Shown piece after piece: positions 1-64,000 of a stretch of DNA of 64,000 bases. Within the stretch, counting starts at the first letter, position 1. Each line of letters begins with the position of its first letter. Position numbers and translations under genes: made by a program. The DNA lies in assembly GCA_902774915.1 (NCBI GenBank), contig CACYKH010000012.1, positions 1 through 64,000 of the forward strand, written 5' to 3'. The notes beneath the pieces are model-generated. The model did not search any database. It worked only from the letters and a program-made list of their open reading frames with translations, and was not told where the DNA came from. The DNA comes from an uncultured Lachnospiraceae bacterium (GTDB lineage Bacteria > Bacillota > Clostridia > Lachnospirales > Lachnospiraceae).

Positions 1-95
1 TCTCTTATTTCCAGGTCGAGGTTCTTTATAACATGCTGCTGCACTCCCCCGTTGGAAAATGATTTACAAAGCTTTTCTGTTCTGAGAATACTCAT
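1..95 (-). CDS. ABC transporter ATP-binding protein, N-terminal fragment (cut by window edge)
   Basis: Only the first 31 codons are inside the window; the gene runs off the left edge. The start (MSILRTEKLCKSFSNGG) has an AGGAG ribosome site 7 to 8 bases upstream. The beginning, a beta strand followed by 'LCKSFSNGGVQQHVIKNLDLEI', is typical of MacB/LolD-type ATPases that pair with FtsX-like permeases. The Walker motifs lie outside the window, so subfamily is an inference from the N-terminus alone. Confidence 0.7.
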   Translation of the reverse strand, partial: MSILRTEKLCKSFSNGGVQQHVIKNLDLEIR

Positions 96-150
96 CGTTT
101 TAACTCCTTTTTTCCTATCAATACTGAGTAGTTATATAATTACCTAAAAA

Positions 151-209
151 AATAAACCACATACACTACAACATTTTTCATCTTATGGTTGTAGTATATA
201 TGGTTTATT
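151..209 (-). terminator. Rho-independent terminator of the SDR epimerase gene
   Basis: Inverted arms at 151-172 and 188-209 form a 22-bp stem. The two arms differ from perfect pairing at two places that become G.U pairs only in minus-strand RNA. A run of seven U follows the stem on the minus strand. The structure therefore ends transcription of the epimerase gene. The rest of 96-313 shows nothing else I can name. Confidence 0.75.
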
Positions 210-313
210 ACTATTCTTCTTTATCAGACAATTATTAAATTATTAACAAATTCTTATCTGTTGTTGTCAAGCCTCTAACAAGATTTTACATAATTGGGTT
301 CTTACCACCAATC

Positions 314-1336
314 TTAAATACTCCTTTTTGAATCTTCTAATGCTTTAATCACCTTGTCACACCACTGGTCGAACTCAGGATCAACAACCTGACATTCCGG
401 ATGCGAAAGAACGTAATCAAGAGCTATTCTTACACCCTGATCAAACCTTATTGTTGTCTTCATATCAGGAACAACTCTCTTTAGCTTGCTATTATCAAAT
501 ACAACCGAAACAGACTTATCGCCAGTAAGACTACCCTCAAAATCAAAGCCATACTTATCACCAACATCACTAAGATATTCTGAAGCAATATGATAAGCCT
601 TCAGCTTAACACCCAGTGCATCTGCAATAGTCTGATAGATCTGATTCCAGGTAAGTGTTTCATCGCCAGTAATCTGGAAGGCCTCACCAATAGCATGTCT
701 GTTACCCATAAGACCTGTATAACCAATAGCAAAATCCTTGTTAAATGTAACCGTCCATAGTGATGTTCCATCACCCTGAATAATGACTGGCTTTCCTTCC
801 TGCATACGCTTGATAACCTGGAAAAATCCTTTCTTTCCATGAACTCCGAGAGGAACATTTCGCTCATCATATGTATGGCTAGGTCTTACTATTGTAACTG
901 GGAATCCCTCCTCACGATATTTCTTCATAAGAAACTCTTCGCAGGCAATCTTATTACGAGAATATTCCCAATGAGGATTTGCAAGAGATGTTCCCTCTGT
1001 TATTACATAGTTTGCAGCTGGCTTGTTATAAGCAGATGCCGAACTAATGTAGATATACTGTTTTGTTCTATCCTTAAAAAGACGGTAATCTCTTTCAACC
1101 TGGTCCTGTGTAAAACCAATGAACTCATTAACAACATCAAATGTCATCCCATCCAGAGCTTTCTCTGCTGCAGCCTCGTCTGAAATATCGCAAACAATCT
1201 GATGCACTCCTTTAGGAACAACATCACTTCTATTACCACGGTTCAGAAGCCAAACCTCCCAACCAAGTTCTTCAGCAAGTCTCTTAACTATTGCGGTACT
1301 GATAGTACCTGTTCCACCAATAAATAACGCCTTCAT
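314..1336 (-). CDS. NAD-dependent epimerase/dehydratase (extended SDR family)
   Basis: A 340-residue protein with an N-terminal Rossmann fold; the GGTGTIS nucleotide-binding motif lies at residues 7-13. The active-site signature is 'SSASAYNK' followed by YSRNK near residue 126, the YxxxK pair of extended short-chain dehydrogenases. The C-terminal half would bind a nucleotide sugar or similar substrate, but I cannot name it. The protein resembles plant CSP41-like and isoflavone-reductase-like SDR proteins of Firmicutes. The start has AAGGAGG upstream. It is a single gene with its own terminator downstream; the spacing to the next gene upstream is 81 bases. Confidence 0.85.
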   Translation of the reverse strand: MKALFIGGTGTISTAIVKRLAEELGWEVWLLNRGNRSDVVPKGVHQIVCDISDEAAAEKALDGMTFDVVNEFIGFTQDQVERDYRLFKDRTKQYIYISSASAYNKPAANYVITEGTSLANPHWEYSRNKIACEEFLMKKYREEGFPVTIVRPSHTYDERNVPLGVHGKKGFFQVIKRMQEGKPVIIQGDGTSLWTVTFNKDFAIGYTGLMGNRHAIGEAFQITGDETLTWNQIYQTIADALGVKLKAYHIASEYLSDVGDKYGFDFEGSLTGDKSVSVVFDNSKLKRVVPDMKTTIRFDQGVRIALDYVLSHPECQVVDPEFDQWCDKVIKALEDSKRSI

Positions 1337-1417
1337 ACTTCCTCCTTAGATCATCATCTTTTAAATCTTTGTACAAATTTCTGTGAATGGTTCTTTTCAT
1401 TTTGTACATATATTGTT

Positions 1418-2374
1418 TTAGTGAATATTCAGTACAACAATCTCTGGATAATTATTTATCCTTACAGGTGCCACACTATTTCCCAAACCACGACTAATTA
1501 TCATTGTAGTATTTCCGAACTGATGCTCGCCTTCATAAAGCTCAGGAAAGAATCCGAAGTCCGGAGAAAAGAGTCCGCCCTTTCCCGGAATGATAATCTG
1601 TCCACCATGCACATGTCCTGTAAGAACAATGTCCGCTCCAGATTCCTCATATTTCTCATAATCATTTGGTTCATGCGCAAGAAGCATTTTTAGTTTATTA
1701 TCAGTATCAAACTTAGGAACGTTATCCATATTATTATCAAGTGTTCCTATCAGCTGAATATTATCCAGTTCTACCTTCTGTCCATCAATAAAATGCACTC
1801 CTAAGTTCTGAATATTATTTATATATTCATCATACCTCTCGCCGTGCATTCTTACTTCATGATTACCTGTAATATAATAAACTGGAGCTATCTCTACTGC
1901 GCCTTCAAAGAAGTCTTCAGTAAACTGGTAGCAGGTATGAGTTGAATCGACTGCATCTCCGGTTACCACTATGATATCCGGCTTCTGTTCTTTTATCTTT
2001 TTAAGAATTGCGCCCTGATTAAATCCAAATAATTGATTATGAAAATCAGAAATCTGTACCACCCGGCAATCAAAACCTGCTTCGTATTCATATTCCGTCA
2101 CCACTATATGATAATTCTGATAAAGACAGAAAATGCAGGCTATAATAAGCAGAACCAGAAATACAGGAACTGTAATATAAAACTTTTTCTTCTTTGTTTT
2201 ATGATGGAAAATCCTCATTCCTAAGAAAGCACCTAACGCTCCACCAACCACCGAAAATGCAATCAGCGTAGCCTCTGATATTCGGTATTTTCCATTCTCC
2301 GCTTTCTTCTTATCTATACCAAATAATAAGAAAGCCGCAACATTTACAAGTACTAAATATAAAGCAAGAAACAT
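1418..2374 (-). CDS. DUF1294 membrane domain fused to a calcineurin-like metallophosphoesterase
   Basis: 318 residues. Residues 1-85 match the DUF1294 pattern: a first helix, 'GIDKKKAENGKYRISE', a glycine-rich second helix and 'HHKTKKKKF', then a third helix. From about residue 100 comes a YkuE-like phosphoesterase with all metal motifs: DFH (110-112), GD..D (139-143), GNHE (170-173), H234 and GHVHGGQ (253-259). The enzyme domain should face outside or sit at the membrane. YkuE-type proteins are usually anchored by a different N-terminus, so the DUF1294 anchor is noteworthy. It follows the AmmeMemo gene by 29 bases and is probably co-transcribed. Confidence 0.88.
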   Translation of the reverse strand: MFLALYLVLVNVAAFLLFGIDKKKAENGKYRISEATLIAFSVVGGALGAFLGMRIFHHKTKKKKFYITVPVFLVLLIIACIFCLYQNYHIVVTEYEYEAGFDCRVVQISDFHNQLFGFNQGAILKKIKEQKPDIIVVTGDAVDSTHTCYQFTEDFFEGAVEIAPVYYITGNHEVRMHGERYDEYINNIQNLGVHFIDGQKVELDNIQLIGTLDNNMDNVPKFDTDNKLKMLLAHEPNDYEKYEESGADIVLTGHVHGGQIIIPGKGGLFSPDFGFFPELYEGEHQFGNTTMIISRGLGNSVAPVRINNYPEIVVLNIH

Positions 2375-2403
2375 GTTCTATCCTCTACAAAACGTTTTTG
2401 TCA

Positions 2404-3813
2404 TTATTTATGTCGAATAACCTCAAAGCGTTGAAGTGTATAGTCATCAGATGGTCTGATGCCACCCTTCTGCATAGCTATAGACACCTGAGTATCTATA
2501 TCATCCACACCGTCAAGATCAGGAAGCAGGAGTCCCCTCTTATATCCACAGGTTACGATAACTCCATATCTCTTCACATCAAGCTGATCTTTACTATCTA
2601 TATCCTCAGGTTCTCCCAGAACATCAACATTTATCTCAAGCCATTTCAGTTCATCCTCCGTTATGGCCTCGAACCTTGGATCCTGAGTTGACGCACTGAT
2701 GGCATTTCGCACTATCTCCTCAGCCACGCTGCTGGTAGTTGGTGCAATAGTTCCAATACATCCACGGAGCTCTCCATTCTTATGAATAGAAACAAATGCT
2801 CCCGCCCTCTTTTCAAATATCTCAGCAGGAAGTTCCTTCAGTATCTCATCCGGAATATCCTTTGGAACGCTGAGCCTCTTCCCTATCTTTATATAGCTTT
2901 CAAGAGATGCCCTCGCAAGCTTTACATACCCATCCGACTTTGCCTTTTCTTCTTCAAGCTTTGTCATTACCTTATCAAGAAAGCATCTTTCAAAATCTTT
3001 TGTTCCAACGCTCTCCTTCGGATAGAAAGTACAAATACCGTATCCAACACCGGTAACATCCTGGTGAGACAAAGCTTTAGCTTCAACATCTATCCCGTCA
3101 AATGCCCCTGACATAATTACAAATGAACGGTGTCCACATTCTGCAGCCTTGTCACAGAACTCTTCATCAAAGTCCAGCATCTCACCAAAAGCGCCGCGAC
3201 CAGCCACATCCATTATTCTTTCATCATAAACCGGACCTTCCTTGGCGAAGCCATAAGGTCCATATTCCTGAAGCTTGTGGGACAGATCTCCAGATGCAAC
3301 AAATACAGCCTTACGACCAAGTTCATTTACTGCATCCTTTATGTAAATTCCAAGCTGATAATGATCTATAAGAGAAAGACCTGAAAGTCCAATTCGTACA
3401 ATCTTTCCACCTTTGTAGAATTTACGAATGAAGTAAAGCGGAACCATTGTGCCGTGGTCGAGTTCTCTATCCTGCTCACCCTCTATACCTGCAGGAAAAT
3501 CATCTTCAAATAGTTTGTCCGTCAATTTATTAACAAGCTCATAATCATATTCTTCCTCAAAACTCACCCCAGGAGCTCTAAAATTACCAAAATCTCCCAC
3601 CGCCTTCTGGCCTGGAGAAATGTGGAAATAGTTAGAATACATAGTTGTATGTGGACTTGTGATAATAATTGTATCTGGCGCAATATCTGCTATCTCACGA
3701 GCCACCTGATCATATGCATTAATAGTCTCCTGAATCTGAAGTTCACTTCCGCGTCCAACATCCGGCACGATCATCGGTGGATGTGGAACCATAAAAGCAG
3801 CTACTATCCCCAT
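2404..3813 (-). CDS. AmmeMemoRadiSam system protein: MEMO/LigB-like domain fused to AMMECR1 domain
   Basis: 469 residues. The first ~270 residues are a class III extradiol-dioxygenase/MEMO-like domain (starts 'VAAFMVPHPPMIVPDVG', later 'ITSPHTTMYS', 'VASGDLSHKL', 'CGHRS'). The last ~180 residues are an AMMECR1 domain with the hallmark RGCIGT and the flanking 'AGAFVSIHKNGEL'. The fusion corresponds to AmmeMemoRadiSam protein A. The function is not established; a redox or radical-SAM related protein modification has been suggested from gene neighbourhoods. No partner radical-SAM gene lies next to it here. AAGGAGG precedes the start. A TATAAT at 3839-3844 could be its own promoter. Confidence 0.88.
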   Translation of the reverse strand: MGIVAAFMVPHPPMIVPDVGRGSELQIQETINAYDQVAREIADIAPDTIIITSPHTTMYSNYFHISPGQKAVGDFGNFRAPGVSFEEEYDYELVNKLTDKLFEDDFPAGIEGEQDRELDHGTMVPLYFIRKFYKGGKIVRIGLSGLSLIDHYQLGIYIKDAVNELGRKAVFVASGDLSHKLQEYGPYGFAKEGPVYDERIMDVAGRGAFGEMLDFDEEFCDKAAECGHRSFVIMSGAFDGIDVEAKALSHQDVTGVGYGICTFYPKESVGTKDFERCFLDKVMTKLEEEKAKSDGYVKLARASLESYIKIGKRLSVPKDIPDEILKELPAEIFEKRAGAFVSIHKNGELRGCIGTIAPTTSSVAEEIVRNAISASTQDPRFEAITEDELKWLEINVDVLGEPEDIDSKDQLDVKRYGVIVTCGYKRGLLLPDLDGVDDIDTQVSIAMQKGGIRPSDDYTLQRFEVIRHK

Positions 3814-3838
3814 ATATTAACCCTCCTTATAGTTCTGA

Positions 3839-3868
3839 ATTATACACTAAAAAACCCATCGGGGACAA
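3839..3868 (-). promoter_or_regulatory. Possible promoter of the AmmeMemo gene, overlapping the upstream terminator
   Basis: On the minus strand TATAAT (3839-3844) lies 18 bases after TTGTCC (3863-3868). The -35 element is inside the loop and arm of the terminator that closes the S41 protease gene, so one stretch would end one transcript and start the next. The -35 match is weak (4 of 6). Confidence 0.4.
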
Positions 3869-3882
3869 TCCCGACGGGTTTT
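3851..3882 (-). terminator. Rho-independent terminator of the ABC/S41 operon
   Basis: Arms at 3851-3864 and 3869-3882 (AAAACCCATCGGG with CCCGACGGGTTTT) pair with one G.U on the minus strand and are followed by U6. It lies 7 bases after the S41 stop codon. Confidence 0.85.
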
Positions 3883-3888
3883 AAATAA

Positions 3889-5694
3889 TCAATCAAAACT
3901 GTTCGCTACATAATCAAGAGGATAATCCGCACCTTCATCAAAGATTGCGGTAATTGCTGTTTCATCAAAAGTAATCTTCTCATCAAATGGTGTTCTACCA
4001 ACATGATCTGTATAGGTATCGATTGCAATCTCTCCATCCTCAAGGAGATTTGGTACTGCCGAAAAGCTGATACCTCCTGCCCCGAAGTCTTTACCTGTTG
4101 TTGCCTGGCAGGAGCTGTTAGTACTTGTGAATCCCATTACCTTTACATTTGGAAATTGTCCCATTATGTAGGTCATGTCATCGCCAGCGCTTACGCATTC
4201 AGCATTTACCAGAAGTATTATCTGTCCGTCATGCCACAAATCTTCACCCTCGAAGGTTGAAGGAACGCCCTTTACATATTTCCCATCTTCACCTCTTTCG
4301 TAGGTTGCGGTGGCCTCGTTTATCACTGCACTGTAGTATGTGAGATGCTCTCCGAGAGGTGCAAAAAGCTGAGCCACACCATTTACGAAGTATGGTGATC
4401 CGCCGCCGTTTTGTCTTAGATCGAAAATAATATTTTTTACACCTTCTTCCTTAAGAGAAAGAACCTCACCTCTCAGTTTATCGGTCATTTCTGAATAATC
4501 TGATGTTGTGTAAGTATTCTCATCATAAGCCATCTGACTTATTCTTATCAGGTATGTATCTTCAGTCACTTCCTGCCAGTTGAGATTAGTTATGTTAACT
4601 CCCTTATCAATTTTATCCATTGTATCTCGTAGTCTTGGAGCATATATTCCAAGGCTTGGAGCTGTTACTATCTTCTCAGAGCCATCAGAGTCGATATATG
4701 TTATGTTAACCATTGTGTTTTCTTTTAAATTATTATCTGACTTATCTTTTACGGTCTCTCCAGGTACATAGGTATCACCATATTCCATGTTTGGACCTAT
4801 TCCAGCTGCATATATAGGAATGAAGAATTCTTCATTTTCTCTTACAGGATACTGATCCATATAGTAAGTAACTTCATTCATAAGCTCATCGATAGGAATG
4901 CCATTCCACTTTGTGATTACAGTTCCATTCTTGATGCCGGCATTCTTAAGTGTCAGTCTGTCAGCCTCTGCTGTATCTGGCATGAAATCCTTCTTTACTG
5001 AGTAGAATCCAATCTCATCATGTTCTTCTGAATCTATAGTATAACAGTTCGAATATCCTTCTACATTTACAGCTACAACTTCACCTGTTTCAAGTCTAGC
5101 CAGGGAAAGACCATAATCATTTCCATAAGAACGGCAGATTGCATCTCTACAAAGTCCTTCACTTGTTTCTGTATAGCTGACATGTCCATCATAGAATTCA
5201 CCAGTGAACATATGCCATGCTTTATAGTTTTCTACATGATCCTGGGTTTTATCAACCTCTTTAAAGATTGGCTTATACTTTGCGTAGAGCTCATCCCAGT
5301 CGATTCCTTTTTCTTCACCAAGAATATAATGGGCTTTCATCATTGCGAAGGCTTCCTCAAAATCTGCGAGATATGGGAGTTTTTTATACATTGGTGAGAA
5401 GCACATAAATACAAGGTTTGCAGCAATCATAAGTGCAGAAATTATTGCAACGATTCTCTTCTTAGTAACCTCTTTTTCCGTCATAAAGAGGCAGATGAGC
5501 TGAAGGGCTGCTGCGATGTAGATTCCTGCCTGACCCTTATCAAAGCCACCAAACACTGCAAGCACTATAGCGAAGAATGTTGGCGCTGCATAAACCAGCC
5601 TCCATCTGTTTGATGCTCTTTTAACCGAAAGCTTTGCTACAAAAAAGAGAAAGATCATTAGAGCAAATTCTATTATTGAAAATGATACATCCAT
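3889..5694 (-). CDS. Membrane-anchored S41-family (C-terminal processing) peptidase
   Basis: 601 residues. The first ~115 residues hold four hydrophobic segments. A long central part follows, and the C-terminal half is an S41 peptidase core: 'IIFDLRQNGGGSPYFVNG' and 'ILLVNAECVSAGDD', with the probable nucleophile Ser502, then 'VMGFTSTN'. S41 enzymes use a Ser/Lys pair outside the cytoplasmic membrane; which Lys serves here is not clear by eye. The gene is the last of an ABC exporter operon (ATPase, two permeases, protease), 54 bases after the second permease. In this context it could process or degrade the exported peptide, or confer resistance to it; that is inference. Confidence 0.8.
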   Translation of the reverse strand: MDVSFSIIEFALMIFLFFVAKLSVKRASNRWRLVYAAPTFFAIVLAVFGGFDKGQAGIYIAAALQLICLFMTEKEVTKKRIVAIISALMIAANLVFMCFSPMYKKLPYLADFEEAFAMMKAHYILGEEKGIDWDELYAKYKPIFKEVDKTQDHVENYKAWHMFTGEFYDGHVSYTETSEGLCRDAICRSYGNDYGLSLARLETGEVVAVNVEGYSNCYTIDSEEHDEIGFYSVKKDFMPDTAEADRLTLKNAGIKNGTVITKWNGIPIDELMNEVTYYMDQYPVRENEEFFIPIYAAGIGPNMEYGDTYVPGETVKDKSDNNLKENTMVNITYIDSDGSEKIVTAPSLGIYAPRLRDTMDKIDKGVNITNLNWQEVTEDTYLIRISQMAYDENTYTTSDYSEMTDKLRGEVLSLKEEGVKNIIFDLRQNGGGSPYFVNGVAQLFAPLGEHLTYYSAVINEATATYERGEDGKYVKGVPSTFEGEDLWHDGQIILLVNAECVSAGDDMTYIMGQFPNVKVMGFTSTNSSCQATTGKDFGAGGISFSAVPNLLEDGEIAIDTYTDHVGRTPFDEKITFDETAITAIFDEGADYPLDYVANSFD

Positions 5695-5711
5695 TTTTAT
5701 TTCCTTTCCAA

Positions 5712-5750
5712 AATGTAACGATTAGGTTCAAAACCTATCTGTCACGTTTT
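5712..5750 (-). repeat. Intercistronic hairpin before the S41 gene
   Basis: Imperfect arms on either side of about 5731 (left arm 5712-5729, right arm 5733-5750, core TAGGTT/AACCTA) form a stem with several mismatches, located between permease stop and protease ribosome site. It may alter the amount of protease mRNA relative to the permeases. Confidence 0.4.
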
Positions 5751-6543
5751 AGTTTAATTCGTCTCGTCTGAAGAGTGCATATCCCATGAAGAGATAAAAT
5801 GCAGTCATCACTAGTGATGCCACGATAGTACCTATTACGAGTCCTGAAGAAACACTGCTTTCGTAGGAGTTATAATATACAATTCCTTTGCTTGGATCGA
5901 GGTTATATATGCTCCAGCCCTTGTAATCACATAAAAGCGCCATATTGAAAATGCTGACAAAAATGGATTTTGAATGAGCGAGCATGTTATTTAGAAGAGC
6001 CGGTGACATGCAGGTTATAAATCCTATCGCCATTATGATATATGGATTCTTGATCAGAAATGTCAGTACTGCAAAGAATGCTGCGAGTCTTAGCATCGGG
6101 AAGATCATTAAGCACGTCCTTATCATCACATCTCCGAAAACAAGTGAATCTCCCCAGCCTGTCTTTAACCAGGCTGTAAGTATTGGCACAAAGCACAGAA
6201 GTGTTGCAAAAACTGAACCAATGATAATTCCCATAAGTGTTCTTGCAAAGAAAATACTCTTACGTGAATGTCCAGATAATACTTCATAATTTGCAACCTT
6301 ATCTTTATAATCTTCCCCGCAGATGATTCCTACAATAAGGGCTAGTATAAATATAGGAAATTCATAGGTGACCTCATGTATATCCGCCAGCATTCCACTT
6401 GCTCCAACTGAATAGGTACCCCTTTCTGTTTCTGAATTAAGAAATCCGATCAACCCCATGACGAAAATGAATACGATATATATTCTTATCATCAGTTTGC
6501 TGTGATAGATCTCATACCAGATTGATTTCGTTATATTTTTCAT
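5749..6543 (-). CDS. ABC-2 type transporter permease
   Basis: 264 residues with six predicted membrane spans (first 'IYIVFIFVMGLIGFL', last 'VIGTIVASLVMTAFYLFMGYALF'). The 'EDYKDKVANYEVLSGHSRKSIFFART' stretch after the second span is the coupling region seen in bacitracin- and lantibiotic-immunity type permeases. A very similar segment occurs in the neighbouring permease ('GDKTINYELMAGHSRDKVFAGR'), so the two are paralogues that probably form a heterodimer. AGGAG upstream of the start. It is the third gene of the operon. Confidence 0.88.
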   Translation of the reverse strand: MKNITKSIWYEIYHSKLMIRIYIVFIFVMGLIGFLNSETERGTYSVGASGMLADIHEVTYEFPIFILALIVGIICGEDYKDKVANYEVLSGHSRKSIFFARTLMGIIIGSVFATLLCFVPILTAWLKTGWGDSLVFGDVMIRTCLMIFPMLRLAAFFAVLTFLIKNPYIIMAIGFITCMSPALLNNMLAHSKSIFVSIFNMALLCDYKGWSIYNLDPSKGIVYYNSYESSVSSGLVIGTIVASLVMTAFYLFMGYALFRRDELN

Positions 6544-6559
6544 TATTTTCTCCTAAAAG

Positions 6560-6577
6560 GTGACGAGTCTTCGTCAC
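6560..6577 (-). repeat. Intercistronic hairpin between the two permease genes
   Basis: Perfect 7-bp arms GTGACGA (6560-6566) and TCGTCAC (6571-6577) with a 4-base loop; on the minus strand they are followed by CCUUUU and then the AGGAG of the next gene. It could act as a weak attenuator or an mRNA stabiliser. Confidence 0.45.
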
Positions 6578-6581
6578 GTTT

Positions 6582-7382
6582 CTAATCTCTGTCTGTCTTC
6601 TTGAAATTGATATATGCTATTGTCAGATAGATTGCTGCAGCGACAATTGATACGACTATCGTCTTCCAGATCAGATCTCCAGGTACTGACGTATCAAAAA
6701 TAACCGCTGTCTTTCCATCTACCACTTCATACCTTGAATTGCTTGTAGAAAGAAGTGTTGCTGCATTTGTCATACTGAAAGAAAATTTCAGATCAATCTC
6801 AAACATATCCTGAAGTATAGAAGCAATTAAGGTAGTTACCATGAATAGTGCATAGCTAAGTGCTATACCCTTACCAGCACTTCTTGAAATACTTGCAAGC
6901 ATTATCGTGAGAGCTGTGAATCTTATTATTGGAAATATGGTAAGAAAAGATCTTAAAAGCACCTCATTCATATTTGTCTCCACTCCCCATCCGTTAATGA
7001 GAGTCAGATATCCAAGTGGAAATAGCATTATTACAAATACCAGCACCGCGCCCCAAAGAAAACTTGCTATTACTCGTCCGGCAAAAACCTTATCCCTGCT
7101 GTGACCTGCCATCAGTTCATAATTGATGGTCTTGTCGCCTGCATCTCCAGACATCACTTTGCAGGCAAGGATCATAATACCGAAACACATGAATATAAAG
7201 ACCGTTCCCATTTCCGTAGATGCAAAGTACGCGCTGGCTGTCATCACTGAAGTCGAATCCGGATTAATCATTCCCATTAGGTAGAATCCAAACAGTGGTA
7301 TGACGAGAAGTGTGAGTATCGTGATCCAGTTCACTGTATCCCGGCGTGCGCTATAATTTAATGATTTGATTATATTAAACAT
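6582..7382 (-). CDS. ABC-2 type transporter permease
   Basis: About 266 residues, six membrane spans. I take the start at 7382 (MFNIIKSLNYSARRD) because it has AAGGAG 8 bases upstream; an in-frame ATG at 7412, overlapping the ATPase stop, has none and would add ten residues. The loop 'GDAGDKTINYELMAGHSRDKVFAG' matches the paralogous permease downstream. It forms the membrane part of the exporter driven by the ATPase upstream. Confidence 0.87.
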   Translation of the reverse strand: MFNIIKSLNYSARRDTVNWITILTLLVIPLFGFYLMGMINPDSTSVMTASAYFASTEMGTVFIFMCFGIMILACKVMSGDAGDKTINYELMAGHSRDKVFAGRVIASFLWGAVLVFVIMLFPLGYLTLINGWGVETNMNEVLLRSFLTIFPIIRFTALTIMLASISRSAGKGIALSYALFMVTTLIASILQDMFEIDLKFSFSMTNAATLLSTSNSRYEVVDGKTAVIFDTSVPGDLIWKTIVVSIVAAAIYLTIAYINFKKTDRD

Positions 7383-7400
7383 ATTTGAACTCCTTTCAAA

Positions 7401-7419
7401 ACCGGCAATCATTGCCGGT
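7401..7419 (-). repeat. Perfect palindrome overlapping the ATPase stop codon
   Basis: ACCGGCAAT / ATTGCCGGT with a single central C, covering the last codons and TGA of the ATPase gene. On the minus strand UUUU follows. With so short a loop the RNA stem would lose its innermost pairs. It is the first of three hairpins in the gaps of this operon. Confidence 0.45.
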
Positions 7420-8326
7420 CTTGAACCATTCGCATGTAGTAGTCTTCAAGGTTAACTTCATTCTTTGAAAGCTCTACAGGAATGATTCCATTATCATAGA
7501 GAGTTTTAGAAATGTTATGGATGTCATCCAGCCCCTCGTAAATTCTCAGACTTCCATCTTCAAGGGCTTCTACCGTTTCAATCCCACACTCCCTGGTGAG
7601 TATCGAGCTTGCCTTCTCATTATTATCTGTATCGATGTGGTAGTATTCGCTGCAGGCAGCCCTGAGCTCATCAGCTGTAAATACTCCCTTAATCTGTCCA
7701 TGATTTATGAAGATGTAATCTGTACAAAGTAGTGAAAGCTCGCTTAAGATGTGAGATGAGATTACCATTGTAATGTCATCTTCTTTATTAAGCTTTCTGA
7801 AGAGTTCTCTTATCTCAACTATACCTTCAGGGTCGAGACCATTTATCGGTTCATCCAGAACCATGAATTCAGGCTTACCCATGAGTGCATTTGCAAGACC
7901 AAGTCTTTGTCTCATACCAAGGGAGAAGTTCTTCACTATCTTTTTTCCTGTATCCTGAAGGTTAACTATCTCAAGAACTTCATCCACTCTGGACTTATCC
8001 GGAATACCTTTTTGAAGTCTTTGCTTCTCAAGGTTCTCGCGAGCTGTCATCTTATCTTTCTCGTATGGAGTCTCTATCATGAAGCTCATTCTTGTTCTTG
8101 CATGGTTGAGGCCTTTTTCATCTGTAGCCCCGTACATTTCCAGCTCACCACCAGTTGGAAATGCAAGCCCGCCCATTATCTTCATAATAGTTGTCTTGCC
8201 TGCGCCGTTCGGTCCAATAAGACCAACTATACTTCCCTTCTTAATCTGGAACGAAACGTCGTCAAGAGCCTTTTGAGTTCCATATTGTTTTGTAAGATTT
8301 CTTACATCTACTATTACATCTGACAT
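7409..8326 (-). CDS. ABC transporter ATP-binding protein (bacitracin/lantibiotic exporter type)
   Basis: 305 residues. Walker A GPNGAGKT at 38-45, signature 'FSLGMRQRLG' near 145, Walker B 'FMVLDEP' near 162, and the H-loop 'SSHILSEL'. The C-terminal extension of ~90 residues is as in BcrA-like ATPases. It heads the operon ATPase-permease-permease-S41 peptidase. The start has AGGAG 7 bases upstream. BcrA-type systems export membrane-active peptides or protect against them; the substrate here is unknown. Confidence 0.9.
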   Translation of the reverse strand: MSDVIVDVRNLTKQYGTQKALDDVSFQIKKGSIVGLIGPNGAGKTTIMKIMGGLAFPTGGELEMYGATDEKGLNHARTRMSFMIETPYEKDKMTARENLEKQRLQKGIPDKSRVDEVLEIVNLQDTGKKIVKNFSLGMRQRLGLANALMGKPEFMVLDEPINGLDPEGIVEIRELFRKLNKEDDITMVISSHILSELSLLCTDYIFINHGQIKGVFTADELRAACSEYYHIDTDNNEKASSILTRECGIETVEALEDGSLRIYEGLDDIHNISKTLYDNGIIPVELSKNEVNLEDYYMRMVQDRQ

Positions 8327-8439
8327 GTTTTTATCTCCTATTTGAATGAGTTTTTTCTTCGACTGATACCACTATAAAATTAAAATATAAAGAAAATCTT
8401 AAATTTTTAAATTTTATAAAATTAGGGTCTTCTCAAAAA

Positions 8440-8491
8440 CGGTCAATGGAATATAATAGTTATTAACCGGACCGGTCAATGGTTATTATTA
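8440..8491. promoter_or_regulatory. Divergent promoter/operator region between two ABC exporter operons
   Basis: The 10-mer CGGTCAATGG occurs at 8440-8449 and again at 8473-8482, 33 bases apart. On the minus strand each copy contains TTGACC; the second is followed after 17 bases by TTATAT, a plausible promoter for the ATPase at 8326. On the plus strand TTAACC (8463-8468) and TTATTA (8486-8491) are 17 apart and could serve the gene at 8527. The interrupted palindrome TAACC-N12-GGTTA around the second copy is a candidate site for the TetR protein encoded at 10272. Confidence 0.45.
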
Positions 8492-8526
8492 GAAAACAAT
8501 TAATTATTCAAGTGAAGGAAAAATAT

Positions 8527-9402
8527 ATGAATGTAATTGAAACAAATAAACTTACAAAATCATACGGAAAGAGCCGAGGCATTAATGAATTAATGCTAAC
8601 AGTTGAAGAAGGAGATTTCTTCGGATTCATAGGACCAAACGGAGCAGGTAAGTCTACCACCATAAGAACTCTGCTCGGTCTGATAAGTCCAACAATTGGA
8701 AGTGCCAAGGTTCTGGGATACGATATCGTTTCGGATAAAGAAAAGATACTTCGTGAAGTCGGCTACCTTCCATCAGAGATTAATTTCTACAGTGGTATGA
8801 AGGTTAAAGATGCCATTAAATATTCAGCTGATCTTAGACATGCAAAATGTAAAGATAAAGCCAGCGAACTAAGTGAAAGACTGGGGCTTGATCTAAACAA
8901 GAAGGTGGATGAACTCTCTCTTGGTAATCGAAAAAAGGTAGGAATAGTTTGTGCCATCCAGCATAGCCCAAAGCTTTTGATACTTGATGAGCCTACCTCA
9001 GGACTTGACCCACTGATGCAGAGAGAATTCTTTAATATTCTCAAAGAAGAAAACGAGAATGGAAGCACTATCTTCTTCTCCTCTCACATCTTGTCAGAGG
9101 TTCAGAACTACTGCCACACCGCCGCCTTTATAAAGGACGGAAGAATAATAATGTCAGATGCTGTGGAAAACCTGGAACAGACAGGAACCAAGAAAGTAAC
9201 TATAACTGGAGATATAGATACGGCTAAGCTCAGCTCACTATCCGGTGTATCAATGACTGAAGCTAATAACGATAATGCTACATGTTTCTTCTACAAAGGT
9301 AATCTTCAAAAGCTTCTGGAGTACCTGGCTGGCGAAGTGCCTAAGGATATCACTATTACAGAGCCTAGTCTGGAAGAAATATTTATGAATTACTATGAGT
9401 AG
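8527..9402 (+). CDS. ABC transporter ATP-binding protein
   Basis: 291 residues from the ATG at 8527 (MNVIETNKLTKSYGK), which has AAGGA upstream; an upstream in-frame ATG at 8479 lies inside the promoter region and is less likely. Walker A GPNGAGKS at 36-43, signature 'LSLGNRKKVG', Walker B 'LLILDEP', H-loop 'SSHILSE'. It belongs to the drug/lantibiotic exporter ATPases (CcmA/BcrA-like). It starts a three-gene plus-strand operon with a permease and a TetR regulator. Confidence 0.9.
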   Translation: MNVIETNKLTKSYGKSRGINELMLTVEEGDFFGFIGPNGAGKSTTIRTLLGLISPTIGSAKVLGYDIVSDKEKILREVGYLPSEINFYSGMKVKDAIKYSADLRHAKCKDKASELSERLGLDLNKKVDELSLGNRKKVGIVCAIQHSPKLLILDEPTSGLDPLMQREFFNILKEENENGSTIFFSSHILSEVQNYCHTAAFIKDGRIIMSDAVENLEQTGTKKVTITGDIDTAKLSSLSGVSMTEANNDNATCFFYKGNLQKLLEYLAGEVPKDITITEPSLEEIFMNYYE

Positions 9403-9451
9403 ATTAACCATTTCTATAGAAATGATATGACAAATTTAGAAGGGAAATATT

Positions 9452-10237
9452 ATGACTATTTTTAAACAGGAAATTAAATCGCAAAAGATTGCGATCACTA
9501 TATGGAGCCTTTCCATTGGACTTCTGATAGCTATGTGCGTGCTGATGTATCCAGATATGGAGTCACAGATGGATGGCGTTAATGATATGTTTTCATCAAT
9601 GGGAAATTTCACGGCCGCATTTGGAATGGACCAGCTGAACTTTGGTACACTGGTTGGTTTCTACGCTGTTGAAGGAGGAAATATTCTTGGAATAGGCGGA
9701 GCCTTCTTCGCCGCTATTATTGGAATAACCGCACTAATGAAAGAAGAAAAAGAAAGGACTGCAGAGTTCCTTCTTACCCATCCGGTTTCAAGAATAAAGG
9801 TTATTTCAGAAAAACTCTTCAGCGTTATTTCTATCATAGTTCTACTGAACCTGGTTGTATTCGGATGCACACTTGCTTCAATAGTTATGATAGATGAAGA
9901 AATATTCTGGAAGGAACTTCTTCTCTTCCAGCTCGCATATCTTCTAATGCAATTTGAGATTGCCGGAATATGCTTTGGTATCTCTGCATTTCTCCGCAAG
10001 TCCGGTGTAGGACTGGGAATTGGAATTGCTGCACTTATGTATTTTCTGAATATACTGGCAAATATTTCTGAGGATGCAGAAGTACTTAAATATATAACGC
10101 CATTCGGATATACAGAAGGATCTGATATCATCAACAACGGAGAACTGAAGGTGGAATACATTATTCCGGGAATGATATTTATGGTGATTGGAATCATAGT
10201 GGCATATGTTAAGTATTCTAAGAAAGATATTCATTAA
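9452..10237 (+). CDS. ABC transporter permease (ABC-2 type)
   Basis: 261 residues with six membrane spans. The motif 'MKEEKERTAEFLLTHPVSRIKVISEKL' is the cytoplasmic coupling loop typical of NosY/ABC-2 permeases ('EE..GT.E.LL..PVSR'). GAAGGG precedes the ATG. It is 49 bases after the ATPase and 34 before the TetR gene, and with the ATPase forms a small exporter. Confidence 0.87.
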   Translation: MTIFKQEIKSQKIAITIWSLSIGLLIAMCVLMYPDMESQMDGVNDMFSSMGNFTAAFGMDQLNFGTLVGFYAVEGGNILGIGGAFFAAIIGITALMKEEKERTAEFLLTHPVSRIKVISEKLFSVISIIVLLNLVVFGCTLASIVMIDEEIFWKELLLFQLAYLLMQFEIAGICFGISAFLRKSGVGLGIGIAALMYFLNILANISEDAEVLKYITPFGYTEGSDIINNGELKVEYIIPGMIFMVIGIIVAYVKYSKKDIH

Positions 10238-10271
10238 AGAAGACTAAATACTTTTCAGGAGATCAGGTTAT

Positions 10272-10877
10272 ATGAATGAAAAATTTTATGCACTCTCAAA
10301 AGAAAAACAAGATAAGATTATAAATGCAGGCTTCAGAGTTTTTTCTAAGAATTCATATAAAAAGAGTCCTATGAACGAGATTGCTGCCGAGGCAGGAATC
10401 AGTAAATCGCTACTCTTCTTTTATTTCAAAAACAAGAAAGAATTCTACCTCTTTCTTATGAAGACTGCGGAGGAAAAGACAAGAAAAAACGTGGAAGAAT
10501 CCGGATGCTTTGAAGAGTCTGATATCTTTGAAATGATGTATAAGGGACTTATTGCGAAAACAGAGATGATGAAAGCCTATCCGGATATGAGTGCATTTTC
10601 CTTGAAGGCATACTATGAGGATGATGAGGAAGTTAAAGATGAGCTGAGAAAGATAATAGAGCCTTATGCCAAGCTCAGTACGAACACTATTATTCCTCCG
10701 CTTAATCCAGCCGATTACAAGGACGGGCTGGACCTGGCGATGATGTACCAGAACATGTACCTCGCATCTGAGGGATATATGTATCAGATGCAAAACTCAG
10801 GAAAAATAGATGTAGATAAGGTTGTGAGTGACTACCGAAAACTGATCAATTTCTGGAAGGAGCTTTATTTAAAATAA
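10272..10877 (+). CDS. TetR/AcrR family transcriptional regulator
   Basis: 201 residues. The N-terminal helix-turn-helix spans about residues 10-57 ('IINAGFRVFSKNSYKKSPMNEIAAEAGISKSLLFFYFKNKKEFY'), a TetR pattern. The C-terminal ligand domain has no recognisable subfamily. AGGAG lies upstream. Being last in the exporter operon, it probably represses that operon from sites in 8440-8500. It ends only 5 bases from the convergent histidine-kinase gene. Confidence 0.9.
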   Translation: MNEKFYALSKEKQDKIINAGFRVFSKNSYKKSPMNEIAAEAGISKSLLFFYFKNKKEFYLFLMKTAEEKTRKNVEESGCFEESDIFEMMYKGLIAKTEMMKAYPDMSAFSLKAYYEDDEEVKDELRKIIEPYAKLSTNTIIPPLNPADYKDGLDLAMMYQNMYLASEGYMYQMQNSGKIDVDKVVSDYRKLINFWKELYLK

Positions 10878-10882
10878 AGCCA

Positions 10883-11803
10883 TTACATACTAAGAATAAC
10901 ATCGAAATATAACTTACTATCTTCAAGGGTGGCGTTAATGCTGCCCTTTTGTTTTTCTGTTAAGAGCTTTGCGATGTAAAGGCCAAGACCAGCACTTCCA
11001 TCAGAACGTGCTTTGTCTGCACGGTAGGTTCTATCGAAAATATGTTCAATATCTATGGATGCAGGATCTTCTACATTATTACCAATTCTAATCCTGCAAA
11101 CCTTCTGCTGTGGCTTATCTGATGACTCATCTTCAAATACTGATAACTCAAAACTATCCTTTGCATATTTCAAAATATTGCTTATCAGGTTACTAAATAC
11201 TCTATTTAGCATTTCACGATTTGCCTGAATAAAAACGGACTTTTCTGGAAATGAAATTTCTGGAGTAAGATTTTTATCTCTTATAAGAGTTTCATTTTCT
11301 ATTACAAATTCTGACAGGAAGCTTACAGCATCTAGTTTACATAATTCTACTAGCTTACTATCACTTTCAAGGACTGAAAGCTCGAAGAATTCATCTACCA
11401 TGCCCTTCAAAGTGGTTGCTTTTCTTGAGCTGATATTAAGGTATTCACGACCTGATTCTGATAGATTCTCTTTTTCAAGCATCTGAAGATTACCCTTTAC
11501 TACAGTAAGGGGCGTTCTAAGATCGTGAGCAATATCAGAAATCGACTGCTCCAGCTGACGGCGAGACTTCTCCTCCTCCAACTTAAGAGACTTCTGATAT
11601 TCCAGATTACTATTAATCTCAGCCACAAGCGACTCCACATCCTTATCCATAAGAGACACGCGAAGCTGACGATTATAATCTTCCTCTTTAGTTTTCCTTA
11701 GTTCATCTCTCGTCTCACGCACATTCTTCTTAATAACTAAAATCCATATAAGAAGAATAAGGCAAATTAAAGATAAACTCACTATAATGATATTTTGTAT
11801 CAT
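10883..11803 (-). CDS. Sensor histidine kinase with a single membrane anchor
   Basis: 306 residues. One N-terminal membrane helix (residues 3-25) with no extracellular domain, then a coiled linker and a HisKA domain 'SDIAHDLRTPLTVV' with phospho-acceptor His93. The N box 'RVFSNLISNILKYA' and G box 'GSAGLGLYIAKLL' follow. Such small kinases, lacking an outside sensor, often sense the state of a partner membrane protein such as an ABC exporter. It lies downstream of its response regulator, with a palindromic repeat between the two genes. Confidence 0.9.
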   Translation of the reverse strand: MIQNIIIVSLSLICLILLIWILVIKKNVRETRDELRKTKEEDYNRQLRVSLMDKDVESLVAEINSNLEYQKSLKLEEEKSRRQLEQSISDIAHDLRTPLTVVKGNLQMLEKENLSESGREYLNISSRKATTLKGMVDEFFELSVLESDSKLVELCKLDAVSFLSEFVIENETLIRDKNLTPEISFPEKSVFIQANREMLNRVFSNLISNILKYAKDSFELSVFEDESSDKPQQKVCRIRIGNNVEDPASIDIEHIFDRTYRADKARSDGSAGLGLYIAKLLTEKQKGSINATLEDSKLYFDVILSM

Positions 11804-11821
11804 TTCTATCCTCTCAAAAAT

Positions 11822-11918
11822 GAGTCACTGGGGACACATCTCTGGGCTCGATTCTAGCGGAATCGACACGACTCGTACCGAGTCGAGCCCTGAGTCACGG
11901 GACCAGGTCCCGTGACTT
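11822..11918. repeat. REP-like palindromic element between response regulator and kinase genes
   Basis: The segment holds nested inverted repeats. AGTCACGGGACC / GGTCCCGTGACT (11893-11904 and 11906-11917) is a perfect 12-bp palindrome with a one-base centre. GGGCTCG / CGAGCCC encloses two small hairpins, CGATTC/GAATCG and CGACTCG/CGAGTCG. The other end, AGTCACTGGGGACA (11823-11836), mirrors the first. It begins directly at the TAA of the response-regulator gene. A second element of the same design lies at 43424-43478. Confidence 0.65.
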
Positions 11919-12624
11919 ATTTTGATGCCAGTTTGTAGCCGATGCCCCAGACAGTTTCGATAAATTCATGTCCAGTAGCTTTTTTCAGTTTACTACGCAG
12001 GTTACTCATATGCACATTGATGGTATTGTCCTCGTAGTAGTAAGTATCCTCCCACACTGTTTCGTAAAGATTAGCCTTGGTAAAGGTCTTTTGAGGATTC
12101 TGAAGAAAGAGTTCAAGGAGCAGCATTTCTTTTGCTGTAAGTTTTACAGGTGTTCCTTCAAACGTTACAGAATTCATTTCCTTATCAAGTACAAGTCCGT
12201 TGTGAGATAGAACGTTGGATGAATCACCTGAGTCAGATCCCCCTTCATTCTCACTTCGTCTAAGAACAACTTCAATTCGCACCAATACTTCGTCCAGATC
12301 AAAGGGCTTGATAATATAGTCATCAGCTCCCATACGAAGTACCTCAAGTCTGGTATCCTTCATAGTCTTTGCGGAAAGAACTATAACTGGAGTTCCAGCC
12401 TTTTTCGCATCCTTTGAATCACGAAGCTCTTTTATCAGCACGTCTCCAGATTTAAAAGGAAGCATCATATCCATTAGGATGATATCGTACTGCTCATCGG
12501 ATATCTTGTCTGAAGCAATGTTTCCGTCTTTTGCTTCATCCACCTCAAATTCATTCTCAACCAAAAAGTTTTTAAGAAGATTTCTTATCTCCTGATCATC
12601 CTCTACTACAAGTACTTTTCGCAT
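11917..12624 (-). CDS. OmpR/PhoB-family response regulator
   Basis: 235 residues. Receiver domain 1-120 with acidic pair D9/D10, phospho-acceptor D52 ('IILMDMMLP'), and Lys in 'VLSAKT'. C-terminal winged helix from ~140, ending 'YETVWEDTYYYEDNTINVHMSNLRSKLKK... GIGYKL', as in OmpR/PhoB. AGGAG precedes the ATG. It is the first gene of the pair with the kinase at 10883. Confidence 0.93.
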   Translation of the reverse strand: MRKVLVVEDDQEIRNLLKNFLVENEFEVDEAKDGNIASDKISDEQYDIILMDMMLPFKSGDVLIKELRDSKDAKKAGTPVIVLSAKTMKDTRLEVLRMGADDYIIKPFDLDEVLVRIEVVLRRSENEGGSDSGDSSNVLSHNGLVLDKEMNSVTFEGTPVKLTAKEMLLLELFLQNPQKTFTKANLYETVWEDTYYYEDNTINVHMSNLRSKLKKATGHEFIETVWGIGYKLASK

Positions 12625-12638
12625 ATTCTTCTCCTAAA

Positions 12639-12684
12639 AAGAACATCCAATCAAAAAAATAAACTACTTTGATTGGATGCTCTT
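12639..12684 (-). terminator. Rho-independent terminator after the DUF4867 gene
   Basis: Arms 12639-12655 and 12668-12684 (core CATCCAATCAAA / TTTGATTGGATG) form a 17-bp stem with one G.U pair on the minus strand and are followed by UUUUU. The U run merges with the Shine-Dalgarno region of the response-regulator gene, so this gene's own promoter must overlap or read-through must feed it. Confidence 0.75.
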
Positions 12685-12696
12685 ATTAACTACTTA

Positions 12697-13317
12697 TTAG
12701 ATACTAATGTTCTCTCCAACAAGACCAACATATGCGCCCTGTCCAGCTTCTGAAGAATCTGGATGAGCAATGAGCCACTTGTTTCTAGCCCAAAGCAGCT
12801 TATCCTCTGAATCCTTCTCAGAAGTTTTAGCAAAATCAGTATTAGTGTTTCTTGGAAGAACTACAGCTACTCTGAAGCCCTCATCACTTACTCTACATGG
12901 AGCATAATGAAGTGATGTTGCATACACCTCAACAACTGCACCAGCTGGAGCTTCAAACGCAACAACATCAGCAGTATCCAGCTTACCATCGATTATCTTT
13001 TCCTGCTTTGCAAGAAGAAGAACGAAGTCAGTAGCTCCAATATTGATCTCGCTATTTCTGTGATACTCAAGACAGTTAAGAGCCCTGTTGTATCCCCAGC
13101 ACATACCTAGTTCGATTGGCATTCCACCGAATGCATTATCACTAAGCTCTCCGAATATTCCGCAAGCCTCAAGTGAATCAATCCAAGGTTCATAAGCCAC
13201 ACCTTCAGCTGGCATTTCAACCTTCTTCATTGCATCCACAAGTTCGCTTGTATCATAGCCTGTGAGCACTTTTCCGAACTCAGCAAATTCAGGATCAAAT
13301 ACGGAATAAATAGTCAT
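12697..13317 (-). CDS. DUF4867-family protein (cupin-like)
   Basis: 206 residues, soluble, no signal peptide. The start 'MTIYSVFDPEFAEFGKVLTGYD' and the segments 'YHRNSEINIGATDFVLLLAKQ' and 'EVYATSLHYAPCRVSDEGFRVAVVLPR' fit my memory of DUF4867, a family of Firmicutes with a beta-barrel fold related to ureidoglycolate-lyase/cupin proteins. The function is not known; relatives often sit with sugar-acid metabolism. It stands alone here with a terminator downstream and AGGAGG upstream. Confidence 0.65.
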   Translation of the reverse strand: MTIYSVFDPEFAEFGKVLTGYDTSELVDAMKKVEMPAEGVAYEPWIDSLEACGIFGELSDNAFGGMPIELGMCWGYNRALNCLEYHRNSEINIGATDFVLLLAKQEKIIDGKLDTADVVAFEAPAGAVVEVYATSLHYAPCRVSDEGFRVAVVLPRNTNTDFAKTSEKDSEDKLLWARNKWLIAHPDSSEAGQGAYVGLVGENISI

Positions 13318-13394
13318 TTTTGTTACCTCCTAAAAAATACTTTTAACAAAGGTAATTATATCACAGTCGAACTGTTTTTGAAGCATTTTTCCGC

Positions 13395-14825
13395 TTAGTC
13401 TTTCCAAATCGCATATAACTGATCAAAGACTTCTACTGTCTCTTCGTCAGTTCCACCAGTTATAAAGTAGGTTGAACCGTCATAATAGAATGTGATGTAG
13501 TGGCTGGATTCATAGTTGATAAATACTGTACAATCTTCAAAACCATTAACATTGTATCTACCCTTATACATAGGATCCATGTCATAACCTGATTCTTTAT
13601 GAAGCTTCAGATCTCCTGATTCAAGACCTATCATTGGTTCATCCATGCTCTTGATAGGAATCACATAATCATCCTTCATCTGATGACACACAAGACTATC
13701 ATTCTCTATTCTTATCGACATAGGTGTTTTGCTAAGAATACCAACATAGATAAGCATTATAAACATACCAATTATAACGAGTCCTAAAACTATAGAAATA
13801 GCCTTTCCAACTGGATGAGCCATGTTTATGGTTGCACCTACACCTATTCTTTTCTCAACATTAAGTCTCTTATCATCAGGATTGTAATAGAACTGTCCCA
13901 GTACCCAGTTGTCATCATCATCCATTTCAATGGTTGTATCTTTTCTGTATCTTCTTTCAATCGCAATATTTCTCGTGCAAAATACAGCCAGTCCAATCAT
14001 AAGCACCAGCATATATAATGCAAACATCGCAAGGAAAAGAATCTCTTCATCCCAAATGCTCATTACCACCATCATCAGAATTATACTTACTGTATTTATC
14101 CAGATAAACAGAACAGAGAGATCTGCCATATTCTTTTTCTTAGCTCTGTTGTAATTCATATTGATATCACTGTCTTCTGATATTACCTGATTTCTAAATC
14201 TGTCCATCATGATAGCGATAGGAACCAGCATAAGACCAACCAGTAGAAGTGAACCTGTCATACCAACCATTAAGTGTCTATTATATGCTGCCGAATTACC
14301 AAATATATCATTAAGTTTTACAACACCCAGATCACTCAGTACTGCAACAATAAAGAATACTACTGCCAGAACAGTTGGAATAATAACCCTTGAAATTTTA
14401 AGTGAATGTACAGAATCTACACTCTTAAGATCTGTATATGTAACACCTTTTTTTGAAGCAATGCCAAGCTCTGTCTTGAGACTCTTCATCTCGCCATTAC
14501 CTCTCATCAGAGGAATATTCAAAAGAATGATATCCAGTAATACAAAAGCAGTCCAAATAATCATTCTGGTTGTAAAATCAGGAATAAAGCAAATAGCTGC
14601 CATAAAGATAAGTGACAAGATAACTATGATCATAGCCTGCTTCCTGCAGGAAAATGTAATCTCATCTATTTTTTCAGATGCATTCTTTTCTTTAAATTCT
14701 GCACGATTCCATACACCGAATATATAATTCTTCTCAATCCATTTTTTAGGATACTCATAAAAGAACAGTATTAGTACTGTTGGTACCATTATTACGAGCA
14801 TTATAATATCCATAAATCTATTCAT
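13395..14825 (-). CDS. DUF5808-domain membrane protein
   Basis: 476 residues with about eight membrane segments. The segment 'DDNWVLGQFYYNPDDKRLNVEKRIGVGATINMAHP' in the second half is the DUF5808 signature (a tryptophan, then 'YNPDD.R..V.KR.G.G.T.N'). The C-terminal ~90 residues form a soluble domain resembling PH-like bacterial domains ('IRIENDSLVC'). It follows a YtrA-type GntR gene by 31 bases; this GntR-plus-DUF1648/DUF5808 pairing is common in Firmicutes. It may influence cell-envelope stress response; not established. Confidence 0.75.
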   Translation of the reverse strand: MNRFMDIIMLVIMVPTVLILFFYEYPKKWIEKNYIFGVWNRAEFKEKNASEKIDEITFSCRKQAMIIVILSLIFMAAICFIPDFTTRMIIWTAFVLLDIILLNIPLMRGNGEMKSLKTELGIASKKGVTYTDLKSVDSVHSLKISRVIIPTVLAVVFFIVAVLSDLGVVKLNDIFGNSAAYNRHLMVGMTGSLLLVGLMLVPIAIMMDRFRNQVISEDSDINMNYNRAKKKNMADLSVLFIWINTVSIILMMVVMSIWDEEILFLAMFALYMLVLMIGLAVFCTRNIAIERRYRKDTTIEMDDDDNWVLGQFYYNPDDKRLNVEKRIGVGATINMAHPVGKAISIVLGLVIIGMFIMLIYVGILSKTPMSIRIENDSLVCHQMKDDYVIPIKSMDEPMIGLESGDLKLHKESGYDMDPMYKGRYNVNGFEDCTVFINYESSHYITFYYDGSTYFITGGTDEETVEVFDQLYAIWKD

Positions 14826-14856
14826 AAAATCCCCTTCTTTCTAATCAAAAGAATCA

Positions 14857-15216
14857 TCAATAATATTCATCAACAAGCTTCTGGATTTCCTTCTTCGAAA
14901 CTCCAGAAAGCCGAGCCTCTGAAACAATTCGTTTTAGTTCGCTCTTATTTTCCTCACTTATCACCCCTGACTGTGTAATACTCTCTCGAACCCTGGCTCC
15001 GTTTTTTCTGTCAGTGACTATGTACCCTTCTGACTTTAGCAACTGATAAACTTTACTAACTGTCATGGTATTTATCCCCATTTCCAGAGCCAGTGCTCTG
15101 ACCGTCGGGAGCTGCTCACCCGGAGCAAGTTCACCACTGGATATCCCCATCACAATCTGATTTCTAATCTGCATGTAGATAGGCACATCCGAATAATCAT
15201 CTATCTTTATAATCAT
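14857..15216 (-). CDS. GntR-family regulator (YtrA subfamily)
   Basis: 119 residues, the short YtrA form with an N-terminal winged helix ('PIYMQIRNQIVMGISSGELAPGEQLPTVRALALEMGINTMTVSKVYQLLKSEGYI') and a ~40-residue dimerisation tail. It is the middle gene of CPBP protease-GntR-DUF5808. GGTGAG precedes the start. The palindrome at 16172-16192 in the operon promoter fits a YtrA-type operator, so autoregulation is likely. Confidence 0.9.
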   Translation of the reverse strand: MIIKIDDYSDVPIYMQIRNQIVMGISSGELAPGEQLPTVRALALEMGINTMTVSKVYQLLKSEGYIVTDRKNGARVRESITQSGVISEENKSELKRIVSEARLSGVSKKEIQKLVDEYY

Positions 15217-15219
15217 ATC

Positions 15220-16149
15220 TTACTCACCTTCTTTTTCTTTCTTAATAACGATCACTGCCATAATAATTGCAGCTACTAAAAATGGTATTATACTGATCAA
15301 ACCAAACGAAAATGGTCCGAAAACAGCAAGTTTATCAATCATATCCTCCTGATTACCATCCAGTAGGAACGCATACAAAGTGACAACACCGTTGATAGCG
15401 CCATGGAAAAGTGCCGGATACCAAATACATTTTGTTTTGTCATAAATAATCTCATGCATTATTCCCAGTGCTATACATGCAATTGTAAATGATACTATTC
15501 CAAGTACTGGAGCCCCTATGTAATTCTTTCCATATTCATAACCTCCAAAGATCATTGCAGGAAAATGGAATGCTGCCCAGATGATACCACCAAGAATCCA
15601 AGCTTTAACTCTGCTCATTCCTTTTCTAAGTTCCGGATAGAGAAAACCTCTCCACCCAACTTCCTCTCCAATACCGGTAAACATATTTATAAATGGAACT
15701 TCTACCACACACGTTAATAAGGTTATTAGAAACATGGTCTTCAAATCCATACCTGATTCATTAAGCTTGGCATTAATAGTTTCCTGATCAATTCCCATCG
15801 ACTCATATACTTTAATCAGATAAGAACCATCCATTGCGAAGAGTTTAGGGAATACTGCGAAGAATAATATCCATCCCAGAATCGCAAGGATTGTAGGAGC
15901 AACCAGTGAAAAGATCAACCATTTGATATTCCCTTTAAACTTTGGCTTCCATCCCATCCCTTTAAAATCTACTTTCAACAAAGATGCGACTATTATAGGG
16001 ATAAACATACAAACTACCAATCCGCCTCTAAATGCATAGATTCCTTTCATACCACCCATTTTATCCATAAGGAGGGCTCCGATTATTTGAATTGGCCATA
16101 CGATAGCATATATGATTCCGACAAATTTAATTACTTTATTCTTATCCAT
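15220..16149 (-). CDS. CPBP-family intramembrane metalloprotease (CAAX/bacteriocin-processing type)
   Basis: 309 residues with about eight membrane helices. The ABI/CPBP motifs are complete: GEEVGWRG (Glu162, Glu163, Arg167), FHFP with His195, and 'ALFHGAING' with His249. These residues bind zinc in Rce1-like proteases. Family members process prenylated proteins in eukaryotes and are tied to bacteriocin maturation or immunity in Firmicutes; the substrate here is unknown. It heads the GntR-regulated operon and is preceded by a strong promoter at 16194-16222. Confidence 0.9.
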   Translation of the reverse strand: MDKNKVIKFVGIIYAIVWPIQIIGALLMDKMGGMKGIYAFRGGLVVCMFIPIIVASLLKVDFKGMGWKPKFKGNIKWLIFSLVAPTILAILGWILFFAVFPKLFAMDGSYLIKVYESMGIDQETINAKLNESGMDLKTMFLITLLTCVVEVPFINMFTGIGEEVGWRGFLYPELRKGMSRVKAWILGGIIWAAFHFPAMIFGGYEYGKNYIGAPVLGIVSFTIACIALGIMHEIIYDKTKCIWYPALFHGAINGVVTLYAFLLDGNQEDMIDKLAVFGPFSFGLISIIPFLVAAIIMAVIVIKKEKEGE

Positions 16150-16171
16150 AGTTTTTCCCTCTTGTATTGTT

Positions 16172-16222
16172 TGTATTACTTGTTGTAATACAGATAATAC
16201 TACCAGTTTGATTCTTTGTCAA
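16172..16222 (-). promoter_or_regulatory. Promoter with GntR-type operator for the CPBP-GntR-DUF5808 operon
   Basis: On the minus strand a perfect TTGACA (16217-16222) is 17 bases from TATTAT (16194-16199). Immediately downstream, TGTATTAC-N5-GTAATACA (16172-16192) is a perfect palindrome covering the expected transcription start, the position of a repressor site. The repressor is most probably the YtrA-type GntR encoded in the operon. Confidence 0.78.
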
Positions 16223-16241
16223 TATTTTTTCGTTAAAATAA

Positions 16242-16269
16242 AGGCCCGGTTCATTTCTGAACCGAGCCT
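16242..16269 (-). terminator. Rho-independent terminator after the DUF4353 lipoprotein gene
   Basis: Arms AGGCCCGGTTCA (16242-16253) and TGAACCGAGCCT (16258-16269) pair over 12 bp with one G.U on the minus strand and are followed by UUUAUUUU. Confidence 0.8.
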
Positions 16270-16306
16270 ATTGTAAAAAGTATAAAGGGGGATATTATTC
16301 TTTTAT

Positions 16307-17668
16307 TTATTGAGGGCCGAACATTCCGTCATCAGGTGCGCCCATTCCACCGCCGTGGTCTCCACCCATACCACCTCCACCACCAAAGAACTGGTTGGTG
16401 ATTGTATTAGTTTCTGAACCATTTTCTATGATGGTTCCACCGTTATATTCCGCCGTTCCATCATAGTCAAATGTGGACTGACCACTGATATCTAATGTTC
16501 CGCCATTTACATATATATTTCCATTTGAATCTACTCCATCTGTATCTCCCTGCCCCATGTTGATGGTAACTGTGCCATCATTTATTTCAAATGTTGGGGT
16601 ATAAGAGTTTGACTTATAAGCTGCATTTATTCCATCATCAGATGCTTCGATATTTATATCACCTCCATTTATTTGAATATAAGTTCCTTCAATACTCTCT
16701 GCAGCATTAAGTATTATATTTCCATCATCTATCTGAACGATGGTAGTTCCGTGGATTGCATCATCCGCTGCTGTTATATTAATTGAGCCACCGCAGATAT
16801 ATACATACCCAACTGAATCATCATCACTATCCTCCGCATGAATACCATCATTACTATCAGTTACATTTATAGTTCCATCAGCTATTTCTACAGCATCATG
16901 TGCCTCAAGAGCACTGCCCGAGCAGGAAACATTAATCGTTCCACCTGTAACCTTTAATGTATCCTTACTTGTAACAGCATTATCAGACGAAGTGATATTT
17001 AATGTACCAATGCCGTTAATCACCAGATCTTCCTTTGAGAAAATAACAGCATCCAGGTTAGTATCACCATCAGCCTCAAATGTTCCTGTTACTTCCAGGC
17101 TGTTATCAGAATCTGTTGTTGTTACAAAAACTTTATCCGCACTCTTAACATATATAGCTGGTGCTGTTTCATTGGAAATGCTTGCTCCGTCTAAAACAAT
17201 CTGAACCTTATCCTCATCACCTGCCTCTACAAAAATAGTAACGTTACTTGCACTTCCTGATACTACATAAACTCCTGCTGCAGATATATTAATATCCTCT
17301 CCTTCCTTTAGTTCTAAGTACTCTGCCTCCGACAGATCTGCTGTCTGAGTCATGTCCCTCTCCGTAAACATATCTGAAGCATCTATCATTCCATCTGCGG
17401 TTACATTTGCAGTCGTAACCACCTCCTCTGTTTCTTCTGCATCACTTGCTGTATTATTTTCCTCTGTATCTACCTCCTTTTCTGAATCAGTACTTGTACC
17501 TGATCCTTCAAATTCTTCATCTATGTCAACATCCGCAGTTGATTCAGCTACAACCTCATCAACGCTGGAACTGGATGTGTCACTATTTCCACATGCAACC
17601 AATGAAAGTCCCATCATCATTGCAACTATCATTACGCTGATCTTTTTTCTCATCTTTTTATTTATCAT
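16307..17668 (-). CDS. Lipoprotein with DUF4353 carbohydrate-binding-like beta-helix
   Basis: 453 residues. Signal peptide with lipobox LVAC (Cys26). An acidic, Ser/Thr-rich linker to about residue 110 is followed by a repetitive right-handed beta-helix of Gly-Thr-Ile-Asn-like rungs ('GGTINVSCSGSALEAHD', 'GGSINITAADDAIHG', 'GGDINIEASDDGINAA'), the DUF4353 pattern. The tail is glycine-rich ('FGGGGGMGGDHGGGMG'). It should sit on the outer face of the membrane. It is third in a row with a DUF4956 membrane protein and a VTC-domain protein, a recurring trio in Firmicutes whose role is unknown. Confidence 0.82.
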   Translation of the reverse strand: MINKKMRKKISVMIVAMMMGLSLVACGNSDTSSSSVDEVVAESTADVDIDEEFEGSGTSTDSEKEVDTEENNTASDAEETEEVVTTANVTADGMIDASDMFTERDMTQTADLSEAEYLELKEGEDINISAAGVYVVSGSASNVTIFVEAGDEDKVQIVLDGASISNETAPAIYVKSADKVFVTTTDSDNSLEVTGTFEADGDTNLDAVIFSKEDLVINGIGTLNITSSDNAVTSKDTLKVTGGTINVSCSGSALEAHDAVEIADGTINVTDSNDGIHAEDSDDDSVGYVYICGGSINITAADDAIHGTTIVQIDDGNIILNAAESIEGTYIQINGGDINIEASDDGINAAYKSNSYTPTFEINDGTVTINMGQGDTDGVDSNGNIYVNGGTLDISGQSTFDYDGTAEYNGGTIIENGSETNTITNQFFGGGGGMGGDHGGGMGAPDDGMFGPQ

Positions 17669-17680
17669 TGTTCTCTCCTC

Positions 17681-18361
17681 CTATAAGCTATCCATACTAT
17701 CAATTCTTCTACCTAAACTAATATCCAGATTTCCATTTCTGGTTCTAATCTCATCCAAAAACTCTTTTGTTGAAATGCCTGCTTTTAGAACAACACTCAG
17801 TGTTATTTTGTAAAGACTTCCCATATTGCTGGTCTTTATCTCATCATACATATAACTACTAAGATACTTATCGAAAATATCTTCAAACTTTCCTTCATAG
17901 TCCAGATTCTCTGGAACAGTTATCTTAAGTGTTCTGTGGTTTTCTCCTTCTGCTCCGAACTTAGTTATATTCAGTATCAGATTGATAACAGATATAATTA
18001 ATGAGAAAAGAATTGCCACACCTATATAGCCCATTCCTGTTGCAAGTCCTACTGCCATTGCCAGGAAAATACTTGTTATTTCCTGTCCTTTTCCAGGAGC
18101 TGATCTGAATCTTACCAGACTGAAGGCTCCTGCTACAGCTACACCTGCACCTATATTTCCGTTTACCAGGATTATTACCAGTTCAACGATTGCCGGAAGA
18201 AGTACAAGCGTTACCGCGAAGCTGCGAGAACATTTATTTTTTATTGAGTAGCTGATAGCTATTATTAATCCGCAAACAAGAGATGTTATAGTTACTATCC
18301 CAAGCTGTGTCCCTGTAAATGTCCCCTCTGTTAAAATTGATGTAAATAAATTGCTAAGCAT
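17681..18361 (-). CDS. DUF4956 membrane protein
   Basis: 226 residues. Four membrane helices in the first 130 residues, with the conserved 'GAFSLVRFRSAPGKGQEITSIFLAMAVGLATGMGY' segment that defines DUF4956. The cytoplasmic C-terminal ~90 residues resemble the MgtC/SapB-like C-terminal domain. It overlaps the VTC gene by 8 bases (start within GCTTATGCTTAG). The pair probably works together at the membrane. Confidence 0.85.
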   Translation of the reverse strand: MLSNLFTSILTEGTFTGTQLGIVTITSLVCGLIIAISYSIKNKCSRSFAVTLVLLPAIVELVIILVNGNIGAGVAVAGAFSLVRFRSAPGKGQEITSIFLAMAVGLATGMGYIGVAILFSLIISVINLILNITKFGAEGENHRTLKITVPENLDYEGKFEDIFDKYLSSYMYDEIKTSNMGSLYKITLSVVLKAGISTKEFLDEIRTRNGNLDISLGRRIDSMDSL

Positions 18362-19133
18362 AAGCGCCTACCTCCTTTTCTTTTCTTTCAATAAATTTCT
18401 TTACTATCTTTTCTTCCTTTATGCACTGTGGCTGCTCATTTCTCTGAAGCATATCCAGGTATCCTCGCCCATATTTTGAGAAGGACGCCGGAAAGATTTT
18501 TAATTCACTTAACATCCTGGTTAGTTCAAGCGGCATTGCATTTGCCACCTTTATCTCCATCATGTACTGTCCATCTTTTAGAATTGGAATGCCATCTGAA
18601 TCTTTTCTTAAATCCAGATCATTTTTGTTCCACTGAATATTTGTATCAAAAGTCACTCTGAAATCTTTATCATTTATTCCTGCCATTGCCACTCTGTCAT
18701 AGCTTATTCTCATTGCAGGTCTTAGACCTTCATACATATCAAGGAATCCTTCTATTTCTCTGGATATCTGTGAATCATCCAATGGCTTATCTCCATTTAC
18801 CAGATAGTCATATGCTCTTTTATATTCCCCTGAGACTCTCCTTTTATAAACTATTCCGTCATACTTCTTTTTTATCTCTATAAATGAATTTGTATTATCA
18901 TTTGTAGAGCCGTAGGTTCTCAGCCTCAGCTTTTCTTTATATATTGGCTTTTCTAATGAAGTTCGGATCAGCTTGTAATTTGATGTATCAAAATATATAT
19001 TGTTAATTCTTGTCTTTCCGTATTCATCCACTTTTGCGAATCCTTCGAGGAAAGAAAAGAGCTTCCTATATTGATCCCTCGATAAGAGATATTTTATTTC
19101 TGTTCTTTTAAAGACATCTATGTAACCACTCAT
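18354..19133 (-). CDS. VTC-domain protein (polyphosphate polymerase-like)
   Basis: 259 residues. 'RTEIKYLLSRDQYRKL', 'NIYFDTSNYKLIRTSLEKPIYKEKLRLRTYG', 'SFIEIKKKYDGIVYKRR' and 'YMMEIKVA' are the basic and acidic strands of the triphosphate-tunnel fold of VTC4-like polyphosphate polymerases. Lys/Arg residues in these strands bind the polyphosphate and Glu binds metal. In bacteria such VTC proteins are often next to DUF4956 and CotH or DUF4353 proteins, as here. AAGGAGG precedes the start. Enzyme activity in this family branch is not proven. Confidence 0.85.
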   Translation of the reverse strand: MSGYIDVFKRTEIKYLLSRDQYRKLFSFLEGFAKVDEYGKTRINNIYFDTSNYKLIRTSLEKPIYKEKLRLRTYGSTNDNTNSFIEIKKKYDGIVYKRRVSGEYKRAYDYLVNGDKPLDDSQISREIEGFLDMYEGLRPAMRISYDRVAMAGINDKDFRVTFDTNIQWNKNDLDLRKDSDGIPILKDGQYMMEIKVANAMPLELTRMLSELKIFPASFSKYGRGYLDMLQRNEQPQCIKEEKIVKKFIERKEKEVGAYA

Positions 19134-19270
19134 GTTCTTTCCTCCTTATATCAGATTCATTTGTTCAAAAAGGCTTGGGTTTTCTTATCTTTGAACACAT
19201 AATAATGGGCCAACCTTAAATGAAAATTAAAAAATAAAAAAAGTTTAAAAATATTTTTTAAATAAAAAAA

Positions 19271-19301
19271 ATGGCAAAATGCAAAAAATGCACTTTGCCA
19301 T
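19271..19301 (-). terminator. Rho-independent terminator of the gpx-ohrR-trxA-trxB operon
   Basis: Arms ATGGCAAAATGCA (19271-19283) and TGCACTTTGCCAT (19289-19301), 13 bp with one G.U on the minus strand, followed by eight U. The rest of 19134-19342 is very A/T-rich and shows no gene. Confidence 0.85.
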
Positions 19302-19342
19302 TAAATTCAATATTTCGTATAACGTAAAGCTTTTCGAAATAG

Positions 19343-20254
19343 TTATGATATATATGAGCAGGCGGCGAGAGCTGCTACCGCACCATCAGATGCAGCCGTA
19401 GTTAACTGTCTTACATCCTTTGTTCTACAATCGCCCGCTACAAAGATTCCAAGAGTTTTCGTGAGGCACTTCTCATCGGCAACTATGTATCCACCCTTGT
19501 CCAGGTCAGCCACTGGGCTGAAATCACCATTATCTGGTTCCTGTCCAATTGCGATAAATAGTCCCGATACAGGTATTTCCTTCTCTTCTAAGGTTTCCTT
19601 ATTCTTAACAACAACTGCTTCAAGAGCTTTATCACCCTTTAGTTCAGTAACTGTTGAGTTAAGAACAAATTCAATGTTTTCCTTATTTTTTACTGCTTCG
19701 AGATTCTGAGGCTCTCCTCGGAATTCATCTCTTCTATGAATTATGTAAACCTTGTTACAATAATTGGTAAGGAATAAAGCATCTTCAAGAGCTGTGTTAC
19801 CACCACCATTTACTGCTACATCCTTTCCCTTAAAGAATGCTCCGTCACAAGTTGCGCAGTAGGATACACCGCGACCTGTCAGTTCTTCCTCTTTATCCAG
19901 TCCAAGGTGTCTATTCTTGGCTCCAGTAGCCAATATAACAGCCTTAGCCTCATATTCCTTACCCGAACCTGTTGTAACCTTAAAGGTATTGTCCTCTTCT
20001 GACTTAACTATCCCACTGACTTTATCATAAATAACTTCAGCGCCAAGCTCAGTTGCCTGTTCATAAAGTCCCATGGAAAATTCAAATCCACTTATATTTT
20101 TTATTCCAGGGTAATTAGCTATATCCGGAGTATTTACTATCTGCCCGCCAACTGTGAGTTTCTCAAAGCAAACTGCATGCTTTCCAGATCTCTCAACATA
20201 GATAGCTGCAGAAAGTCCAGCCGGACCAGCACCCACTATAATAACATCTATCAT
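19343..20254 (-). CDS. trxB: Thioredoxin-disulfide reductase
   Basis: 303 residues, the usual length. FAD site GAGPAGLSAA (8-17), redox pair CATC (Cys133, Cys136), NADPH site 'GGGNTALEDALFL', and the C-terminal FAD motif 'GIFVAGDCRT'. It transfers electrons from NADPH to thioredoxin. It follows trxA by 15 bases at the end of the peroxide operon, so the operon supplies its own reducing chain to the peroxidase. Confidence 0.95.
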   Translation of the reverse strand: MIDVIIVGAGPAGLSAAIYVERSGKHAVCFEKLTVGGQIVNTPDIANYPGIKNISGFEFSMGLYEQATELGAEVIYDKVSGIVKSEEDNTFKVTTGSGKEYEAKAVILATGAKNRHLGLDKEEELTGRGVSYCATCDGAFFKGKDVAVNGGGNTALEDALFLTNYCNKVYIIHRRDEFRGEPQNLEAVKNKENIEFVLNSTVTELKGDKALEAVVVKNKETLEEKEIPVSGLFIAIGQEPDNGDFSPVADLDKGGYIVADEKCLTKTLGIFVAGDCRTKDVRQLTTAASDGAVAALAACSYIS

Positions 20255-20269
20255 ATATGTATCTCCTAT

Positions 20270-20581
20270 TTATGCAGATACTACCTGCTCCAGTTTCTGC
20301 TTAGGAACAGCGCCAACAACTCTGTCAGCCTCTTCTCCATTCTTGAAAAGGATCATGCAAGGAATACTAGAAATTCCATAGAGTATAGCAAGTCTCTCTG
20401 CATTATCAACATCAATCTTAGCAAACTTAACATCCTGCTTCTCCTCAGAAAGCTGTTCGAGGATAGGTGACATCATCTTACATGGACCACACCATGTTGC
20501 ATAGAAATCAACAAATACAGGCTTATCGCTCTTAAGTACTTCTTCATCAAACTGTGCTTCTTTTATCTCAACTACTGCCAT
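20270..20581 (-). CDS. trxA: Thioredoxin
   Basis: 103 residues with the WCGPCK active site (Cys31, Cys34), the conserved 'PVFVDFYATWCGPC' strand and the cis-proline 'SIPC'. It reduces disulfides in target proteins and here probably the neighbouring peroxidase. The gene lies between ohrR (2-base gap) and trxB. Confidence 0.95.
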   Translation of the reverse strand: MAVVEIKEAQFDEEVLKSDKPVFVDFYATWCGPCKMMSPILEQLSEEKQDVKFAKIDVDNAERLAILYGISSIPCMILFKNGEEADRVVGAVPKQKLEQVVSA

Positions 20582-20583
20582 TT

Positions 20584-21033
20584 TTATTTACCTCCATCTA
20601 ATTCATCAAAATGACCTAATATCTTATATAAGGTCTTATAAAGTTCTGTTGCTTCTTTTTCGGAAATGTTTACACATCCACCCATCATAGAAGGAATTTT
20701 GACTGCCTTATCTCTTAGCTTGTCACCTTCCGCGGTTATTTCTACTATTACACTTCTCTCATCATCTTTAGATCTGGTCTTGGTTATATAACCCTTCGCT
20801 TCAAGCTTCTTTATAACTGGTGTCAGTGTACCTGAATCCAGATATAGACACTTACCCAGATCAGAGACATTTGCACTTTTCTTTTCCCACAGTACCATCA
20901 TTGTAATGTACTGAGTATAGGTCAAATCCAGTTCATCCAGAAATGGCTTATAATGTTTTGTAATAGCCTTAGAACAAGCATAGAGTGGAAAACATAGCTG
21001 ATTCTCTAGTTTTAAACAGTCGTATTTACTCAT
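20584..21033 (-). CDS. ohrR: OhrR-type MarR-family peroxide-sensing regulator
   Basis: 149 residues. 'LENQLCFPLYACSKAITKHYKPFLDELDLTYTQYITMMVLWE' is the OhrR signature; Cys14 is at the place of the organic-hydroperoxide-sensing cysteine (Cys15 of Bacillus subtilis OhrR). Winged helix follows with 'SGTLTPVIKKLEAKGYI' and 'DDERSV'. When its cysteine is oxidised, OhrR leaves the DNA. The palindrome at 21639-21663 over the operon promoter matches the AT-rich OhrR box. There is no ohr gene in the window; glutathione peroxidase takes that place. Confidence 0.85.
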   Translation of the reverse strand: MSKYDCLKLENQLCFPLYACSKAITKHYKPFLDELDLTYTQYITMMVLWEKKSANVSDLGKCLYLDSGTLTPVIKKLEAKGYITKTRSKDDERSVIVEITAEGDKLRDKAVKIPSMMGGCVNISEKEATELYKTLYKILGHFDELDGGK

Positions 21034-21039
21034 TTAAGT

Positions 21040-21594
21040 TTATCCTTCCTCGTTTATAAGTTCTTCAACACATTTTGCAACCTTCTTCATATCAGCTGTT
21101 GGCTCGAATCTGGCTACAACTTCACCCTTACGGTTGATTATAAATTTTGTAAAGTTCCATTTGATCTCAGAATTATTCTTATAATCCTTATCGATCTTCT
21201 TCAACAGCGCTGACATTGCCAGTGCCTTAGGTCCGGAACCAAAACCTTCAAATCCTTTTTCAGCCTTCAGGAACTTGAAGAGGTCTATAGCTGTCTCACC
21301 ATTTACATCCGACTTCTTCATCTGAGGGAACTGAGTATTGTACTTCAGCATACATGTCTGATGTGTTTCCTCATCTGACTCTGGAGACTGTCCTGCAAAC
21401 TGATTACAAGGAACATCTACTATCTCAAGTCCTTTATCATGGAAATTCTCATACATCTTCTCGAGATCTTTGTAATGTGGAGCAAAGCCACATCCAAGAG
21501 CTGTATTTACTACAAGAACAACCTTACCTTCAAAATCCTTCATTGCTACTTCGCTACCATCTGGAGCTGTTACACTAATATCATAAAAATTCAT
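21040..21594 (-). CDS. Glutathione peroxidase-family (thioredoxin-dependent) peroxidase
   Basis: 184 residues. 'VVLVVNTALGCGFAPHYKDLEKMY' holds the peroxidatic Cys35 in the place of 'ASKCGFT' in the family; 'VPCNQFAGQSP' gives the conserved Gln65, and 'KWNFTKFIINRKG' the Trp/Asn pair. Bacterial GPx-like enzymes of this kind usually use thioredoxin rather than glutathione. The trxA and trxB genes in the same operon support that. First gene of the operon; AGGAGG upstream. Confidence 0.9.
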   Translation of the reverse strand: MNFYDISVTAPDGSEVAMKDFEGKVVLVVNTALGCGFAPHYKDLEKMYENFHDKGLEIVDVPCNQFAGQSPESDEETHQTCMLKYNTQFPQMKKSDVNGETAIDLFKFLKAEKGFEGFGSGPKALAMSALLKKIDKDYKNNSEIKWNFTKFIINRKGEVVARFEPTADMKKVAKCVEELINEEG

Positions 21595-21638
21595 TTGACA
21601 TACCTCCTAAAAAACTAAATCAAAATTAAGCAATTAAG

Positions 21639-21680
21639 TTGTGTACAATTTAATTATACACAATCTAATTGATATGTCAA
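21639..21680 (-). promoter_or_regulatory. Promoter and OhrR-type operator of the peroxide operon
   Basis: On the minus strand a perfect TTGACA (21675-21680) and perfect TATAAT (21653-21658) are 16 bases apart. The -10 box is inside a 25-bp palindrome, TTGTGTACAATT-T-AATTATACACAA (21639-21663, one mismatch), containing the TACAATT/AATT(A/G)TA core of OhrR boxes. Binding there would block RNA polymerase. Confidence 0.85.
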
Positions 21681-21726
21681 ATGTTTTTTTTTCTATTTTT
21701 TATTTTTATCTTTTATGTGGCAATTA

Positions 21727-22977
21727 TTAGAAAACTACTTTAAATTCAGTATCGTTATCATTCGAGGAAGCTTTAATAGTTCCGCCATGATTTGTAACAA
21801 TCTTTTTTGCTATAGCAAGTCCCAGGCCGTATCTGTTCTCACTTCTCTCACGGGACTTATCCGCACGGTAGAACCTTTCAAATATTTTCTCTTCATCACC
21901 TTTAGCAATTGGATTTCCCGAATTAATTACTTTCAGGTTAATAGTATTCTTACTCTTATAAAGCTTGACCCTGATTGCAGTATCCTTATCACTATGCTTG
22001 ATCGCATTATCTATCAAGATGGAAACAAGTCTTTCCATCTCATCTTTGGAACACTTGAAGTTTATATTTTCCTCAATATCAGTTTCTATTTCCACTCCGT
22101 CTTCAAAAGCAACGCCTTCAAATACAAGACCGGTTTTCTCAACTATCTTCGACAGGTTTTCCTCTTTATAATCCTCCTTTGAAATGCCATCCTCCAGCTT
22201 AGAAAGATCAAGCAGGCTCGAAATAAGTTTATTCATCCTATCTGATTCATATTTTATATTATCCAGATATTTTTTATTTTCCCCGTCTTCTATCATTTCA
22301 TCTGAAGAAGCCATGATCACAGCAAGAGGAGTTTTTAATTCATGAGATGCATCTGCTATAAATTCTCTTTGTTTATCAAACGCTTCTCTTGCAGGTTTTG
22401 TAATCCAGCCAGTTACCAGCTTTGCTAAAATAGCTATTATTATTTCCAAAACAACAAATATAATAATAGTCTCTATAAGAGTCTTCCTAAGCTTGTTGGC
22501 AATACTTTCATCATTTATGATTATTATCTTGTCAAACTTATAATTAAACGAATAACCACTCTTATATAGATTATCGACTTTTCGTGTATTTACATCGTAA
22601 TTATCAAGAATATCCGAAGCGACACTGAGCACATCAAAATCCGACTCTTCATTACCATGACTTATGACCCTTGTTGCTATTCCATCCATTAATTCAACGG
22701 AATAAACCTCATAATCAATGATCATCATGTTTTCGAAATCAAACTCGCCTTGATCAATATCACTTTTTTGTTCTTCATTTTGAGTATTATCTAAATCATT
22801 CGGTGGAATATCCATCATGCCGAATGCTCCACGGTCATCCATAATATTCAGATTTCGTTCAACATTTTCATATTCTCTTCTATAGCCAACCACATTTACT
22901 ATAACAAGACTTATGATAAGAATGATAGTCAGCATTCCGAATAAGATCAGAAAAACCTTTTTACTTAGTTCCTTCAT
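21727..22977 (-). CDS. Sensor histidine kinase
   Basis: About 416 residues from the ATG at 22977 (preceded by GGAGAT inside the regulator gene). Membrane helix at 8-30, an outside domain of ~130 residues rich in Asp/Glu/Asn, second helix at ~165-185 ('IETIIIFVVLEIIIAILAKLV'). The HisKA domain 'DASHELKTPLAVI' carries the phospho-acceptor His; the HATPase follows with 'IDNAIKHS' and 'YGLGLAIAKKI'. Signal unknown. It overlaps its response regulator by 17 bases. Confidence 0.92.
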   Translation of the reverse strand: MKELSKKVFLILFGMLTIILIISLVIVNVVGYRREYENVERNLNIMDDRGAFGMMDIPPNDLDNTQNEEQKSDIDQGEFDFENMMIIDYEVYSVELMDGIATRVISHGNEESDFDVLSVASDILDNYDVNTRKVDNLYKSGYSFNYKFDKIIIINDESIANKLRKTLIETIIIFVVLEIIIAILAKLVTGWITKPAREAFDKQREFIADASHELKTPLAVIMASSDEMIEDGENKKYLDNIKYESDRMNKLISSLLDLSKLEDGISKEDYKEENLSKIVEKTGLVFEGVAFEDGVEIETDIEENINFKCSKDEMERLVSILIDNAIKHSDKDTAIRVKLYKSKNTINLKVINSGNPIAKGDEEKIFERFYRADKSRERSENRYGLGLAIAKKIVTNHGGTIKASSNDNDTEFKVVF

Positions 22978-23650
22978 CAATTATCTCCATTTTATAACCC
23001 ATGCCTCTGACAACCTTGATGTTTATATTTGCCTCAATAGCCTTTAGCTTCTTTCTCACAAAAGAAAGGTAGGCTTCAAGATTGTTAGAGAGAGTATCAT
23101 TATCCATTCCCCAAACTCTATCAAATATCATTTCCTTAGAAAGCACCTGATTAGAATTCATCATAAAATATTCCAGAAGCTGAAATTCTTTATTATTAAT
23201 CTTAATGCTTTCCTCAGTATCTTTATTAACTACAGCCGGGATGTCATAGTCCAGGATTACATTTCCAAATTCCAGTTTATCTTTAACCACCTTTTCAACT
23301 CTAAGCTGCGCATTAATCCTTGCCACAAGTTCGTCTATGTGGAAAGGCTTTGGAACATAATCATTCGCACCCTCACTAAAGCCCTTTAGCTTATCCTCGA
23401 GTTCACCCTTTGCGGTAAGCATTATAACTTTAGATGCAATCCCTTCTGATTTTATTTCGTGAAGGATCTGCATCCCATCCTTTTTAGGAAGCATTATATC
23501 CAGTAGTATCAGATCATAAATTCCGGTGAGCGCATTAAATAGACCGTCCTCTCCATCGTATGAAACATCTACCGTATAACGTTCTTTTTTTAATCGGTCA
23601 GCCACAAGCTCAGCAAGCGACCTCTCGTCTTCAACTAAAAGTATCCTCAT
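22961..23650 (-). CDS. OmpR/PhoB-family response regulator
   Basis: 229 residues. Receiver domain with 'RILLVEDERSLAELV', phospho-acceptor Asp in 'YDLILLDIMLPKKDG' and 'VIMLTAK'. The winged-helix output ends 'LSNNLEAYLSFVRKKLKAI...VVRGMGYKM'. The kinase gene starts inside its 3' end, so translation is coupled. AGAGGG upstream of the start. Confidence 0.93.
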   Translation of the reverse strand: MRILLVEDERSLAELVADRLKKERYTVDVSYDGEDGLFNALTGIYDLILLDIMLPKKDGMQILHEIKSEGIASKVIMLTAKGELEDKLKGFSEGANDYVPKPFHIDELVARINAQLRVEKVVKDKLEFGNVILDYDIPAVVNKDTEESIKINNKEFQLLEYFMMNSNQVLSKEMIFDRVWGMDNDTLSNNLEAYLSFVRKKLKAIEANINIKVVRGMGYKMEIIDEGTK

Positions 23651-23744
23651 AAAGTAATCCCTCTTTTATTTACTCAATCTCAATTATAGTCTTAATTTGA
23701 GTAATATGTAAATTAAATTCATTCTCATAATTCTAAAAATAAAA

Positions 23745-23771
23745 TGGAGTACGGCTTTACACCGTACTCCA
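23745..23771 (-). terminator. Rho-independent terminator after hsp20
   Basis: Perfect arms TGGAGTACGG (23745-23754) and CCGTACTCCA (23762-23771), followed on the minus strand by UUUUAUUUUU. Confidence 0.85.
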
Positions 23772-23793
23772 CTTAATTGAGTAGCTTCCAGTT

Positions 23794-24282
23794 TTATTCC
23801 ATAATGTCTATCATTTCACTCTTCTTTTCAGCCTCGGCTGGAACCTTAGGAATCTGGAGAGTAAGAACACCATTTAGATATTTAGCTTTAATATCCTCTT
23901 TTGCAATTTCCTTGCCAACATAGAAGGATCTTTCTGTCTTACCATAGAATCTTTCTCTGCAGATATACTTAGGCTCTTTCTTTTCCGTTTCAGCGTCTTC
24001 AGTATCTGTGCCCTCAGCCTCTTTTTCATCCTTAGCTTCAGTGTGCTCTGCACTTACAATGAGGTAACCATTCTTAAGCTCTGCCTTGATATCCTCTTTA
24101 TTGAATCCTGGGAACTCCATGTCGAGCTCATACCTGTCTTCAAACTCTTTGATATCAGTTGTGCATCTCTTCTTGTCAGCTATCTCATTTCTTATTCTTT
24201 TACCATAATCGAATGGGAAGTTGAGTGCTTCATCAAACAAATCATTATAAAACTTTTCATTAAATAAACTTGGATAATACAT
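23794..24282 (-). CDS. Hsp20-family small heat-shock protein
   Basis: 162 residues. The alpha-crystallin domain runs from about 40 to 150 ('CTTDIKEFEDRYELDMEFPGFNKEDIKAELKNGYLIVSAEH', later 'YLNGVLTLQIPK' with the LxLxIPK-like end). An acidic, Glu/Asp/Lys-rich insert of ~25 residues sits in the middle of the domain. It is an ATP-independent chaperone. The CIRCE element and promoter at 24347-24388 show HrcA control. AGGAGG precedes the ATG. Confidence 0.92.
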   Translation of the reverse strand: MYYPSLFNEKFYNDLFDEALNFPFDYGKRIRNEIADKKRCTTDIKEFEDRYELDMEFPGFNKEDIKAELKNGYLIVSAEHTEAKDEKEAEGTDTEDAETEKKEPKYICRERFYGKTERSFYVGKEIAKEDIKAKYLNGVLTLQIPKVPAEAEKKSEMIDIME

Positions 24283-24346
24283 AAATCATTCCTCCTTTTT
24301 TATTATGTGGCACTATTTTTTGCCATCATTTTTTGTTTCTGAATAT

Positions 24347-24388
24347 GTTATACCACTTTTATTAGCACTCGTCAAGAGCGAGTGCTAA
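24347..24388 (-). promoter_or_regulatory. CIRCE (HrcA operator) with embedded promoter of hsp20
   Basis: TTAGCACTC (24362-24370), nine bases, GAGTGCTAA (24380-24388): a perfect CIRCE inverted repeat. Its spacer holds the -35 element TTGACG (24370-24375, minus strand), and 17 bases on lies TATAAC (24347-24352). HrcA bound here would cover the -35 box. Confidence 0.93.
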
Positions 24389-24410
24389 TAATTTTATATT
24401 TTTTTTTATC

Positions 24411-24443
24411 TTGTACTGCCTATTAACCCTAAGGTATAATAGG
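24411..24443 (+). promoter_or_regulatory. Promoter and candidate autoregulatory site of the Rrf2 gene
   Basis: TTGTAC (24411-24416) and TATAAT (24435-24440) are 18 bases apart. A 25-bp interrupted palindrome, CCTATTA-N11-TAATAGG (24419-24443), overlaps the -10 box and could bind the Rrf2 protein encoded just downstream. Confidence 0.6.
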
Positions 24444-24483
24444 TAATAGTTCTGAATTAACCCAAAATAAGGAGATAAGACTA

Positions 24484-24879
24484 ATGATTTCAACCAGAGG
24501 AAGATACGCACTTAGAGTCATGATCGACATAGCAGAAAATCAGGATGGTAAATACATCCCACTAAAGGATATAGCAGAAAGACAAGAAATCTCAAAAAAA
24601 TATCTCGAGATAATTGTCAAGGATATGGTTGCAGGAAAACTCCTTAAAGGAGCAAGCGGTAAAGGCGGCGGATACATGCTGGTGCGGGAGCCCGAGGATT
24701 ATACCGTCGGCGAAATACTTGAGCTTATGGAGGGAAGTCTTTCAACTGTTGCCTGTCTTGCCGATAAAGATTATGACTGCTCCAGAAAGAAAAAATGCCA
24801 TACCCTGCCAATGTGGACAGAGTATGACAAATTAGTTCACGACTTTTTCTATAGTAAAAAATTAACAGATTTACTTTAA
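24484..24879 (+). CDS. Rrf2-family transcriptional regulator with putative Fe-S ligands
   Basis: 131 residues. N-terminal winged helix ('MISTRGRYALRVMIDIAE', 'LKDIAERQEISKKYLEIIVKDMVAGKLLKGASGKGGGYMLV') is the Rrf2 hallmark. Cys91, Cys99 and Cys105 are close to the three cluster ligands of IscR (92, 98, 104). It may therefore sense Fe-S cluster status; a CymR-like role in sulfur control is the alternative, although CymR lacks these cysteines. No isc/suf genes are adjacent. AAGGAG precedes the ATG. Confidence 0.85.
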   Translation: MISTRGRYALRVMIDIAENQDGKYIPLKDIAERQEISKKYLEIIVKDMVAGKLLKGASGKGGGYMLVREPEDYTVGEILELMEGSLSTVACLADKDYDCSRKKKCHTLPMWTEYDKLVHDFFYSKKLTDLL

Positions 24880-24905
24880 TAGTATAAAACCCTATTTCAG
24901 AAATA

Positions 24906-26012
24906 CTACTCCGACATATCAACGTCCAGTAATGGACATATCTGGTAGTCGGGGTATTTTTCTGCAATCTCAGATGTAATATGTGTATAGATAGACTCTC
25001 TATCTTTAATATCATAATCAATGATTACATCAAATCTTATAGTATTATCTTCTCTTTCAAGATAGAAACCATGAACCTCAAGAACACCTTCATGGCTGAG
25101 ACATATTTCCTTAATGTCCTTTTCTATTTGAACCGCCTCTTTATCTTCAGAGTTTATTGAATATACAGAGACTCCTGTCATAGCAACACCTGTTTCCATG
25201 AAAACCTTTGCTGTAATCTGACGTCCCAGTTTATCAAGTTCCCTGGCTGTCATAGTTTCTGGAACTTCGATATGTACCGATCCAATAAGCTTCTCAGGTC
25301 CATAATTATGAATGACAAGATCATAAGCGCCGTTTACATCTGGAAACTCTGTAATGAGACCTTTCACCTTTCTGGCAAGATCCGGGTCAACTCGTTCTCC
25401 CAGAATCTCACTTATAGTCTCTCGTATCATATCTATACCGGATTTTATGATTATGATTGAAATCACTACACCAAGATAGCTTTCCAAACTAAAACCAGTA
25501 GTAATAAAGATTATGGCAGCAACGAGAGTTGCTGTTGAAATAATTGAATCAAAAAGGGCATCTGTTCCAGAAGCTTTGAGAGCATCTGACTTATACTCTT
25601 CGCCTTTCTTTTTTACATATAATCCCAAAAATATTTTTACAAATATGGCAACGGTTACAATGATTATTGCAGCCTTACTATAATCAGGAGTTTCCGGATT
25701 AATTATCTTCTTTACAGATTCGATCAGCGCCGTAACTCCAGCATAAAGAATGATTATTGAAATTACAAGAGTACTAAGATACTCTACTCTTCCATGGCCA
25801 AGAGGATGCTTCTTATCAGGTTTTTTATTAGCGATCTTTGTGCCTATTATTGTGATAATAGAAGAAAGTGCATCTGACAGGTTGTTAACCGCATCAAGTG
25901 TAATGGCAACTGAACGCGAAAGAAGACCTACCACTGCTTTAAAAGATGCCAATGCTATATTTGCAATAATTCCTATTATACTTGTTTTAATTATCTGTTT
26001 TTCACGTTCCAT
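24906..26012 (-). CDS. Cation diffusion facilitator (CDF) family metal transporter
   Basis: 368 residues. Six membrane helices, with the metal-binding 'ITLDAVNNLSDALSSII' in helix 2 (Asp residues at the HxxxD-like site) and 'DALFDSIISTATL' in helix 5, and a conserved 'KKHPLGHGRVEYL' loop. The C-terminal ~100 residues form the cytoplasmic dimerisation domain. Probably exports Zn, Mn or Fe in exchange for protons. Convergent with the Rrf2 gene (26-base gap). Confidence 0.88.
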   Translation of the reverse strand: MEREKQIIKTSIIGIIANIALASFKAVVGLLSRSVAITLDAVNNLSDALSSIITIIGTKIANKKPDKKHPLGHGRVEYLSTLVISIIILYAGVTALIESVKKIINPETPDYSKAAIIIVTVAIFVKIFLGLYVKKKGEEYKSDALKASGTDALFDSIISTATLVAAIIFITTGFSLESYLGVVISIIIIKSGIDMIRETISEILGERVDPDLARKVKGLITEFPDVNGAYDLVIHNYGPEKLIGSVHIEVPETMTARELDKLGRQITAKVFMETGVAMTGVSVYSINSEDKEAVQIEKDIKEICLSHEGVLEVHGFYLEREDNTIRFDVIIDYDIKDRESIYTHITSEIAEKYPDYQICPLLDVDMSE

Positions 26013-26063
26013 GTTTTAATCTGCGTCCTTCGAAAACATATTGTACAGTTTCTAATTATCTCA

Positions 26064-26546
26064 TCAGACAGTCTCAACCTCTATCAACTCATCTGTTTCA
26101 GAGTAGACTAGCTTTAATGAAAAATAATCATCCCGCTCCTCAAGAAGTTTAAAGAACAGCTTATCGCCTTCCCAAATAGGAAGATTATATACCTCAGATT
26201 TATCTATCCATACAAGGTCACCTTCGCTACATTCTATAAGTTCGCCTTCGAACCTGGTAGCGGTATAAAGATGCATATACTCAACAATCCTATCTTCAGG
26301 TTTTGTTGCATCTCCATATATAAAAGTAACTATACCACGAGGTTTATAATCCAGTAAAGTAAGACCTGTTTCCTCAAACACTTCTCGTTTCAGGCATTCA
26401 TCAGGACTTTCACCATATTCAAAATGACCACCAACGCCAATATACTTATCCTTGTTTATGTCATTCTCTTTCTTTACTCGATGAAGCATAAGATATTTAT
26501 TATCTTTTTCAATATAACAAAGCGTTGTTAATTCCGGTTGTCTCAT
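26064..26546 (-). CDS. NUDIX hydrolase (8-oxo-dGTP diphosphatase-like)
   Basis: 160 residues. A complete Nudix box lies at about 39-61: 'GGHFEYGESPDECLKREVFEETGL' pattern, G-x5-E-x7-REVFEETG. The overall length and start 'TTLCYIEKDNKYLMLHRVKKENDINKDKYIGVGGH' match the MutT/YtkD-like 8-oxo-dGTP diphosphatases of Firmicutes. AAGGAG upstream. It follows the ABC exporter by 27 bases and is probably co-transcribed. Confidence 0.87.
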   Translation of the reverse strand: MRQPELTTLCYIEKDNKYLMLHRVKKENDINKDKYIGVGGHFEYGESPDECLKREVFEETGLTLLDYKPRGIVTFIYGDATKPEDRIVEYMHLYTATRFEGELIECSEGDLVWIDKSEVYNLPIWEGDKLFFKLLEERDDYFSLKLVYSETDELIEVETV

Positions 26547-26573
26547 TCTATCTCCTTTTTTGCAATCAGAGGA

Positions 26574-28304
26574 TTATCTTGCCCATTGATACAACTGAGC
26601 ATAGATACCATTCTTTTCCATCAACTCATCATGCGTTCCCGTTTCCTCAATGCCATTTTCTGTTAGGACAAGTATCCTCTCAGCATTTCGGATTGTAGAA
26701 AGTCTATGAGCAATTACAAATGTCGTTCTATTATGCGCCAGTTTTTCAAGAGATTCTTTAACAATATTTTCACTCTCATTATCCAGTGCACTTGTCGCCT
26801 CATCAAAGATAAGAATTGGTGGATTCTTTAGGAAGACTCTTGCGATCGATAGTCTTTGTTTCTGTCCACCTGACAGCTTAATGCCTCGTTGTCCGATATC
26901 TGTCTCATATCCATTAGGAAGCTCCATTATGAAGTCATGTGCGTTAGCGAGCTTTGCTGCTTCGATAACCTCTTCTCGGGTTGCATCTGGCTTTCCATAC
27001 CTGATATTATCATAGACAGTTCCAGCAAAAAGGTAAACATCCTGTTGGACGATTCCAATATTCTGACGAAGGCTTTTTAGCGTTACATCGCGAATGTCTT
27101 TGCCATCTATCTTGATAGCACCCTTTGTCACTTCGTAGAATCTTGGAATCAGACTACAAAGCGTAGTTTTTCCGCCACCAGACGAACCAACCAGTGCAAC
27201 ATATGAACCCGCCTTTACATCGAGATTGATATGTCTCAGAACTCTATGTTGTCCATCTTTATATTTGAATGATACATCATCGAACTCTATATCACCTCTG
27301 ACATCAGTGAGAGGTTTTGCATCAGGGCTATCTTGAATGTCTGGCTCAACAGCAAGCATCTCCATAAATCTCTCAAAACCTGAGTAACCATTCTGGAACT
27401 GCTCTGCAAAATCTATGAGAGTCCTGATTGGGTCTGTGAAAACATTGATATAGAGAAGAAATGTTACAAAGTCCGCAACATCAACCTTTCCCTTTGCCAT
27501 CATAATTCCACCGAACATAATGACAACAACATTTATCAGCATTGTAAACGCCGTCATTCCGCTGTGATAAAATCCCATATAGAAGTAGCTCTGCTTCTTT
27601 GCTCTGAGGAAACCGTCATTTCCTACCTTGAATTTCTCATTTTCAATTTCTTCATTTGCAAAAGATTTAACCACTCGGATTCCCGACAGGTTGTCTTCAA
27701 TCTGAGTATTTATTTCCGCTATCTGCACTCGATTTTCCTTGAATGCCTTTTTCATCTTCTTGTTCATTACAAAGGCATAAACAAACATAAATGGAAGAAG
27801 AACAAACGCCGCAATAGTCAGATAACCGCTTATACTGGATAGTATAATAAGCGCTCCAATAATTTTAATAAATGAAATAGCAAGATTCTCTGGTCCATGA
27901 TGCAAGAGTTCTGTAATTTCAAACAGATCACTTGTAATTCTGCTCATCAGCTGACCAACCTTCTGATCATCATAAAATGAGAAGGATAGTTTCTGATAAT
28001 GATTAAAGATTTCTGCTCTCATGTTGTATTCCATTTTTGCGCCCATAACATGTCCAATATTCGTTACGTAATAATTCGATACAAACTGAACAATTACAAG
28101 CACAATTAGCACAACACCAAGAATTACAATATGTCTGACTGCCGCATCAACTTCCCAGTCAGTTACATTCGATGTAATATATCTAACTACCAAAGGGATT
28201 ACAAGACTTATGATTGACGCAAGAAAAGCAAAGAACATATCAAGAAAGAACGTCCCCATATACGGCTTATAATAACTTATCATCTTTTTCAGATTAGCCT
28301 TCAT
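26574..28304 (-). CDS. ABC exporter, fused permease and ATPase (MsbA/LmrA type)
   Basis: About 576 residues from the ATG at 28304 (GAGG upstream; an in-frame TTG two codons earlier is unlikely). Six membrane helices in the first ~320 residues, then the ATPase: Walker A 'GSSGGGKTT', signature 'LSGGQKQRLSIAR', Walker B 'ILIFDEATSALD', H-loop 'IAHRLST'. It works as a homodimer or heterodimer exporting lipids or drugs. Single gene followed by the NUDIX gene. Confidence 0.92.
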   Translation of the reverse strand: MKANLKKMISYYKPYMGTFFLDMFFAFLASIISLVIPLVVRYITSNVTDWEVDAAVRHIVILGVVLIVLVIVQFVSNYYVTNIGHVMGAKMEYNMRAEIFNHYQKLSFSFYDDQKVGQLMSRITSDLFEITELLHHGPENLAISFIKIIGALIILSSISGYLTIAAFVLLPFMFVYAFVMNKKMKKAFKENRVQIAEINTQIEDNLSGIRVVKSFANEEIENEKFKVGNDGFLRAKKQSYFYMGFYHSGMTAFTMLINVVVIMFGGIMMAKGKVDVADFVTFLLYINVFTDPIRTLIDFAEQFQNGYSGFERFMEMLAVEPDIQDSPDAKPLTDVRGDIEFDDVSFKYKDGQHRVLRHINLDVKAGSYVALVGSSGGGKTTLCSLIPRFYEVTKGAIKIDGKDIRDVTLKSLRQNIGIVQQDVYLFAGTVYDNIRYGKPDATREEVIEAAKLANAHDFIMELPNGYETDIGQRGIKLSGGQKQRLSIARVFLKNPPILIFDEATSALDNESENIVKESLEKLAHNRTTFVIAHRLSTIRNAERILVLTENGIEETGTHDELMEKNGIYAQLYQWAR

Positions 28305-28371
28305 AACCAATTCCTCATAATGCGTTAATTTGTAGTGTATTTTATCACAATCTCAGATTTCATTCTATGAT

Positions 28372-29196
28372 TTACGAACCCGTAAAATCATATTTCCTAA
28401 CTCCCAACATCCAGAATTTGTAACTCAGATAGAAGAAGAATGCTCCTATCAGCGGAGACAGCCAGGAAAGAAGTGGAACACTATCCGGTGACACAAATAC
28501 AAGACTTGGATAGTATGCTACAAATGCAATCGGAATAATGAAGGTAAAGATAAACTTAAACACTCCATTAAATATACTCGCAGGGTATTTTGCAAAGTCC
28601 TTGAATCTGAACATTATTACCATTACATATCCTGAGTTAATGATCCAGAAACAGGTTGCCGCAGATGCATTCATTATAGCGATCATAAATAGCGATGCTG
28701 TTATCAGGAACAACACAGCCTGCGCTATTGTGACTACTGTCACAGGAATTCCAATATGATACCAGGCATAAATAAATGTACCCAAGCCAAATGCAAACTG
28801 TCCCAGGCCTTTAACATCAAATACTTCAGAGATAAAGTAGAAGAATACATTTATTGGTCTGAAGCAATATTTTATAAAGTCCCCTGAACGAACCTGAAAT
28901 CTGAGATTCCAATTGTTATCAAAGAAACACTGAACAGGTGTCAGAGCAATAAGTGAGAATCCATATAGGAAAAGCATGTGATAGTAATCCCATCCATTTA
29001 TGCTTGGAAAGTTATGGAAAAGGATCATAAAAGTCACAAAACCCGAAAGGTTTGTCATGATCATGCCGAACGTTGATATTATGAAATCGGCACGATAACT
29101 CATCTTACTCTTCAAATCCTGGATAAGTATTTTTCTATATATTCTTGTATAAAATAAGAAGCCTCGCTTCTTTTGAACTGCTTTTGTTTGTTCCAT
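28372..29196 (-). CDS. ABC-2 family transporter permease (ABC2_membrane_6 type)
   Basis: About 274 residues. The ATG at 29196 is preferred over an in-frame ATG four codons upstream because GGTGG precedes it and it directly follows the stop of the upstream permease. Six membrane helices. 'FHNFPSINGWDYYHMLFLYGFSLIALTPVQCFFDNNWNLRFQVRSGDFIKYCFRPINVFFYF' is characteristic of the permeases that work in pairs with a DrrA-like ATPase. Forms a transporter with the two genes upstream. Confidence 0.87.
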   Translation of the reverse strand: MEQTKAVQKKRGFLFYTRIYRKILIQDLKSKMSYRADFIISTFGMIMTNLSGFVTFMILFHNFPSINGWDYYHMLFLYGFSLIALTPVQCFFDNNWNLRFQVRSGDFIKYCFRPINVFFYFISEVFDVKGLGQFAFGLGTFIYAWYHIGIPVTVVTIAQAVLFLITASLFMIAIMNASAATCFWIINSGYVMVIMFRFKDFAKYPASIFNGVFKFIFTFIIPIAFVAYYPSLVFVSPDSVPLLSWLSPLIGAFFFYLSYKFWMLGVRKYDFTGS

Positions 29197-29197
29197 A

Positions 29198-30010
29198 TTA
29201 ACCACCATTCACTGTTATTCTTTTAACTGCATGATTCCAGAAAAGATTTCCTGCTATTGTCAGAACTACACACCAGAAAAGCTGTATTCCCAGCATTGGA
29301 AGAAGTCCTTCAAATGTATCCGTCCCATTCTTCTTAAGCAGAATAGAAAGTGGAATATCATATACTGCACGGAAAGGCAGATACTCAACCACTTTTCTAA
29401 AACCATCTGGGAAGAATGCAAGTGGTATAGTTGCTCCCGAAAGAAGTAAAACTATTGTTTCTTTCACTATGTTTATTCCCCAGGTTGATTCTGTATATAG
29501 ACAGATAGGTGCCACCAGCATTTCTATATTGAAATTAATTACCAGTGCAAGAACTAGTGACACAACAAAGTAGAGACAATTCCAGCCAATTGGAATAGCG
29601 CCCTTTGTCACCAACATTACAACGATAAATGTCGGAATGAATGTTAAAAAGAATTGTGTCACATGTGCACCTGAATAACTCCAAAATGAATACAGTCTAT
29701 ACTTCATAGGTTTAAGGAGATGCATAATGATCTCGCCTGACTGAATCATCCTGCTCATATCCCAGATGATAAACATCTCAAGCAGATTGAATATTGCTGT
29801 AGCAAGAATGAGGTATATCATCGTATCGTAAAATGTCATACCATTTACCACGCTTGTTCCGCTGGAATCATAAATTGCCTTCCACAGAAAATATACCAGA
29901 GCAAGATATATTAAGTTTCCGAAAAGAGTCACGGCAGTTCCCAGTCTGAATTGCAAAGACTCAATAACGCCAGCTCTTGTCAGCGCTGTTATTTTTCTGA
30001 CAGTTTTCAT
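29198..30010 (-). CDS. ABC-2 family transporter permease (ABC2_membrane_6 type)
   Basis: 270 residues, six membrane helices; 'MIQSGEIIMHLLKPMKYRLYSFWSY' corresponds to 'VRSGDFIKYCFRPINVFFYF' of the next gene, so the two are paralogues likely forming a heterodimer. Its start overlaps the ATPase stop by 4 bases (ATGA), indicating coupled translation. Confidence 0.87.
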   Translation of the reverse strand: MKTVRKITALTRAGVIESLQFRLGTAVTLFGNLIYLALVYFLWKAIYDSSGTSVVNGMTFYDTMIYLILATAIFNLLEMFIIWDMSRMIQSGEIIMHLLKPMKYRLYSFWSYSGAHVTQFFLTFIPTFIVVMLVTKGAIPIGWNCLYFVVSLVLALVINFNIEMLVAPICLYTESTWGINIVKETIVLLLSGATIPLAFFPDGFRKVVEYLPFRAVYDIPLSILLKKNGTDTFEGLLPMLGIQLFWCVVLTIAGNLFWNHAVKRITVNGG

Positions 30011-30951
30011 GACGCTTTGCTCCCTTCATATATTTTTCTGATAACCTCTTCTGTTGAAATTTCCTGCAGCTGAATATCCTTGATCTTATGCTTCTTCTGA
30101 GTTTCCTGAATCACATGCATAACATCTGTCTTCTTTTCATCAACAACCTGTTCATCCCAGCTTCCATCTTCAAGACGCATACGAAGAGTCCTGTATGAAC
30201 CAAAGTAATTCTTTAGATGATCTATATCGTTATCATAGATTTTCTTTCCCTCATCTATGATTATTATTCTGCGACAGAGGGCATCTACATCACCCATATC
30301 ATGAGTAGTAAGGATTACTGTTGTATCCTTTACATCGTTAAGACCTAATATCAGCTCACGAATCTTTGCCTTCATTGATACATCAAGACCGATGGTTGGT
30401 TCATCTAAAAATACAATCCCTGGATTATGCAGGAACGCAGCAAGAATATCGCTAAGTGTCCTCTGTCCAAGAGACATCTGACGAACCGGCTTATGTAGGA
30501 TTGGCTCAATATCTACGAGTGAACGATAGAGCTCGAGCATATCTTTATAATCTTTATCTTTAACCATATAAATATCTTTCAGAAGATTGAAGGACTCAAT
30601 AAGAGGAAGGTTCCACCAAAGCTGACTTCTCTGACCAAATACAACTCCTATATTTTCAGAGTTTCTTGTTCTGTCTTTATAGGGAACAAGATCATTAACC
30701 TTAATCTCTCCTGATGATGGCTCAAGAACTCCTGTCATCATCTTGATGGTAGTAGATTTTCCTGCGCCATTCGGCCCAAGGTAACCAATGATTTCTCCCT
30801 TTTCTACAGAAAGAGAAACATCATCAACTGCCTTTACAATCTTGTAGTCTCTGGAAAATAAATCTTTTAAACTACCCTTCAGACCTTCGTGACGATTGAG
30901 TGTCTTAAACTCCTTACTAACATTTTTCATTACAACTACTTCGTTTGCCAT
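30007..30951 (-). CDS. ABC transporter ATP-binding protein (viologen/daunorubicin exporter type)
   Basis: 314 residues. Walker A GPNGAGKS, a diagnostic 'GQRSQLWWNLP' after the Q-loop, signature 'MSLGQRTLSDI', Walker B 'IVFLDEPTIGLD', H-loop 'TTHDMGDV'. The 'RSQLWWDLP' segment marks the ATPases that pair with two ABC2_membrane_6 permeases. First gene of the three-gene exporter. Substrate unknown. Confidence 0.92.
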   Translation of the reverse strand: MANEVVVMKNVSKEFKTLNRHEGLKGSLKDLFSRDYKIVKAVDDVSLSVEKGEIIGYLGPNGAGKSTTIKMMTGVLEPSSGEIKVNDLVPYKDRTRNSENIGVVFGQRSQLWWNLPLIESFNLLKDIYMVKDKDYKDMLELYRSLVDIEPILHKPVRQMSLGQRTLSDILAAFLHNPGIVFLDEPTIGLDVSMKAKIRELILGLNDVKDTTVILTTHDMGDVDALCRRIIIIDEGKKIYDNDIDHLKNYFGSYRTLRMRLEDGSWDEQVVDEKKTDVMHVIQETQKKHKIKDIQLQEISTEEVIRKIYEGSKAS

Positions 30952-31111
30952 TTTTTAACCCTCTTAATAAAAAGTACTTGTCAGATCTAACAATTATAAG
31001 TATATTGTATAAAAAGGCATAATAATAGGTCAAAACTTGCATATTTCAATAACTATCTTTCACTTATATGTAATATTGTTATAAAAATTACCGATTTGGA
31101 GATATATTGTT

Positions 31112-32014
31112 ATGAAAAGAGAATTAATGGGGCTTATAGTAAAAGGCGAAGATGGAGCCGAACAAGTCAACTATGATGATGACTCATTCCCATCTTATAT
31201 TTATGATGGATGGATCAGGCCAAATGTGACCTGGGAAAAGGTTCCTCACTTCCATGAAGATATAGAACTGGTCTCTGTTAAAACAGGAAAAATGGCTTAT
31301 TCAGTTAATGGTCAGATAATTACGCTGAATGCTGGAGATACAATATTTGTCAATTCAAACCAGATTCATTACAGCTTAACTCTTGATAATGAAACCGCAA
31401 CATATGTAATATTTATTGTTCACCCAAACATTCTTAACTCTTCTGTCGCAGTTGAAATGCAGGCTTTACTCCCTATACTGAACAATCCTAATGTTTCTTA
31501 TCTTCGTTTCAGAAACATAAATGAAAATACAAAAGATATCTACGACATAATGATGACACTTCCAGATGTAAGGCATAACCCCTTCCAAATCACAAAAAAG
31601 TTTTTTGATATCTGGGAAATCATTATGAACCAGAGCAAAACATATGGAATGATTTCTGAAGATTCACAAACAGATATTCATAACAGATCTTTTAAAGCTA
31701 TGATGCATTTCATTCAGCAGAACTATAAATCAACAGTAACACTGGATGATATTGCTAACAGCGGACATATCAGCAAATCCTTATGCAATAAGGTTTTCCA
31801 TAAATATGTTGGAGATAGTCCAGTGAATTATCTTCTGGACTACAGAGTAAGAAAGGTTGCTGAGCTCCTCAGAACAACTACTCTTCCTCTATCAGAAATA
31901 GCAGCACAAACCGGTTTTAATGGAACAAGCTATATGTCAGAAATGTTCAAAAAGACATTTGAAATGTCTCCAAGAGAATATAGAAAGAGCTGGGCTCAGA
32001 ATGATCAGGCATAA
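31112..32014 (+). CDS. AraC-family transcriptional regulator with cupin sensor domain
   Basis: 300 residues. The N-terminal cupin ('WEKVPHFHEDIELVSVKTGKMAYSVNGQIITLNAGDTIFVNSNQIH') has the HxH and the sugar-binding beta barrel typical of AraC regulators of carbohydrate genes. The C-terminal ~100 residues hold two helix-turn-helix motifs, ending 'LSEIAAQTGFNGTSYMSEMFKKTFEMSPREYRKS'. The gene is divergent from the exporter at 30951 and could regulate it; no sugar genes are nearby. GGAG precedes the ATG. Confidence 0.9.
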   Translation: MKRELMGLIVKGEDGAEQVNYDDDSFPSYIYDGWIRPNVTWEKVPHFHEDIELVSVKTGKMAYSVNGQIITLNAGDTIFVNSNQIHYSLTLDNETATYVIFIVHPNILNSSVAVEMQALLPILNNPNVSYLRFRNINENTKDIYDIMMTLPDVRHNPFQITKKFFDIWEIIMNQSKTYGMISEDSQTDIHNRSFKAMMHFIQQNYKSTVTLDDIANSGHISKSLCNKVFHKYVGDSPVNYLLDYRVRKVAELLRTTTLPLSEIAAQTGFNGTSYMSEMFKKTFEMSPREYRKSWAQNDQA

Positions 32015-32017
32015 TAA

Positions 32018-32044
32018 AAGTGTCAGGGATGCTCCCTGACACTT
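32018..32044. terminator. Bidirectional terminator between the AraC and M13 peptidase genes
   Basis: Perfect 12-bp arms AAGTGTCAGGGA (32018-32029) and TCCCTGACACTT (32033-32044), three-base loop. UUUUAUU follows on the minus strand and UUCUCUAUUU on the plus strand; both converging genes end within 10 bases. Confidence 0.8.
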
Positions 32045-32050
32045 CTCTAT

Positions 32051-34492
32051 TTACCATATTGCTATTCTTTCTTCAGGTGCGAGATACATCAAATCTCCTT
32101 CCTGTATATCATATGTTTCATAGAATTCATCAAACTGCTGGAAGGTTGCATTTATTCTTAAGTAGTCAAGTGGATGCTCATTAAAGATATCTCCCTGCTC
32201 TACTATAAGTGTCTGCTGTTTTACCCAAAGATTTGAATGACTTCTGAAGTAAAGATCATAATCAAAGTTCTCTTCCTTTTCAGCAATCTTTAGGCCTATT
32301 GACATACCGGCTATATCCGCTGCAGCCTCGCCCCAATATAGAGAACCATCACACTTATTATATGGATAAGGAGCAAACGTACTAAAGTATGCAGATAGTC
32401 TGTCAGCTCTTTCCATAAATGTATTGTAATCCTCTTCCGGCATCCAGCCATAAGGATTATCCTCAGTAACGACCATGTTTCCGTCTTTATCATACTGAAT
32501 ACCATTAGGATCGAAACCATGTGTTAACTCATGTCCTATTACTTCGCCAAGCTTACCAAGTTTTTCTTCTCTCGACATATCAAGTGTATAAGTTCCATCA
32601 TTTACAAATCCATCAAGTATAAAGAACTGGTTATAAGCTCCAAAATAGAAACAGTTATTTACTGTAGTAGAAATAGAAGGATCAAGGTCATAACGCCAGT
32701 CACCTACAACGCGCTGCTGACCAACTATCTCGCCTTTATGTTTTTTCGTATTAACTGTTATAGTTGCATAAGCATCAAGGAAACTAGAATCCGGATCAAT
32801 CTCAAGGAAAGAAGAATCAATAAGCTCATCTGGTTTTAATATTGAGAATTCCATATTATCAAGCTTAGCGATTGCAGCCTCTTTACCTTCCTTGGACATC
32901 CATTCTTCATTCTCAAGAATCTCTCTGAAAGAATCCTTGATTTCATTAGCAAGGGATGTAATATCATCTCTCTTTTTATCATCGACGAAATATGTCATAT
33001 AAGCATTATCTACAGCAACACCCAGAAGTCCTCTGCTGGACATATATTCTCCACGATAAAAATCATTAAGATCTTCTTCTGTATAGGCAGAGGCTGAAAG
33101 GTCCTCCTCTGCATCCAGTGAAGATGCATCATTACCTGTAGCTAAATAGTAAGCATTTTTCGAATCCAAATTTAAGTATCCACTTGCCTCATATGCAGTA
33201 TGTGCAAGACAGTAAGCTTTAAGCTTTGAGAGATTCTCCTCTATATAAAGGGAATCCAAAGTTCTTAAATAATCAGGATACTCTACATTTGCTGTACCCT
33301 CTGTAATATTATATGCTTCGAAAATGCGTCCCAATGGGAAGTTCTCGCATTTTGAATCAATTTCATCCAAAGGCATCGGAGTAAGAAGTTCATCACTTTC
33401 ATCCTCGTCTGCATTTGGCCAGTCCTTTGAAAGAAGCTCATTTTCTATAGCATAGAAATCATCCATAATTCTATCTATATCTTCAGCTCCGTATCCAGCC
33501 TTTTCAAGTATATATTTTACCGTTACATCATATTCGCCACGACAGGCTTCAATTTCTTCTTCAGCCTCATTATTATATGTTCTGGACAGAACTGAGAAGT
33601 TATCGCCCTTAATAGTAACTATCCAATTTGATGTATCCTTCACGTCAAGTGTTGTGTAAAGAGTCATGAACTGACAGAATGGACTTAGCTCAGGATTTGC
33701 AAGATAATCACTCATTGCCTCAATGCTGTCAATATTTTCGATAGCATTTAAATACTTCTTAACTGGCTCAATTCCTTCCTCTTCTCTCTTTTCCCAATTT
33801 GTTGCAATATTATAAAACTCACGAACACGTTCAATATCATCGCCTTGATATTTATCGCTATCATCAAAAAGCTCACTGAGTTTTCCTTCAACCGAGTAAC
33901 CCTCATCCACAAGTGAAATGCTATCACCCTGCATTTGAACATTCGCCTGACTAAGCCACTCATAATTAGAAGATGTGTAATAATCTGTTTTTACACCTGG
34001 ATCTCCAGATTGGATTGCAGCACCGTAAATAGTTCCGTCTATCCACTGAGAACCACCTTCTACCCAGACAGCTGTCTCATCACTGACTACTTTTTCTACA
34101 TCGCCATCATAATCAGATGTACGTTTAGCCTTGTTGGAATCAGCATCATATTTATATACGCCAACTGTATCATTCACCGATACAAAAAGCTCTGAAATCG
34201 CATCTTCGTCCATATCACGAAGTGTGTACTTTACGCCAGGAGTATAAGCCGAAACCTTTACGCCAGAAAGATACATTATTTCTTCAGCATCAAACTCATA
34301 ATCACCTGAAGTATTAATATCAATAGTATCTGTCAGCACTTCGTCTGCTGAAACTACCACACTGGCATCTGTTGAAGTCCCATTATCAGAAGTCTTACCA
34401 GAATCCCCCGATCCACAGCCTGATAAAGAACTAAGCACAAACAAACCACTAATAACCGCACTAATCCATTTTTTGTTACGTATTATCTTCAT
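32051..34492 (-). CDS. M13-family (neprilysin-like) zinc metallopeptidase lipoprotein
   Basis: About 813 residues from the ATG at 34492, which has AAGGA upstream; an in-frame ATG 13 codons earlier has none. Lipobox LSGC near residue 26. The M13 peptidase has zinc motif GHELTHGF (HELTH 654-658), third ligand Glu722 in GEAAADIAG (Glu-x3-Asp), and the closing 'HPLDYLRINATF...MYLAPEERIAIW'. An extra ~170-residue N-terminal domain with 'LRDMDEDAISELFVSVND' precedes the peptidase and makes the protein longer than usual. It should act on extracellular peptides. Adjacent to a small lipoprotein with a similar motif. Confidence 0.9.
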   Translation of the reverse strand: MKIIRNKKWISAVISGLFVLSSLSGCGSGDSGKTSDNGTSTDASVVVSADEVLTDTIDINTSGDYEFDAEEIMYLSGVKVSAYTPGVKYTLRDMDEDAISELFVSVNDTVGVYKYDADSNKAKRTSDYDGDVEKVVSDETAVWVEGGSQWIDGTIYGAAIQSGDPGVKTDYYTSSNYEWLSQANVQMQGDSISLVDEGYSVEGKLSELFDDSDKYQGDDIERVREFYNIATNWEKREEEGIEPVKKYLNAIENIDSIEAMSDYLANPELSPFCQFMTLYTTLDVKDTSNWIVTIKGDNFSVLSRTYNNEAEEEIEACRGEYDVTVKYILEKAGYGAEDIDRIMDDFYAIENELLSKDWPNADEDESDELLTPMPLDEIDSKCENFPLGRIFEAYNITEGTANVEYPDYLRTLDSLYIEENLSKLKAYCLAHTAYEASGYLNLDSKNAYYLATGNDASSLDAEEDLSASAYTEEDLNDFYRGEYMSSRGLLGVAVDNAYMTYFVDDKKRDDITSLANEIKDSFREILENEEWMSKEGKEAAIAKLDNMEFSILKPDELIDSSFLEIDPDSSFLDAYATITVNTKKHKGEIVGQQRVVGDWRYDLDPSISTTVNNCFYFGAYNQFFILDGFVNDGTYTLDMSREEKLGKLGEVIGHELTHGFDPNGIQYDKDGNMVVTEDNPYGWMPEEDYNTFMERADRLSAYFSTFAPYPYNKCDGSLYWGEAAADIAGMSIGLKIAEKEENFDYDLYFRSHSNLWVKQQTLIVEQGDIFNEHPLDYLRINATFQQFDEFYETYDIQEGDLMYLAPEERIAIW

Positions 34493-34575
34493 AATTTGTC
34501 CTTTCATAAATACAGTGTTTTCTTGTAACACAACGATTGCATTTTAATATATTCTGTCCAACAGATGTCCAACAA

Positions 34576-34601
34576 AAAAGCCGTGAGAAATCACGGCTTT
34601 T
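34576..34601 (-). terminator. Rho-independent terminator after the small lipoprotein gene
   Basis: Perfect arms AAAAGCCGTGA (34576-34586) and TCACGGCTTTT (34591-34601), four-base loop, U6 on the minus strand. It separates the lipoprotein gene from the M13 peptidase gene. Confidence 0.85.
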
Positions 34602-34620
34602 AAACTCTATTTTAAGTTTA

Positions 34621-35130
34621 TTAGTTCAGCGGTGTAAGTTCAAACTTTGCTGGAGTTCCCTCAGTATCAACTATTGGGAATGAATTTTCTGCGCCATCAT
34701 ATTTCATATAACGAATTTCTGTTTCTGAACCTCTCCAGCATTCCTCTTTTATAAGACCATTATCACAGATATAAAAGTAATAACCATCTCCTGTAAACAT
34801 TGAACGGTTAGCTCCAAAATCCCAATGCCAGATGCATATATCAGTGAACTTTGTTTCTTTAGAATCATCTATAATTCCGATAAGAAGCTCATCGTTGCCA
34901 TCACCATCCAGGTCCTTTAGAAGATATCCAAATTTATTCTTTGGATCTTTCATATCATCAAGAATAACAAAATCGTCTTTTTCATGCTTCCATTCATCCG
35001 CAAAGCCATCTTTATAATATTGAAGCAGTTCTGCGTACCATTCATCTGGAGCTTTTTTACCTCCACATCCTGTCAGGATGAACGTCATAGCCATTAATAA
35101 CGCAAATACTTTAACACTTTTCTTCTTCAT
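34621..35130 (-). CDS. Small lipoprotein with FG-GAP-like Asp-rich motif
   Basis: 169 residues. Signal peptide and lipobox LTGC. The centre has 'YLLKDLDGDGNDELLIGIIDDS', an Asp-rich calcium-type loop as in FG-GAP/VCBS repeats, followed by 'YFYICDNGLIKEECWRG'. I do not recognise a named family; many Lachnospiraceae carry such lipoproteins. The same Asp-loop occurs in the N-terminal domain of the M13 peptidase next door. AGAGAGGGG precedes the ATG. Confidence 0.75.
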   Translation of the reverse strand: MKKKSVKVFALLMAMTFILTGCGGKKAPDEWYAELLQYYKDGFADEWKHEKDDFVILDDMKDPKNKFGYLLKDLDGDGNDELLIGIIDDSKETKFTDICIWHWDFGANRSMFTGDGYYFYICDNGLIKEECWRGSETEIRYMKYDGAENSFPIVDTEGTPAKFELTPLN

Positions 35131-35211
35131 GATTATCCCCTCTCTTAAATCATATATACGGATTATATACCACTGTGAGAGAAAAGTCCTTAAAAAATTA
35201 TTAATTGCTAT

Positions 35212-35985
35212 CTATAACGAGGCAAAGCCAAGATATAAGAGTTTAGTTTTTTCTTCTGTCTGTACATAATCAAATTCGTGTTTATCTCCCCTATGCACAA
35301 GGAGTCCATCTTTATAAACAAGAAGCTGATTCTGCGGAACCTCTACCCATCCTTCTTTTTGGAGGGGATGAGTAGAAAATATAACGGAGCCCGAATGTTC
35401 ACTCATATATAGAGTTTCTTTTTCATTTTTATGCACGTAAAAATAATCACCATCATATAACATGATATTAAGTTTATTCTCCGGTGCAAGACGCTTTATG
35501 ATCTTCTCAATAAGCTTTATACGCTCATTGGCATCGAATCCATTTAATTCACTTACATAGTGCTTGTTCATCTGATCAACTATGTAAAGAAGAATTCTTT
35601 CACTATCTGTTGTACCTATTTGCTTATACTGATAAGCGCTAAGTATTGGGGATTCGAAAATGGTTCCATTATGTACAAGAACCCATATTCTCCCCGCCTC
35701 ATCCCTCTTGGTAAAAGGATGAGTATTATCAAAACTTACTTCACCAACAGTTGCCTTTCGAATATGAGCCATACAACGTGATGTCTCAATTCTTCCTGTA
35801 AGTCTATTTCTAAGATACAGACTGTCGCTGGCCTTTACCGGTTCCTTTTCAATCGAAACGGAATTGTCATCAAGAAATGCCAGTCCCCACCCATTACGAT
35901 GTTCAGTACTGTGCTCAAAGAATCTTTTCAGTAAGTCATTAATTTTAACTCGCCTGTTCGCTGTAACTCCAAATAGTTCGCACAT
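35212..35985 (-). CDS. Class II glutamine amidotransferase (YafJ/EgtC-like)
   Basis: 257 residues. 'MCELFGVTANR' gives the catalytic Cys2 after Met removal, and 'GWGLAFLDD', 'RCMAHIRKATVG', 'THPFTKRDEAGRIWVLVHNGTI' and 'GTTDSERILLYIV' are the Ntn-glutaminase motifs. The protein is a stand-alone glutaminase domain, as in YafJ and EgtC, which can cleave gamma-glutamyl amides. It overlaps the glutamate-cysteine ligase gene by 41 bases, so it probably handles a gamma-glutamyl compound made by that enzyme. Confidence 0.88.
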   Translation of the reverse strand: MCELFGVTANRRVKINDLLKRFFEHSTEHRNGWGLAFLDDNSVSIEKEPVKASDSLYLRNRLTGRIETSRCMAHIRKATVGEVSFDNTHPFTKRDEAGRIWVLVHNGTIFESPILSAYQYKQIGTTDSERILLYIVDQMNKHYVSELNGFDANERIKLIEKIIKRLAPENKLNIMLYDGDYFYVHKNEKETLYMSEHSGSVIFSTHPLQKEGWVEVPQNQLLVYKDGLLVHRGDKHEFDYVQTEEKTKLLYLGFASL

Positions 35986-37201
35986 TGTTCAGATACTCCC
36001 TGTCCTTATCAGAAAGAGTTTCAGAAGCAAGGCTTACTATATAATCCGCCCACTCTTCTGCAGTTTTTCCATCATAGATGACTGCATCTAAACCATCTCG
36101 TTCTATCTCTTCTACGGCAGCCTGAATATCTGAAATACTTGCCACAGAAGAAAGAACATCTTCTAATAGTTCCAGATTCTCTTCTGAATAAGCTATACCT
36201 TTAAGAAGTGCCACATAGCCCAGCGCCTTATCAATTGGAACACTATCAGCTACTCTCACTTCTATATATTTTTTAACTCTGAAATGGAAGAATCCCATAG
36301 ACATAAAATGCTCAATAAGGCTTTTCTTTCTGCTCTCTCCCAATTCATCTTCATAAATAATTTTATTTGCAACCAGTTCCTCTGCACTTTGGTGACCTAC
36401 ATTGATGGTCTCTCCATTATCTGTAAGAAGAATAAGTGGTGTATGATAAACAACATCTGCCATCTTATCATAACCAAAATCCAAATCAAATGAGTGAGGA
36501 ACAAAACCTGTTCTATCAGGATCAAGGTCATCCCACTCCTGTATTCTAAAAAGATGAGGCTTATCTTCTACTCCAGGAAGAGTACTAAATTCCTCACTCT
36601 TATTCTCCATCAAAATCATAAGAATAGGAGATATCTTCTGAAGAACATTTAGTTTTCTAACCATATCTTCTTCTGATTTATAATCAATGGAAACCTGTGC
36701 AGATGCGGAAGCACGCATCATATATTTTCCATAACTTCCACTTCTCTTAAAGTACTCGTCCATGTACTTATATCTCTTCTTAGGAGAAAGTGGAATGTCA
36801 TCTGGAGTAATCTCTCCTAACTCAACTAAAGGAAGATTTCCTTTTGTCTCAAAATGGTATCCTCTATCACGGAAAATAGGATTCCATATTTCTCTGAATT
36901 CATTGTAAATACTCTTTATAGTATCAAGATCCGAATATGGATCTATACTTATCTCAAACTGACAGGCTGGTTCCAGACTAGTTGAATATTCTCCTGTGTA
37001 ATATCCAACTGGATATCCATCCATGTAAATAATTTCTGCTCCCAGTCTTCTTCCCACAAGATCAATTAGCGAAGATATCTCATGGAATTCCATCTGTTTA
37101 CCTTCATCATTAATAATGAAGTGCTCAATTTCAAGACCTAAGTCCTGACTATCAGATTCGCCAGATCTGATGTAATCGGAAATGTCATTAATAAAACTCA
37201 T
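35945..37201 (-). CDS. Glutamate-cysteine ligase family protein
   Basis: About 418 residues from the ATG at 37201 (AGGAGG upstream). 'DLGLEIEHFIINDEGKQM', 'FEISIDPYSDLDTIKSIYNEFR', 'SASAQVSIDYKSEEDMVRKLNVL', and 'YIEVRVADSVP' match the GCS2/EgtA-like ligases. They join glutamate and cysteine through the gamma-carboxyl using ATP. No glutathione synthetase lies nearby. The operon of two genes starts from a promoter at 37242-37270 whose -35 region carries the 17-bp motif also found before mccB. Confidence 0.85.
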   Translation of the reverse strand: MSFINDISDYIRSGESDSQDLGLEIEHFIINDEGKQMEFHEISSLIDLVGRRLGAEIIYMDGYPVGYYTGEYSTSLEPACQFEISIDPYSDLDTIKSIYNEFREIWNPIFRDRGYHFETKGNLPLVELGEITPDDIPLSPKKRYKYMDEYFKRSGSYGKYMMRASASAQVSIDYKSEEDMVRKLNVLQKISPILMILMENKSEEFSTLPGVEDKPHLFRIQEWDDLDPDRTGFVPHSFDLDFGYDKMADVVYHTPLILLTDNGETINVGHQSAEELVANKIIYEDELGESRKKSLIEHFMSMGFFHFRVKKYIEVRVADSVPIDKALGYVALLKGIAYSEENLELLEDVLSSVASISDIQAAVEEIERDGLDAVIYDGKTAEEWADYIVSLASETLSDKDREYLNNVRTIWSYSEQAS

Positions 37202-37241
37202 AGACAACCTCCTGTATAAAAAAACCTAAAACAACAAGAGT

Positions 37242-37274
37242 ATAATAACCATATTCGCCTACTGTGTCAATAGG
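37242..37274 (-). promoter_or_regulatory. Promoter of the ligase/amidotransferase operon with shared 17-bp near-palindrome
   Basis: On the minus strand TTGACA (37265-37270, perfect) and TATTAT (37242-37247) are 17 bases apart. CCTACTG-TGT-CAATAGG (37258-37274) is a near-palindrome (one mismatch) that encloses the -35 box. The same motif lies at 47748-47764 and, weaker, at 43303-43319. Confidence 0.75.
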
Positions 37275-37288
37275 TTTTAACGATATAA

Positions 37289-38050
37289 TTATAAGTAACC
37301 ATAATAGGTCTTCTGAACCACAGAATGGTAGACAAGATCGATCATAGTGTTAAAGTCATAAACTGGAAGTCCCGTAGCCGCCTGTATGCTTTTTGCATAT
37401 GGTGGAAGGTCACTACATTCAAGCAATATCGCACCTATATCGGGATTTTTTTCTACCAGATCCGAGATTACATTTACCAGTTCTTCTGTAAGGTTTGCGT
37501 TATCAAAACCTATGCTTCCATATCTTATTCCCGCAAAGCTATCCAGATGACCTATATCCTGAACAATCAGTCGGCTACTGTCAGTTCCAACCTTGCTTAA
37601 AAGCTCATCTGTAATACTCTCTCCACTTGCCGCAATAACAGCTATTTTTTTATTATTAGAGAGGCCCGTTTTTATTAGCTGAAGCTGACATAGACTGGAC
37701 AAAAATACGGGCACATTTACCGCTTCTTTTACATCATTCTGAAAATGTGCAAAGAAACCACAAGCTCCGATAATAGCCCTTACGCCCTGTTCTTCAAGAT
37801 ATTTCGCCGCATCTATTATTTGAGTTTTAATAGCATCGCTTCCCTCAAACAGTTCTTCTATCTCAAAAAACACTTCTTTATATAACACCGGAAATGGATA
37901 TGTTGTCGCATTAGCAACATTGCCTGGAAGCTTTGGGTAAACTAAATGTACCGCTATCACTCCAATGGCAAAACCCGCTGTAAAATGAGGGGTTACCATG
38001 TGCAGACTTTGTAACTCTTCATTTGTCTCAAGTGTACTTTTCCAATTCAT
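37289..38050 (-). CDS. Aspartate/glutamate racemase superfamily protein
   Basis: 253 residues. Two Cys in the right contexts, 'AIIGACGFFAHF' and 'AILLECSDLPPYA', are the catalytic pair of the Asp/Glu/hydantoin racemase superfamily; 'IAVIAASGESI' begins the second lobe. The substrate is uncertain. It lies 17 bases after metI and so is the last gene of the metQ-opine dehydrogenase unit. It may interconvert D and L forms of an imported amino acid; related maleate isomerases are an alternative. Confidence 0.8.
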   Translation of the reverse strand: MNWKSTLETNEELQSLHMVTPHFTAGFAIGVIAVHLVYPKLPGNVANATTYPFPVLYKEVFFEIEELFEGSDAIKTQIIDAAKYLEEQGVRAIIGACGFFAHFQNDVKEAVNVPVFLSSLCQLQLIKTGLSNNKKIAVIAASGESITDELLSKVGTDSSRLIVQDIGHLDSFAGIRYGSIGFDNANLTEELVNVISDLVEKNPDIGAILLECSDLPPYAKSIQAATGLPVYDFNTMIDLVYHSVVQKTYYGYL

Positions 38051-38066
38051 GATAATACCTTTACTG

Positions 38067-38726
38067 CTAATTAATTCTTTTATCTAATTTATTTACAATG
38101 TAAATACCCGCCTCCTGGAACACCTGAACGATGATAACAAGGATGGCTACTGTCACTAGCATTACATCTGTCTTATATCGATAATATCCATAGTTAACGG
38201 CTATAGCACCAAGTCCGCCACCGCCGACAAATCCAGCCATAGCGGAATAGCCAAGTATTGTTGCAAAAGCAATAACACCACCCACTAAAAGTGATGGCTT
38301 TGCCTCAGCAAGAAGAACTTTCCATATGATCTGCCAGGTGGATGAACCCATAGCCTTTGCTGCCTCTATTACACCAGAATCAACTTCCTTAAGAGATGAT
38401 TCAACAAGTCTAGCAACAAAAGGGGCTGCCGCAACTACAAGCGGAACAACTGTAGCAGTAGAACCGATTGTAGTTCCGACGATAAGTCTTGTAAATGGAA
38501 GTATTGCTACTAGGAGAATCAGAAATGGCACTGACCTGATAACATTTGTTATAAACCCAAATACAAGATTAACTATTTTGTTTGGTTTTATACCCGTTGG
38601 GCTGGTTATATTTAAGATAACCCCAATAGGTATTCCTATAAGATAGGCAAATAAGGTAGAAAGAAGAACCATATAAAATGTTTCACCCATGCCTTTTCTG
38701 ATCAGTTCGAAAATCTGGTTACTCAT
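38067..38726 (-). CDS. metI: Methionine-type ABC transporter permease
   Basis: 219 residues, five membrane helices. 'EAAKAMGSSTWQIIWKVLLAEAKPSLLVGG' is the EAA loop that contacts MetN. It forms the channel of a MetNI importer. One base separates it from metN. AAGGAGG upstream. Confidence 0.92.
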   Translation of the reverse strand: MSNQIFELIRKGMGETFYMVLLSTLFAYLIGIPIGVILNITSPTGIKPNKIVNLVFGFITNVIRSVPFLILLVAILPFTRLIVGTTIGSTATVVPLVVAAAPFVARLVESSLKEVDSGVIEAAKAMGSSTWQIIWKVLLAEAKPSLLVGGVIAFATILGYSAMAGFVGGGGLGAIAVNYGYYRYKTDVMLVTVAILVIIVQVFQEAGIYIVNKLDKRIN

Positions 38727-38727
38727 C

Positions 38728-39750
38728 TTATGCTACCTCCTTACTACTTTTTTTCGTCTTTGAAATGTTTACTTCTTCGTATTTGATATTTTGTTTATCC
38801 AAATACTTCTTAATAATATCCACAGTCTTATCATCAGGTCTTTCTATAAGTAGCTGACCGTATGCAGAACCACCAATATCTTCAGTATTTGCACCAAGAA
38901 TATTAAGCTTAACCTGTGTCTCAAGTATCAGATTAGCAAAAACAGGAAGGGCTGATGATTCTCCATCAAATACAATACGAATGCATTTCTTTTCTGACTT
39001 GATATCGTATTTATTCTCTGCAGAGAATACGAGTTTCCTGCTTGTTTCAGACTGAGGATTAAGGAAGATATCTCTTACATTTCCTACCTCTTCAACCACA
39101 CCACTATTCATAATAGCTACGCGGTCACAAATCTGTTCAACAACCTTCATCTCATGGGTAATAACCACAATTGTTACTCCCAATTCTTTATTTATTTTCT
39201 TGATCAGCGAAAGAACTCCACTGGTAGTTAATGGATCAAGCGCACTTGTTGCCTCATCACAAAGAAGAACCTCCGGATTTGTTGCAAGAGCACGAGCGAT
39301 AGCTACTCTCTGCTTCTGACCACCAGAAAGCTGTGAAGGATAAGCCTTTTCTTTTTCTTCAAGATCGACTATTTTTAATAGTTCTCTTGCCCTTTCTACT
39401 GCAGCCTTCTTATTTACACCCTCCAGTTCAAGCGGATAGCATATATTTGCCAGTACAGTTCTTTGTTCTAACAAGTTGAACTGCTGAAAGATCATTCCAA
39501 TCTTTCTTCTATATCCCCTAAGTTCTCTACTGCTGGCTTTAACAAGATCATGTCCATCAAAATAAACAGAACCAGATGTAGGAACTTCAAGTAAATTCAT
39601 ACATCTTACAAGCGTAGATTTACCCGCGCCTGAAAAACCTATAATTCCAAATATTTCGCCTTTTTCTATATCAAGGCTAACGTCATTAACCGCTGTAACT
39701 TCATTTCCTTTGACCTTAAAGGTTTTTGTTACATTTTCGAGTTTTATCAT
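38728..39750 (-). CDS. metN: Methionine-type ABC transporter ATP-binding protein
   Basis: 340 residues. Walker A 'GFSGAGKST', signature 'LSGGQKQRVAIAR', Walker B 'VLLCDEATSALDP', H-loop 'ITHEMKV'. The C-terminal ~80 residues are the NIL domain ('CIRIVFDGESSALPVFANLILETQVKLNILGANTEDIGGSAYGQLLIE'), which senses methionine and inhibits transport in E. coli MetN. It lies between the aminotransferase and metI. Confidence 0.93.
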   Translation of the reverse strand: MIKLENVTKTFKVKGNEVTAVNDVSLDIEKGEIFGIIGFSGAGKSTLVRCMNLLEVPTSGSVYFDGHDLVKASSRELRGYRRKIGMIFQQFNLLEQRTVLANICYPLELEGVNKKAAVERARELLKIVDLEEKEKAYPSQLSGGQKQRVAIARALATNPEVLLCDEATSALDPLTTSGVLSLIKKINKELGVTIVVITHEMKVVEQICDRVAIMNSGVVEEVGNVRDIFLNPQSETSRKLVFSAENKYDIKSEKKCIRIVFDGESSALPVFANLILETQVKLNILGANTEDIGGSAYGQLLIERPDDKTVDIIKKYLDKQNIKYEEVNISKTKKSSKEVA

Positions 39751-39844
39751 TTTTCCACTTCCTTAAAATAAGCTATTTTTATAATCTCTTTTCTTCGATT
39801 AATAATGGTACCATCATTGAACTCTTATGGATAATTCTTATATT

Positions 39845-41020
39845 TTATTGCTCGCTATAGGACGAAACTATATCAGGCAAACGTGATAAACGTGATAAAG
39901 CCACCTCCAGGGTGTCATCATTTTTTGCAAAATGAAATCTTACATAGTTCTGTATATCTTCCTTAAAAAAGCTGGAGCCTGGAACCGGAGCCACTCCCAC
40001 TTTTTCCGCCATCCATTCCGAAAACCTTGTATCATCCCTTACACCAAATTCACTCACATCAACCATTACATAATAAGCGCCTTGAGGCTCTGTAAATTTA
40101 AGCCCGATATCACGAAGTCCTCCAAGGAAAAGATTTTTCATATGAGTGTAATGCTGTCTCAACTCTTCGTAGTATTCATCGCCAAATTCCAGTCCTACTA
40201 CCGCCGCCTCCATGAGCGGAGCCGCAGCCCCCACAGTCAGAAAATCATGAACCTTTTTCACTCTGTCTATAACATCTTCATTTGCTATTACATATCCAAG
40301 TCTCCATCCTGTAATCGAATACGTTTTAGAAAGTGAATTACAGATTATGGTTCTATCTTTCATATCAGGAAGAGTCGACATATAAACGTGTTTGTAAGGT
40401 TCATAAATGATATGTTCATAAACTTCATCTGTTATAACAAACGTATCGTACTTCTTTGCGAGCCCTGCTATTTGAGAAAGTTCCTCGTAAGTAAAAACCT
40501 TTCCCGATGGATTGGATGGATTACAAACAATGATAGCCTTCGCTCCCTTTTTAAATGCATTCTCCAGCTCTGAGTAGTCAAAGCTGAAATCCGGAGGATT
40601 AAGAGGAACATAAATAGGTTCCGCTCCTGAGAGAATGGCATCCGCTCCATAATTTTCATAAAAAGGAGAAAAGACTATAACCTTATCTCCGGGATTTGTC
40701 ACTGACATCATGGATGCCATCATCGCCTCTGTACTTCCGCAGGTCACAACAATCTCTTTATCCGGATCTATCTTCTGTCCTGAAAATCTTTCATGCTTTC
40801 TTGCCAGGGCTTCTCTAAAATTCTGAGCTCCCCATGTAAGTGCATATTGATGTGGACCCTTTGCAGCAACCTCCGCCAGTCTTCTGGTTATCTCCACCGG
40901 CGGATCAAAATCTGGAAAACCCTGAGAGAGATTTATGGCTCCATACTTATTTGCAACTCTTGTCATTCTTCTGATGACAGAATCTGTGAATGTTGATGTC
41001 CTGTTACTTAGCTTTGCCAT
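39845..41020 (-). CDS. Pyridoxal-phosphate aminotransferase (class I/II)
   Basis: About 391 residues from the ATG at 41020 (MAKLSNRTSTFTDSVIR), which has AAGGAG upstream; an in-frame ATG 16 codons earlier lies in the hairpin region. Motifs: 'INLSQGFPDFDPP', 'NPSNPSGKVFTYEEL', 'ITDEVYEHIIYE', and the PLP lysine in 'NSLSKTYSITGWRLGY'. It resembles aspartate- and methionine-type aminotransferases (YbdL/PatB-like kynurenine group). In this cluster it could supply or remove the keto acid used by the opine dehydrogenase. Confidence 0.88.
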   Translation of the reverse strand: MAKLSNRTSTFTDSVIRRMTRVANKYGAINLSQGFPDFDPPVEITRRLAEVAAKGPHQYALTWGAQNFREALARKHERFSGQKIDPDKEIVVTCGSTEAMMASMMSVTNPGDKVIVFSPFYENYGADAILSGAEPIYVPLNPPDFSFDYSELENAFKKGAKAIIVCNPSNPSGKVFTYEELSQIAGLAKKYDTFVITDEVYEHIIYEPYKHVYMSTLPDMKDRTIICNSLSKTYSITGWRLGYVIANEDVIDRVKKVHDFLTVGAAAPLMEAAVVGLEFGDEYYEELRQHYTHMKNLFLGGLRDIGLKFTEPQGAYYVMVDVSEFGVRDDTRFSEWMAEKVGVAPVPGSSFFKEDIQNYVRFHFAKNDDTLEVALSRLSRLPDIVSSYSEQ

Positions 41021-41046
41021 TTGTATTCTCCTTTTCCGAATAAAAA

Positions 41047-41077
41047 TGTGACAAACTGCAGAATGCATTTTGCCACA
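41047..41077 (-). terminator. Intercistronic hairpin after the opine dehydrogenase gene
   Basis: Arms 41047-41060 and 41064-41077 (TGTG.CAAA..TGCA) with one G.U and one mismatch on the minus strand, then U5. It may thin out transcription before the aminotransferase gene. Confidence 0.55.
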
Positions 41078-41090
41078 TTTTCATGCTTAT

Positions 41091-42317
41091 TTATTCAATA
41101 TAATTACCGTTGTTCAGGTAATCCAGAAGTGCATCCTTGTCCAGATGACCAATTCCCAGATCGTCCAGAGTGATTCCGGTTTTATAGAAGTCTTTTCCAG
41201 TCATAACTGACCCAAGTGTTATCATGGAATCTATAACCGGAGTTTCAACTCCAAACTTTTTACCCAGCTCGTGATACAAGTGACATCCAACTGGTACATC
41301 CTCAGTCACGTAGCGATCCTGAATTGAGAATGGGCCGGTTCTATATCCTGTTTCCCACTGTTCATCAAATGGTACTATACAGTCATCGCCCATATATTCA
41401 GGTCCAAGAATACTTGTTCTCGACAAGAAATTTTTCTTTGGGTATTTTGCTATTCCAACGCCGATTGCTTCGGCGAGAGCAACTTCTTCAAGGAAAAATG
41501 CATACTGCACTTCAGCTATGGACTCACAATATGCATGGCTGTAAATTGAGTAAGTGTACTTATCATTTCCGCCATATATTCTTCCCCAGTTTTCCATAAC
41601 TCCAACTCCAAGGATTGTACCTGGGCAGTGAAGAACTGGATTAACATTACTAAATCCTATATCCAGAACCGTATTACCACCTACAGGACCATCCCCCTCT
41701 GTAATAGAATCGAAGCAGCCAAGATATTTTGTACTGTTCAGGAATATTTCCTGATCTGTACTAGGAAGTGAAGCTCCGCGAAGGGTTTTAGCTCTATAAA
41801 CGAGCCACATATCAGAGGTTTGAACTCCACCTTCTTTCTCAACTCTTGTGCCATAAGGGGCACTGGACCAACCACCAATAATAACCTTTTTAGTACTGCC
41901 TGCCTCTCTAAGCTTCTTCCTAAGTTTTAGAGAACCATAATTATCAGGTATGATATGGATGATCTGTCCATCCTCAAGAACTGGAACAAGCTTTTCGAAA
42001 AACACATCATGTGCCACAGATGGAATGGCTACAATTATGAGTTTAGCGCCTTTGACAGCCTCAGAAATGTCCGAGGTGAGTAGGTTTAAAAAAGCTTTCC
42101 CTGTTCTCTTAAATCCATATTGATTTTTTTGAATACCACCAAGTGTTATTCCTGTTTTAGCCACGTTCTTTAAATTCTGATCAAAGAACTCTGGTAATTC
42201 AAATAATCTTACTTCTTTATTTCCACCAAGCACACAGTCTGCCGCACAAGTCTTTCCAACTGCTCCTGCACCAAGCACTGCTATTGGCGAATCTTTTAAA
42301 TCCTGTTCATCGAACAT
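41091..42317 (-). CDS. NAD/NADP octopine/nopaline (opine) dehydrogenase-family protein
   Basis: 408 residues. The N-terminal Rossmann fold is 'IAVLGAGAVGKTCAADCVLGGNKEVRLFE', and the C-terminal ~200 residues are the opine dehydrogenase helical domain with 'GNTVLDIGFSNVNPVLHCPGTILG' and 'YGGNDKYTYSIYSHAYCESIAEV' (His of the catalytic region in 'NPVLHCP'). Such enzymes join an amino acid to a keto acid by reductive amination, or run in reverse. Its place between metQ and metN suggests it acts on an imported or exported amino-acid conjugate. AGGAGG upstream. Confidence 0.87.
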   Translation of the reverse strand: MFDEQDLKDSPIAVLGAGAVGKTCAADCVLGGNKEVRLFELPEFFDQNLKNVAKTGITLGGIQKNQYGFKRTGKAFLNLLTSDISEAVKGAKLIIVAIPSVAHDVFFEKLVPVLEDGQIIHIIPDNYGSLKLRKKLREAGSTKKVIIGGWSSAPYGTRVEKEGGVQTSDMWLVYRAKTLRGASLPSTDQEIFLNSTKYLGCFDSITEGDGPVGGNTVLDIGFSNVNPVLHCPGTILGVGVMENWGRIYGGNDKYTYSIYSHAYCESIAEVQYAFFLEEVALAEAIGVGIAKYPKKNFLSRTSILGPEYMGDDCIVPFDEQWETGYRTGPFSIQDRYVTEDVPVGCHLYHELGKKFGVETPVIDSMITLGSVMTGKDFYKTGITLDDLGIGHLDKDALLDYLNNGNYIE

Positions 42318-42340
42318 TTTTAATTCCTCCTAAAAAGGTT

Positions 42341-42367
42341 GGCGCAGAAGCACAAAACTTCTGCGCC
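42341..42367 (-). terminator. Intercistronic attenuating hairpin after metQ
   Basis: Perfect arms GGCGCAGAAG (42341-42350) and CTTCTGCGCC (42358-42367), followed on the minus strand by AACCUUUUU. Such a hairpin after a binding-protein gene commonly lets the binding protein be made in excess over downstream genes. Confidence 0.7.
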
Positions 42368-42375
42368 TGAGTAAT

Positions 42376-43269
42376 TTAGAATACTGGTACTACTGCACCT
42401 GAGTAAGTATTGTTAATGTAATCCTTAACTTCCTGTGTAAGGATTGCATTTTTAAGAGCCTGAGACTTCTCTGAATTCTCTTCTCCATCTTTAACACATA
42501 CATAATTTGCATATGTTTCTGCTGCCAGTGAATCAGCTGCCTCTACTGCGATTGCTGAATCAAGACCAGCTTCTATAGCATAGTTACCATTGATTACTGC
42601 GAAATCAACATCCTGGATTGACTTAGCAACCTGAGCTGCTTCAAGTTCCTGGATTTCGATGTTATGTGTATTCTCTTCGATATCAAGAACTGTTGCTTCA
42701 ATTCCAACACCCTCTTTAAGCTTTATAAGACCCTGTGCCTCAAGAAGAAGAAGTGCTCTTGCTTCGTTTGTTGTATCATTTGGTACTGCGATTGTTGCAC
42801 CATCAGGTACGTTGCTAAGATCTGAAGACTTACCAGCGTATACACCCATTGGCTCAAAGTGTACTGCAGCAAGTGTTACGATATGTGTACCGTTCTCTGC
42901 ATTGAAATCATCCAGATAAGGCTTATGCTGGAAGTAGTTAGCATCCAGATCACCATCTTCAAGTGCTGTATTTGGAAGTACATAATCGTTGTACTCAACA
43001 ATCTCAAGTGTCCATCCCTCTTCAGCAAGATTATCCTTAATCTGCTCAAGAATTTCAGCATGTGGGGTTACGCATGCGCCAACCTTGATTACCTTGTCTT
43101 CTGAAGATTCATCTGTCTCAGTTGCCTCTGCAACTTCTGTAGATGCTTCTGTCTGACCAGCTGCTGCCTTGTCGCTGTCATTTGATGAGCTATCCGATGA
43201 ACCACATCCTGTAAGCAGCGCTGCTGCAAGTGACAATGTTAAAACTAAACCTATAAATTTCTTTCTCAT
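42376..43269 (-). CDS. metQ: MetQ/NlpA-family substrate-binding lipoprotein
   Basis: 297 residues. Lipobox LTGC (Cys22), an Asp/Glu/Ser-rich linker to ~55, then the NlpA domain: 'IKVGACVTPHAEILEQIKDNL', 'DYVLPNTALEDGDLDANYFQHKPYL', 'VHFEPMGVYAGK', 'IAVPNDTTNEARALLLLEAQGLI'. It captures methionine or a related amino acid for MetNI. It heads the six-gene unit and is followed by a hairpin. AGGAGG upstream. Confidence 0.92.
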   Translation of the reverse strand: MRKKFIGLVLTLSLAAALLTGCGSSDSSSNDSDKAAAGQTEASTEVAEATETDESSEDKVIKVGACVTPHAEILEQIKDNLAEEGWTLEIVEYNDYVLPNTALEDGDLDANYFQHKPYLDDFNAENGTHIVTLAAVHFEPMGVYAGKSSDLSNVPDGATIAVPNDTTNEARALLLLEAQGLIKLKEGVGIEATVLDIEENTHNIEIQELEAAQVAKSIQDVDFAVINGNYAIEAGLDSAIAVEAADSLAAETYANYVCVKDGEENSEKSQALKNAILTQEVKDYINNTYSGAVVPVF

Positions 43270-43302
43270 GATTTTTCCCTCCTATGATAAAACCATCATT
43301 TG

Positions 43303-43319
43303 CCTACTGTTTTAATCGG
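43303..43319 (-). promoter_or_regulatory. Weak copy of the 17-bp sulfur-operon motif upstream of metQ
   Basis: CCTACTGTTTTAATCGG matches 14 of 17 positions of the motif at 37258-37274. A poor promoter can be drawn through it (TTAAAA at 43310-43315, TTTTAT at 43287-43292). Its spacing to metQ is short, so the true start may lie further upstream. Confidence 0.45.
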
Positions 43320-43382
43320 CTTTTATTTTGTATGGATGTATATTAACACCGAATTTTGCTATTGTATAATCCTTAAAAATTA

Positions 43383-43400
43383 TTAACAGCTATAAGTTAA
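43383..43400 (-). promoter_or_regulatory. Candidate LysR-type operator upstream of metQ
   Basis: TTAAC-N8-GTTAA is a short interrupted palindrome about 115 bases before the metQ start and 80 bases after the LysR stop codon. It has the dyad form of LysR sites but lies in AT-rich DNA, so the evidence is thin. Confidence 0.3.
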
Positions 43401-43423
43401 ACCTATAACCCCAAACAAAAAAA

Positions 43424-43478
43424 ATAAGTCAGTGGGGTCTGACCCCACTGACTTATAGATCTGTCCCTACTGACTTAT
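43424..43478 (-). repeat. REP-like palindromic element acting as terminator of the LysR gene
   Basis: ATAAGTCAGTGGGGTC (43424-43439) and GACCCCACTGACTTAT (43441-43456) are perfect 16-base arms around one T. A third partial copy, AAGTCAGTAGGGACAG on the minus strand, lies at 43460-43475 next to the LysR stop codon. U8 follows the stem on the minus strand. It has the same design as 11822-11918 (AAGTCA.., GGGAC, GTCCC, TGACTTA). Confidence 0.7.
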
Positions 43479-44390
43479 TTAGTCGAGAACTTTCTCTTTA
43501 TATTTACTGAGTTCTTCTATATATTTCTGGCCCATCTCGCTTAGCTTTGAATGCTTACGTGAAATGTAGCCTATAGTCATCTTTTCTTTTGTCTTAAGTT
43601 TTACAGCACAATAATCTGTTCCATTCAGATCCTCACAGATAATGCCAGAACATAAGGTATAACCATTAAGACCTATCATCATATTAAGGATAGTAGCTCT
43701 GTCACTAACCCTGATGAGTCTCTTATACTCATATGTACTGAGCACCTCTTCTGCAAAATAGAATGAATTGTGTTCACCCTGTGAGAATGCGAGACATGGA
43801 TACTTATCCAGGTCTTTCATAGTGATCTGCTTCTTTTCTGCAAGCGGATTGCTCTTACTCATATATGCATAAATACTACAATCAAACAGCGGAGTGAACT
43901 TAAGGCCTGCATCTCTTAATATCTTCTGAAGAACAGTGCGGTTATAGTCATTCATATATAGAACTCCAATTTCGCTCTTCATGTTCCTTACATTATCAAT
44001 AACATCATATGTTCTTGTTTCATGAACCTCGAACTCGTACTCATCCATACCATACTGTTCAATTACAGACATGAATGCATTTACCGCAAATGTATAATGC
44101 TGCATAGAAACCTGGAAGGTTCTCTTCACACTATCCTTTGAAATATATTTTGCATCCAGGATATCATACTGTTCCACAACCGACTTGGCATAACCCAGAA
44201 ACTCTTCACCCTTTACCGTAAGAGTTATACCACTGTTGGTTCTGGTAAATATATCAAAACCAACCTCCTGCTCAAGGGATTTTAGTGCAGCAGTTAAACT
44301 AGGCTGAGAAATAAAAAGTCTCTTTGCAGCCTCATTTATCGAATTCTGTTTTGATATTTCTATCACATATTTAAGTTGATTTAATGTCAT
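43479..44390 (-). CDS. LysR-family transcriptional regulator
   Basis: 303 residues. N-terminal helix-turn-helix 'MTLNQLKYVIEISKQNSINEAAKRLFISQPSLTAALKSLEQEVGFDIFTRTNSGITLTVKGEEFL' is a clear LysR pattern; the rest is the substrate-binding effector domain. It lies between the mccBA and metQ operons on the same strand and so may control sulfur-compound uptake, as LysR proteins CysL and YtlI do in Bacillus. GGGG is the only upstream ribosome-site hint. Confidence 0.9.
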   Translation of the reverse strand: MTLNQLKYVIEISKQNSINEAAKRLFISQPSLTAALKSLEQEVGFDIFTRTNSGITLTVKGEEFLGYAKSVVEQYDILDAKYISKDSVKRTFQVSMQHYTFAVNAFMSVIEQYGMDEYEFEVHETRTYDVIDNVRNMKSEIGVLYMNDYNRTVLQKILRDAGLKFTPLFDCSIYAYMSKSNPLAEKKQITMKDLDKYPCLAFSQGEHNSFYFAEEVLSTYEYKRLIRVSDRATILNMMIGLNGYTLCSGIICEDLNGTDYCAVKLKTKEKMTIGYISRKHSKLSEMGQKYIEELSKYKEKVLD

Positions 44391-44492
44391 AACAATTACC
44401 CCATCTCTTTATTAAAGAGCATTACCATATGGAACAAATTTTACACTCATATACTCTACACTTTTAGAATACAGTATGTCAATACGATAGAT

Positions 44493-45374
44493 TTACGCAG
44501 TATATGTTGCCGAGATCAAACTTACATTTTCGAACGCCTTAAGATTATCCGTTCTGCCTTCAAAGTATTCCTTCTGAATCTTATCCGGAGTAAGATATGT
44601 ATTTATCTTATATCCAAGAGAACATAGAACACATTTGATTTCATTATGATCAAATCCACCACACATAACCTCTCCCAAGGACCTGGTAATTTCCTCAAGC
44701 TTATTTACCCTCTTCGGAAAATCACCCGATTTAATTGGATAATCAAATACCACTTCACTTGTGGTCTCAGAAAGCTCGGTCATTTGGCGGAGTGTATCCG
44801 CAAATGTATCCAATGTCAGATAATACGAAACACCCAGAATACTGAAAAATGTTTTCTTATTAGGATCAAAACCTGCCTCAAGAAGTTTATCTCTGAAGCT
44901 CTCCTTCTCAAAATCAACAGAAACAAAATGAACATTTGGACGGATTATCCATTCAAGTTCTTTTATCCTATTTAGCTTATATCTCTGAGTATCCGGATGA
45001 TCCACCTCAAAAATATCTATATCGTCATTATCATTCCTAAAGGAAAATGTGTCCTCACCCGCTCCACAGATAACATATTGTATTTTTCCGTTCTGCTTTG
45101 CAAATTCAGACAGCTTATTTTCATTAAAATGAATTCTGGAGAGTGGTATAGGAGCAAAATACTTTCCTATTACTTTTTCAGTTTCAACCTTCTCCAGTTT
45201 TTCAGAATCCACCAGACCATCACTTATCATATCATAAATATCTTCATATTCTTCTCTGCCCATAAAATCAAAAGCAAGATAATCATCGTATATTCTATCT
45301 TTTGAATAAGTTGAATGCCATGCTCTGGCAAATGCACATATCTTCGCAGTTACACTTTCTCTTTCGCTAACCAT
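44493..45374 (-). CDS. Class I SAM-dependent methyltransferase (leucine carboxyl methyltransferase/PPM family)
   Basis: 293 residues. 'IQYVICGAGEDTFSFR' is the glycine-rich SAM loop, 'IDIFEVDHPDTQRYK' the acidic motif, and 'FFSILGVSYYLTLDTFADTLRQM' the later strand; these are the LCMT-like (pfam04072) pattern. The natural substrate is unknown. It starts 16 bases after mccA. The B. subtilis mccAB operon also contains a SAM-dependent methyltransferase (yrrT) of a different subfamily, so a role in turning SAM into S-adenosylhomocysteine for transsulfuration is possible. GGAGG upstream. Confidence 0.82.
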   Translation of the reverse strand: MVSERESVTAKICAFARAWHSTYSKDRIYDDYLAFDFMGREEYEDIYDMISDGLVDSEKLEKVETEKVIGKYFAPIPLSRIHFNENKLSEFAKQNGKIQYVICGAGEDTFSFRNDNDDIDIFEVDHPDTQRYKLNRIKELEWIIRPNVHFVSVDFEKESFRDKLLEAGFDPNKKTFFSILGVSYYLTLDTFADTLRQMTELSETTSEVVFDYPIKSGDFPKRVNKLEEITRSLGEVMCGGFDHNEIKCVLCSLGYKINTYLTPDKIQKEYFEGRTDNLKAFENVSLISATYTA

Positions 45375-45390
45375 CTCATCCTCCGTAAGT

Positions 45391-46302
45391 CTAGAATAAG
45401 CCCTTACTAATATAACGGTCGCCTCTATCAGGAAGAATGGCTACGATATTTCCTTCATCTATCTCATCAGCAAGCTTATGTGCTGCATAAAGAGCTGCAC
45501 CAGAAGATGAACCAGCAAGGATTCCCTCCTTCTTTGCAAGAAGTCTTGCTGTAGCGAATGCATTATCATCTGTAATCTTTATAACCTTATCTATAAGTGA
45601 TATATCCATAGTATCTGCAATAAAGTCATTTCCTATTCCTTCAATATCATAATCAGCATGTTCTCCACCGCCTATGATAGAACCATATGGATCTGCAAGG
45701 ACGCCCTTAATATTTGCGTTCTGCTCCTTTAAATACTTTACTGCGCCAGAAAATGTTCCACCGCTTCCTGCGCCAGCCACAAGGTAATCAATCTTCCCAT
45801 CCAGCTGCTTATAAATTTCTGGACCAGTAGTTTCATAATGAGACAAAGGATTAGCAGGATTTTTAAACTGCTTCATGGATATTGCTCCTGGAATAGATGC
45901 AATTATCTCGTCAGCTTTTCTATCCGCTCCAAGCATTCCCTCTTCTCTAGGTGTATGGACAATCTCCGCTCCAAGCGCTGCCATAACACGCTGCTTCTCA
46001 ATAGAGAATTTTTCTGGAACAGCAAAGATAATTCTATAGCCCTTATTAAGAGCAGCAATTGCAATTCCTATTCCTGTATTTCCAGCGGTAGCTTCAACAA
46101 TAGTTCCTCCCGGTTTAAGGATTCCCCTTCGCTCCGCATCTTCGATCATATAAACCCCAACTCTGTCCTTAACACTTCCTGCAGGATTCATAAGCTCAAG
46201 CTTAACAAATAAATTAACACCGTCCTTAATTCCAAAATGATTAAGTTTCAGTATTGGTGTATTTCCTATCATTTCCTGTACACTATTATATACTTCCATC
46301 AT
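45391..46302 (-). CDS. mccA: Cystathionine beta-synthase of the MccA type (O-acetylserine-dependent)
   Basis: 303 residues of the CysK/CBS fold. PLP lysine in 'NPAGSVKDR', phosphate loop 'GSGGTFSGA'. Against CysK, the segments 'VEATAGNTGIGIA', 'VPEKFSIEKQRVMAALGAEIVHTPREEGM', 'KQFKNPANPLSHYETTGPEI' and the end 'ILPDRGDRYISKGLF' match B. subtilis MccA better than CysK. MccA joins homocysteine and O-acetylserine into cystathionine. Middle gene of mccB-mccA-methyltransferase. A plain cysteine synthase is the alternative. Confidence 0.85.
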   Translation of the reverse strand: MMEVYNSVQEMIGNTPILKLNHFGIKDGVNLFVKLELMNPAGSVKDRVGVYMIEDAERRGILKPGGTIVEATAGNTGIGIAIAALNKGYRIIFAVPEKFSIEKQRVMAALGAEIVHTPREEGMLGADRKADEIIASIPGAISMKQFKNPANPLSHYETTGPEIYKQLDGKIDYLVAGAGSGGTFSGAVKYLKEQNANIKGVLADPYGSIIGGGEHADYDIEGIGNDFIADTMDISLIDKVIKITDDNAFATARLLAKKEGILAGSSSGAALYAAHKLADEIDEGNIVAILPDRGDRYISKGLF

Positions 46303-46332
46303 CTTACCCTTTCTATTCTAAATCACTTAATC

Positions 46333-47499
46333 TTATATAGAGTTCTGAATTGCATTCTCAAGGTCTTGAATAATGTCATCAACGTCCTCAATACCAACTG
46401 AAAGTCTGATCAGTTCATCAGTTATTCCAACTGCTTCTCTTATTTCTCTTGGAATAGCCGCATGTGTCATTGTAGCTGGATGGCATACCAGTGACTCAAC
46501 TCCACCAAGGCTCTCAGCCAGGGTAACGAGCTCCAGCTTCTTAAAGAACTTCCGATAACTATACTTTTTCTTTAATGTAAATGAAATCATTGCGCCAGGT
46601 CCATCAGCCTGTTTTTTTTGAGTTTCATAACCAGGATCACTCTTAAGACCTGGATAGTAAACCTTTTCAACATAGCCACTTGTTTCCAGCCACTCTGCTA
46701 TCTTGATGGCATTTGCCACATGTCTGTCCATTCTTACGCCAAGAGTTTTGATACCTCTAATCATAAGGTAGCTGTCCCATGGAGCGAGAACCCCACCGAT
46801 AGCATTCTGAAGATAATAAAGTCTGTCAGCTAAATCTCTATCCTTAACTACAATGAAGCCTGACACTGTATCGCTATGTCCTCCAAGATACTTTGTTCCG
46901 CTGTGGACAACAATATCTGCACCGAGTGTAAGCGGTCTCTGAAGATATGGTGTGAGGAAGGTATTATCAACAATAACCTTCTTTCCATATATCTTTGAAA
47001 GCTCAGAAACCTTCTCAATATCTGTAACTGTAAGAAGCGGATTTGCAGGACTCTCAATATATACTGCCTTAATGTTATTAGTTGTTTCACCATCTTCCTT
47101 AAGTACTCTTTCAACCTCATCCAGATTCGATGTATCAACTATCGTATAATCAATTCCAAAGTTTTTAAATACATTATCCAGAACTCTGAAGGTTCCTCCG
47201 TAAATGTTATCTGAAACGATTAATCTATCACCTGATTTAAAAAGTGAAAGAACTGTAGAAATTGCAGCAAGTCCTGAAGCAAATGCCAGTCCATACTCTC
47301 CTTCCTCAAGGTCAGCAACAAGTTTTTCAAGCGCCGCCCTTGTTGGATTTCCTGTTCTTGAATACTCCCAGCCTCTGTCTTCGCCAAGTCCATCCTGTTT
47401 ATATGTAGATGTCTGATATACTGGAACATTTACTGCTCCCGTTGTCTCATCCCCATCTATTCCTCCATGAATTAGTAGTGAATTAATCTTAATACTCAT
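46333..47499 (-). CDS. mccB: Cystathionine gamma-lyase/gamma-synthase family PLP enzyme (MccB type)
   Basis: About 388 residues from the ATG at 47499 (GGAGAG upstream); a longer in-frame start would begin inside the terminator. 'VPVYQTSTYKQDG', 'YSRTGNPTRAALE', 'FASGLAAISTVL', the PLP lysine in 'VHSGTKYLGGHSD', and 'LAESLGGVESLVCHPATMTHA' define the Cys/Met-metabolism PLP family. With mccA next to it, cystathionine gamma-lyase activity (cystathionine to cysteine) is likely, giving methionine-to-cysteine conversion. Its leader contains a cysteine-codon attenuator. Confidence 0.87.
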   Translation of the reverse strand: MSIKINSLLIHGGIDGDETTGAVNVPVYQTSTYKQDGLGEDRGWEYSRTGNPTRAALEKLVADLEEGEYGLAFASGLAAISTVLSLFKSGDRLIVSDNIYGGTFRVLDNVFKNFGIDYTIVDTSNLDEVERVLKEDGETTNNIKAVYIESPANPLLTVTDIEKVSELSKIYGKKVIVDNTFLTPYLQRPLTLGADIVVHSGTKYLGGHSDTVSGFIVVKDRDLADRLYYLQNAIGGVLAPWDSYLMIRGIKTLGVRMDRHVANAIKIAEWLETSGYVEKVYYPGLKSDPGYETQKKQADGPGAMISFTLKKKYSYRKFFKKLELVTLAESLGGVESLVCHPATMTHAAIPREIREAVGITDELIRLSVGIEDVDDIIQDLENAIQNSI

Positions 47500-47523
47500 T
47501 TTTTTCTCTCCTTTTTTTGCATA

Positions 47524-47555
47524 TAAAAAGACCCGAGACGTTATTATCTCGGGCC
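47524..47555 (-). terminator. Leader terminator (attenuator) before mccB
   Basis: GGCCCGAGA (minus strand, 47547-47555) and TCTCGGGTC (47530-47538) form a 9-bp stem with one G.U, followed by U5. It lies 26 bases after the stop codon of the cysteine-rich leader peptide and 25 bases before the mccB start. The 5' arm GGCCCG can instead pair with CGGGCU at 47629-47634 inside the leader peptide gene. Confidence 0.85.
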
Positions 47556-47581
47556 TAAGAATCAACTATTAACCAAGTGTT

Positions 47582-47692
47582 TTATTTACACGACAAACAT
47601 CGGCACGCCAAAACACCGGCCATCTCGTAGCCCGTTAATTTTAACATGCAACAGCAACACATATTATTGTTTTGTCTGTAAATGTTTGTCAT
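47582..47692 (-). CDS. Cysteine-rich leader peptide controlling mccB-mccA by attenuation
   Basis: A 36-codon frame in the mccB leader, MTNIYRQNNNMCCCCMLK..., ending ...ACRCLSCK-stop. Seven of the 36 codons are Cys: four in a row (TGT TGC TGT TGC, 47648-47659) and three near the end. An internal start at 47662 would give a 26-residue version beginning MCCCC. The upstream ribosome site is weak (AGAAAG, 10 to 14 bases before the first ATG). The four Cys codons end 13 bases before CGGGCU (47629-47634), which is able to pair with the 5' arm of the terminator. Ribosomes waiting for cysteinyl-tRNA would leave that stretch free and let transcription continue. The pathway product is cysteine, so the logic fits end-product control. 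Confidence 0.82.
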   Translation of the reverse strand: MTNIYRQNNNMCCCCMLKLTGYEMAGVLACRCLSCK

Positions 47693-47731
47693 ATCCACGT
47701 ACACTTTCTAAAATAATCTTTGAACGAGGAT

Positions 47732-47764
47732 ATATTATCACTATTCACCTACTAAGTCAATAGG
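47732..47764 (-). promoter_or_regulatory. Promoter of the mccB-mccA operon with shared 17-bp motif
   Basis: On the minus strand TTGACT (47755-47760) and TAATAT (47732-47737) are 17 bases apart. CCTACTAAGTCAATAGG (47748-47764) encloses the -35 box and matches the ligase-operon motif at 15 of 17 positions. Transcription would begin near 47725, giving a leader of about 225 bases. Confidence 0.75.
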
Positions 47765-47794
47765 TTTTTAAATTGTTATATAAAATTTCTATTT

Positions 47795-48205
47795 CTATAC
47801 TAAGGTTTTCTTTATAGTCAGTATATTCTGACCGTCCTTATATTCATATACTACATCGTCCATAGTCTTCTTTACCAGGAAGATACCAAATCCACCTCTC
47901 TTACGTTCCTGAAGAGGAATATCCAGCTTTGGATCTGGTTTAGCAAGAGGATCATAAGGAACACCATTATCAATAAAGCTGATAACAACGGAAATAGGTT
48001 CCTCTGTTATTTCAACTCTTATAGTAGCAGGACCAACCTCTGGATTATAAGCATAGCTGGAAATATTAACATATATCTCTTCTACTGCCAGATCAATCTG
48101 CGTAATGGTTTTCATTTCGCAATCAAACTCTTCCAGCTGTTCATTGATGAACTTTATCACCTGAGGGAGATTCTCTGTAACAGCCTGAATATCAAGTTCT
48201 CTCAT
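47795..48205 (-). CDS. RsbW/SpoIIAB-like ATP-binding protein (anti-sigma kinase fold)
   Basis: 136 residues of the HATPase_c_2 family: N box 'IDLAVEEIYVNISSYAY', G box 'FIDNGVPYDPLAK', and 'GGFGIFLVKKTMDDVVYEY'. Such proteins bind ATP and phosphorylate a STAS-domain partner or bind another target. No sigma factor gene is adjacent, so the target may be elsewhere. It ends a four-gene unit after STAS and SpoIIE genes. The protein at the right edge of the window is a close paralogue. Confidence 0.88.
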   Translation of the reverse strand: MRELDIQAVTENLPQVIKFINEQLEEFDCEMKTITQIDLAVEEIYVNISSYAYNPEVGPATIRVEITEEPISVVISFIDNGVPYDPLAKPDPKLDIPLQERKRGGFGIFLVKKTMDDVVYEYKDGQNILTIKKTLV

Positions 48206-48216
48206 ATACAGTCCCC

Positions 48217-48513
48217 CTATTCGATATTAAGAGCCTCTGCAAAACCTGTAATCTCAAAAACTTCCATTACAGTTGGGCATACGTTTCTAACTACCATCTC
48301 ACCCTGTTCATCCATAGTCTGCATTGCAGTGAGTAAAACTCTAAGACCTGCACTTGACATATACTCAAGATCTTTAAGCTCAAATATAAGCTTTTCAACA
48401 CCTTCAAGCGCTGGTGTTAACTGCTCCTCAAGCTCTGGTGATGTGATAGTATCCAGACTGCCTTCAAGCGCTACTGTAAGTTCCTTCTCGTTTCTTGTCA
48501 TTGTGATCTTCAT
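48217..48513 (-). CDS. STAS-domain anti-sigma-factor antagonist-like protein
   Basis: 98 residues, one STAS domain. 'LKDLEYMSSAGLRVLLTAMQTM' contains the serine (in SSAGLR) that is phosphorylated in SpoIIAA/RsbV. It is the switch partner of the HATPase (gap 11 bases downstream) and substrate of the SpoIIE-type phosphatase (gap 18 bases upstream). The protein at 63452 is a close relative. Confidence 0.92.
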   Translation of the reverse strand: MKITMTRNEKELTVALEGSLDTITSPELEEQLTPALEGVEKLIFELKDLEYMSSAGLRVLLTAMQTMDEQGEMVVRNVCPTVMEVFEITGFAEALNIE

Positions 48514-48531
48514 TGTAGTAACCTCCTAAAA

Positions 48532-50112
48532 TTATAACAACTTTATTCCCATCATTGTGAGATCATCAAATTGTGGTTCATCGCCCACAAATTCATCAAC
48601 AGCACTTCGTACATTCCCAAGAAGTTCTTTTGGACTGGCATCCACATTTTCATTGAGCGCTTCCACAAGCCTGTCCATACCAAACATTTCTTTGCTCTCG
48701 GCTTTCGCCTCAGGTGCACCATCTGTATAGATGAAGAATGTACCACCCTTCTGAAGAGTAATTTCGTAATCAGTATATTTGCTACCCTTCATGGCTCCGA
48801 CTACAAATCCATGTTTATCCTTCAAAATTTCAAACTCACCACCCGGCTGTCTGATAACAGGATACTCATGTCCCGCATTCGATGCTACTATTTTTCCAGT
48901 AGAAATCTCAAGAATTCCTAACCATACTGTAACAAACATCTTACGTTTATTATTTTCAAATATAGCTTTATTTGCTTTTTCCAAAACCTCATGAGGAGGC
49001 AGACCCATTCGTGCATAGTTGCTGATATGCAGTTTTGACATCATCATAAACAATGCAGCCGGAACTCCCTTACCAGAAACATCCGCCATAACCATTGCAA
49101 GATGATCATCATCTACAAAGAAGAAATCGTAGAAATCTCCTCCGACCTCTTTCGCTGGGTCCATCACAGCATATATATCAAACTCTTCTCGCTCTGGGTA
49201 TGCAGGGAAAATACTAGGCAGCTGACTTGCCTGAATTTCCTTAGCCATATCCAGCTCGGCTCCTATACGCTGTTTCTCAGCTGTTGCGACTTTCAGCTTT
49301 TCGATATAGTCTCGGACTTCAGTATCCATCTGATTAAAGGAATCCGCAAGTTCCTCCAACTCATCGCCGGTATTAACCTCTATCTGAGCCGATTCTTCAG
49401 ATTCCAGTCCCTTTACCATCTCTTTAGCAGCTGCATTTATATTATCTATAGGATCAATAATATTTCGCCCCATATATCTATACAAAACAATCGCACCAGA
49501 TATACTTGCTATCAGGACAATTATTATGGTGATGGCAAGGAATGTAATCAGGTTTGCAAGAAAACCTTCCATGGCCATATCCACCGCAACCAGTGCAACC
49601 GGATTTCCGCTACTATCAAATATAGGAGACCATGCAGATGCAATGAAACCATATTTTTCATCTTTATTGATAATGATTCTTTCTTCTGGATTCTGCTTAA
49701 ATGCTCTCTTACATGTTTCCTTACTATCTTCGTCCATGTACTTTTCATGCTGACCAAGCTCACAATATCCAGGATTATTATCTGCATCCCAAACATAGAT
49801 AACATCATCCTCAGTTGGTACAAAAACATAGTAGTACTTAAGATTAGCTCCATTTTGAGCAGATCGAAGATATTTTAGAACATTCTCGTAATACTCATCT
49901 TTTTCATTTGTATCGAGGTACTTCTGAATGGTATCACCGTCTATATACTCTGCTGCAGTACGCGTAAGTCCGAATGCATTCTTCTTATAAGTGGACTTTG
50001 TTTCAAAGTAATAACGTATTGTAATACCAATACAGAGAATTACCATCATAAACTCAACAACCAAGATAACACCACGGATTACCTTACCTGTCAGTGTTTT
50101 ATTCTTTTTCAT
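48532..50112 (-). CDS. SpoIIE-type PP2C phosphatase with extracellular sensor and HAMP domain
   Basis: 526 residues. Membrane helix ~14-32, outside sensor domain to ~185 (with 'LKYYYVFVPTEDDVIYVWDADNN'), second helix ~190-215, HAMP and coiled coil to ~290, then the phosphatase: 'ELDMAKEIQASQLP', 'MDPAKEVGGDFYDFFFVDDDHLAMVMADVSGKGVPAALFMM', 'DDLTMMGIKLL'. Asp residues in 'GGDFYD' and 'ADVSGKG' bind metal. It should dephosphorylate the STAS protein on an outside signal. It overlaps the next gene upstream by 14 bases. Confidence 0.92.
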   Translation of the reverse strand: MKKNKTLTGKVIRGVILVVEFMMVILCIGITIRYYFETKSTYKKNAFGLTRTAAEYIDGDTIQKYLDTNEKDEYYENVLKYLRSAQNGANLKYYYVFVPTEDDVIYVWDADNNPGYCELGQHEKYMDEDSKETCKRAFKQNPEERIIINKDEKYGFIASAWSPIFDSSGNPVALVAVDMAMEGFLANLITFLAITIIIVLIASISGAIVLYRYMGRNIIDPIDNINAAAKEMVKGLESEESAQIEVNTGDELEELADSFNQMDTEVRDYIEKLKVATAEKQRIGAELDMAKEIQASQLPSIFPAYPEREEFDIYAVMDPAKEVGGDFYDFFFVDDDHLAMVMADVSGKGVPAALFMMMSKLHISNYARMGLPPHEVLEKANKAIFENNKRKMFVTVWLGILEISTGKIVASNAGHEYPVIRQPGGEFEILKDKHGFVVGAMKGSKYTDYEITLQKGGTFFIYTDGAPEAKAESKEMFGMDRLVEALNENVDASPKELLGNVRSAVDEFVGDEPQFDDLTMMGIKLL

Positions 50113-51223
50113 TAGTCTTTCTCCTGCTTAGTAAAAACGCTTTATAACAACGAGCGCCTACTATAGAAACTACACAAATGCAAATTCCCAAAATAATTAT
50201 CATAAAATCACTCAGCTCAGAGGTTCCTCTAATAATATAAAGGAATAGAGTTGAGATAACTATCACTAATACCCACTGTATACAATATGATGCTGTAACA
50301 TTTGAAGATGTTTTCTTCATAAACTCCTTCAAAGCATCAGGAAGTATAAGCGAAATAAAGTAACAAATAGCCAGACGAGCAATTGCTGAAATTGCAGAGC
50401 CAAGCATATCTACCGTTGATGCATGATAATAGCAAATCTGACCTTCACCAAAAACTCCAACTCTTGCCGGAATTCTGATAGCAAAATAAGTAATTGCTAA
50501 TATAAGCGCTGGAACACCAATTACCAGATGGAAAAGCTTTTTATCCTTAACTCTTTGATAATAAGTACCATATAAATAACCAATTGCTGTTATTGCAAAC
50601 CAGTTAAACAGTGTGAAGTATGAGCATACCAGCTCAGCTGCATCTTCTGTACCTATGAAATGTCCAACTATTATATTTGCCACTGGACTTCCAAGGTCTA
50701 TTCCACCAATAAGAGTTGTGATACCAGACATAACAAGTCCTATTATCACGATTATCCATGGCTTTAAATTAAAATGCTTGAAAAGCGCCATTGTTAAAAA
50801 TGACAGCGAAGCAAACATCAAAATATCATTTTCAAATGTTTCATAAAAAACTGTTGGTAAATAAGTTTCTTTCTCTCCTGTGATTGCATATCCAATAAGT
50901 CCTGGAATTGTGAATCTACAAATATTTAGCAAAAATGCAACTGGAGCCAGTAGCAGTCCACGTTTTGCAAAATCTCTGGCAGTATTATGTTTTGTATAGA
51001 CCATTCCAATTCCCATGCAGAGCATAAAACAAGGTGCACATAAAGGTCCACCTATAACTGAATCATAAGCATAAGGGATTCCAGTAAGAAGTCTCTCATC
51101 ACTGCTACAATAAATAAAGCAATGACAGAGTATCAGATCTATAAGAAGCCAGGTCCTTAATACGTCTATCTCAATCTGGCGACCAGTATTGCAAATCTCT
51201 TTTGAAAAAATCTTATCCAACAT
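50099..51223 (-). CDS. Membrane acyltransferase-like protein (HGSNAT/DUF1624-like)
   Basis: 374 residues with about ten membrane helices. 'GRQIEIDVLRTWLLIDLILCHCFIY' is like the first helix of heparan-alpha-glucosaminide N-acetyltransferase and DUF1624 proteins (R..EID.LR, then a His in the helix). The family moves acyl groups across the membrane; the substrate is unknown. It is first in the partner-switching unit. An extended -10 (TGTTATACT, minus strand, TATACT at 51282-51287) may be its promoter. The ribosome site is weak. Confidence 0.7.
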   Translation of the reverse strand: MLDKIFSKEICNTGRQIEIDVLRTWLLIDLILCHCFIYCSSDERLLTGIPYAYDSVIGGPLCAPCFMLCMGIGMVYTKHNTARDFAKRGLLLAPVAFLLNICRFTIPGLIGYAITGEKETYLPTVFYETFENDILMFASLSFLTMALFKHFNLKPWIIVIIGLVMSGITTLIGGIDLGSPVANIIVGHFIGTEDAAELVCSYFTLFNWFAITAIGYLYGTYYQRVKDKKLFHLVIGVPALILAITYFAIRIPARVGVFGEGQICYYHASTVDMLGSAISAIARLAICYFISLILPDALKEFMKKTSSNVTASYCIQWVLVIVISTLFLYIIRGTSELSDFMIIILGICICVVSIVGARCYKAFLLSRRKTNEKE

Positions 51224-51346
51224 TCTTATTCTCGCATTCTATTTGTCAGGACATGGTTATTTCATATTACACTTAAATGCTAGTATAACACAAAATGTGC
51301 AACAAATGAGCAACAAAATCTTTATATTAATAAAAATATTCTTCTA

Positions 51347-51374
51347 TTGCATATATAAAGGTATGTTGTATTAT
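51347..51374 (+). promoter_or_regulatory. Likely promoter of the MATE gene
   Basis: TTGCAT (51347-51352) and TATTAT (51369-51374) are 16 bases apart, about 35 bases before the ATG. Confidence 0.5.
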
Positions 51375-51408
51375 ATAAGTCATAATTTTTTAAGATTTAG
51401 GTGTTTTT

Positions 51409-52770
51409 ATGAGTAGTAAGAATTTAACAAAAGATCTGACCACTGGTTCCCCTATGAAGCTGCTAATCAGGTTTGCCACCCCAATGATACTTGGCATTCT
51501 TCTTCAGCAGTTTTATGGTCTGGTGGATACCATGATAGTAGGACAGTATCTTGGAAAAGAGCCACTGGCCGGAGTAGGTTCCACAGGATCTCTTAACTTC
51601 ATTGTTCTTGGATTCTGCATGGGAATATGTAACGGCTTTGCAGTTATTGTTGCACAATACTTCGGTGCAAAGGATGAAGTTAATCTTAGGAAAGCAGTTG
51701 CAAACAGCATTTGGCTGGCAATAATACTCGGCTGTATTGTAACCGCGCTTACATGCATATTCTGCAAGCCTATTCTTCATCTAATGAACACTCCGGAAAG
51801 CATATATGACTATGCATCCACCTACATTTTTATAATATTTGCAGGTATACCATGCATTATTCTTTATAACCTTTCTGCAGCTATAATCCGTGCACTAGGC
51901 GACAGCCGCTCACCTATTATTTTCCTTGCGATTGCTGCAGTACTAAACATTGGTCTTGATATACTTTTTATTGGCGGCCTGGGAATGAATGTAGAAGGTG
52001 CCGCCTACGCAACTGTTCTGGCTCAGGGAATTTCCGGAGCCTGCTGTGTTGTATTTATTAGAAAACGTTTTGATATTCTTAAAATGAAAAAAGGCGAAAT
52101 GCGCCTTGATATGAAAATGATGATGGTACTGGTTGATATAGGAATACCTATGGGACTCCAGTATTCCATTACAGGAATTGGTTCAGTTATTCTTCAGTAC
52201 TCAGTCAATGGTCTGGGAGATGTAAGCGTTGCCGCTATGACAACCGCCCTAAAGGTACATATACTTCTCTCCTGTCCACTAGATGGTCTTGGTCAATCCA
52301 TGGCCCCATATACCGGTCAAAATGTGGGTGCCAAAAAGCTTGACAGAGTAGGCCAGGGATTACGTGATGCACTAATAATTTCCGCAGCAATATGTGCGGT
52401 ATTAATGATCGTGGTACTTCTATTTGGCGAACACGCTGCAACCCTGTTTTTAGATAAAGATAAGCTGGCCGATGAAGCACCAGTCATAATAAAATTATCG
52501 CGACAGTATCTAATCACAGTAACTGCTTTCGATTTCCTTGTCGCGATAGTAAATACAGTTCGTTTTACAATTCAGGGAATGGGATTCTCAAATTTTGCAA
52601 TGATAGCCGGTCTAATGGAAATGATAGCAAGATCTTTAGCCGGTCTTGTTCTTATCCCTCTCCTCGGTTTCACAGGCGCATGCTTCTCCAGTCCACTTGC
52701 GTGGATTTTTGCAGATGCATTCCTCATTCCTGCTTATTATTGGTGTAAGAAAAAACTTAATACAGATTAA
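51409..52770 (+). CDS. MATE-family efflux transporter
   Basis: 453 residues, 12 membrane helices, in two repeats of six. 'GSPMKLLIRFATPMILGILLQQFYGLVDTMIVGQYLG' is the usual start and 'LPMGLQYSITGIGSVILQYSVNGLG'-like 'IGIPMGLQYSITG' starts the second half. It is a Na+ or H+ driven drug/metabolite exporter (NorM/DinF group). There is no clear AGGAGG before the ATG (the closest is TTAGGTG). Single gene, convergent with the FtsX-type permease 6 bases away. Confidence 0.92.
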   Translation: MSSKNLTKDLTTGSPMKLLIRFATPMILGILLQQFYGLVDTMIVGQYLGKEPLAGVGSTGSLNFIVLGFCMGICNGFAVIVAQYFGAKDEVNLRKAVANSIWLAIILGCIVTALTCIFCKPILHLMNTPESIYDYASTYIFIIFAGIPCIILYNLSAAIIRALGDSRSPIIFLAIAAVLNIGLDILFIGGLGMNVEGAAYATVLAQGISGACCVVFIRKRFDILKMKKGEMRLDMKMMMVLVDIGIPMGLQYSITGIGSVILQYSVNGLGDVSVAAMTTALKVHILLSCPLDGLGQSMAPYTGQNVGAKKLDRVGQGLRDALIISAAICAVLMIVVLLFGEHAATLFLDKDKLADEAPVIIKLSRQYLITVTAFDFLVAIVNTVRFTIQGMGFSNFAMIAGLMEMIARSLAGLVLIPLLGFTGACFSSPLAWIFADAFLIPAYYWCKKKLNTD

Positions 52771-52776
52771 GATTAT

Positions 52777-54681
52777 TTACTCTGTCCTAAGTCTCTCCAC
52801 CACACTTCTTCTACTAATCCTTTTATATGCTACTGCTGGGATTATAAGAATGATCACCAATATCACTGGCAGGCATATTACAAGCGAAGTAAGACTGAAG
52901 TTCCACGAAAACATAGGAAGATTATTAACAAATGTCTTTACTGCTGTTACATTTAAGATACTGGATAAAAGCACTGTAATCACTGAAGTATAAGTGAAAT
53001 ATCTAAGTCCTTCTCTTCTGAGGCTTTTCTTCTGTTGTTTAGTAGTCATACCTACCGCCTCGAGCATAGCAAGCTCACGACTTCTCGTGATAATAGAAGC
53101 TATCATAGTATTACCAAAGTTCATAACTCCGATAACACCTAGTATCACAGCTACCAGTATTCCACCTATCGCAAAGAGCTCTCCAAATTCTTTATTATCC
53201 TCTATCACACTTTGCTTTGAAGTATAGCTAAGAGATGTATTCTTGGTATAGTTACTTATCCATTCCTCGAAAGATTTTTCTTCTTCGTCGTCCACATCTA
53301 TAAGTGTACGCATCGGACTACACTCACCATATATATTCAGATACTCATTCTCAGGAAGTATAAAATTGCATTCAATCGGAGCATATACCGGATACTCTAT
53401 TACCATAGGTATATCTACCAATGCATAGACCGTATATTCTCTACCTTCTATTTCAATCTTATCTCCTGGATTTACAATATTCAGGAATCCATCATTGGCA
53501 TACTGCCATCTTTCAGCAAGAACATAATTTCCCGAGCTGAATTTAGCCCAATCAATAACTGTTGTTCCATCCATAGTCTTAACGTCTTCTAACTTTTCAG
53601 CTACAAGTTCGCCTATACCATATGTATTTCCTTCGATGGTACGTTTGTTATGCAGCTCATTAAGATAATCATTTACGGAATATCCCTCATCTGTATAGAA
53701 AGATTCTATCTGCATTTTTACTATCTCGTCCGAGTAGAAATAATCTTCAATCTCACTCCACACTTCAGGAGAAAATTCATGCTCACCATGATTCAGATAT
53801 AAATTACCAATTTCCTGAACACCCTTCTGTTTATTTGCTTCTGTGATAAAAGAAGCATCAACAGCATTTACATTTTTCTCATTAACTCCAGCGTTATCAA
53901 GAAGCGAATCCTGAACACAGAAATCACTGGCTATAAAATCTTCTGCATAGGCTGTTGCGCTAAAACTATTCACAATAGTATATGCACTGTTCAGAAGTAC
54001 AAGTGATAATGTCAGCGACATAACAACCGAAATAATCTTCTTCTTAGGTTTGCCATTTTTCTTAAGTCTTCCTGTAAAGCGTGAAGCTTCAACAGGAGAT
54101 ATTTTAGCAGCCTTTTTACAAGGTCTTCTAGAACTTATCGCCACTGTAAAATATGAAAATAAAATAGTGAATAAGATTATCCATACATTCATATGAACCT
54201 GACCTTTATTGGCGCATGCAGTGTTGATAAATTTACCAATCATCGGAAGAAGCCATCCTCCCACTCCGTATCCTATAGCTAAGCCTATAGGAATTGCCAC
54301 ACAGCAAATTCGTCTTGTTCTATGTTTTACCATATTACGTATTTGCCGTTCAGAAGTTCCAATGGTTTTTAGAAGTCCATATTCCTTCATTTCTGCTATC
54401 ATATTCAGATCAAAAATATTATAAATAATCAGATAGCCAGAAAAGATGAATAACACTAATGCTACTACACATACCAGAGATGCCACCGGATCCATGTAAT
54501 TATACTGTCCCATTGACGAATCTCTAAACTCACTGAGCAGGCTTCCCACCACTGTAAAAAACGAAGAAAACAGAACTGTTGTCAGTATGACTGAAAATGA
54601 CATCACCGAATACTTTCCTCTGTTTTTCTTTATCGAACTGGAAGCAAGTTTTTTTACCACTTTTTTACTTGTTTTTGACAT
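52777..54681 (-). CDS. FtsX-like ABC transporter permease without adjacent ATPase
   Basis: 634 residues. N-terminal helix (~28-46), three helices in 65-190 with an FtsX motif ('NMIAEMKEYGLLKTIGTSERQIRNMV'), a fourth at ~220-240, an extracellular domain of ~270 residues (~250-520), and a second FtsX domain at the end ('ASIITRSRELAMLEAVGMTTKQQKKSL'). The loop after helix 1 is short ('SEFRDSSMGQYNYMDP'). The usual ATPase gene is not next to it. Its ribosome site (GGTAGGA) lies inside the stem of the upstream terminator. Possible role: antibiotic-peptide sensing or export. Confidence 0.85.
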   Translation of the reverse strand: MSKTSKKVVKKLASSSIKKNRGKYSVMSFSVILTTVLFSSFFTVVGSLLSEFRDSSMGQYNYMDPVASLVCVVALVLFIFSGYLIIYNIFDLNMIAEMKEYGLLKTIGTSERQIRNMVKHRTRRICCVAIPIGLAIGYGVGGWLLPMIGKFINTACANKGQVHMNVWIILFTILFSYFTVAISSRRPCKKAAKISPVEASRFTGRLKKNGKPKKKIISVVMSLTLSLVLLNSAYTIVNSFSATAYAEDFIASDFCVQDSLLDNAGVNEKNVNAVDASFITEANKQKGVQEIGNLYLNHGEHEFSPEVWSEIEDYFYSDEIVKMQIESFYTDEGYSVNDYLNELHNKRTIEGNTYGIGELVAEKLEDVKTMDGTTVIDWAKFSSGNYVLAERWQYANDGFLNIVNPGDKIEIEGREYTVYALVDIPMVIEYPVYAPIECNFILPENEYLNIYGECSPMRTLIDVDDEEEKSFEEWISNYTKNTSLSYTSKQSVIEDNKEFGELFAIGGILVAVILGVIGVMNFGNTMIASIITRSRELAMLEAVGMTTKQQKKSLRREGLRYFTYTSVITVLLSSILNVTAVKTFVNNLPMFSWNFSLTSLVICLPVILVIILIIPAVAYKRISRRSVVERLRTE

Positions 54682-54687
54682 ATAAAA

Positions 54688-54725
54688 ATCCTACCTTTTG
54701 TATTTATTCTTACAAAAGATAGGAT
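54688..54725 (-). terminator. Terminator before the FtsX-type permease gene
   Basis: Arms ATCCTACCTTTTGTA (54688-54702) and TACAAAAGATAGGAT (54711-54725), 15 bp with one G.U on the minus strand, then U5. The 3' arm contains the permease ribosome binding site, so the hairpin could also hide that site in any read-through transcript. Confidence 0.75.
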
Positions 54726-54755
54726 AACTCATAAATCTTTCCAGATCGTTTCTAA

Positions 54756-54777
54756 AATCTTTCATGTTTGAAAGATT
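54756..54777 (-). terminator. Hairpin directly after thiE
   Basis: Perfect arms AATCTTTCA (54756-54764) and TGAAAGATT (54769-54777), four-base loop, followed by UUU-AG on the minus strand. With the stronger hairpin at 54688-54725 it likely closes the thiamine operon. Confidence 0.55.
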
Positions 54778-54780
54778 GAC

Positions 54781-55431
54781 TCATTTTTCGAATGACATTA
54801 TCAGGTCTTTGGGACTTTTACAAATCATGGAAGAACTCATTATGCATGCCCCAGAAGCCCCATTATTTCTAACATCATTGATATTCTCTGGTGTAATTCC
54901 ACCTATAGCATAAACAGGAATACTGACTGCTTCTACGACATCTCTCAGAAATCCAAGTCCGCGTCCTTCTAGTCCCTTCTTACAATCTGTATTATATATA
55001 TGACCTGCAATTATATATGTACATCCCAGCTTCTCGGCAAGCTTCGCATCCTCTACACTATGACAGGATGCACCAAGTCCGACAAGCTTCTCACGTAATC
55101 TTGCATATTCATCTGACTGATTATTATATAGTTCTTCCAGCTTCCATAGCGGCATATGCAGATATGAAAGTACGTTTGCCAAGTCAGTTTCATCCTCAAG
55201 AATAAGTTCATAAAAGTTATGAATTATCAGCCTTGAACCTTCTACCTCTCTACACATCTTAGATACCTTACCCGCAAGCTCTCTATATTCCTCTAGGCTT
55301 AAGTTTTTTTCACGAAGAACTATAGCAAGAGGTCTCGCTTCAGCCACCTTCTTAATTTGCTCTAAGAATAATACGCCATTCTTCTCACATATACTTTTGT
55401 TAGTAACACATATAATGTCGGATGTAGCCAT
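54781..55431 (-). CDS. thiE: Thiamine phosphate synthase (ThiE/TenI family)
   Basis: 216 residues. 'ICVTNKSICEK' begins the barrel; 'ASCHSVEDAKLAEKLGCTYIIAGHIYNTDCKKGLEGRGLGFLRDVVEAVSIPVYAIGGITPENI' holds the phosphate-binding and GG motifs of ThiE/TenI. ThiE joins the thiazole and pyrimidine parts; the related TenI isomerises the thiazole. The operon context favours ThiE. It is the last gene of the TPP-controlled operon, 86 bases after thiH. Confidence 0.82.
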   Translation of the reverse strand: MATSDIICVTNKSICEKNGVLFLEQIKKVAEARPLAIVLREKNLSLEEYRELAGKVSKMCREVEGSRLIIHNFYELILEDETDLANVLSYLHMPLWKLEELYNNQSDEYARLREKLVGLGASCHSVEDAKLAEKLGCTYIIAGHIYNTDCKKGLEGRGLGFLRDVVEAVSIPVYAIGGITPENINDVRNNGASGACIMSSSMICKSPKDLIMSFEK

Positions 55432-55517
55432 AACCTATCCTCTAATTCATCATTTCATCCCTAAACAAATGACCTCTTCTGTAGCTATCCACCAGCCACA
55501 ATGCAACTTATATAATA

Positions 55518-56771
55518 CTACACGAAGAGATAATCATTTAATACAGGCTGAAGTCCTTCACCCTCGATATCCTGATACATCTTATCAAGACTTCTGCTAT
55601 CGCTGATTTCAAACTGTTCATCGCCCTGATCGTACTCATCTTCTTTTCCTGTATACTTAGACTCGTGATCTCCGATTCCTGTAGATACACCAGCTGACAC
55701 CTTAGTAGCTGCTATCTTAACGATTCCATTTCTAAACTGAGCAGTCTCTCTTGAAGAAACAGTGATTCCTGCAAATGGAAGGAATATTCTATATGCACAG
55801 AGCACCTGGCAAAGCTGTTTCTCATGTACATCCAATGGATTTATCTTATCATTATTTATAATAGGACGAAGCCTTGGACAAGAAAGTGAAATCTCTGCAT
55901 GCGGATACTTCTTCTGAAGGAAGTATGCATGAAGTGCTGTTGCAAGAGCATCCTTTCTGAAATCAGAAAGACCAAGCAGTGCAGAAAATGCAACACCTCG
56001 CATTCCACCCATAAGCGCACGCTCCTGAGCATCAAATCTATAAGGCCATACTCTCTTATGTCCCATCAGATGAAGTGTTTCATACTTATCTGTATCATAG
56101 CTTTCCTGAAATACAGTTACATAGTCAGCACCACATTCGTGAAGATACTTATACTCGTCCACATTTACAGGATATACCTCAAGACCAACTAGTCGAAAAT
56201 ACTTTCTTGCAAGTTTGCAGGCTTCTCCTATATATTCAACATCACTGGCAGCTCGGCTTTCTCCTGTAAGTATCAGGATTTCTTCCATTCCGCTATCAGC
56301 TATAACCTTCATCTCATGTTCTATCTGCTCCATGGTAAGCTTCATTCTACGAATCTTGTTATAGCAGTTGAAGCCACAGTATACACAGTAGTTCTCGCAA
56401 TAATTGGCTATATATAATGGTGTAAAGAGATATACTGTATTTCCAAAGTGCTTGCTAGTTTCAAGTCTTGCTCTCTCTGCCATCTTCTCAAGAAGTGGTT
56501 CTGCAGCTGGTGACAGAAGTGCCTTGAAATCCTCTATAGAACAGTGATCATGGTTAAGCGCAGCCACAACATCCTTTGCAGTATACTTTGAATAGTCATA
56601 GCTATTCATTTCACCAAGAACCTTATCACAGATGTCTGACTCTATGATATCCATTCCCGGCATATACTCCATATGGTTAGTTCTGCAAGAGGGATCATTT
56701 TCCAGACGGTGTTTCTTCTCTAACGCCTCTGGTGAAAGTTCATCTGAATCTACTAAAAAGTTATTTTCCAT
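55518..56771 (-). CDS. thiH: 2-Iminoacetate synthase (radical SAM)
   Basis: 417 residues. 'CENYCVYCGFNCYNKIRR' contains the CxxxCxxC cluster motif; 'ILILTGESRAASDVEYIGEAC', 'VTVFQESYDTDKYETLHLMGHKRVW' and 'EISLSCPRLRP' are ThiH segments, and the C-terminal 'DKMYQDIEGEGLQPVLNDY' matches. It splits tyrosine into p-cresol and dehydroglycine for thiazole formation. AAGGAGG-like site upstream. It stands 26 bases after thiG. Confidence 0.93.
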   Translation of the reverse strand: MENNFLVDSDELSPEALEKKHRLENDPSCRTNHMEYMPGMDIIESDICDKVLGEMNSYDYSKYTAKDVVAALNHDHCSIEDFKALLSPAAEPLLEKMAERARLETSKHFGNTVYLFTPLYIANYCENYCVYCGFNCYNKIRRMKLTMEQIEHEMKVIADSGMEEILILTGESRAASDVEYIGEACKLARKYFRLVGLEVYPVNVDEYKYLHECGADYVTVFQESYDTDKYETLHLMGHKRVWPYRFDAQERALMGGMRGVAFSALLGLSDFRKDALATALHAYFLQKKYPHAEISLSCPRLRPIINNDKINPLDVHEKQLCQVLCAYRIFLPFAGITVSSRETAQFRNGIVKIAATKVSAGVSTGIGDHESKYTGKEDEYDQGDEQFEISDSRSLDKMYQDIEGEGLQPVLNDYLFV

Positions 56772-56797
56772 TTCTCCTGTCCTCCTTTTTTAAATCC

Positions 56798-57570
56798 TTA
56801 ATCTCTAAGGAATCCTGTCAGAGGATCTGATGCAGATGCGCCTCTGGTAAGTACTCTTCCAAGTCCTGAAAGATAAGCCTTACGTCCTGCATTTATTGCA
56901 TCCTTAAATGCAGAGGCCATAAGCGGAAGATCACCAGCAGTTGCAAGAGCAGTATTTGCCATAACTGCTGCACATCCCATTTCCATAGCTTCACAAGCCT
57001 GTGAAGGACGGCCAATTCCTGCATCAACAATAATCGGAAGATCTATCTCATCTATAAGTATCTGAACAAACTCTTTTGTAGCAAGTCCCTTATTGGAACC
57101 AATTGGAGAAGCAAGTGGCATGATGCATTTACAAGGTCTCTAGCTGCATTTAGATCCGGATACATATAAGGCATTACCACGAAGCCTTCCTTTGCAAGAA
57201 TTTCAGTTGCCTTGATAGTTTCTGTATTATCTGGTAGAAGATACTTAGTATCTCTCATAATCTCAATCTTCACGAAGTTGCCGCATCCAAGTTCTCTTGC
57301 GAGACGAGCGATCCTTACAGCCTCCTCTGCATTTCTTGCACCGCTTGTATTAGGAAGAAGTGTTACTCCTTCAGGGATATAGTCAAGAATGTTCTCATTA
57401 TCCTTAGTATTAGTTCTTCTAACAGCAAGAGTGATAAGCTCAGCTCCTGCATCACGAATTGCCGCTTCAATAAGCTTCATAGAATACTTTCCTGAACCTA
57501 ATATAAAGCGGGAAGTGAATTCCTTTCCACCGATTACTAACTTATCTTCTGTTTTAATATCTTCCATCAT
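56798..57570 (-). pseudogene. thiG: Thiazole synthase gene broken by a frameshift
   Basis: Two overlapping frames encode one ThiG. The first (start ATG at 57570 with GAAGGA upstream) has '[17 protein letters not shown]', the conserved Lys region 'NFVKIEI', and '...AARDLVNA', then runs into unrelated residues and a stop at 57052. The second frame resumes at 57121 with '[20 protein letters not shown]' and ends normally ('[14 protein letters not shown]'). Normal ThiG has about five residues between 'xxA' and 'MPL', so about 13 bases seem lost near 57110-57130, where the short repeat GCATCATGC/TGCATCATG stands. A sequencing error is possible. If real, thiazole synthesis would be lost. Confidence 0.85.
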
Positions 57571-57618
57571 ATTTCCTTCTTTCATTTTTTGTTTATAATT
57601 CTGTTTATTTAATTAAGC

Positions 57619-58254
57619 TTACACGTCCATCTCTCCAGAAAGAATTCTTAGCACCATATGCGCTTCGTGTGCCGCACACACCATAACTCTGGATGCCACT
57701 AGACCGATGCCATCATTCACGTCACTCTTTTCATCTCCGCAAAGATAGAACTTTCCAAATACCCTTCGACTCTGTATAGTATTTGCACTTCCAAAACCTG
57801 CCATTCCAGTGCCTGACAGCATATATTTATCTGGAAATGTTTCAAGCACGGTATTAACCAGCATCGCCTTCTGATCTGCTTTGTCAAACGCTTCGCAAAT
57901 GATGTCAGCTGTAATAAGCAGCTCTGGTATATTTTCTTCAGTAAGCTTAACCGTATGTATTATAGTCTCGGTATATGGAGAAATATCTCGTAGATTCTCC
58001 AGACAACTCTCTGTCTTATACTTTCCAAGCTGGCTCATCTTATATTGCTGACGATTAAGATTCGTGATATCAACCTTATCAAAATCTATAAGTATCAGCT
58101 TGCCTACGCCCGCACGAGCAAGAGCAATTGCTATGTTGGACCCTAGTCCTCCAAGTCCACATATTGCAACAGTTGCATTTAAGAATGCATTCTGGCGTTC
58201 CTTTCCATGCCTCTCAACTAATGCATTTATCCACTCTTCTCTAGAAGGGATCAT
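57619..58254 (-). CDS. thiF: ThiS adenylyltransferase
   Basis: About 211 residues from the ATG at 58254, which has GGGAGG 8 bases upstream and follows the thiS stop directly; a GTG three codons earlier is less likely. 'VAICGLGGLGSNIAIALARAGVGKLILIDFDKVDITNLNRQQY' is the ThiF/MoeB nucleotide-binding fold. The protein is shorter than MoeB and lacks the zinc Cys pairs, matching the short ThiF of Clostridia. It activates the C-terminus of ThiS for sulfur transfer. Confidence 0.92.
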   Translation of the reverse strand: MIPSREEWINALVERHGKERQNAFLNATVAICGLGGLGSNIAIALARAGVGKLILIDFDKVDITNLNRQQYKMSQLGKYKTESCLENLRDISPYTETIIHTVKLTEENIPELLITADIICEAFDKADQKAMLVNTVLETFPDKYMLSGTGMAGFGSANTIQSRRVFGKFYLCGDEKSDVNDGIGLVASRVMVCAAHEAHMVLRILSGEMDV

Positions 58255-58255
58255 A

Positions 58256-58450
58256 TCAGCCACCTCCCACGAAGCTTACAACCTCAACTGTATCTTCGTC
58301 TTTTAAAGTAGTCGCACTATAACTTGCCTTAGGTACTATTTCCATATTAATTTCTACTGCTATTCGTTCAGTAGAAAAGCCTAAGCTTTCAAGCATTTCT
58401 AACACTGAAAGTCCAGCATAGTCATAGCTCTCACCATTTACCTTGACCAT
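58256..58450 (-). CDS. thiS: Sulfur carrier protein ThiS
   Basis: 64 residues. The start is the ATG at 58450, 6 bases after AAGGAGG; longer in-frame versions lie in the terminator and riboswitch. 'MVKVNGESYDYAGLSVLEMLESLGFSTERIAVEINMEIVPK' is a ubiquitin-like fold, and the C-terminal Gly-Gly is present ('SFVGGG'). First gene of the operon, directly after the TPP riboswitch and its terminator. Confidence 0.92.
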   Translation of the reverse strand: MVKVNGESYDYAGLSVLEMLESLGFSTERIAVEINMEIVPKASYSATTLKDEDTVEVVSFVGGG

Positions 58451-58496
58451 ATTCATCCTCCTTGTCACCTTATAAAATATTATATCGAGACATAAA

Positions 58497-58530
58497 AACA
58501 GCTGATATACCATCAGGTATATCAGCTGTT
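58497..58530 (-). terminator. Riboswitch-controlled terminator before thiS
   Basis: Perfect 15-bp arms AACAGCTGATATACC (58497-58511) and GGTATATCAGCTGTT (58516-58530), four-base loop, U5 on the minus strand. It is the expression platform of the TPP riboswitch: with TPP bound, the terminator forms. Confidence 0.92.
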
Positions 58531-58561
58531 CCTTCATTCTCTATAAGAATTAATTCTTTGA

Positions 58562-58645
58562 CTCTTCCCTACGTTGGCATTATCCAAATCAGGTTTACGG
58601 GTCGAAGTTTTTACTTCCTCTCAGCCAGTTCACTAGCTCCCCAAT
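58562..58645 (-). ncRNA. TPP riboswitch (THI element)
   Basis: On the minus strand the leader holds GGGGAGC, then GGCTGAGAGGAAG, ACTTCGACCCG, AACCTGATTTGGATAATGCCA and ACGTAGGGAAG, the conserved TPP-aptamer segments in correct order. It binds thiamine pyrophosphate and, with the terminator at 58497-58530, turns off thiS-thiF-thiG-thiH-thiE when the vitamin is plentiful. The remainder of 58451-58751 contains no gene. Confidence 0.96.
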
Positions 58646-58751
58646 GATATTACTATCATTTCTAACTTTATTAAGTTTCGTGACTAATTCTATTCCTGCT
58701 ACCTGTTTTTGTCAATCATTTCCAAAATTTCTTTTTCGACATCCAATAGAA

Positions 58752-60473
58752 TTATCCGTTAATTTGAAATCTCATCATATTGCGATTATAACCTGTAGTT
58801 GTAAGATAAGCCTTTTCCTTATGTATTTCCATGAGACCACTAAGTATAAATCCACTCAACCCTTCTATCTTCTGATCAGGATCTGTGATATCAAATATTT
58901 TTCCAGAATCACGTTCTATAATGAGCACACCTTTTTCTTCAAAAAATATGGAAAGCTCTATTAACAGTTTTTTCTTCTCTTTCTTATTCTGTTCAAGAAT
59001 TGTAAGTCCAATCTCCTCGACAAATAAAGAAGCTTTGTTTGCCAAACCCTTAGGATAGTTATGCTCTTTGAGTAAGTTTTGAACCGTTTCCGAAAGACCA
59101 GATGCCGTCTCCTTTGTCAATATATCATCAAAAACTAGTATTTCCGAATCCATATCCTTTAACAAATATGGGAATAATTTCTTTCCATACCGTAGATAAA
59201 TATATGCCAGCGATATAACAAGTGTTAATATTGGAGCAATAGTAAATGCTATCCACATTCCTTTTTCACCCGCTATAGCCGAACCCAAAAGTGGCAAAAC
59301 CGAGTATAGAATACCATCTTTAAGAATAGTAACAGCTACCGAAAGACCTATATGATCTATTAGCATATAGTAAGAGGTAAAAAGAGAAACAGCACTGCAA
59401 AATACAAGTCCAAAAGAAACAATCCTAACCGCAGCTATTGATGGAGTCAGTGCTACCCCAGCTGTTATTCCGAAAAGAGCACAGAACTGCTTGGCAAAGA
59501 TAAGCACCAAAACATTTACTACGATTCCTTCTAAAACAGCCGCTTTTACAGCCATACTCATTAACCTTTTTATAAGAACATGATTTTTTTCACCCAGATA
59601 TGTTCCAAGAAGCGGCTGAACAGCCATTCCAACGCCATCCAAAACAACGCTGAATTCTATAAGGCTAACCACTATCGCAAGAGTAATCAGTCCGTTATCT
59701 CCATAGTGCGCCGACACATAGCTTATCAAAACATAATCCATAGCTGACCAGCATAGATAAATCACAGCATCTACTATGCTGAAGCGTGCCGTCTTAATAA
59801 ACTCTTTTATATTGAAGTACCAAACAAAATGAAGTGTATTACTTTTTCTGAAAAAGTGAATGCACGATACTATAATGCCAAGCGCATTTCCGATAATAGA
59901 CCCTATAATTATACCAAGCATACCATAATGCTTTGCCAGAATTATGGAACAAAGGATGTTCCCTCCAATCTGGAATATATACCCCATATTATTTATTAGT
60001 TCATCGCCATCGCTGAAGACCATGTCTTCCAGATAATAAACAAGTACTGTCAAAAAAATATTAATGGGTGCGAGTTTATAATACTCTAAAGCTCTGTCAT
60101 ATATTTCTCCTGAAACACCACTCATGCTAAAGTATAAATCACGTACCAAATAAAGAATAATAGCAGAAATAATACCTATAACAAAAGTAACAATTAATCC
60201 CTGGCCATATATCTGATCAGCATGTTTTTTTCTCATTGCACCGATATCCTGACTGTATACAATACCAGCTCCAGTAGAAACCATGCATCCAAAGAAAGTA
60301 GAAATGCCTGTTATAGGGGTAATTGAATTAATGGCTGCTATACCTTTCTCCCCTATAAAATGACCAGCTATAATACTATCGCTAAGCATCATAAGATACA
60401 AAACAGCCATAGTAAATGTTCCTGATATAAGCATTGAACTAAACTTATTTTTGCAAAATGATGTTTTATTCAT
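58752..60473 (-). CDS. MATE-family transporter fused to a C-terminal HATPase_c_2 (RsbW-like) domain
   Basis: 573 residues. Residues 1-~440 form a 12-helix MATE/MVF-like transporter ('SGTFTMAVLYLMMLSDSIIAGHFIGEKGIAAIN'). From about 445 comes a soluble tail of ~125 residues: 'LANKASLFVEEIGLTILEQN' is the N box and 'ERDSGKIFDITDPD...GLSGFILSGLM' the G box of RsbW-like ATP-binding domains, with degenerate spacing. It starts within the end of the NRPS gene (8-base overlap), so both are co-translated. It may export or flip the product of that enzyme. Ribosome site weak. Confidence 0.85.
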   Translation of the reverse strand: MNKTSFCKNKFSSMLISGTFTMAVLYLMMLSDSIIAGHFIGEKGIAAINSITPITGISTFFGCMVSTGAGIVYSQDIGAMRKKHADQIYGQGLIVTFVIGIISAIILYLVRDLYFSMSGVSGEIYDRALEYYKLAPINIFLTVLVYYLEDMVFSDGDELINNMGYIFQIGGNILCSIILAKHYGMLGIIIGSIIGNALGIIVSCIHFFRKSNTLHFVWYFNIKEFIKTARFSIVDAVIYLCWSAMDYVLISYVSAHYGDNGLITLAIVVSLIEFSVVLDGVGMAVQPLLGTYLGEKNHVLIKRLMSMAVKAAVLEGIVVNVLVLIFAKQFCALFGITAGVALTPSIAAVRIVSFGLVFCSAVSLFTSYYMLIDHIGLSVAVTILKDGILYSVLPLLGSAIAGEKGMWIAFTIAPILTLVISLAYIYLRYGKKLFPYLLKDMDSEILVFDDILTKETASGLSETVQNLLKEHNYPKGLANKASLFVEEIGLTILEQNKKEKKKLLIELSIFFEEKGVLIIERDSGKIFDITDPDQKIEGLSGFILSGLMEIHKEKAYLTTTGYNRNMMRFQING

Positions 60474-63438
60474 TTATTCTCGCAAAAACCTCGCTTTCAC
60501 TCTTACTAATAATTTCCCTTACAGAAATGTCCGGACAATCTCTGAAATAAATGAGTTTATCTGCAATACTCTTGATCAAAGCGCCATAACGCTCAATTGT
60601 ATCCGTTTTATAAAGACTGGCTGCATAGTCAAGATAAAGATTTGGCTCATCACCATTCGTCATAATCTCCACATCAAGAGATGTCTGTGACGCCCTGTCA
60701 TTTATGGCAATATCCACCATTTCAAATGGGTGTTCCCAATTTTCCGAAAGGGCTCTGGCATCATCCTGAAGCATGAAACAAATACAGTCATCCTTCACAG
60801 GAGACACATAGGTTGAACTGACAAATGAACAAGAACTATATTTGAGGGAATTGTTCATTTGATCTTTTATATCTGTCAGCATTTCTTCAAGCGTAAGATC
60901 ATCTGTGACAGTAAGCATTAGTGGCAATGTGTAGAACAACATGCCAACACTGTTCATTGAATCAATATCTTTTCTTCCATTGTAGATCCAAGTGACCATA
61001 ACAGTGTCAGTGTTAGTAATCGAACCAAGCGCAAGAAGGCCTGCCGCGAGGAACAAACCATTCCTACCAATTCCGGTTGATACCTCAAATGCATTATAAT
61101 CATCACTAGTAAATTGCAGATCTATATCTATATCTCCTGCATAATTTTCATTAGATGTATAATCATATGGCAGATTACGAGTACATTTCACCCCTGCATA
61201 TCGTTTATCGAAATACGACTTTGCCTCCTCATGCAGAGCGCTGTTAATCTCTTTTTCACGCTGTTCAAGAACATAATAATAGTAATCTGGCACAGGTTCC
61301 ATTCCAGACAGACATCTTTGCAGATTACTCATAAAAAGCCAATAAGATGTTCCATCAAAGATCAAATGATGAACATCAAAGAACACATAATTCCCGGACG
61401 GTGCACTGAATACCCTACTACGCCAAAGAAGGCAGTCAGTCACCTCTCTAAATGGCTGCACCAGAGTTCCTCGCAAAGTCTCAATTTCTTCATCTGAAAT
61501 CTTCTCCACGGTAATTTCGCGCATCAATTCCGGAGCATATCGTTGCTTATACTCTCCATTCTCATAATAGAATATAGTCATGAGAGAAGGGTGATTCTTT
61601 ATCGTTTTATTGATTGCTGCTGCCAGGTCTTCTGCAGTCACATCAGTAAATCTGCAGAGAGCCGGATTGTTATACATAGTGGTATTAGGAGTATAAAGTT
61701 CATAATTAAGTATATACTTCTGTTCCACAGTCAGTGGATGAGACTTTAAGATAGCTTCCGAATTAATCTTCTCAGCATTTGCCTTCGTATGACTCATTTT
61801 ATTTAGATACTGCTCTGCAATACCTGAAACTGTGCAGCCTAAATAAATATCTTCAAAGGTAAGTCCGCTGAGTCCAGTCTCAACGATTAGTTTCATGGAC
61901 GATAGCGAATCTCCGCCAAGAAGGAAAAAATCATCATTTATTCCCACCTTCTTTACCTTCAGAACTTTCTGTACAGCATTGCATATTATCATCTCCGTCT
62001 CATTGGTTGGCGGAGCATACTCGCTTAAATAATCAGAAACAGACGGTCTCGGAAGAGCCTTTCTGTTCATCTTTCCGTTATGGAGTCTTGGGATTGAATT
62101 AACTTTCACAAAATAAGAAGGCAGCATGTAGTAAGGCAGAATCTGACCAAGCCTATCACGAAGTTCGGTTATTCCAATTTCGACATCCCCCAAATGATAT
62201 GCAGCGAGATGCATTCCATTTTTATCTTTAATGCTTCTGACGGCAGTCCATTCAAGACCTGTAACACGCTTGATAGCTTCTTCAACCTCGGTCGGTTCTA
62301 CTCTTTTGCCGTTGATCTTGATTGTATCACTTATTCTTCCAACAATTTGATACTGCCCGTCACTCATTTGTCTTGCAAGATCGCCACTATGAAAGATGCC
62401 ATTTATAAAAGACTTAGCAGTTTGCTCAGGCTGATTGATATACCCCCTGGTGAAAGGAGCATCAAAACAAAGCTCACCTGCTTCACCCTTTTCGACAGGA
62501 TTTCCCTCATCATTTATAAGATATACCCCAACATTATATTGAGGAAGTCCCACAGGAGCTGTAACGTTAGGCTTGTCGAGCACGGATACCAATAGTCCAC
62601 AGGCCGTCTCACTACTGCAATACCCATTAAATACCATCATTTCTGAAGGTTCCTTCCAAATTCCATGCGCAGGTTCAGAAGAAAGGATTACCTTTTTCAG
62701 ATAAGGCCCGAAGTCTTTTTGTATTCTGAACAGTGATGGTGGGAAAAATGCTAATGTCACTTTGTGTTCTATTAAAAACTCCATTATTTTGAGTGGATCC
62801 TTTGATACAGAACAAGGAACGATCAGAAGCTTGGTTCCTATCATCCAGCTTATAATCATAAACATGATCGAAGCCACAAAGTTCAATGGAAAGTATAGGA
62901 CAATAATATCGCTACGCTGACTTATAGAAACACCATTCCAACGATAAGATGCAAAAGTGATTGGGATCCTGCCGTATTCATGCAGAACTCCTTTAGGATT
63001 CCCACTTGTTCCAGAAGTATAAACTGCGAAGGCAGCCGCATGAGGATCAATTGGTTCATGTCCCTCAAGCGGTTCTAATGCCAAGATTTCTTCCCAAACC
63101 TGTTCATTCAAAACAAGAACACATCCACAATCCTTTTGTATATATTCTGTTCTTTCTGCCGGACTGTCCTCTTCTATAATAACTGCCGCCGCTCCAGCTT
63201 TCCATATACCAAGTAGCGCTACGGCAACTGCTGTACCTCTCGGAAGAAGTATGCAGATCATATCCTCTTTACCGAAACCCTTATCCTTAAGGTACCTGTA
63301 TACCTTCCCGGAAAGAATATCCAACTTAGTTACTGATATGTCAGTTTCTTCGGGACCTTCGCTAAGGATTACATGATTTGGACAATCCTTTAAAAGCGAA
63401 TCAAATCTTTCAAAAATGTCTATCTCTTCAACTCTCAT
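60466..63438 (-). CDS. NRPS-like protein with adenylation, carrier and condensation domains
   Basis: 990 residues in the order A-T-C. The adenylation domain has 'VYTSGTSGNPKG' (A3, 140-150), 'NGYCSSETACG' (A5), 'FHSGDLARQMSDGQYQIVGRISDTIKINGKRVEPTEVE' (A7-A8) and the A10 lysine in 'NGKMNRKALP' (Lys460). The carrier domain has 'DDFFLLGGDSLSSMKL' with Ser511 for phosphopantetheine. The condensation domain has HHLIFDG (690-696; HHxxxDG complete). There is no thioesterase or reductase domain. The final C domain may condense the bound amino acid with a partner and release the product. Upstream STAS and HATPase genes are 13 bases away. Confidence 0.9.
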   Translation of the reverse strand: MRVEEIDIFERFDSLLKDCPNHVILSEGPEETDISVTKLDILSGKVYRYLKDKGFGKEDMICILLPRGTAVAVALLGIWKAGAAAVIIEEDSPAERTEYIQKDCGCVLVLNEQVWEEILALEPLEGHEPIDPHAAAFAVYTSGTSGNPKGVLHEYGRIPITFASYRWNGVSISQRSDIIVLYFPLNFVASIMFMIISWMIGTKLLIVPCSVSKDPLKIMEFLIEHKVTLAFFPPSLFRIQKDFGPYLKKVILSSEPAHGIWKEPSEMMVFNGYCSSETACGLLVSVLDKPNVTAPVGLPQYNVGVYLINDEGNPVEKGEAGELCFDAPFTRGYINQPEQTAKSFINGIFHSGDLARQMSDGQYQIVGRISDTIKINGKRVEPTEVEEAIKRVTGLEWTAVRSIKDKNGMHLAAYHLGDVEIGITELRDRLGQILPYYMLPSYFVKVNSIPRLHNGKMNRKALPRPSVSDYLSEYAPPTNETEMIICNAVQKVLKVKKVGINDDFFLLGGDSLSSMKLIVETGLSGLTFEDIYLGCTVSGIAEQYLNKMSHTKANAEKINSEAILKSHPLTVEQKYILNYELYTPNTTMYNNPALCRFTDVTAEDLAAAINKTIKNHPSLMTIFYYENGEYKQRYAPELMREITVEKISDEEIETLRGTLVQPFREVTDCLLWRSRVFSAPSGNYVFFDVHHLIFDGTSYWLFMSNLQRCLSGMEPVPDYYYYVLEQREKEINSALHEEAKSYFDKRYAGVKCTRNLPYDYTSNENYAGDIDIDLQFTSDDYNAFEVSTGIGRNGLFLAAGLLALGSITNTDTVMVTWIYNGRKDIDSMNSVGMLFYTLPLMLTVTDDLTLEEMLTDIKDQMNNSLKYSSCSFVSSTYVSPVKDDCICFMLQDDARALSENWEHPFEMVDIAINDRASQTSLDVEIMTNGDEPNLYLDYAASLYKTDTIERYGALIKSIADKLIYFRDCPDISVREIISKSESEVFARINE

Positions 63439-63451
63439 ACTTTTTTCTCTA

Positions 63452-63751
63452 TTACTCTATTGTAAGAATATCCGAAAAACCTGTAACCTCAAAGATATCC
63501 AAGATTTCATCCGAACAATTCTTTACAATCATTTCCCCCTGCTTATTCATAGTCTTTTGAGCAGAAAGAAGCACTCTGAGTCCAGCAGATGAGATATATA
63601 ACAGATCCGTAAAATCAAATTCAAGTTTTTCAACACCTTCGATATTACCCTTTACTTCCTTCTCAAGGTCAGGAGCTGTTGTAGTGTCAAGACGTCCTGA
63701 CAGTATAAAACTCAAGTTTTTACCCTCTGATTTCTTTTCAATATTTAGCAT
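63452..63751 (-). CDS. STAS-domain anti-sigma-factor antagonist-like protein
   Basis: 99 residues, one STAS domain with 'LLYISSAGLRVLLSAQKTM' (phospho-serine in SSAGLR). About half the residues match the STAS protein at 48217, with the same end ('FEVTGFSDILTIE' against 'FEITGFAEALNIE'). It lies between the HATPase and the NRPS gene. AGGAGG precedes the ATG. Confidence 0.92.
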   Translation of the reverse strand: MLNIEKKSEGKNLSFILSGRLDTTTAPDLEKEVKGNIEGVEKLEFDFTDLLYISSAGLRVLLSAQKTMNKQGEMIVKNCSDEILDIFEVTGFSDILTIE

Positions 63752-63778
63752 TTGTATTACCTCCTAATTGTTTTTAAA

Positions 63779-64000
63779 TTAAAGATTTTTTTCTATTGTC
63801 AGAATATTCTGACCATCTTTATATTCATATCGAATATCATCCATACTTTTCTTGGTCATGAAGATGCCTAGACCACCTATCTCTCTTTCTTCAGCAGATA
63901 GAGTTACATCAGGGTCTTCCTTTGCCAATGGATCATAAGGTTTTCCATGATCCAAAAATGTTATCGTCACTGTAAGCGGATCATCAGATACTTCTACCCT
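63779..64000 (-). CDS. RsbW-like ATP-binding protein, C-terminal part (cut by window edge)
   Basis: The frame is open to the right edge; the visible 73 codons cover the end of a HATPase_c_2 domain: 'FLDHGKPYDPLAKEDPDV' and 'GGLGIFMTKKSMDDIRYEYKDGQNILTIEK'. It is a close paralogue of the protein at 47795. An internal GTG at 63970 is not a start; the N box lies beyond the window. It forms a switch pair with the STAS protein 27 bases downstream. Confidence 0.88.
   Translation of the reverse strand, partial: RVEVSDDPLTVTITFLDHGKPYDPLAKEDPDVTLSAEEREIGGLGIFMTKKSMDDIRYEYKDGQNILTIEKNL

Follow-up and report, generated by a model that had tools for sequence, protein, structure and literature searches.

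Amino-acid attenuation mediated by a translating ribosome, as in the trp/his-type attenuators, is a textbook mechanism of Proteobacteria, and Firmicutes are usually described with T-boxes for the same task. The locus considered here, upstream of an mccB-like gene of an uncultured Lachnospiraceae bacterium, raises the question of whether a member of the Clostridia senses cysteine with a translated leader peptide. The stretch of DNA analysed (64,000 nucleotides, positions 1 to 64,000 of contig CACYKH010000012.1, hereafter the window) carries on its minus strand a short frame rich in Cys codons, followed by an intrinsic terminator and by the genes mccB, mccA and a methyltransferase gene. An initial annotation, made from the letters alone, had proposed that low cysteinyl-tRNA lets these genes be transcribed. 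The analysis reported here indicates that the leader is very probably a ribosome-mediated transcription attenuator reading Cys-tRNA and, to judge from its relatives, one member of an element that stands before several sulfur genes, often behind an operator-like box, neither the wider element nor the box having been part of the initial annotation.

Direct reading of the minus strand bore out the Cys-rich short frame with its run of four Cys codons and the three further Cys codons before its stop (codons 30, 32 and 35), and the coordinates first proposed proved correct to within one base (Table 1). The ATG lies at 47692-47690 and the stop codon at 47584-47582; an in-frame GTG at 47704 could lengthen the frame by four codons. 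The three further Cys codons occupy 47605-47603, 47599-47597 and 47590-47588, and the Shine-Dalgarno sequence is weak (AAAG, 4 nt). The own genome of the window holds 26 CCCC tracts, four of them, at three places, in frames with a start codon, and one of these three places is the mccB leader. The pattern MAG[VI]L.CRC was found at 3 sites in 2/397 family genomes. The start codon can also be taken up in a 14-bp helix with the last part of the frame (47694-47681 with 47601-47588); this helix may restrict the leader to a single round of translation, and it was not consistent among the relatives folded.

Table 1. Features of the cysteine leader, its operon and the candidate regulator in the window
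Feature	Coordinates	Strand	Basis or remark
Leader ORF, 36 codons, MTNIYRQNNNMCCCCMLKLTGYEMAGVLACRCLSCK	47582..47692	-	read from sequence; same kind in relatives
First Cys cluster, TGT TGC TGT TGC, proposed sensing codons	47648..47659	-	sequence
Second Cys group, codons 30, 32, 35	47588..47605	-	sequence; role uncertain
Antiterminator strand CGGGCU, region 2	47629..47634	-	sequence; dG -13.9, p 0.056 for window copy
Putative sequestering hairpin 1:2, 5' strand, encloses region 2	47638..47649	-	MFE fold
Putative sequestering hairpin 1:2, 3' strand, pairs with 47638-47649	47603..47616	-	MFE fold
Terminator 5' arm GGCCCG, region 3	47555-47550	-	sequence
Intrinsic terminator hairpin, 11 pairs, 6 G-C	47529..47556	-	terminator search, MFE fold
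Sigma-70-type promoter candidate, TTGACT-17-TAATAT, TG before -10	47732..47760	-	9 of 12 matches
Operator-like palindrome CCTATTGACTTAGTAGG overlapping -35 element	47748..47764	-	sequence; presumed binding protein of Rrf2/CymR type
mccB-like gene, PLP enzyme, cystathionine gamma-lyase/gamma-synthase family	46333..47499	-	family models
mccA-like gene, cysteine synthase / cystathionine beta-synthase family	45391..46302	-	family models
SAM-dependent methyltransferase gene, TIGR00027	44493..45374	-	16 nt after mccA
Rrf2-family regulator, sole Rrf2 match in own genome	24484..24879	+	superfamily model 112 bits, over cut-off

The names mccB and mccA are putative assignments from family and operon context. 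The top model of the MccB-like protein is cystathionine gamma-lyase/homocysteine desulfhydrase (538 bits, cut-off 594), and the top models of the MccA-like protein are those of cysteine synthase, with the CysKM cut-off just passed (345.3 bits, cut-off 344.15). A LysR regulator and a MetQ-like lipoprotein gene come after the methyltransferase gene.

The terminator proposed after the frame is present, at a distance of 25 nt from the stop codon, where 26 had been given. The U tract TTTTATAT lies directly 3' of its stem and runs to about 47524; the two strands of the 2-kb region hold 4 terminator-like sites versus 0.9 in shuffles. CGGGCU and GGCCCG, for which a mutually exclusive pairing had been claimed, are complementary over 6 bp (five Watson-Crick pairs and one G-U), and the gap between the Cys run and CGGGCU measures 13 nt, as stated earlier. 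The leader RNA is more stable than its shuffles (z -5.2, 0/200), and its minimum free energy (MFE) fold consists of the 14-bp start-codon helix, a hairpin enclosing CGGGCU (hairpin 1:2, GCAUGUUAAAAU:GUGUUUUGGCGUGC) and the terminator. Taken alone, the antiterminator pairing of the window gave p 0.056 against shuffles; compared with pairing to the arms of other leaders, it beats 46% of all partners and 17% of those within class A (see below). By these models the window copy would be a weak member, weaker than its metY relatives.

These parts suggest the following course of events. RNA polymerase would start at the promoter and make the leader ORF, which a ribosome would begin to translate. With scarce Cys-tRNA the ribosome would stall on the Cys cluster; its footprint would open hairpin 1:2 and leave region 2 just free at the leading edge, region 2 would pair with the 5' arm of the terminator as that arm emerges, and, with the terminator late or absent, mccB, mccA and the methyltransferase gene would be transcribed. 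With plentiful Cys-tRNA the ribosome would pass over region 2, or finish and let hairpin 1:2 re-form, and the terminator would fold.

The arrangement recurs before orthologues of mccB, which were gathered by protein search alone, without reference to leaders. An MccB match of some kind occurs in 60/61 genus genomes and a match at E <= 1e-130 in 26/397 family genomes; 34 named mccB loci came from one scan of genome contigs. The 71 distinct mccB upstream regions comprised 47 from orthologues at >=72% identity and 24 more distant ones. Under the rule applied to the 47 (a short ORF holding at least three Cys codons within a span of six), a Cys-clustered frame was found in 36/47, as against 1.3 +/- 1.0 in shuffles and 3 of 47 on the reverse strand, and a chance frame was rejected on this count; the next amino acid by z was Met (8 vs 1.6). 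Two of the 36 (L018, L065) resemble the end of an upstream metY-type gene, so that about 34 remain, and among the 11 without a Cys frame by the strict rule L109, L110 and L120 have a CC leader by eye. Close relatives are counted separately in these and all other leader tallies. The codon-conservation check proposed in the initial annotation thus came out positive among close orthologues, where the Cys cluster is kept and the remaining peptide differs between lineages. Homologous leaders lacking the Cys frame, which that annotation had named as grounds for giving up the idea, are the minority among close orthologues and prevail among distant ones, where a similar rule found the frame in only 4/24 (L075 also has a CC leader by eye). 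Reading of 20 genus metY upstream regions gave a Cys leader in 7 and none in 13. Since both Cys codons are used in 33/42 clusters of three or more, the clusters are not a simple DNA repeat, and this source was rejected.

Fifty-eight leader ORFs were curated by hand from the scans, so that the terminator and pairing figures given below are rates among chosen leaders; leaving out L102 for want of a terminator by rule gave n=57. Their frames belong to unrelated classes. Class A leaders read MCC(C)RM..xRA...MAG, or close variants, and show a CCCGGGC-type pairing; poly-Cys leaders carry CCCCC(C) and the pairing CAUUCUUCGC:GCGAGGAAUG; in the class MKGSVQTFRRNCCCCCE the frame stops right after the Cys run. 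At least one Cys follows the first cluster within the last 12 codons in 49/57 leaders. In L218, L015-L017 and L021 the frame closes directly behind the first cluster or two codons later, an indication that the leader can do without the second Cys group. A Shine-Dalgarno core of 6-8 nt precedes 40/57. The Arg codon directly after the first cluster is CGA in 24/29 cases (class A). The Arg codon before a later Cys is likewise CGA in 32/33, and CGA makes up 8% of Arg codons in the window, counted in ORFs of 250 aa or more. No pairing partner for a conserved CGAUGU near the frame end was found consistently among the curated leaders.

A terminator follows 57/58 of the curated leader ORFs and, in a narrower stretch, was detected in 55/57 versus 14/171 shuffles. 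In 43/57 leaders the stretch behind the Cys cluster forms a more stable duplex with the 5' arm of the terminator than shuffles do at p<0.05 (27 at p<0.01), and among those 43 the duplex, counted from the flanking base, begins at a median of 12 nt after the cluster. Further loci came from a covariance model of the 62-nt core (R1), whose E-values are rough and whose hits, the model being built from leaders, are not independent evidence for the Cys codons. Its 67 loci included 7 that were unparsed, 19 already represented in the curated set and 41 new ones. A terminator, lying outside the modelled core, was found in 38 of the 41, and all of these (38/38) show significant pairing, with L203 barely so (p about 0.05); two of the 3 loci without a terminator (L184, L197) were apparently mis-parsed. 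In these further hits the commonest distance from the Cys cluster to the first pair is 11 nt; a misplaced cluster end in L175, L203 and L222 affects the distance figures alone. Pairing thus starts mostly 10-13 nt after the cluster.

On average, the leaders also pair better with their own terminator arm than with those of other leaders. Mean pairing energy of region 2 was -20.3 kcal/mol with the arm of the same leader versus -14.6 with the arms of others (permutation p 5e-5, z -10.2, n=57), a preference also seen when the 37 leaders of class A (z -6.2) and the other 20 (z -5.6) are taken separately, and absent in two control segments (p 0.25 and 0.78). By this permutation, which ignores the relatedness of the leaders, region 2 and the terminator arm appear to co-evolve; the antiterminator pairing, for which a covariance check had been proposed at the outset, both recurs and appears to follow its arm. 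Covariation of hairpin 1:2 is weak, its score being reached by 54/500 shuffles and its paired fraction by 15/500. Within columns 15-45 of the core alignment, every row except L129 keeps its internal gaps to lengths divisible by three; alignment A1 left out L075, L110 and L131.

The effect of ribosome position was modelled by shifting a 31-nt ribosome footprint one codon at a time over the 57 leaders; A-site positions are given relative to the cluster end. Nascent-transcript folding was added because full-equilibrium folding shows no switch in the window and in most mccB leaders. The stop-codon state comes out too clean if folding is confined to RNA 3' of the ribosome, and a scan with pairs allowed across the ribosome is the fairer test. 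Upstream RNA held the 5' arm of the terminator with a mean probability of 0.81 when the A site was on the last Cys codon and of 0.81-0.85 when it was on the cluster or up to about 33 nt before the cluster end; the value fell to 0.73 one codon past the cluster and to 0.51 about two codons past (+3), stayed at about 0.40 between +6 and +33, and reached 0.7-0.85 again beyond +42. Since arm-holding falls just past the Cys cluster, the cluster would be the last stall site that leaves region 2 free. The model also agrees with the earlier claim that the pairing begins just beyond the stalled ribosome, placing its start at about the leading edge when the ribosome is on the last Cys codon.

For the window copy itself, the arm was held with a probability of 0.49 without a ribosome; a ribosome on the first Cys codon raised this to 0.67 and one on the last to 0.77, and with the ribosome at the stop codon the value was 0.46. 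Wherever the ribosome stands, the terminator of this copy prevails at full equilibrium (1.00), a behaviour shared by most mccB leaders, and antitermination must therefore be kinetic, taking place during transcription, if the model holds. A ribosome at the stop codon leaves region 2 uncovered, the arm being held at 0.65 on average there, so that the OFF state would depend on the re-forming of hairpin 1:2.

A DNA search of the own genome with the leader region gave, besides the window, a match of 38 nt at the promoter of a gene encoding an O-acetylhomoserine sulfhydrylase (TIGR01326, 598 bits, above cut-off). This second, metY copy comes with a leader of its own, MRSYSLNKTLYEMCCCRMQNSRAVNMAGILTCRCLSLENVR, and a separate terminator; its antiterminator lies around CUCCCGGGCA:UGCCCGGGAG and has a pairing p of 0.003. 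The leader also occurs in the cultured rumen Lachnospiraceae isolates AC2031, NE2001 and P6B14, at loci L088, L093 and L106. Model R1 hits 36/61 genus genomes (46 sites) and 31/299 family genomes (38 sites), the own genome included in both, and 8/291 class genomes, the seven besides the own genome lying in four families outside the order. A separate exact pattern occurs at 9 sites in 7/392 genomes of the order, the own metY included; all nine were leaders by eye, and the reversed pattern, used as a control, matched 4 sites. Sorted by motif, the genes after the 67 model-hit loci were 33 metY-type genes, 12 ABC substrate-binding proteins, 8 mccB-type and 3 MetQ-type genes, and 11 other or not assigned by motif. 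Family scans of single examples of these targets identified an O-acetylhomoserine sulfhydrylase, a PepT-like peptidase above cut-off, parts of a polar amino-acid transporter (cystine models among the hits, all below cut-off) and a MetQ-like lipoprotein, below cut-off.

CymR, of the Rrf2 type, controls cysteine metabolism in Firmicutes. The promoter candidate before the leader is weak alone (9 promoter-like sites in the region vs 6.2 in shuffles), and its arrangement recurs upstream of related leaders; it would give the leader a 5' UTR of about 30 nt. The box CCTA-N7-9-TAGG lies within 170 nt upstream in 40/57 curated leaders, and the operator-like box occurs without a Cys leader at five metY genes (L138, L146, L147, L148 and L150) from the 20 genus metY upstream regions. 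Such boxes are found at sulfur-gene promoters of relatives with or without a Cys leader. The system resembles CymR/Rrf2 control in that its promoter bears a palindrome and the genome encodes just one Rrf2 match; unlike CymR, the Rrf2 protein scores below both the IscR and the CymR equivalog cut-offs (91 and 86 bits, respectively). It is a natural candidate for the putative reader of the operator-like box. Rrf2-like genes, judged by eye, adjoin Cys leaders in L189, L203 and L206.

Other explanations of the locus have to be weighed against attenuation by a translating ribosome. The leader could be a ligand- or protein-binding, riboswitch-like RNA, with Cys codons that are by-products of conserved RNA such as UGUUGUCGAAUG. 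Class A is indeed strongly conserved at the nucleotide level, as in the CGA preference at its Arg codons (24/29 and 32/33), the RNA conservation in L218 runs on past an early stop codon, and a model built on RNA finds the leaders well. Such an RNA is nevertheless improbable, since unrelated classes before the same gene share only the Cys cluster and a mutually exclusive pairing, the core alignment keeps its gaps in threes (in all rows but L129), both Cys codons are used and no Rfam family was reached at threshold. Rfam 15 found in the window at gathering threshold a TPP riboswitch elsewhere only, and relaxed hits in the leader were far below gathering scores; the leader RNA matches none of the Rfam His, Trp, Leu, Thr and Phe leader families and others, and five leader peptides, that of the window included, gave no NCBIfam or Pfam match. 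The peptide itself might act by nascent-chain arrest, sensing metal, sulfide or redox state in the exit tunnel: four to six Cys would make it metal- or redox-reactive, and class A peptides share the motif MCCRM..SRA..MAG. With the Cys residues in the tunnel, however, the ribosome would stand downstream on region 2, a position for which the model predicts termination; moreover, the peptide outside the Cys varies between classes and some frames stop right after the cluster, so that arrest is very improbable.

T-boxes sense tRNA directly, without translation, and the leader might be a Cys-specific T-box or another known tRNA-sensing leader. PMC2940859 places a Cys T-box before ubiG-mccBA in Clostridium perfringens and relatives; the own genome has T-boxes, and the Rfam gathering score is strict, being reached by 1/5 of the hits there. 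These five hits, however, precede leuA-, thrS-, ACT-domain-, pheS- and aspS-like genes (names from reading translations), and 0/38 mccB loci have a T-box at gathering threshold, weak ones being possible there. As the identity of the window leader a T-box was rejected, RF00230 being absent at gathering threshold and among the relaxed matches, and this explanation retains next to no probability. It is scarcely more credible that a chance frame lies before an ordinary terminator, with regulation solely by an Rrf2-type operator at the promoter. The five metY loci with an operator-like box and no leader fit that idea; the 36/47 frames versus 1.3 expected, the co-evolving pairing and the narrow spacing speak against it.

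Attenuation by a ribosome reading Cys-tRNA, the preferred explanation, can be compared with known systems. Like the trp/his type, the element has a short leader ORF with codons for the amino acid of the pathway, a three-segment alternative pairing and an intrinsic terminator. The window provides the codon-rich leader ORF and the terminator before the first gene, and the antiterminator is evident at family level. Unlike that type, it concerns Cys and lies in Clostridia, belongs to no Rfam leader family, and leaves region 2 uncovered when the ribosome is at the stop codon. Poly-cysteine leaderless ORFs of mycobacteria are reportedly, by the title of work from 2020 under the name of Canestrari, cysteine-responsive attenuators. 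Both kinds have Cys codon runs in short ORFs before cysteine operons; unlike the mycobacterial ORFs, the leaders described here have a terminator (57/58 curated leaders) and a Shine-Dalgarno core of 6 nt or more in 40/57, and that of the window, with its predicted 5' UTR, would not be leaderless. Cys-rich leaders in Actinobacteria, mentioned in the initial annotation, are indeed reported in Seliverstov 2005 (PMC1262725), with no conserved terminator hairpin there.

A predicted Cys attenuator, uORFC-8-2, lies upstream of cysS in Rhodobacterales according to PMC8632094. It resembles the present leaders in its conserved AUG, two tandem Cys codons and intrinsic terminator and differs in occurring in other bacteria, before cysS alone, and in having its Cys codons inside the first stem. 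No cysS was seen among the downstream genes looked at here, of which 11/67 were not assigned by motif. The Cys T-box of ubiG-mccBA, as presented in PMC2940859, shares the operon function, a presumed tRNA-Cys charging signal and premature termination; it differs in that no T-box was found at the window leader, even in the relaxed search. Leader-peptide attenuators of Firmicutes are on record in PMC2965389, which also mentions trp/his-type attenuators, for hisZ/hisS* of bacilli, and in PMC5794164 for ilv-leu of Staphylococcus aureus. As described there, these too have a leader peptide where a T-box might be expected, for other amino acids and in other taxa and with no cysteine case. The main text of PMC6429828 has uORF candidates and no cysteine case. 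The initial annotation knew of no such attenuator before mccAB in Clostridia, and in open PMC main texts, which are part of the literature, none was found in Lachnospiraceae or before mccAB or metY. The kind of element is known; what appears new is this particular family, together with the bacteria that carry it and the genes it precedes.

Taken jointly, the leaders are on balance likely to form a new family of attenuator RNA, a cysteine-sensing layer of a sulfur regulon in Clostridia that would mostly be double-gated and take the place of the T-box of other Clostridia. The core would read UGYUGYCGAAUG - CCCGGGCA - AUGGCUGG - terminator, and the family would extend over metY, mccB, amino-acid/methionine transporter and peptidase genes and a sulfonate-degrading enzyme, with some lineages carrying before mccB unrelated poly-Cys leaders with a different pairing instead. 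Sulfur metabolites would gate initiation, through the Rrf2-type operator, and Cys-tRNA would gate elongation. Sulfur genes of rumen Lachnospiraceae and of further Clostridia would then be preceded by a cysteine version of attenuation. At one operon, lineages show the same logic with unrelated sequences, a natural experiment on the minimal needs of such a switch: probably a cluster of Cys codons and, about 10-13 nt further on, a segment to pair with. The element predicts cysteine sensing in anaerobes that are hard to engineer, and the covariance model could be used to annotate cysteine-regulated genes.

Some further elements were noted. The TPP riboswitch of the window lies at 58549-58653 on the minus strand (69.4 bits). 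A T-box-like leader of the own genome (L212, C8:62562-62835; 80.5 bits, below gathering score) stands before an ACT-domain protein gene, shortly downstream of the O-acetylhomoserine sulfhydrylase gene. At L202:1734-3059, a Cys leader core (model E 3.6e-4) precedes a (2S)-3-sulfopropanediol dehydratase-like glycyl radical enzyme, present as a fragment (715 bits, cut-off 1000), a placement hinting at sulfonate use under cysteine control.
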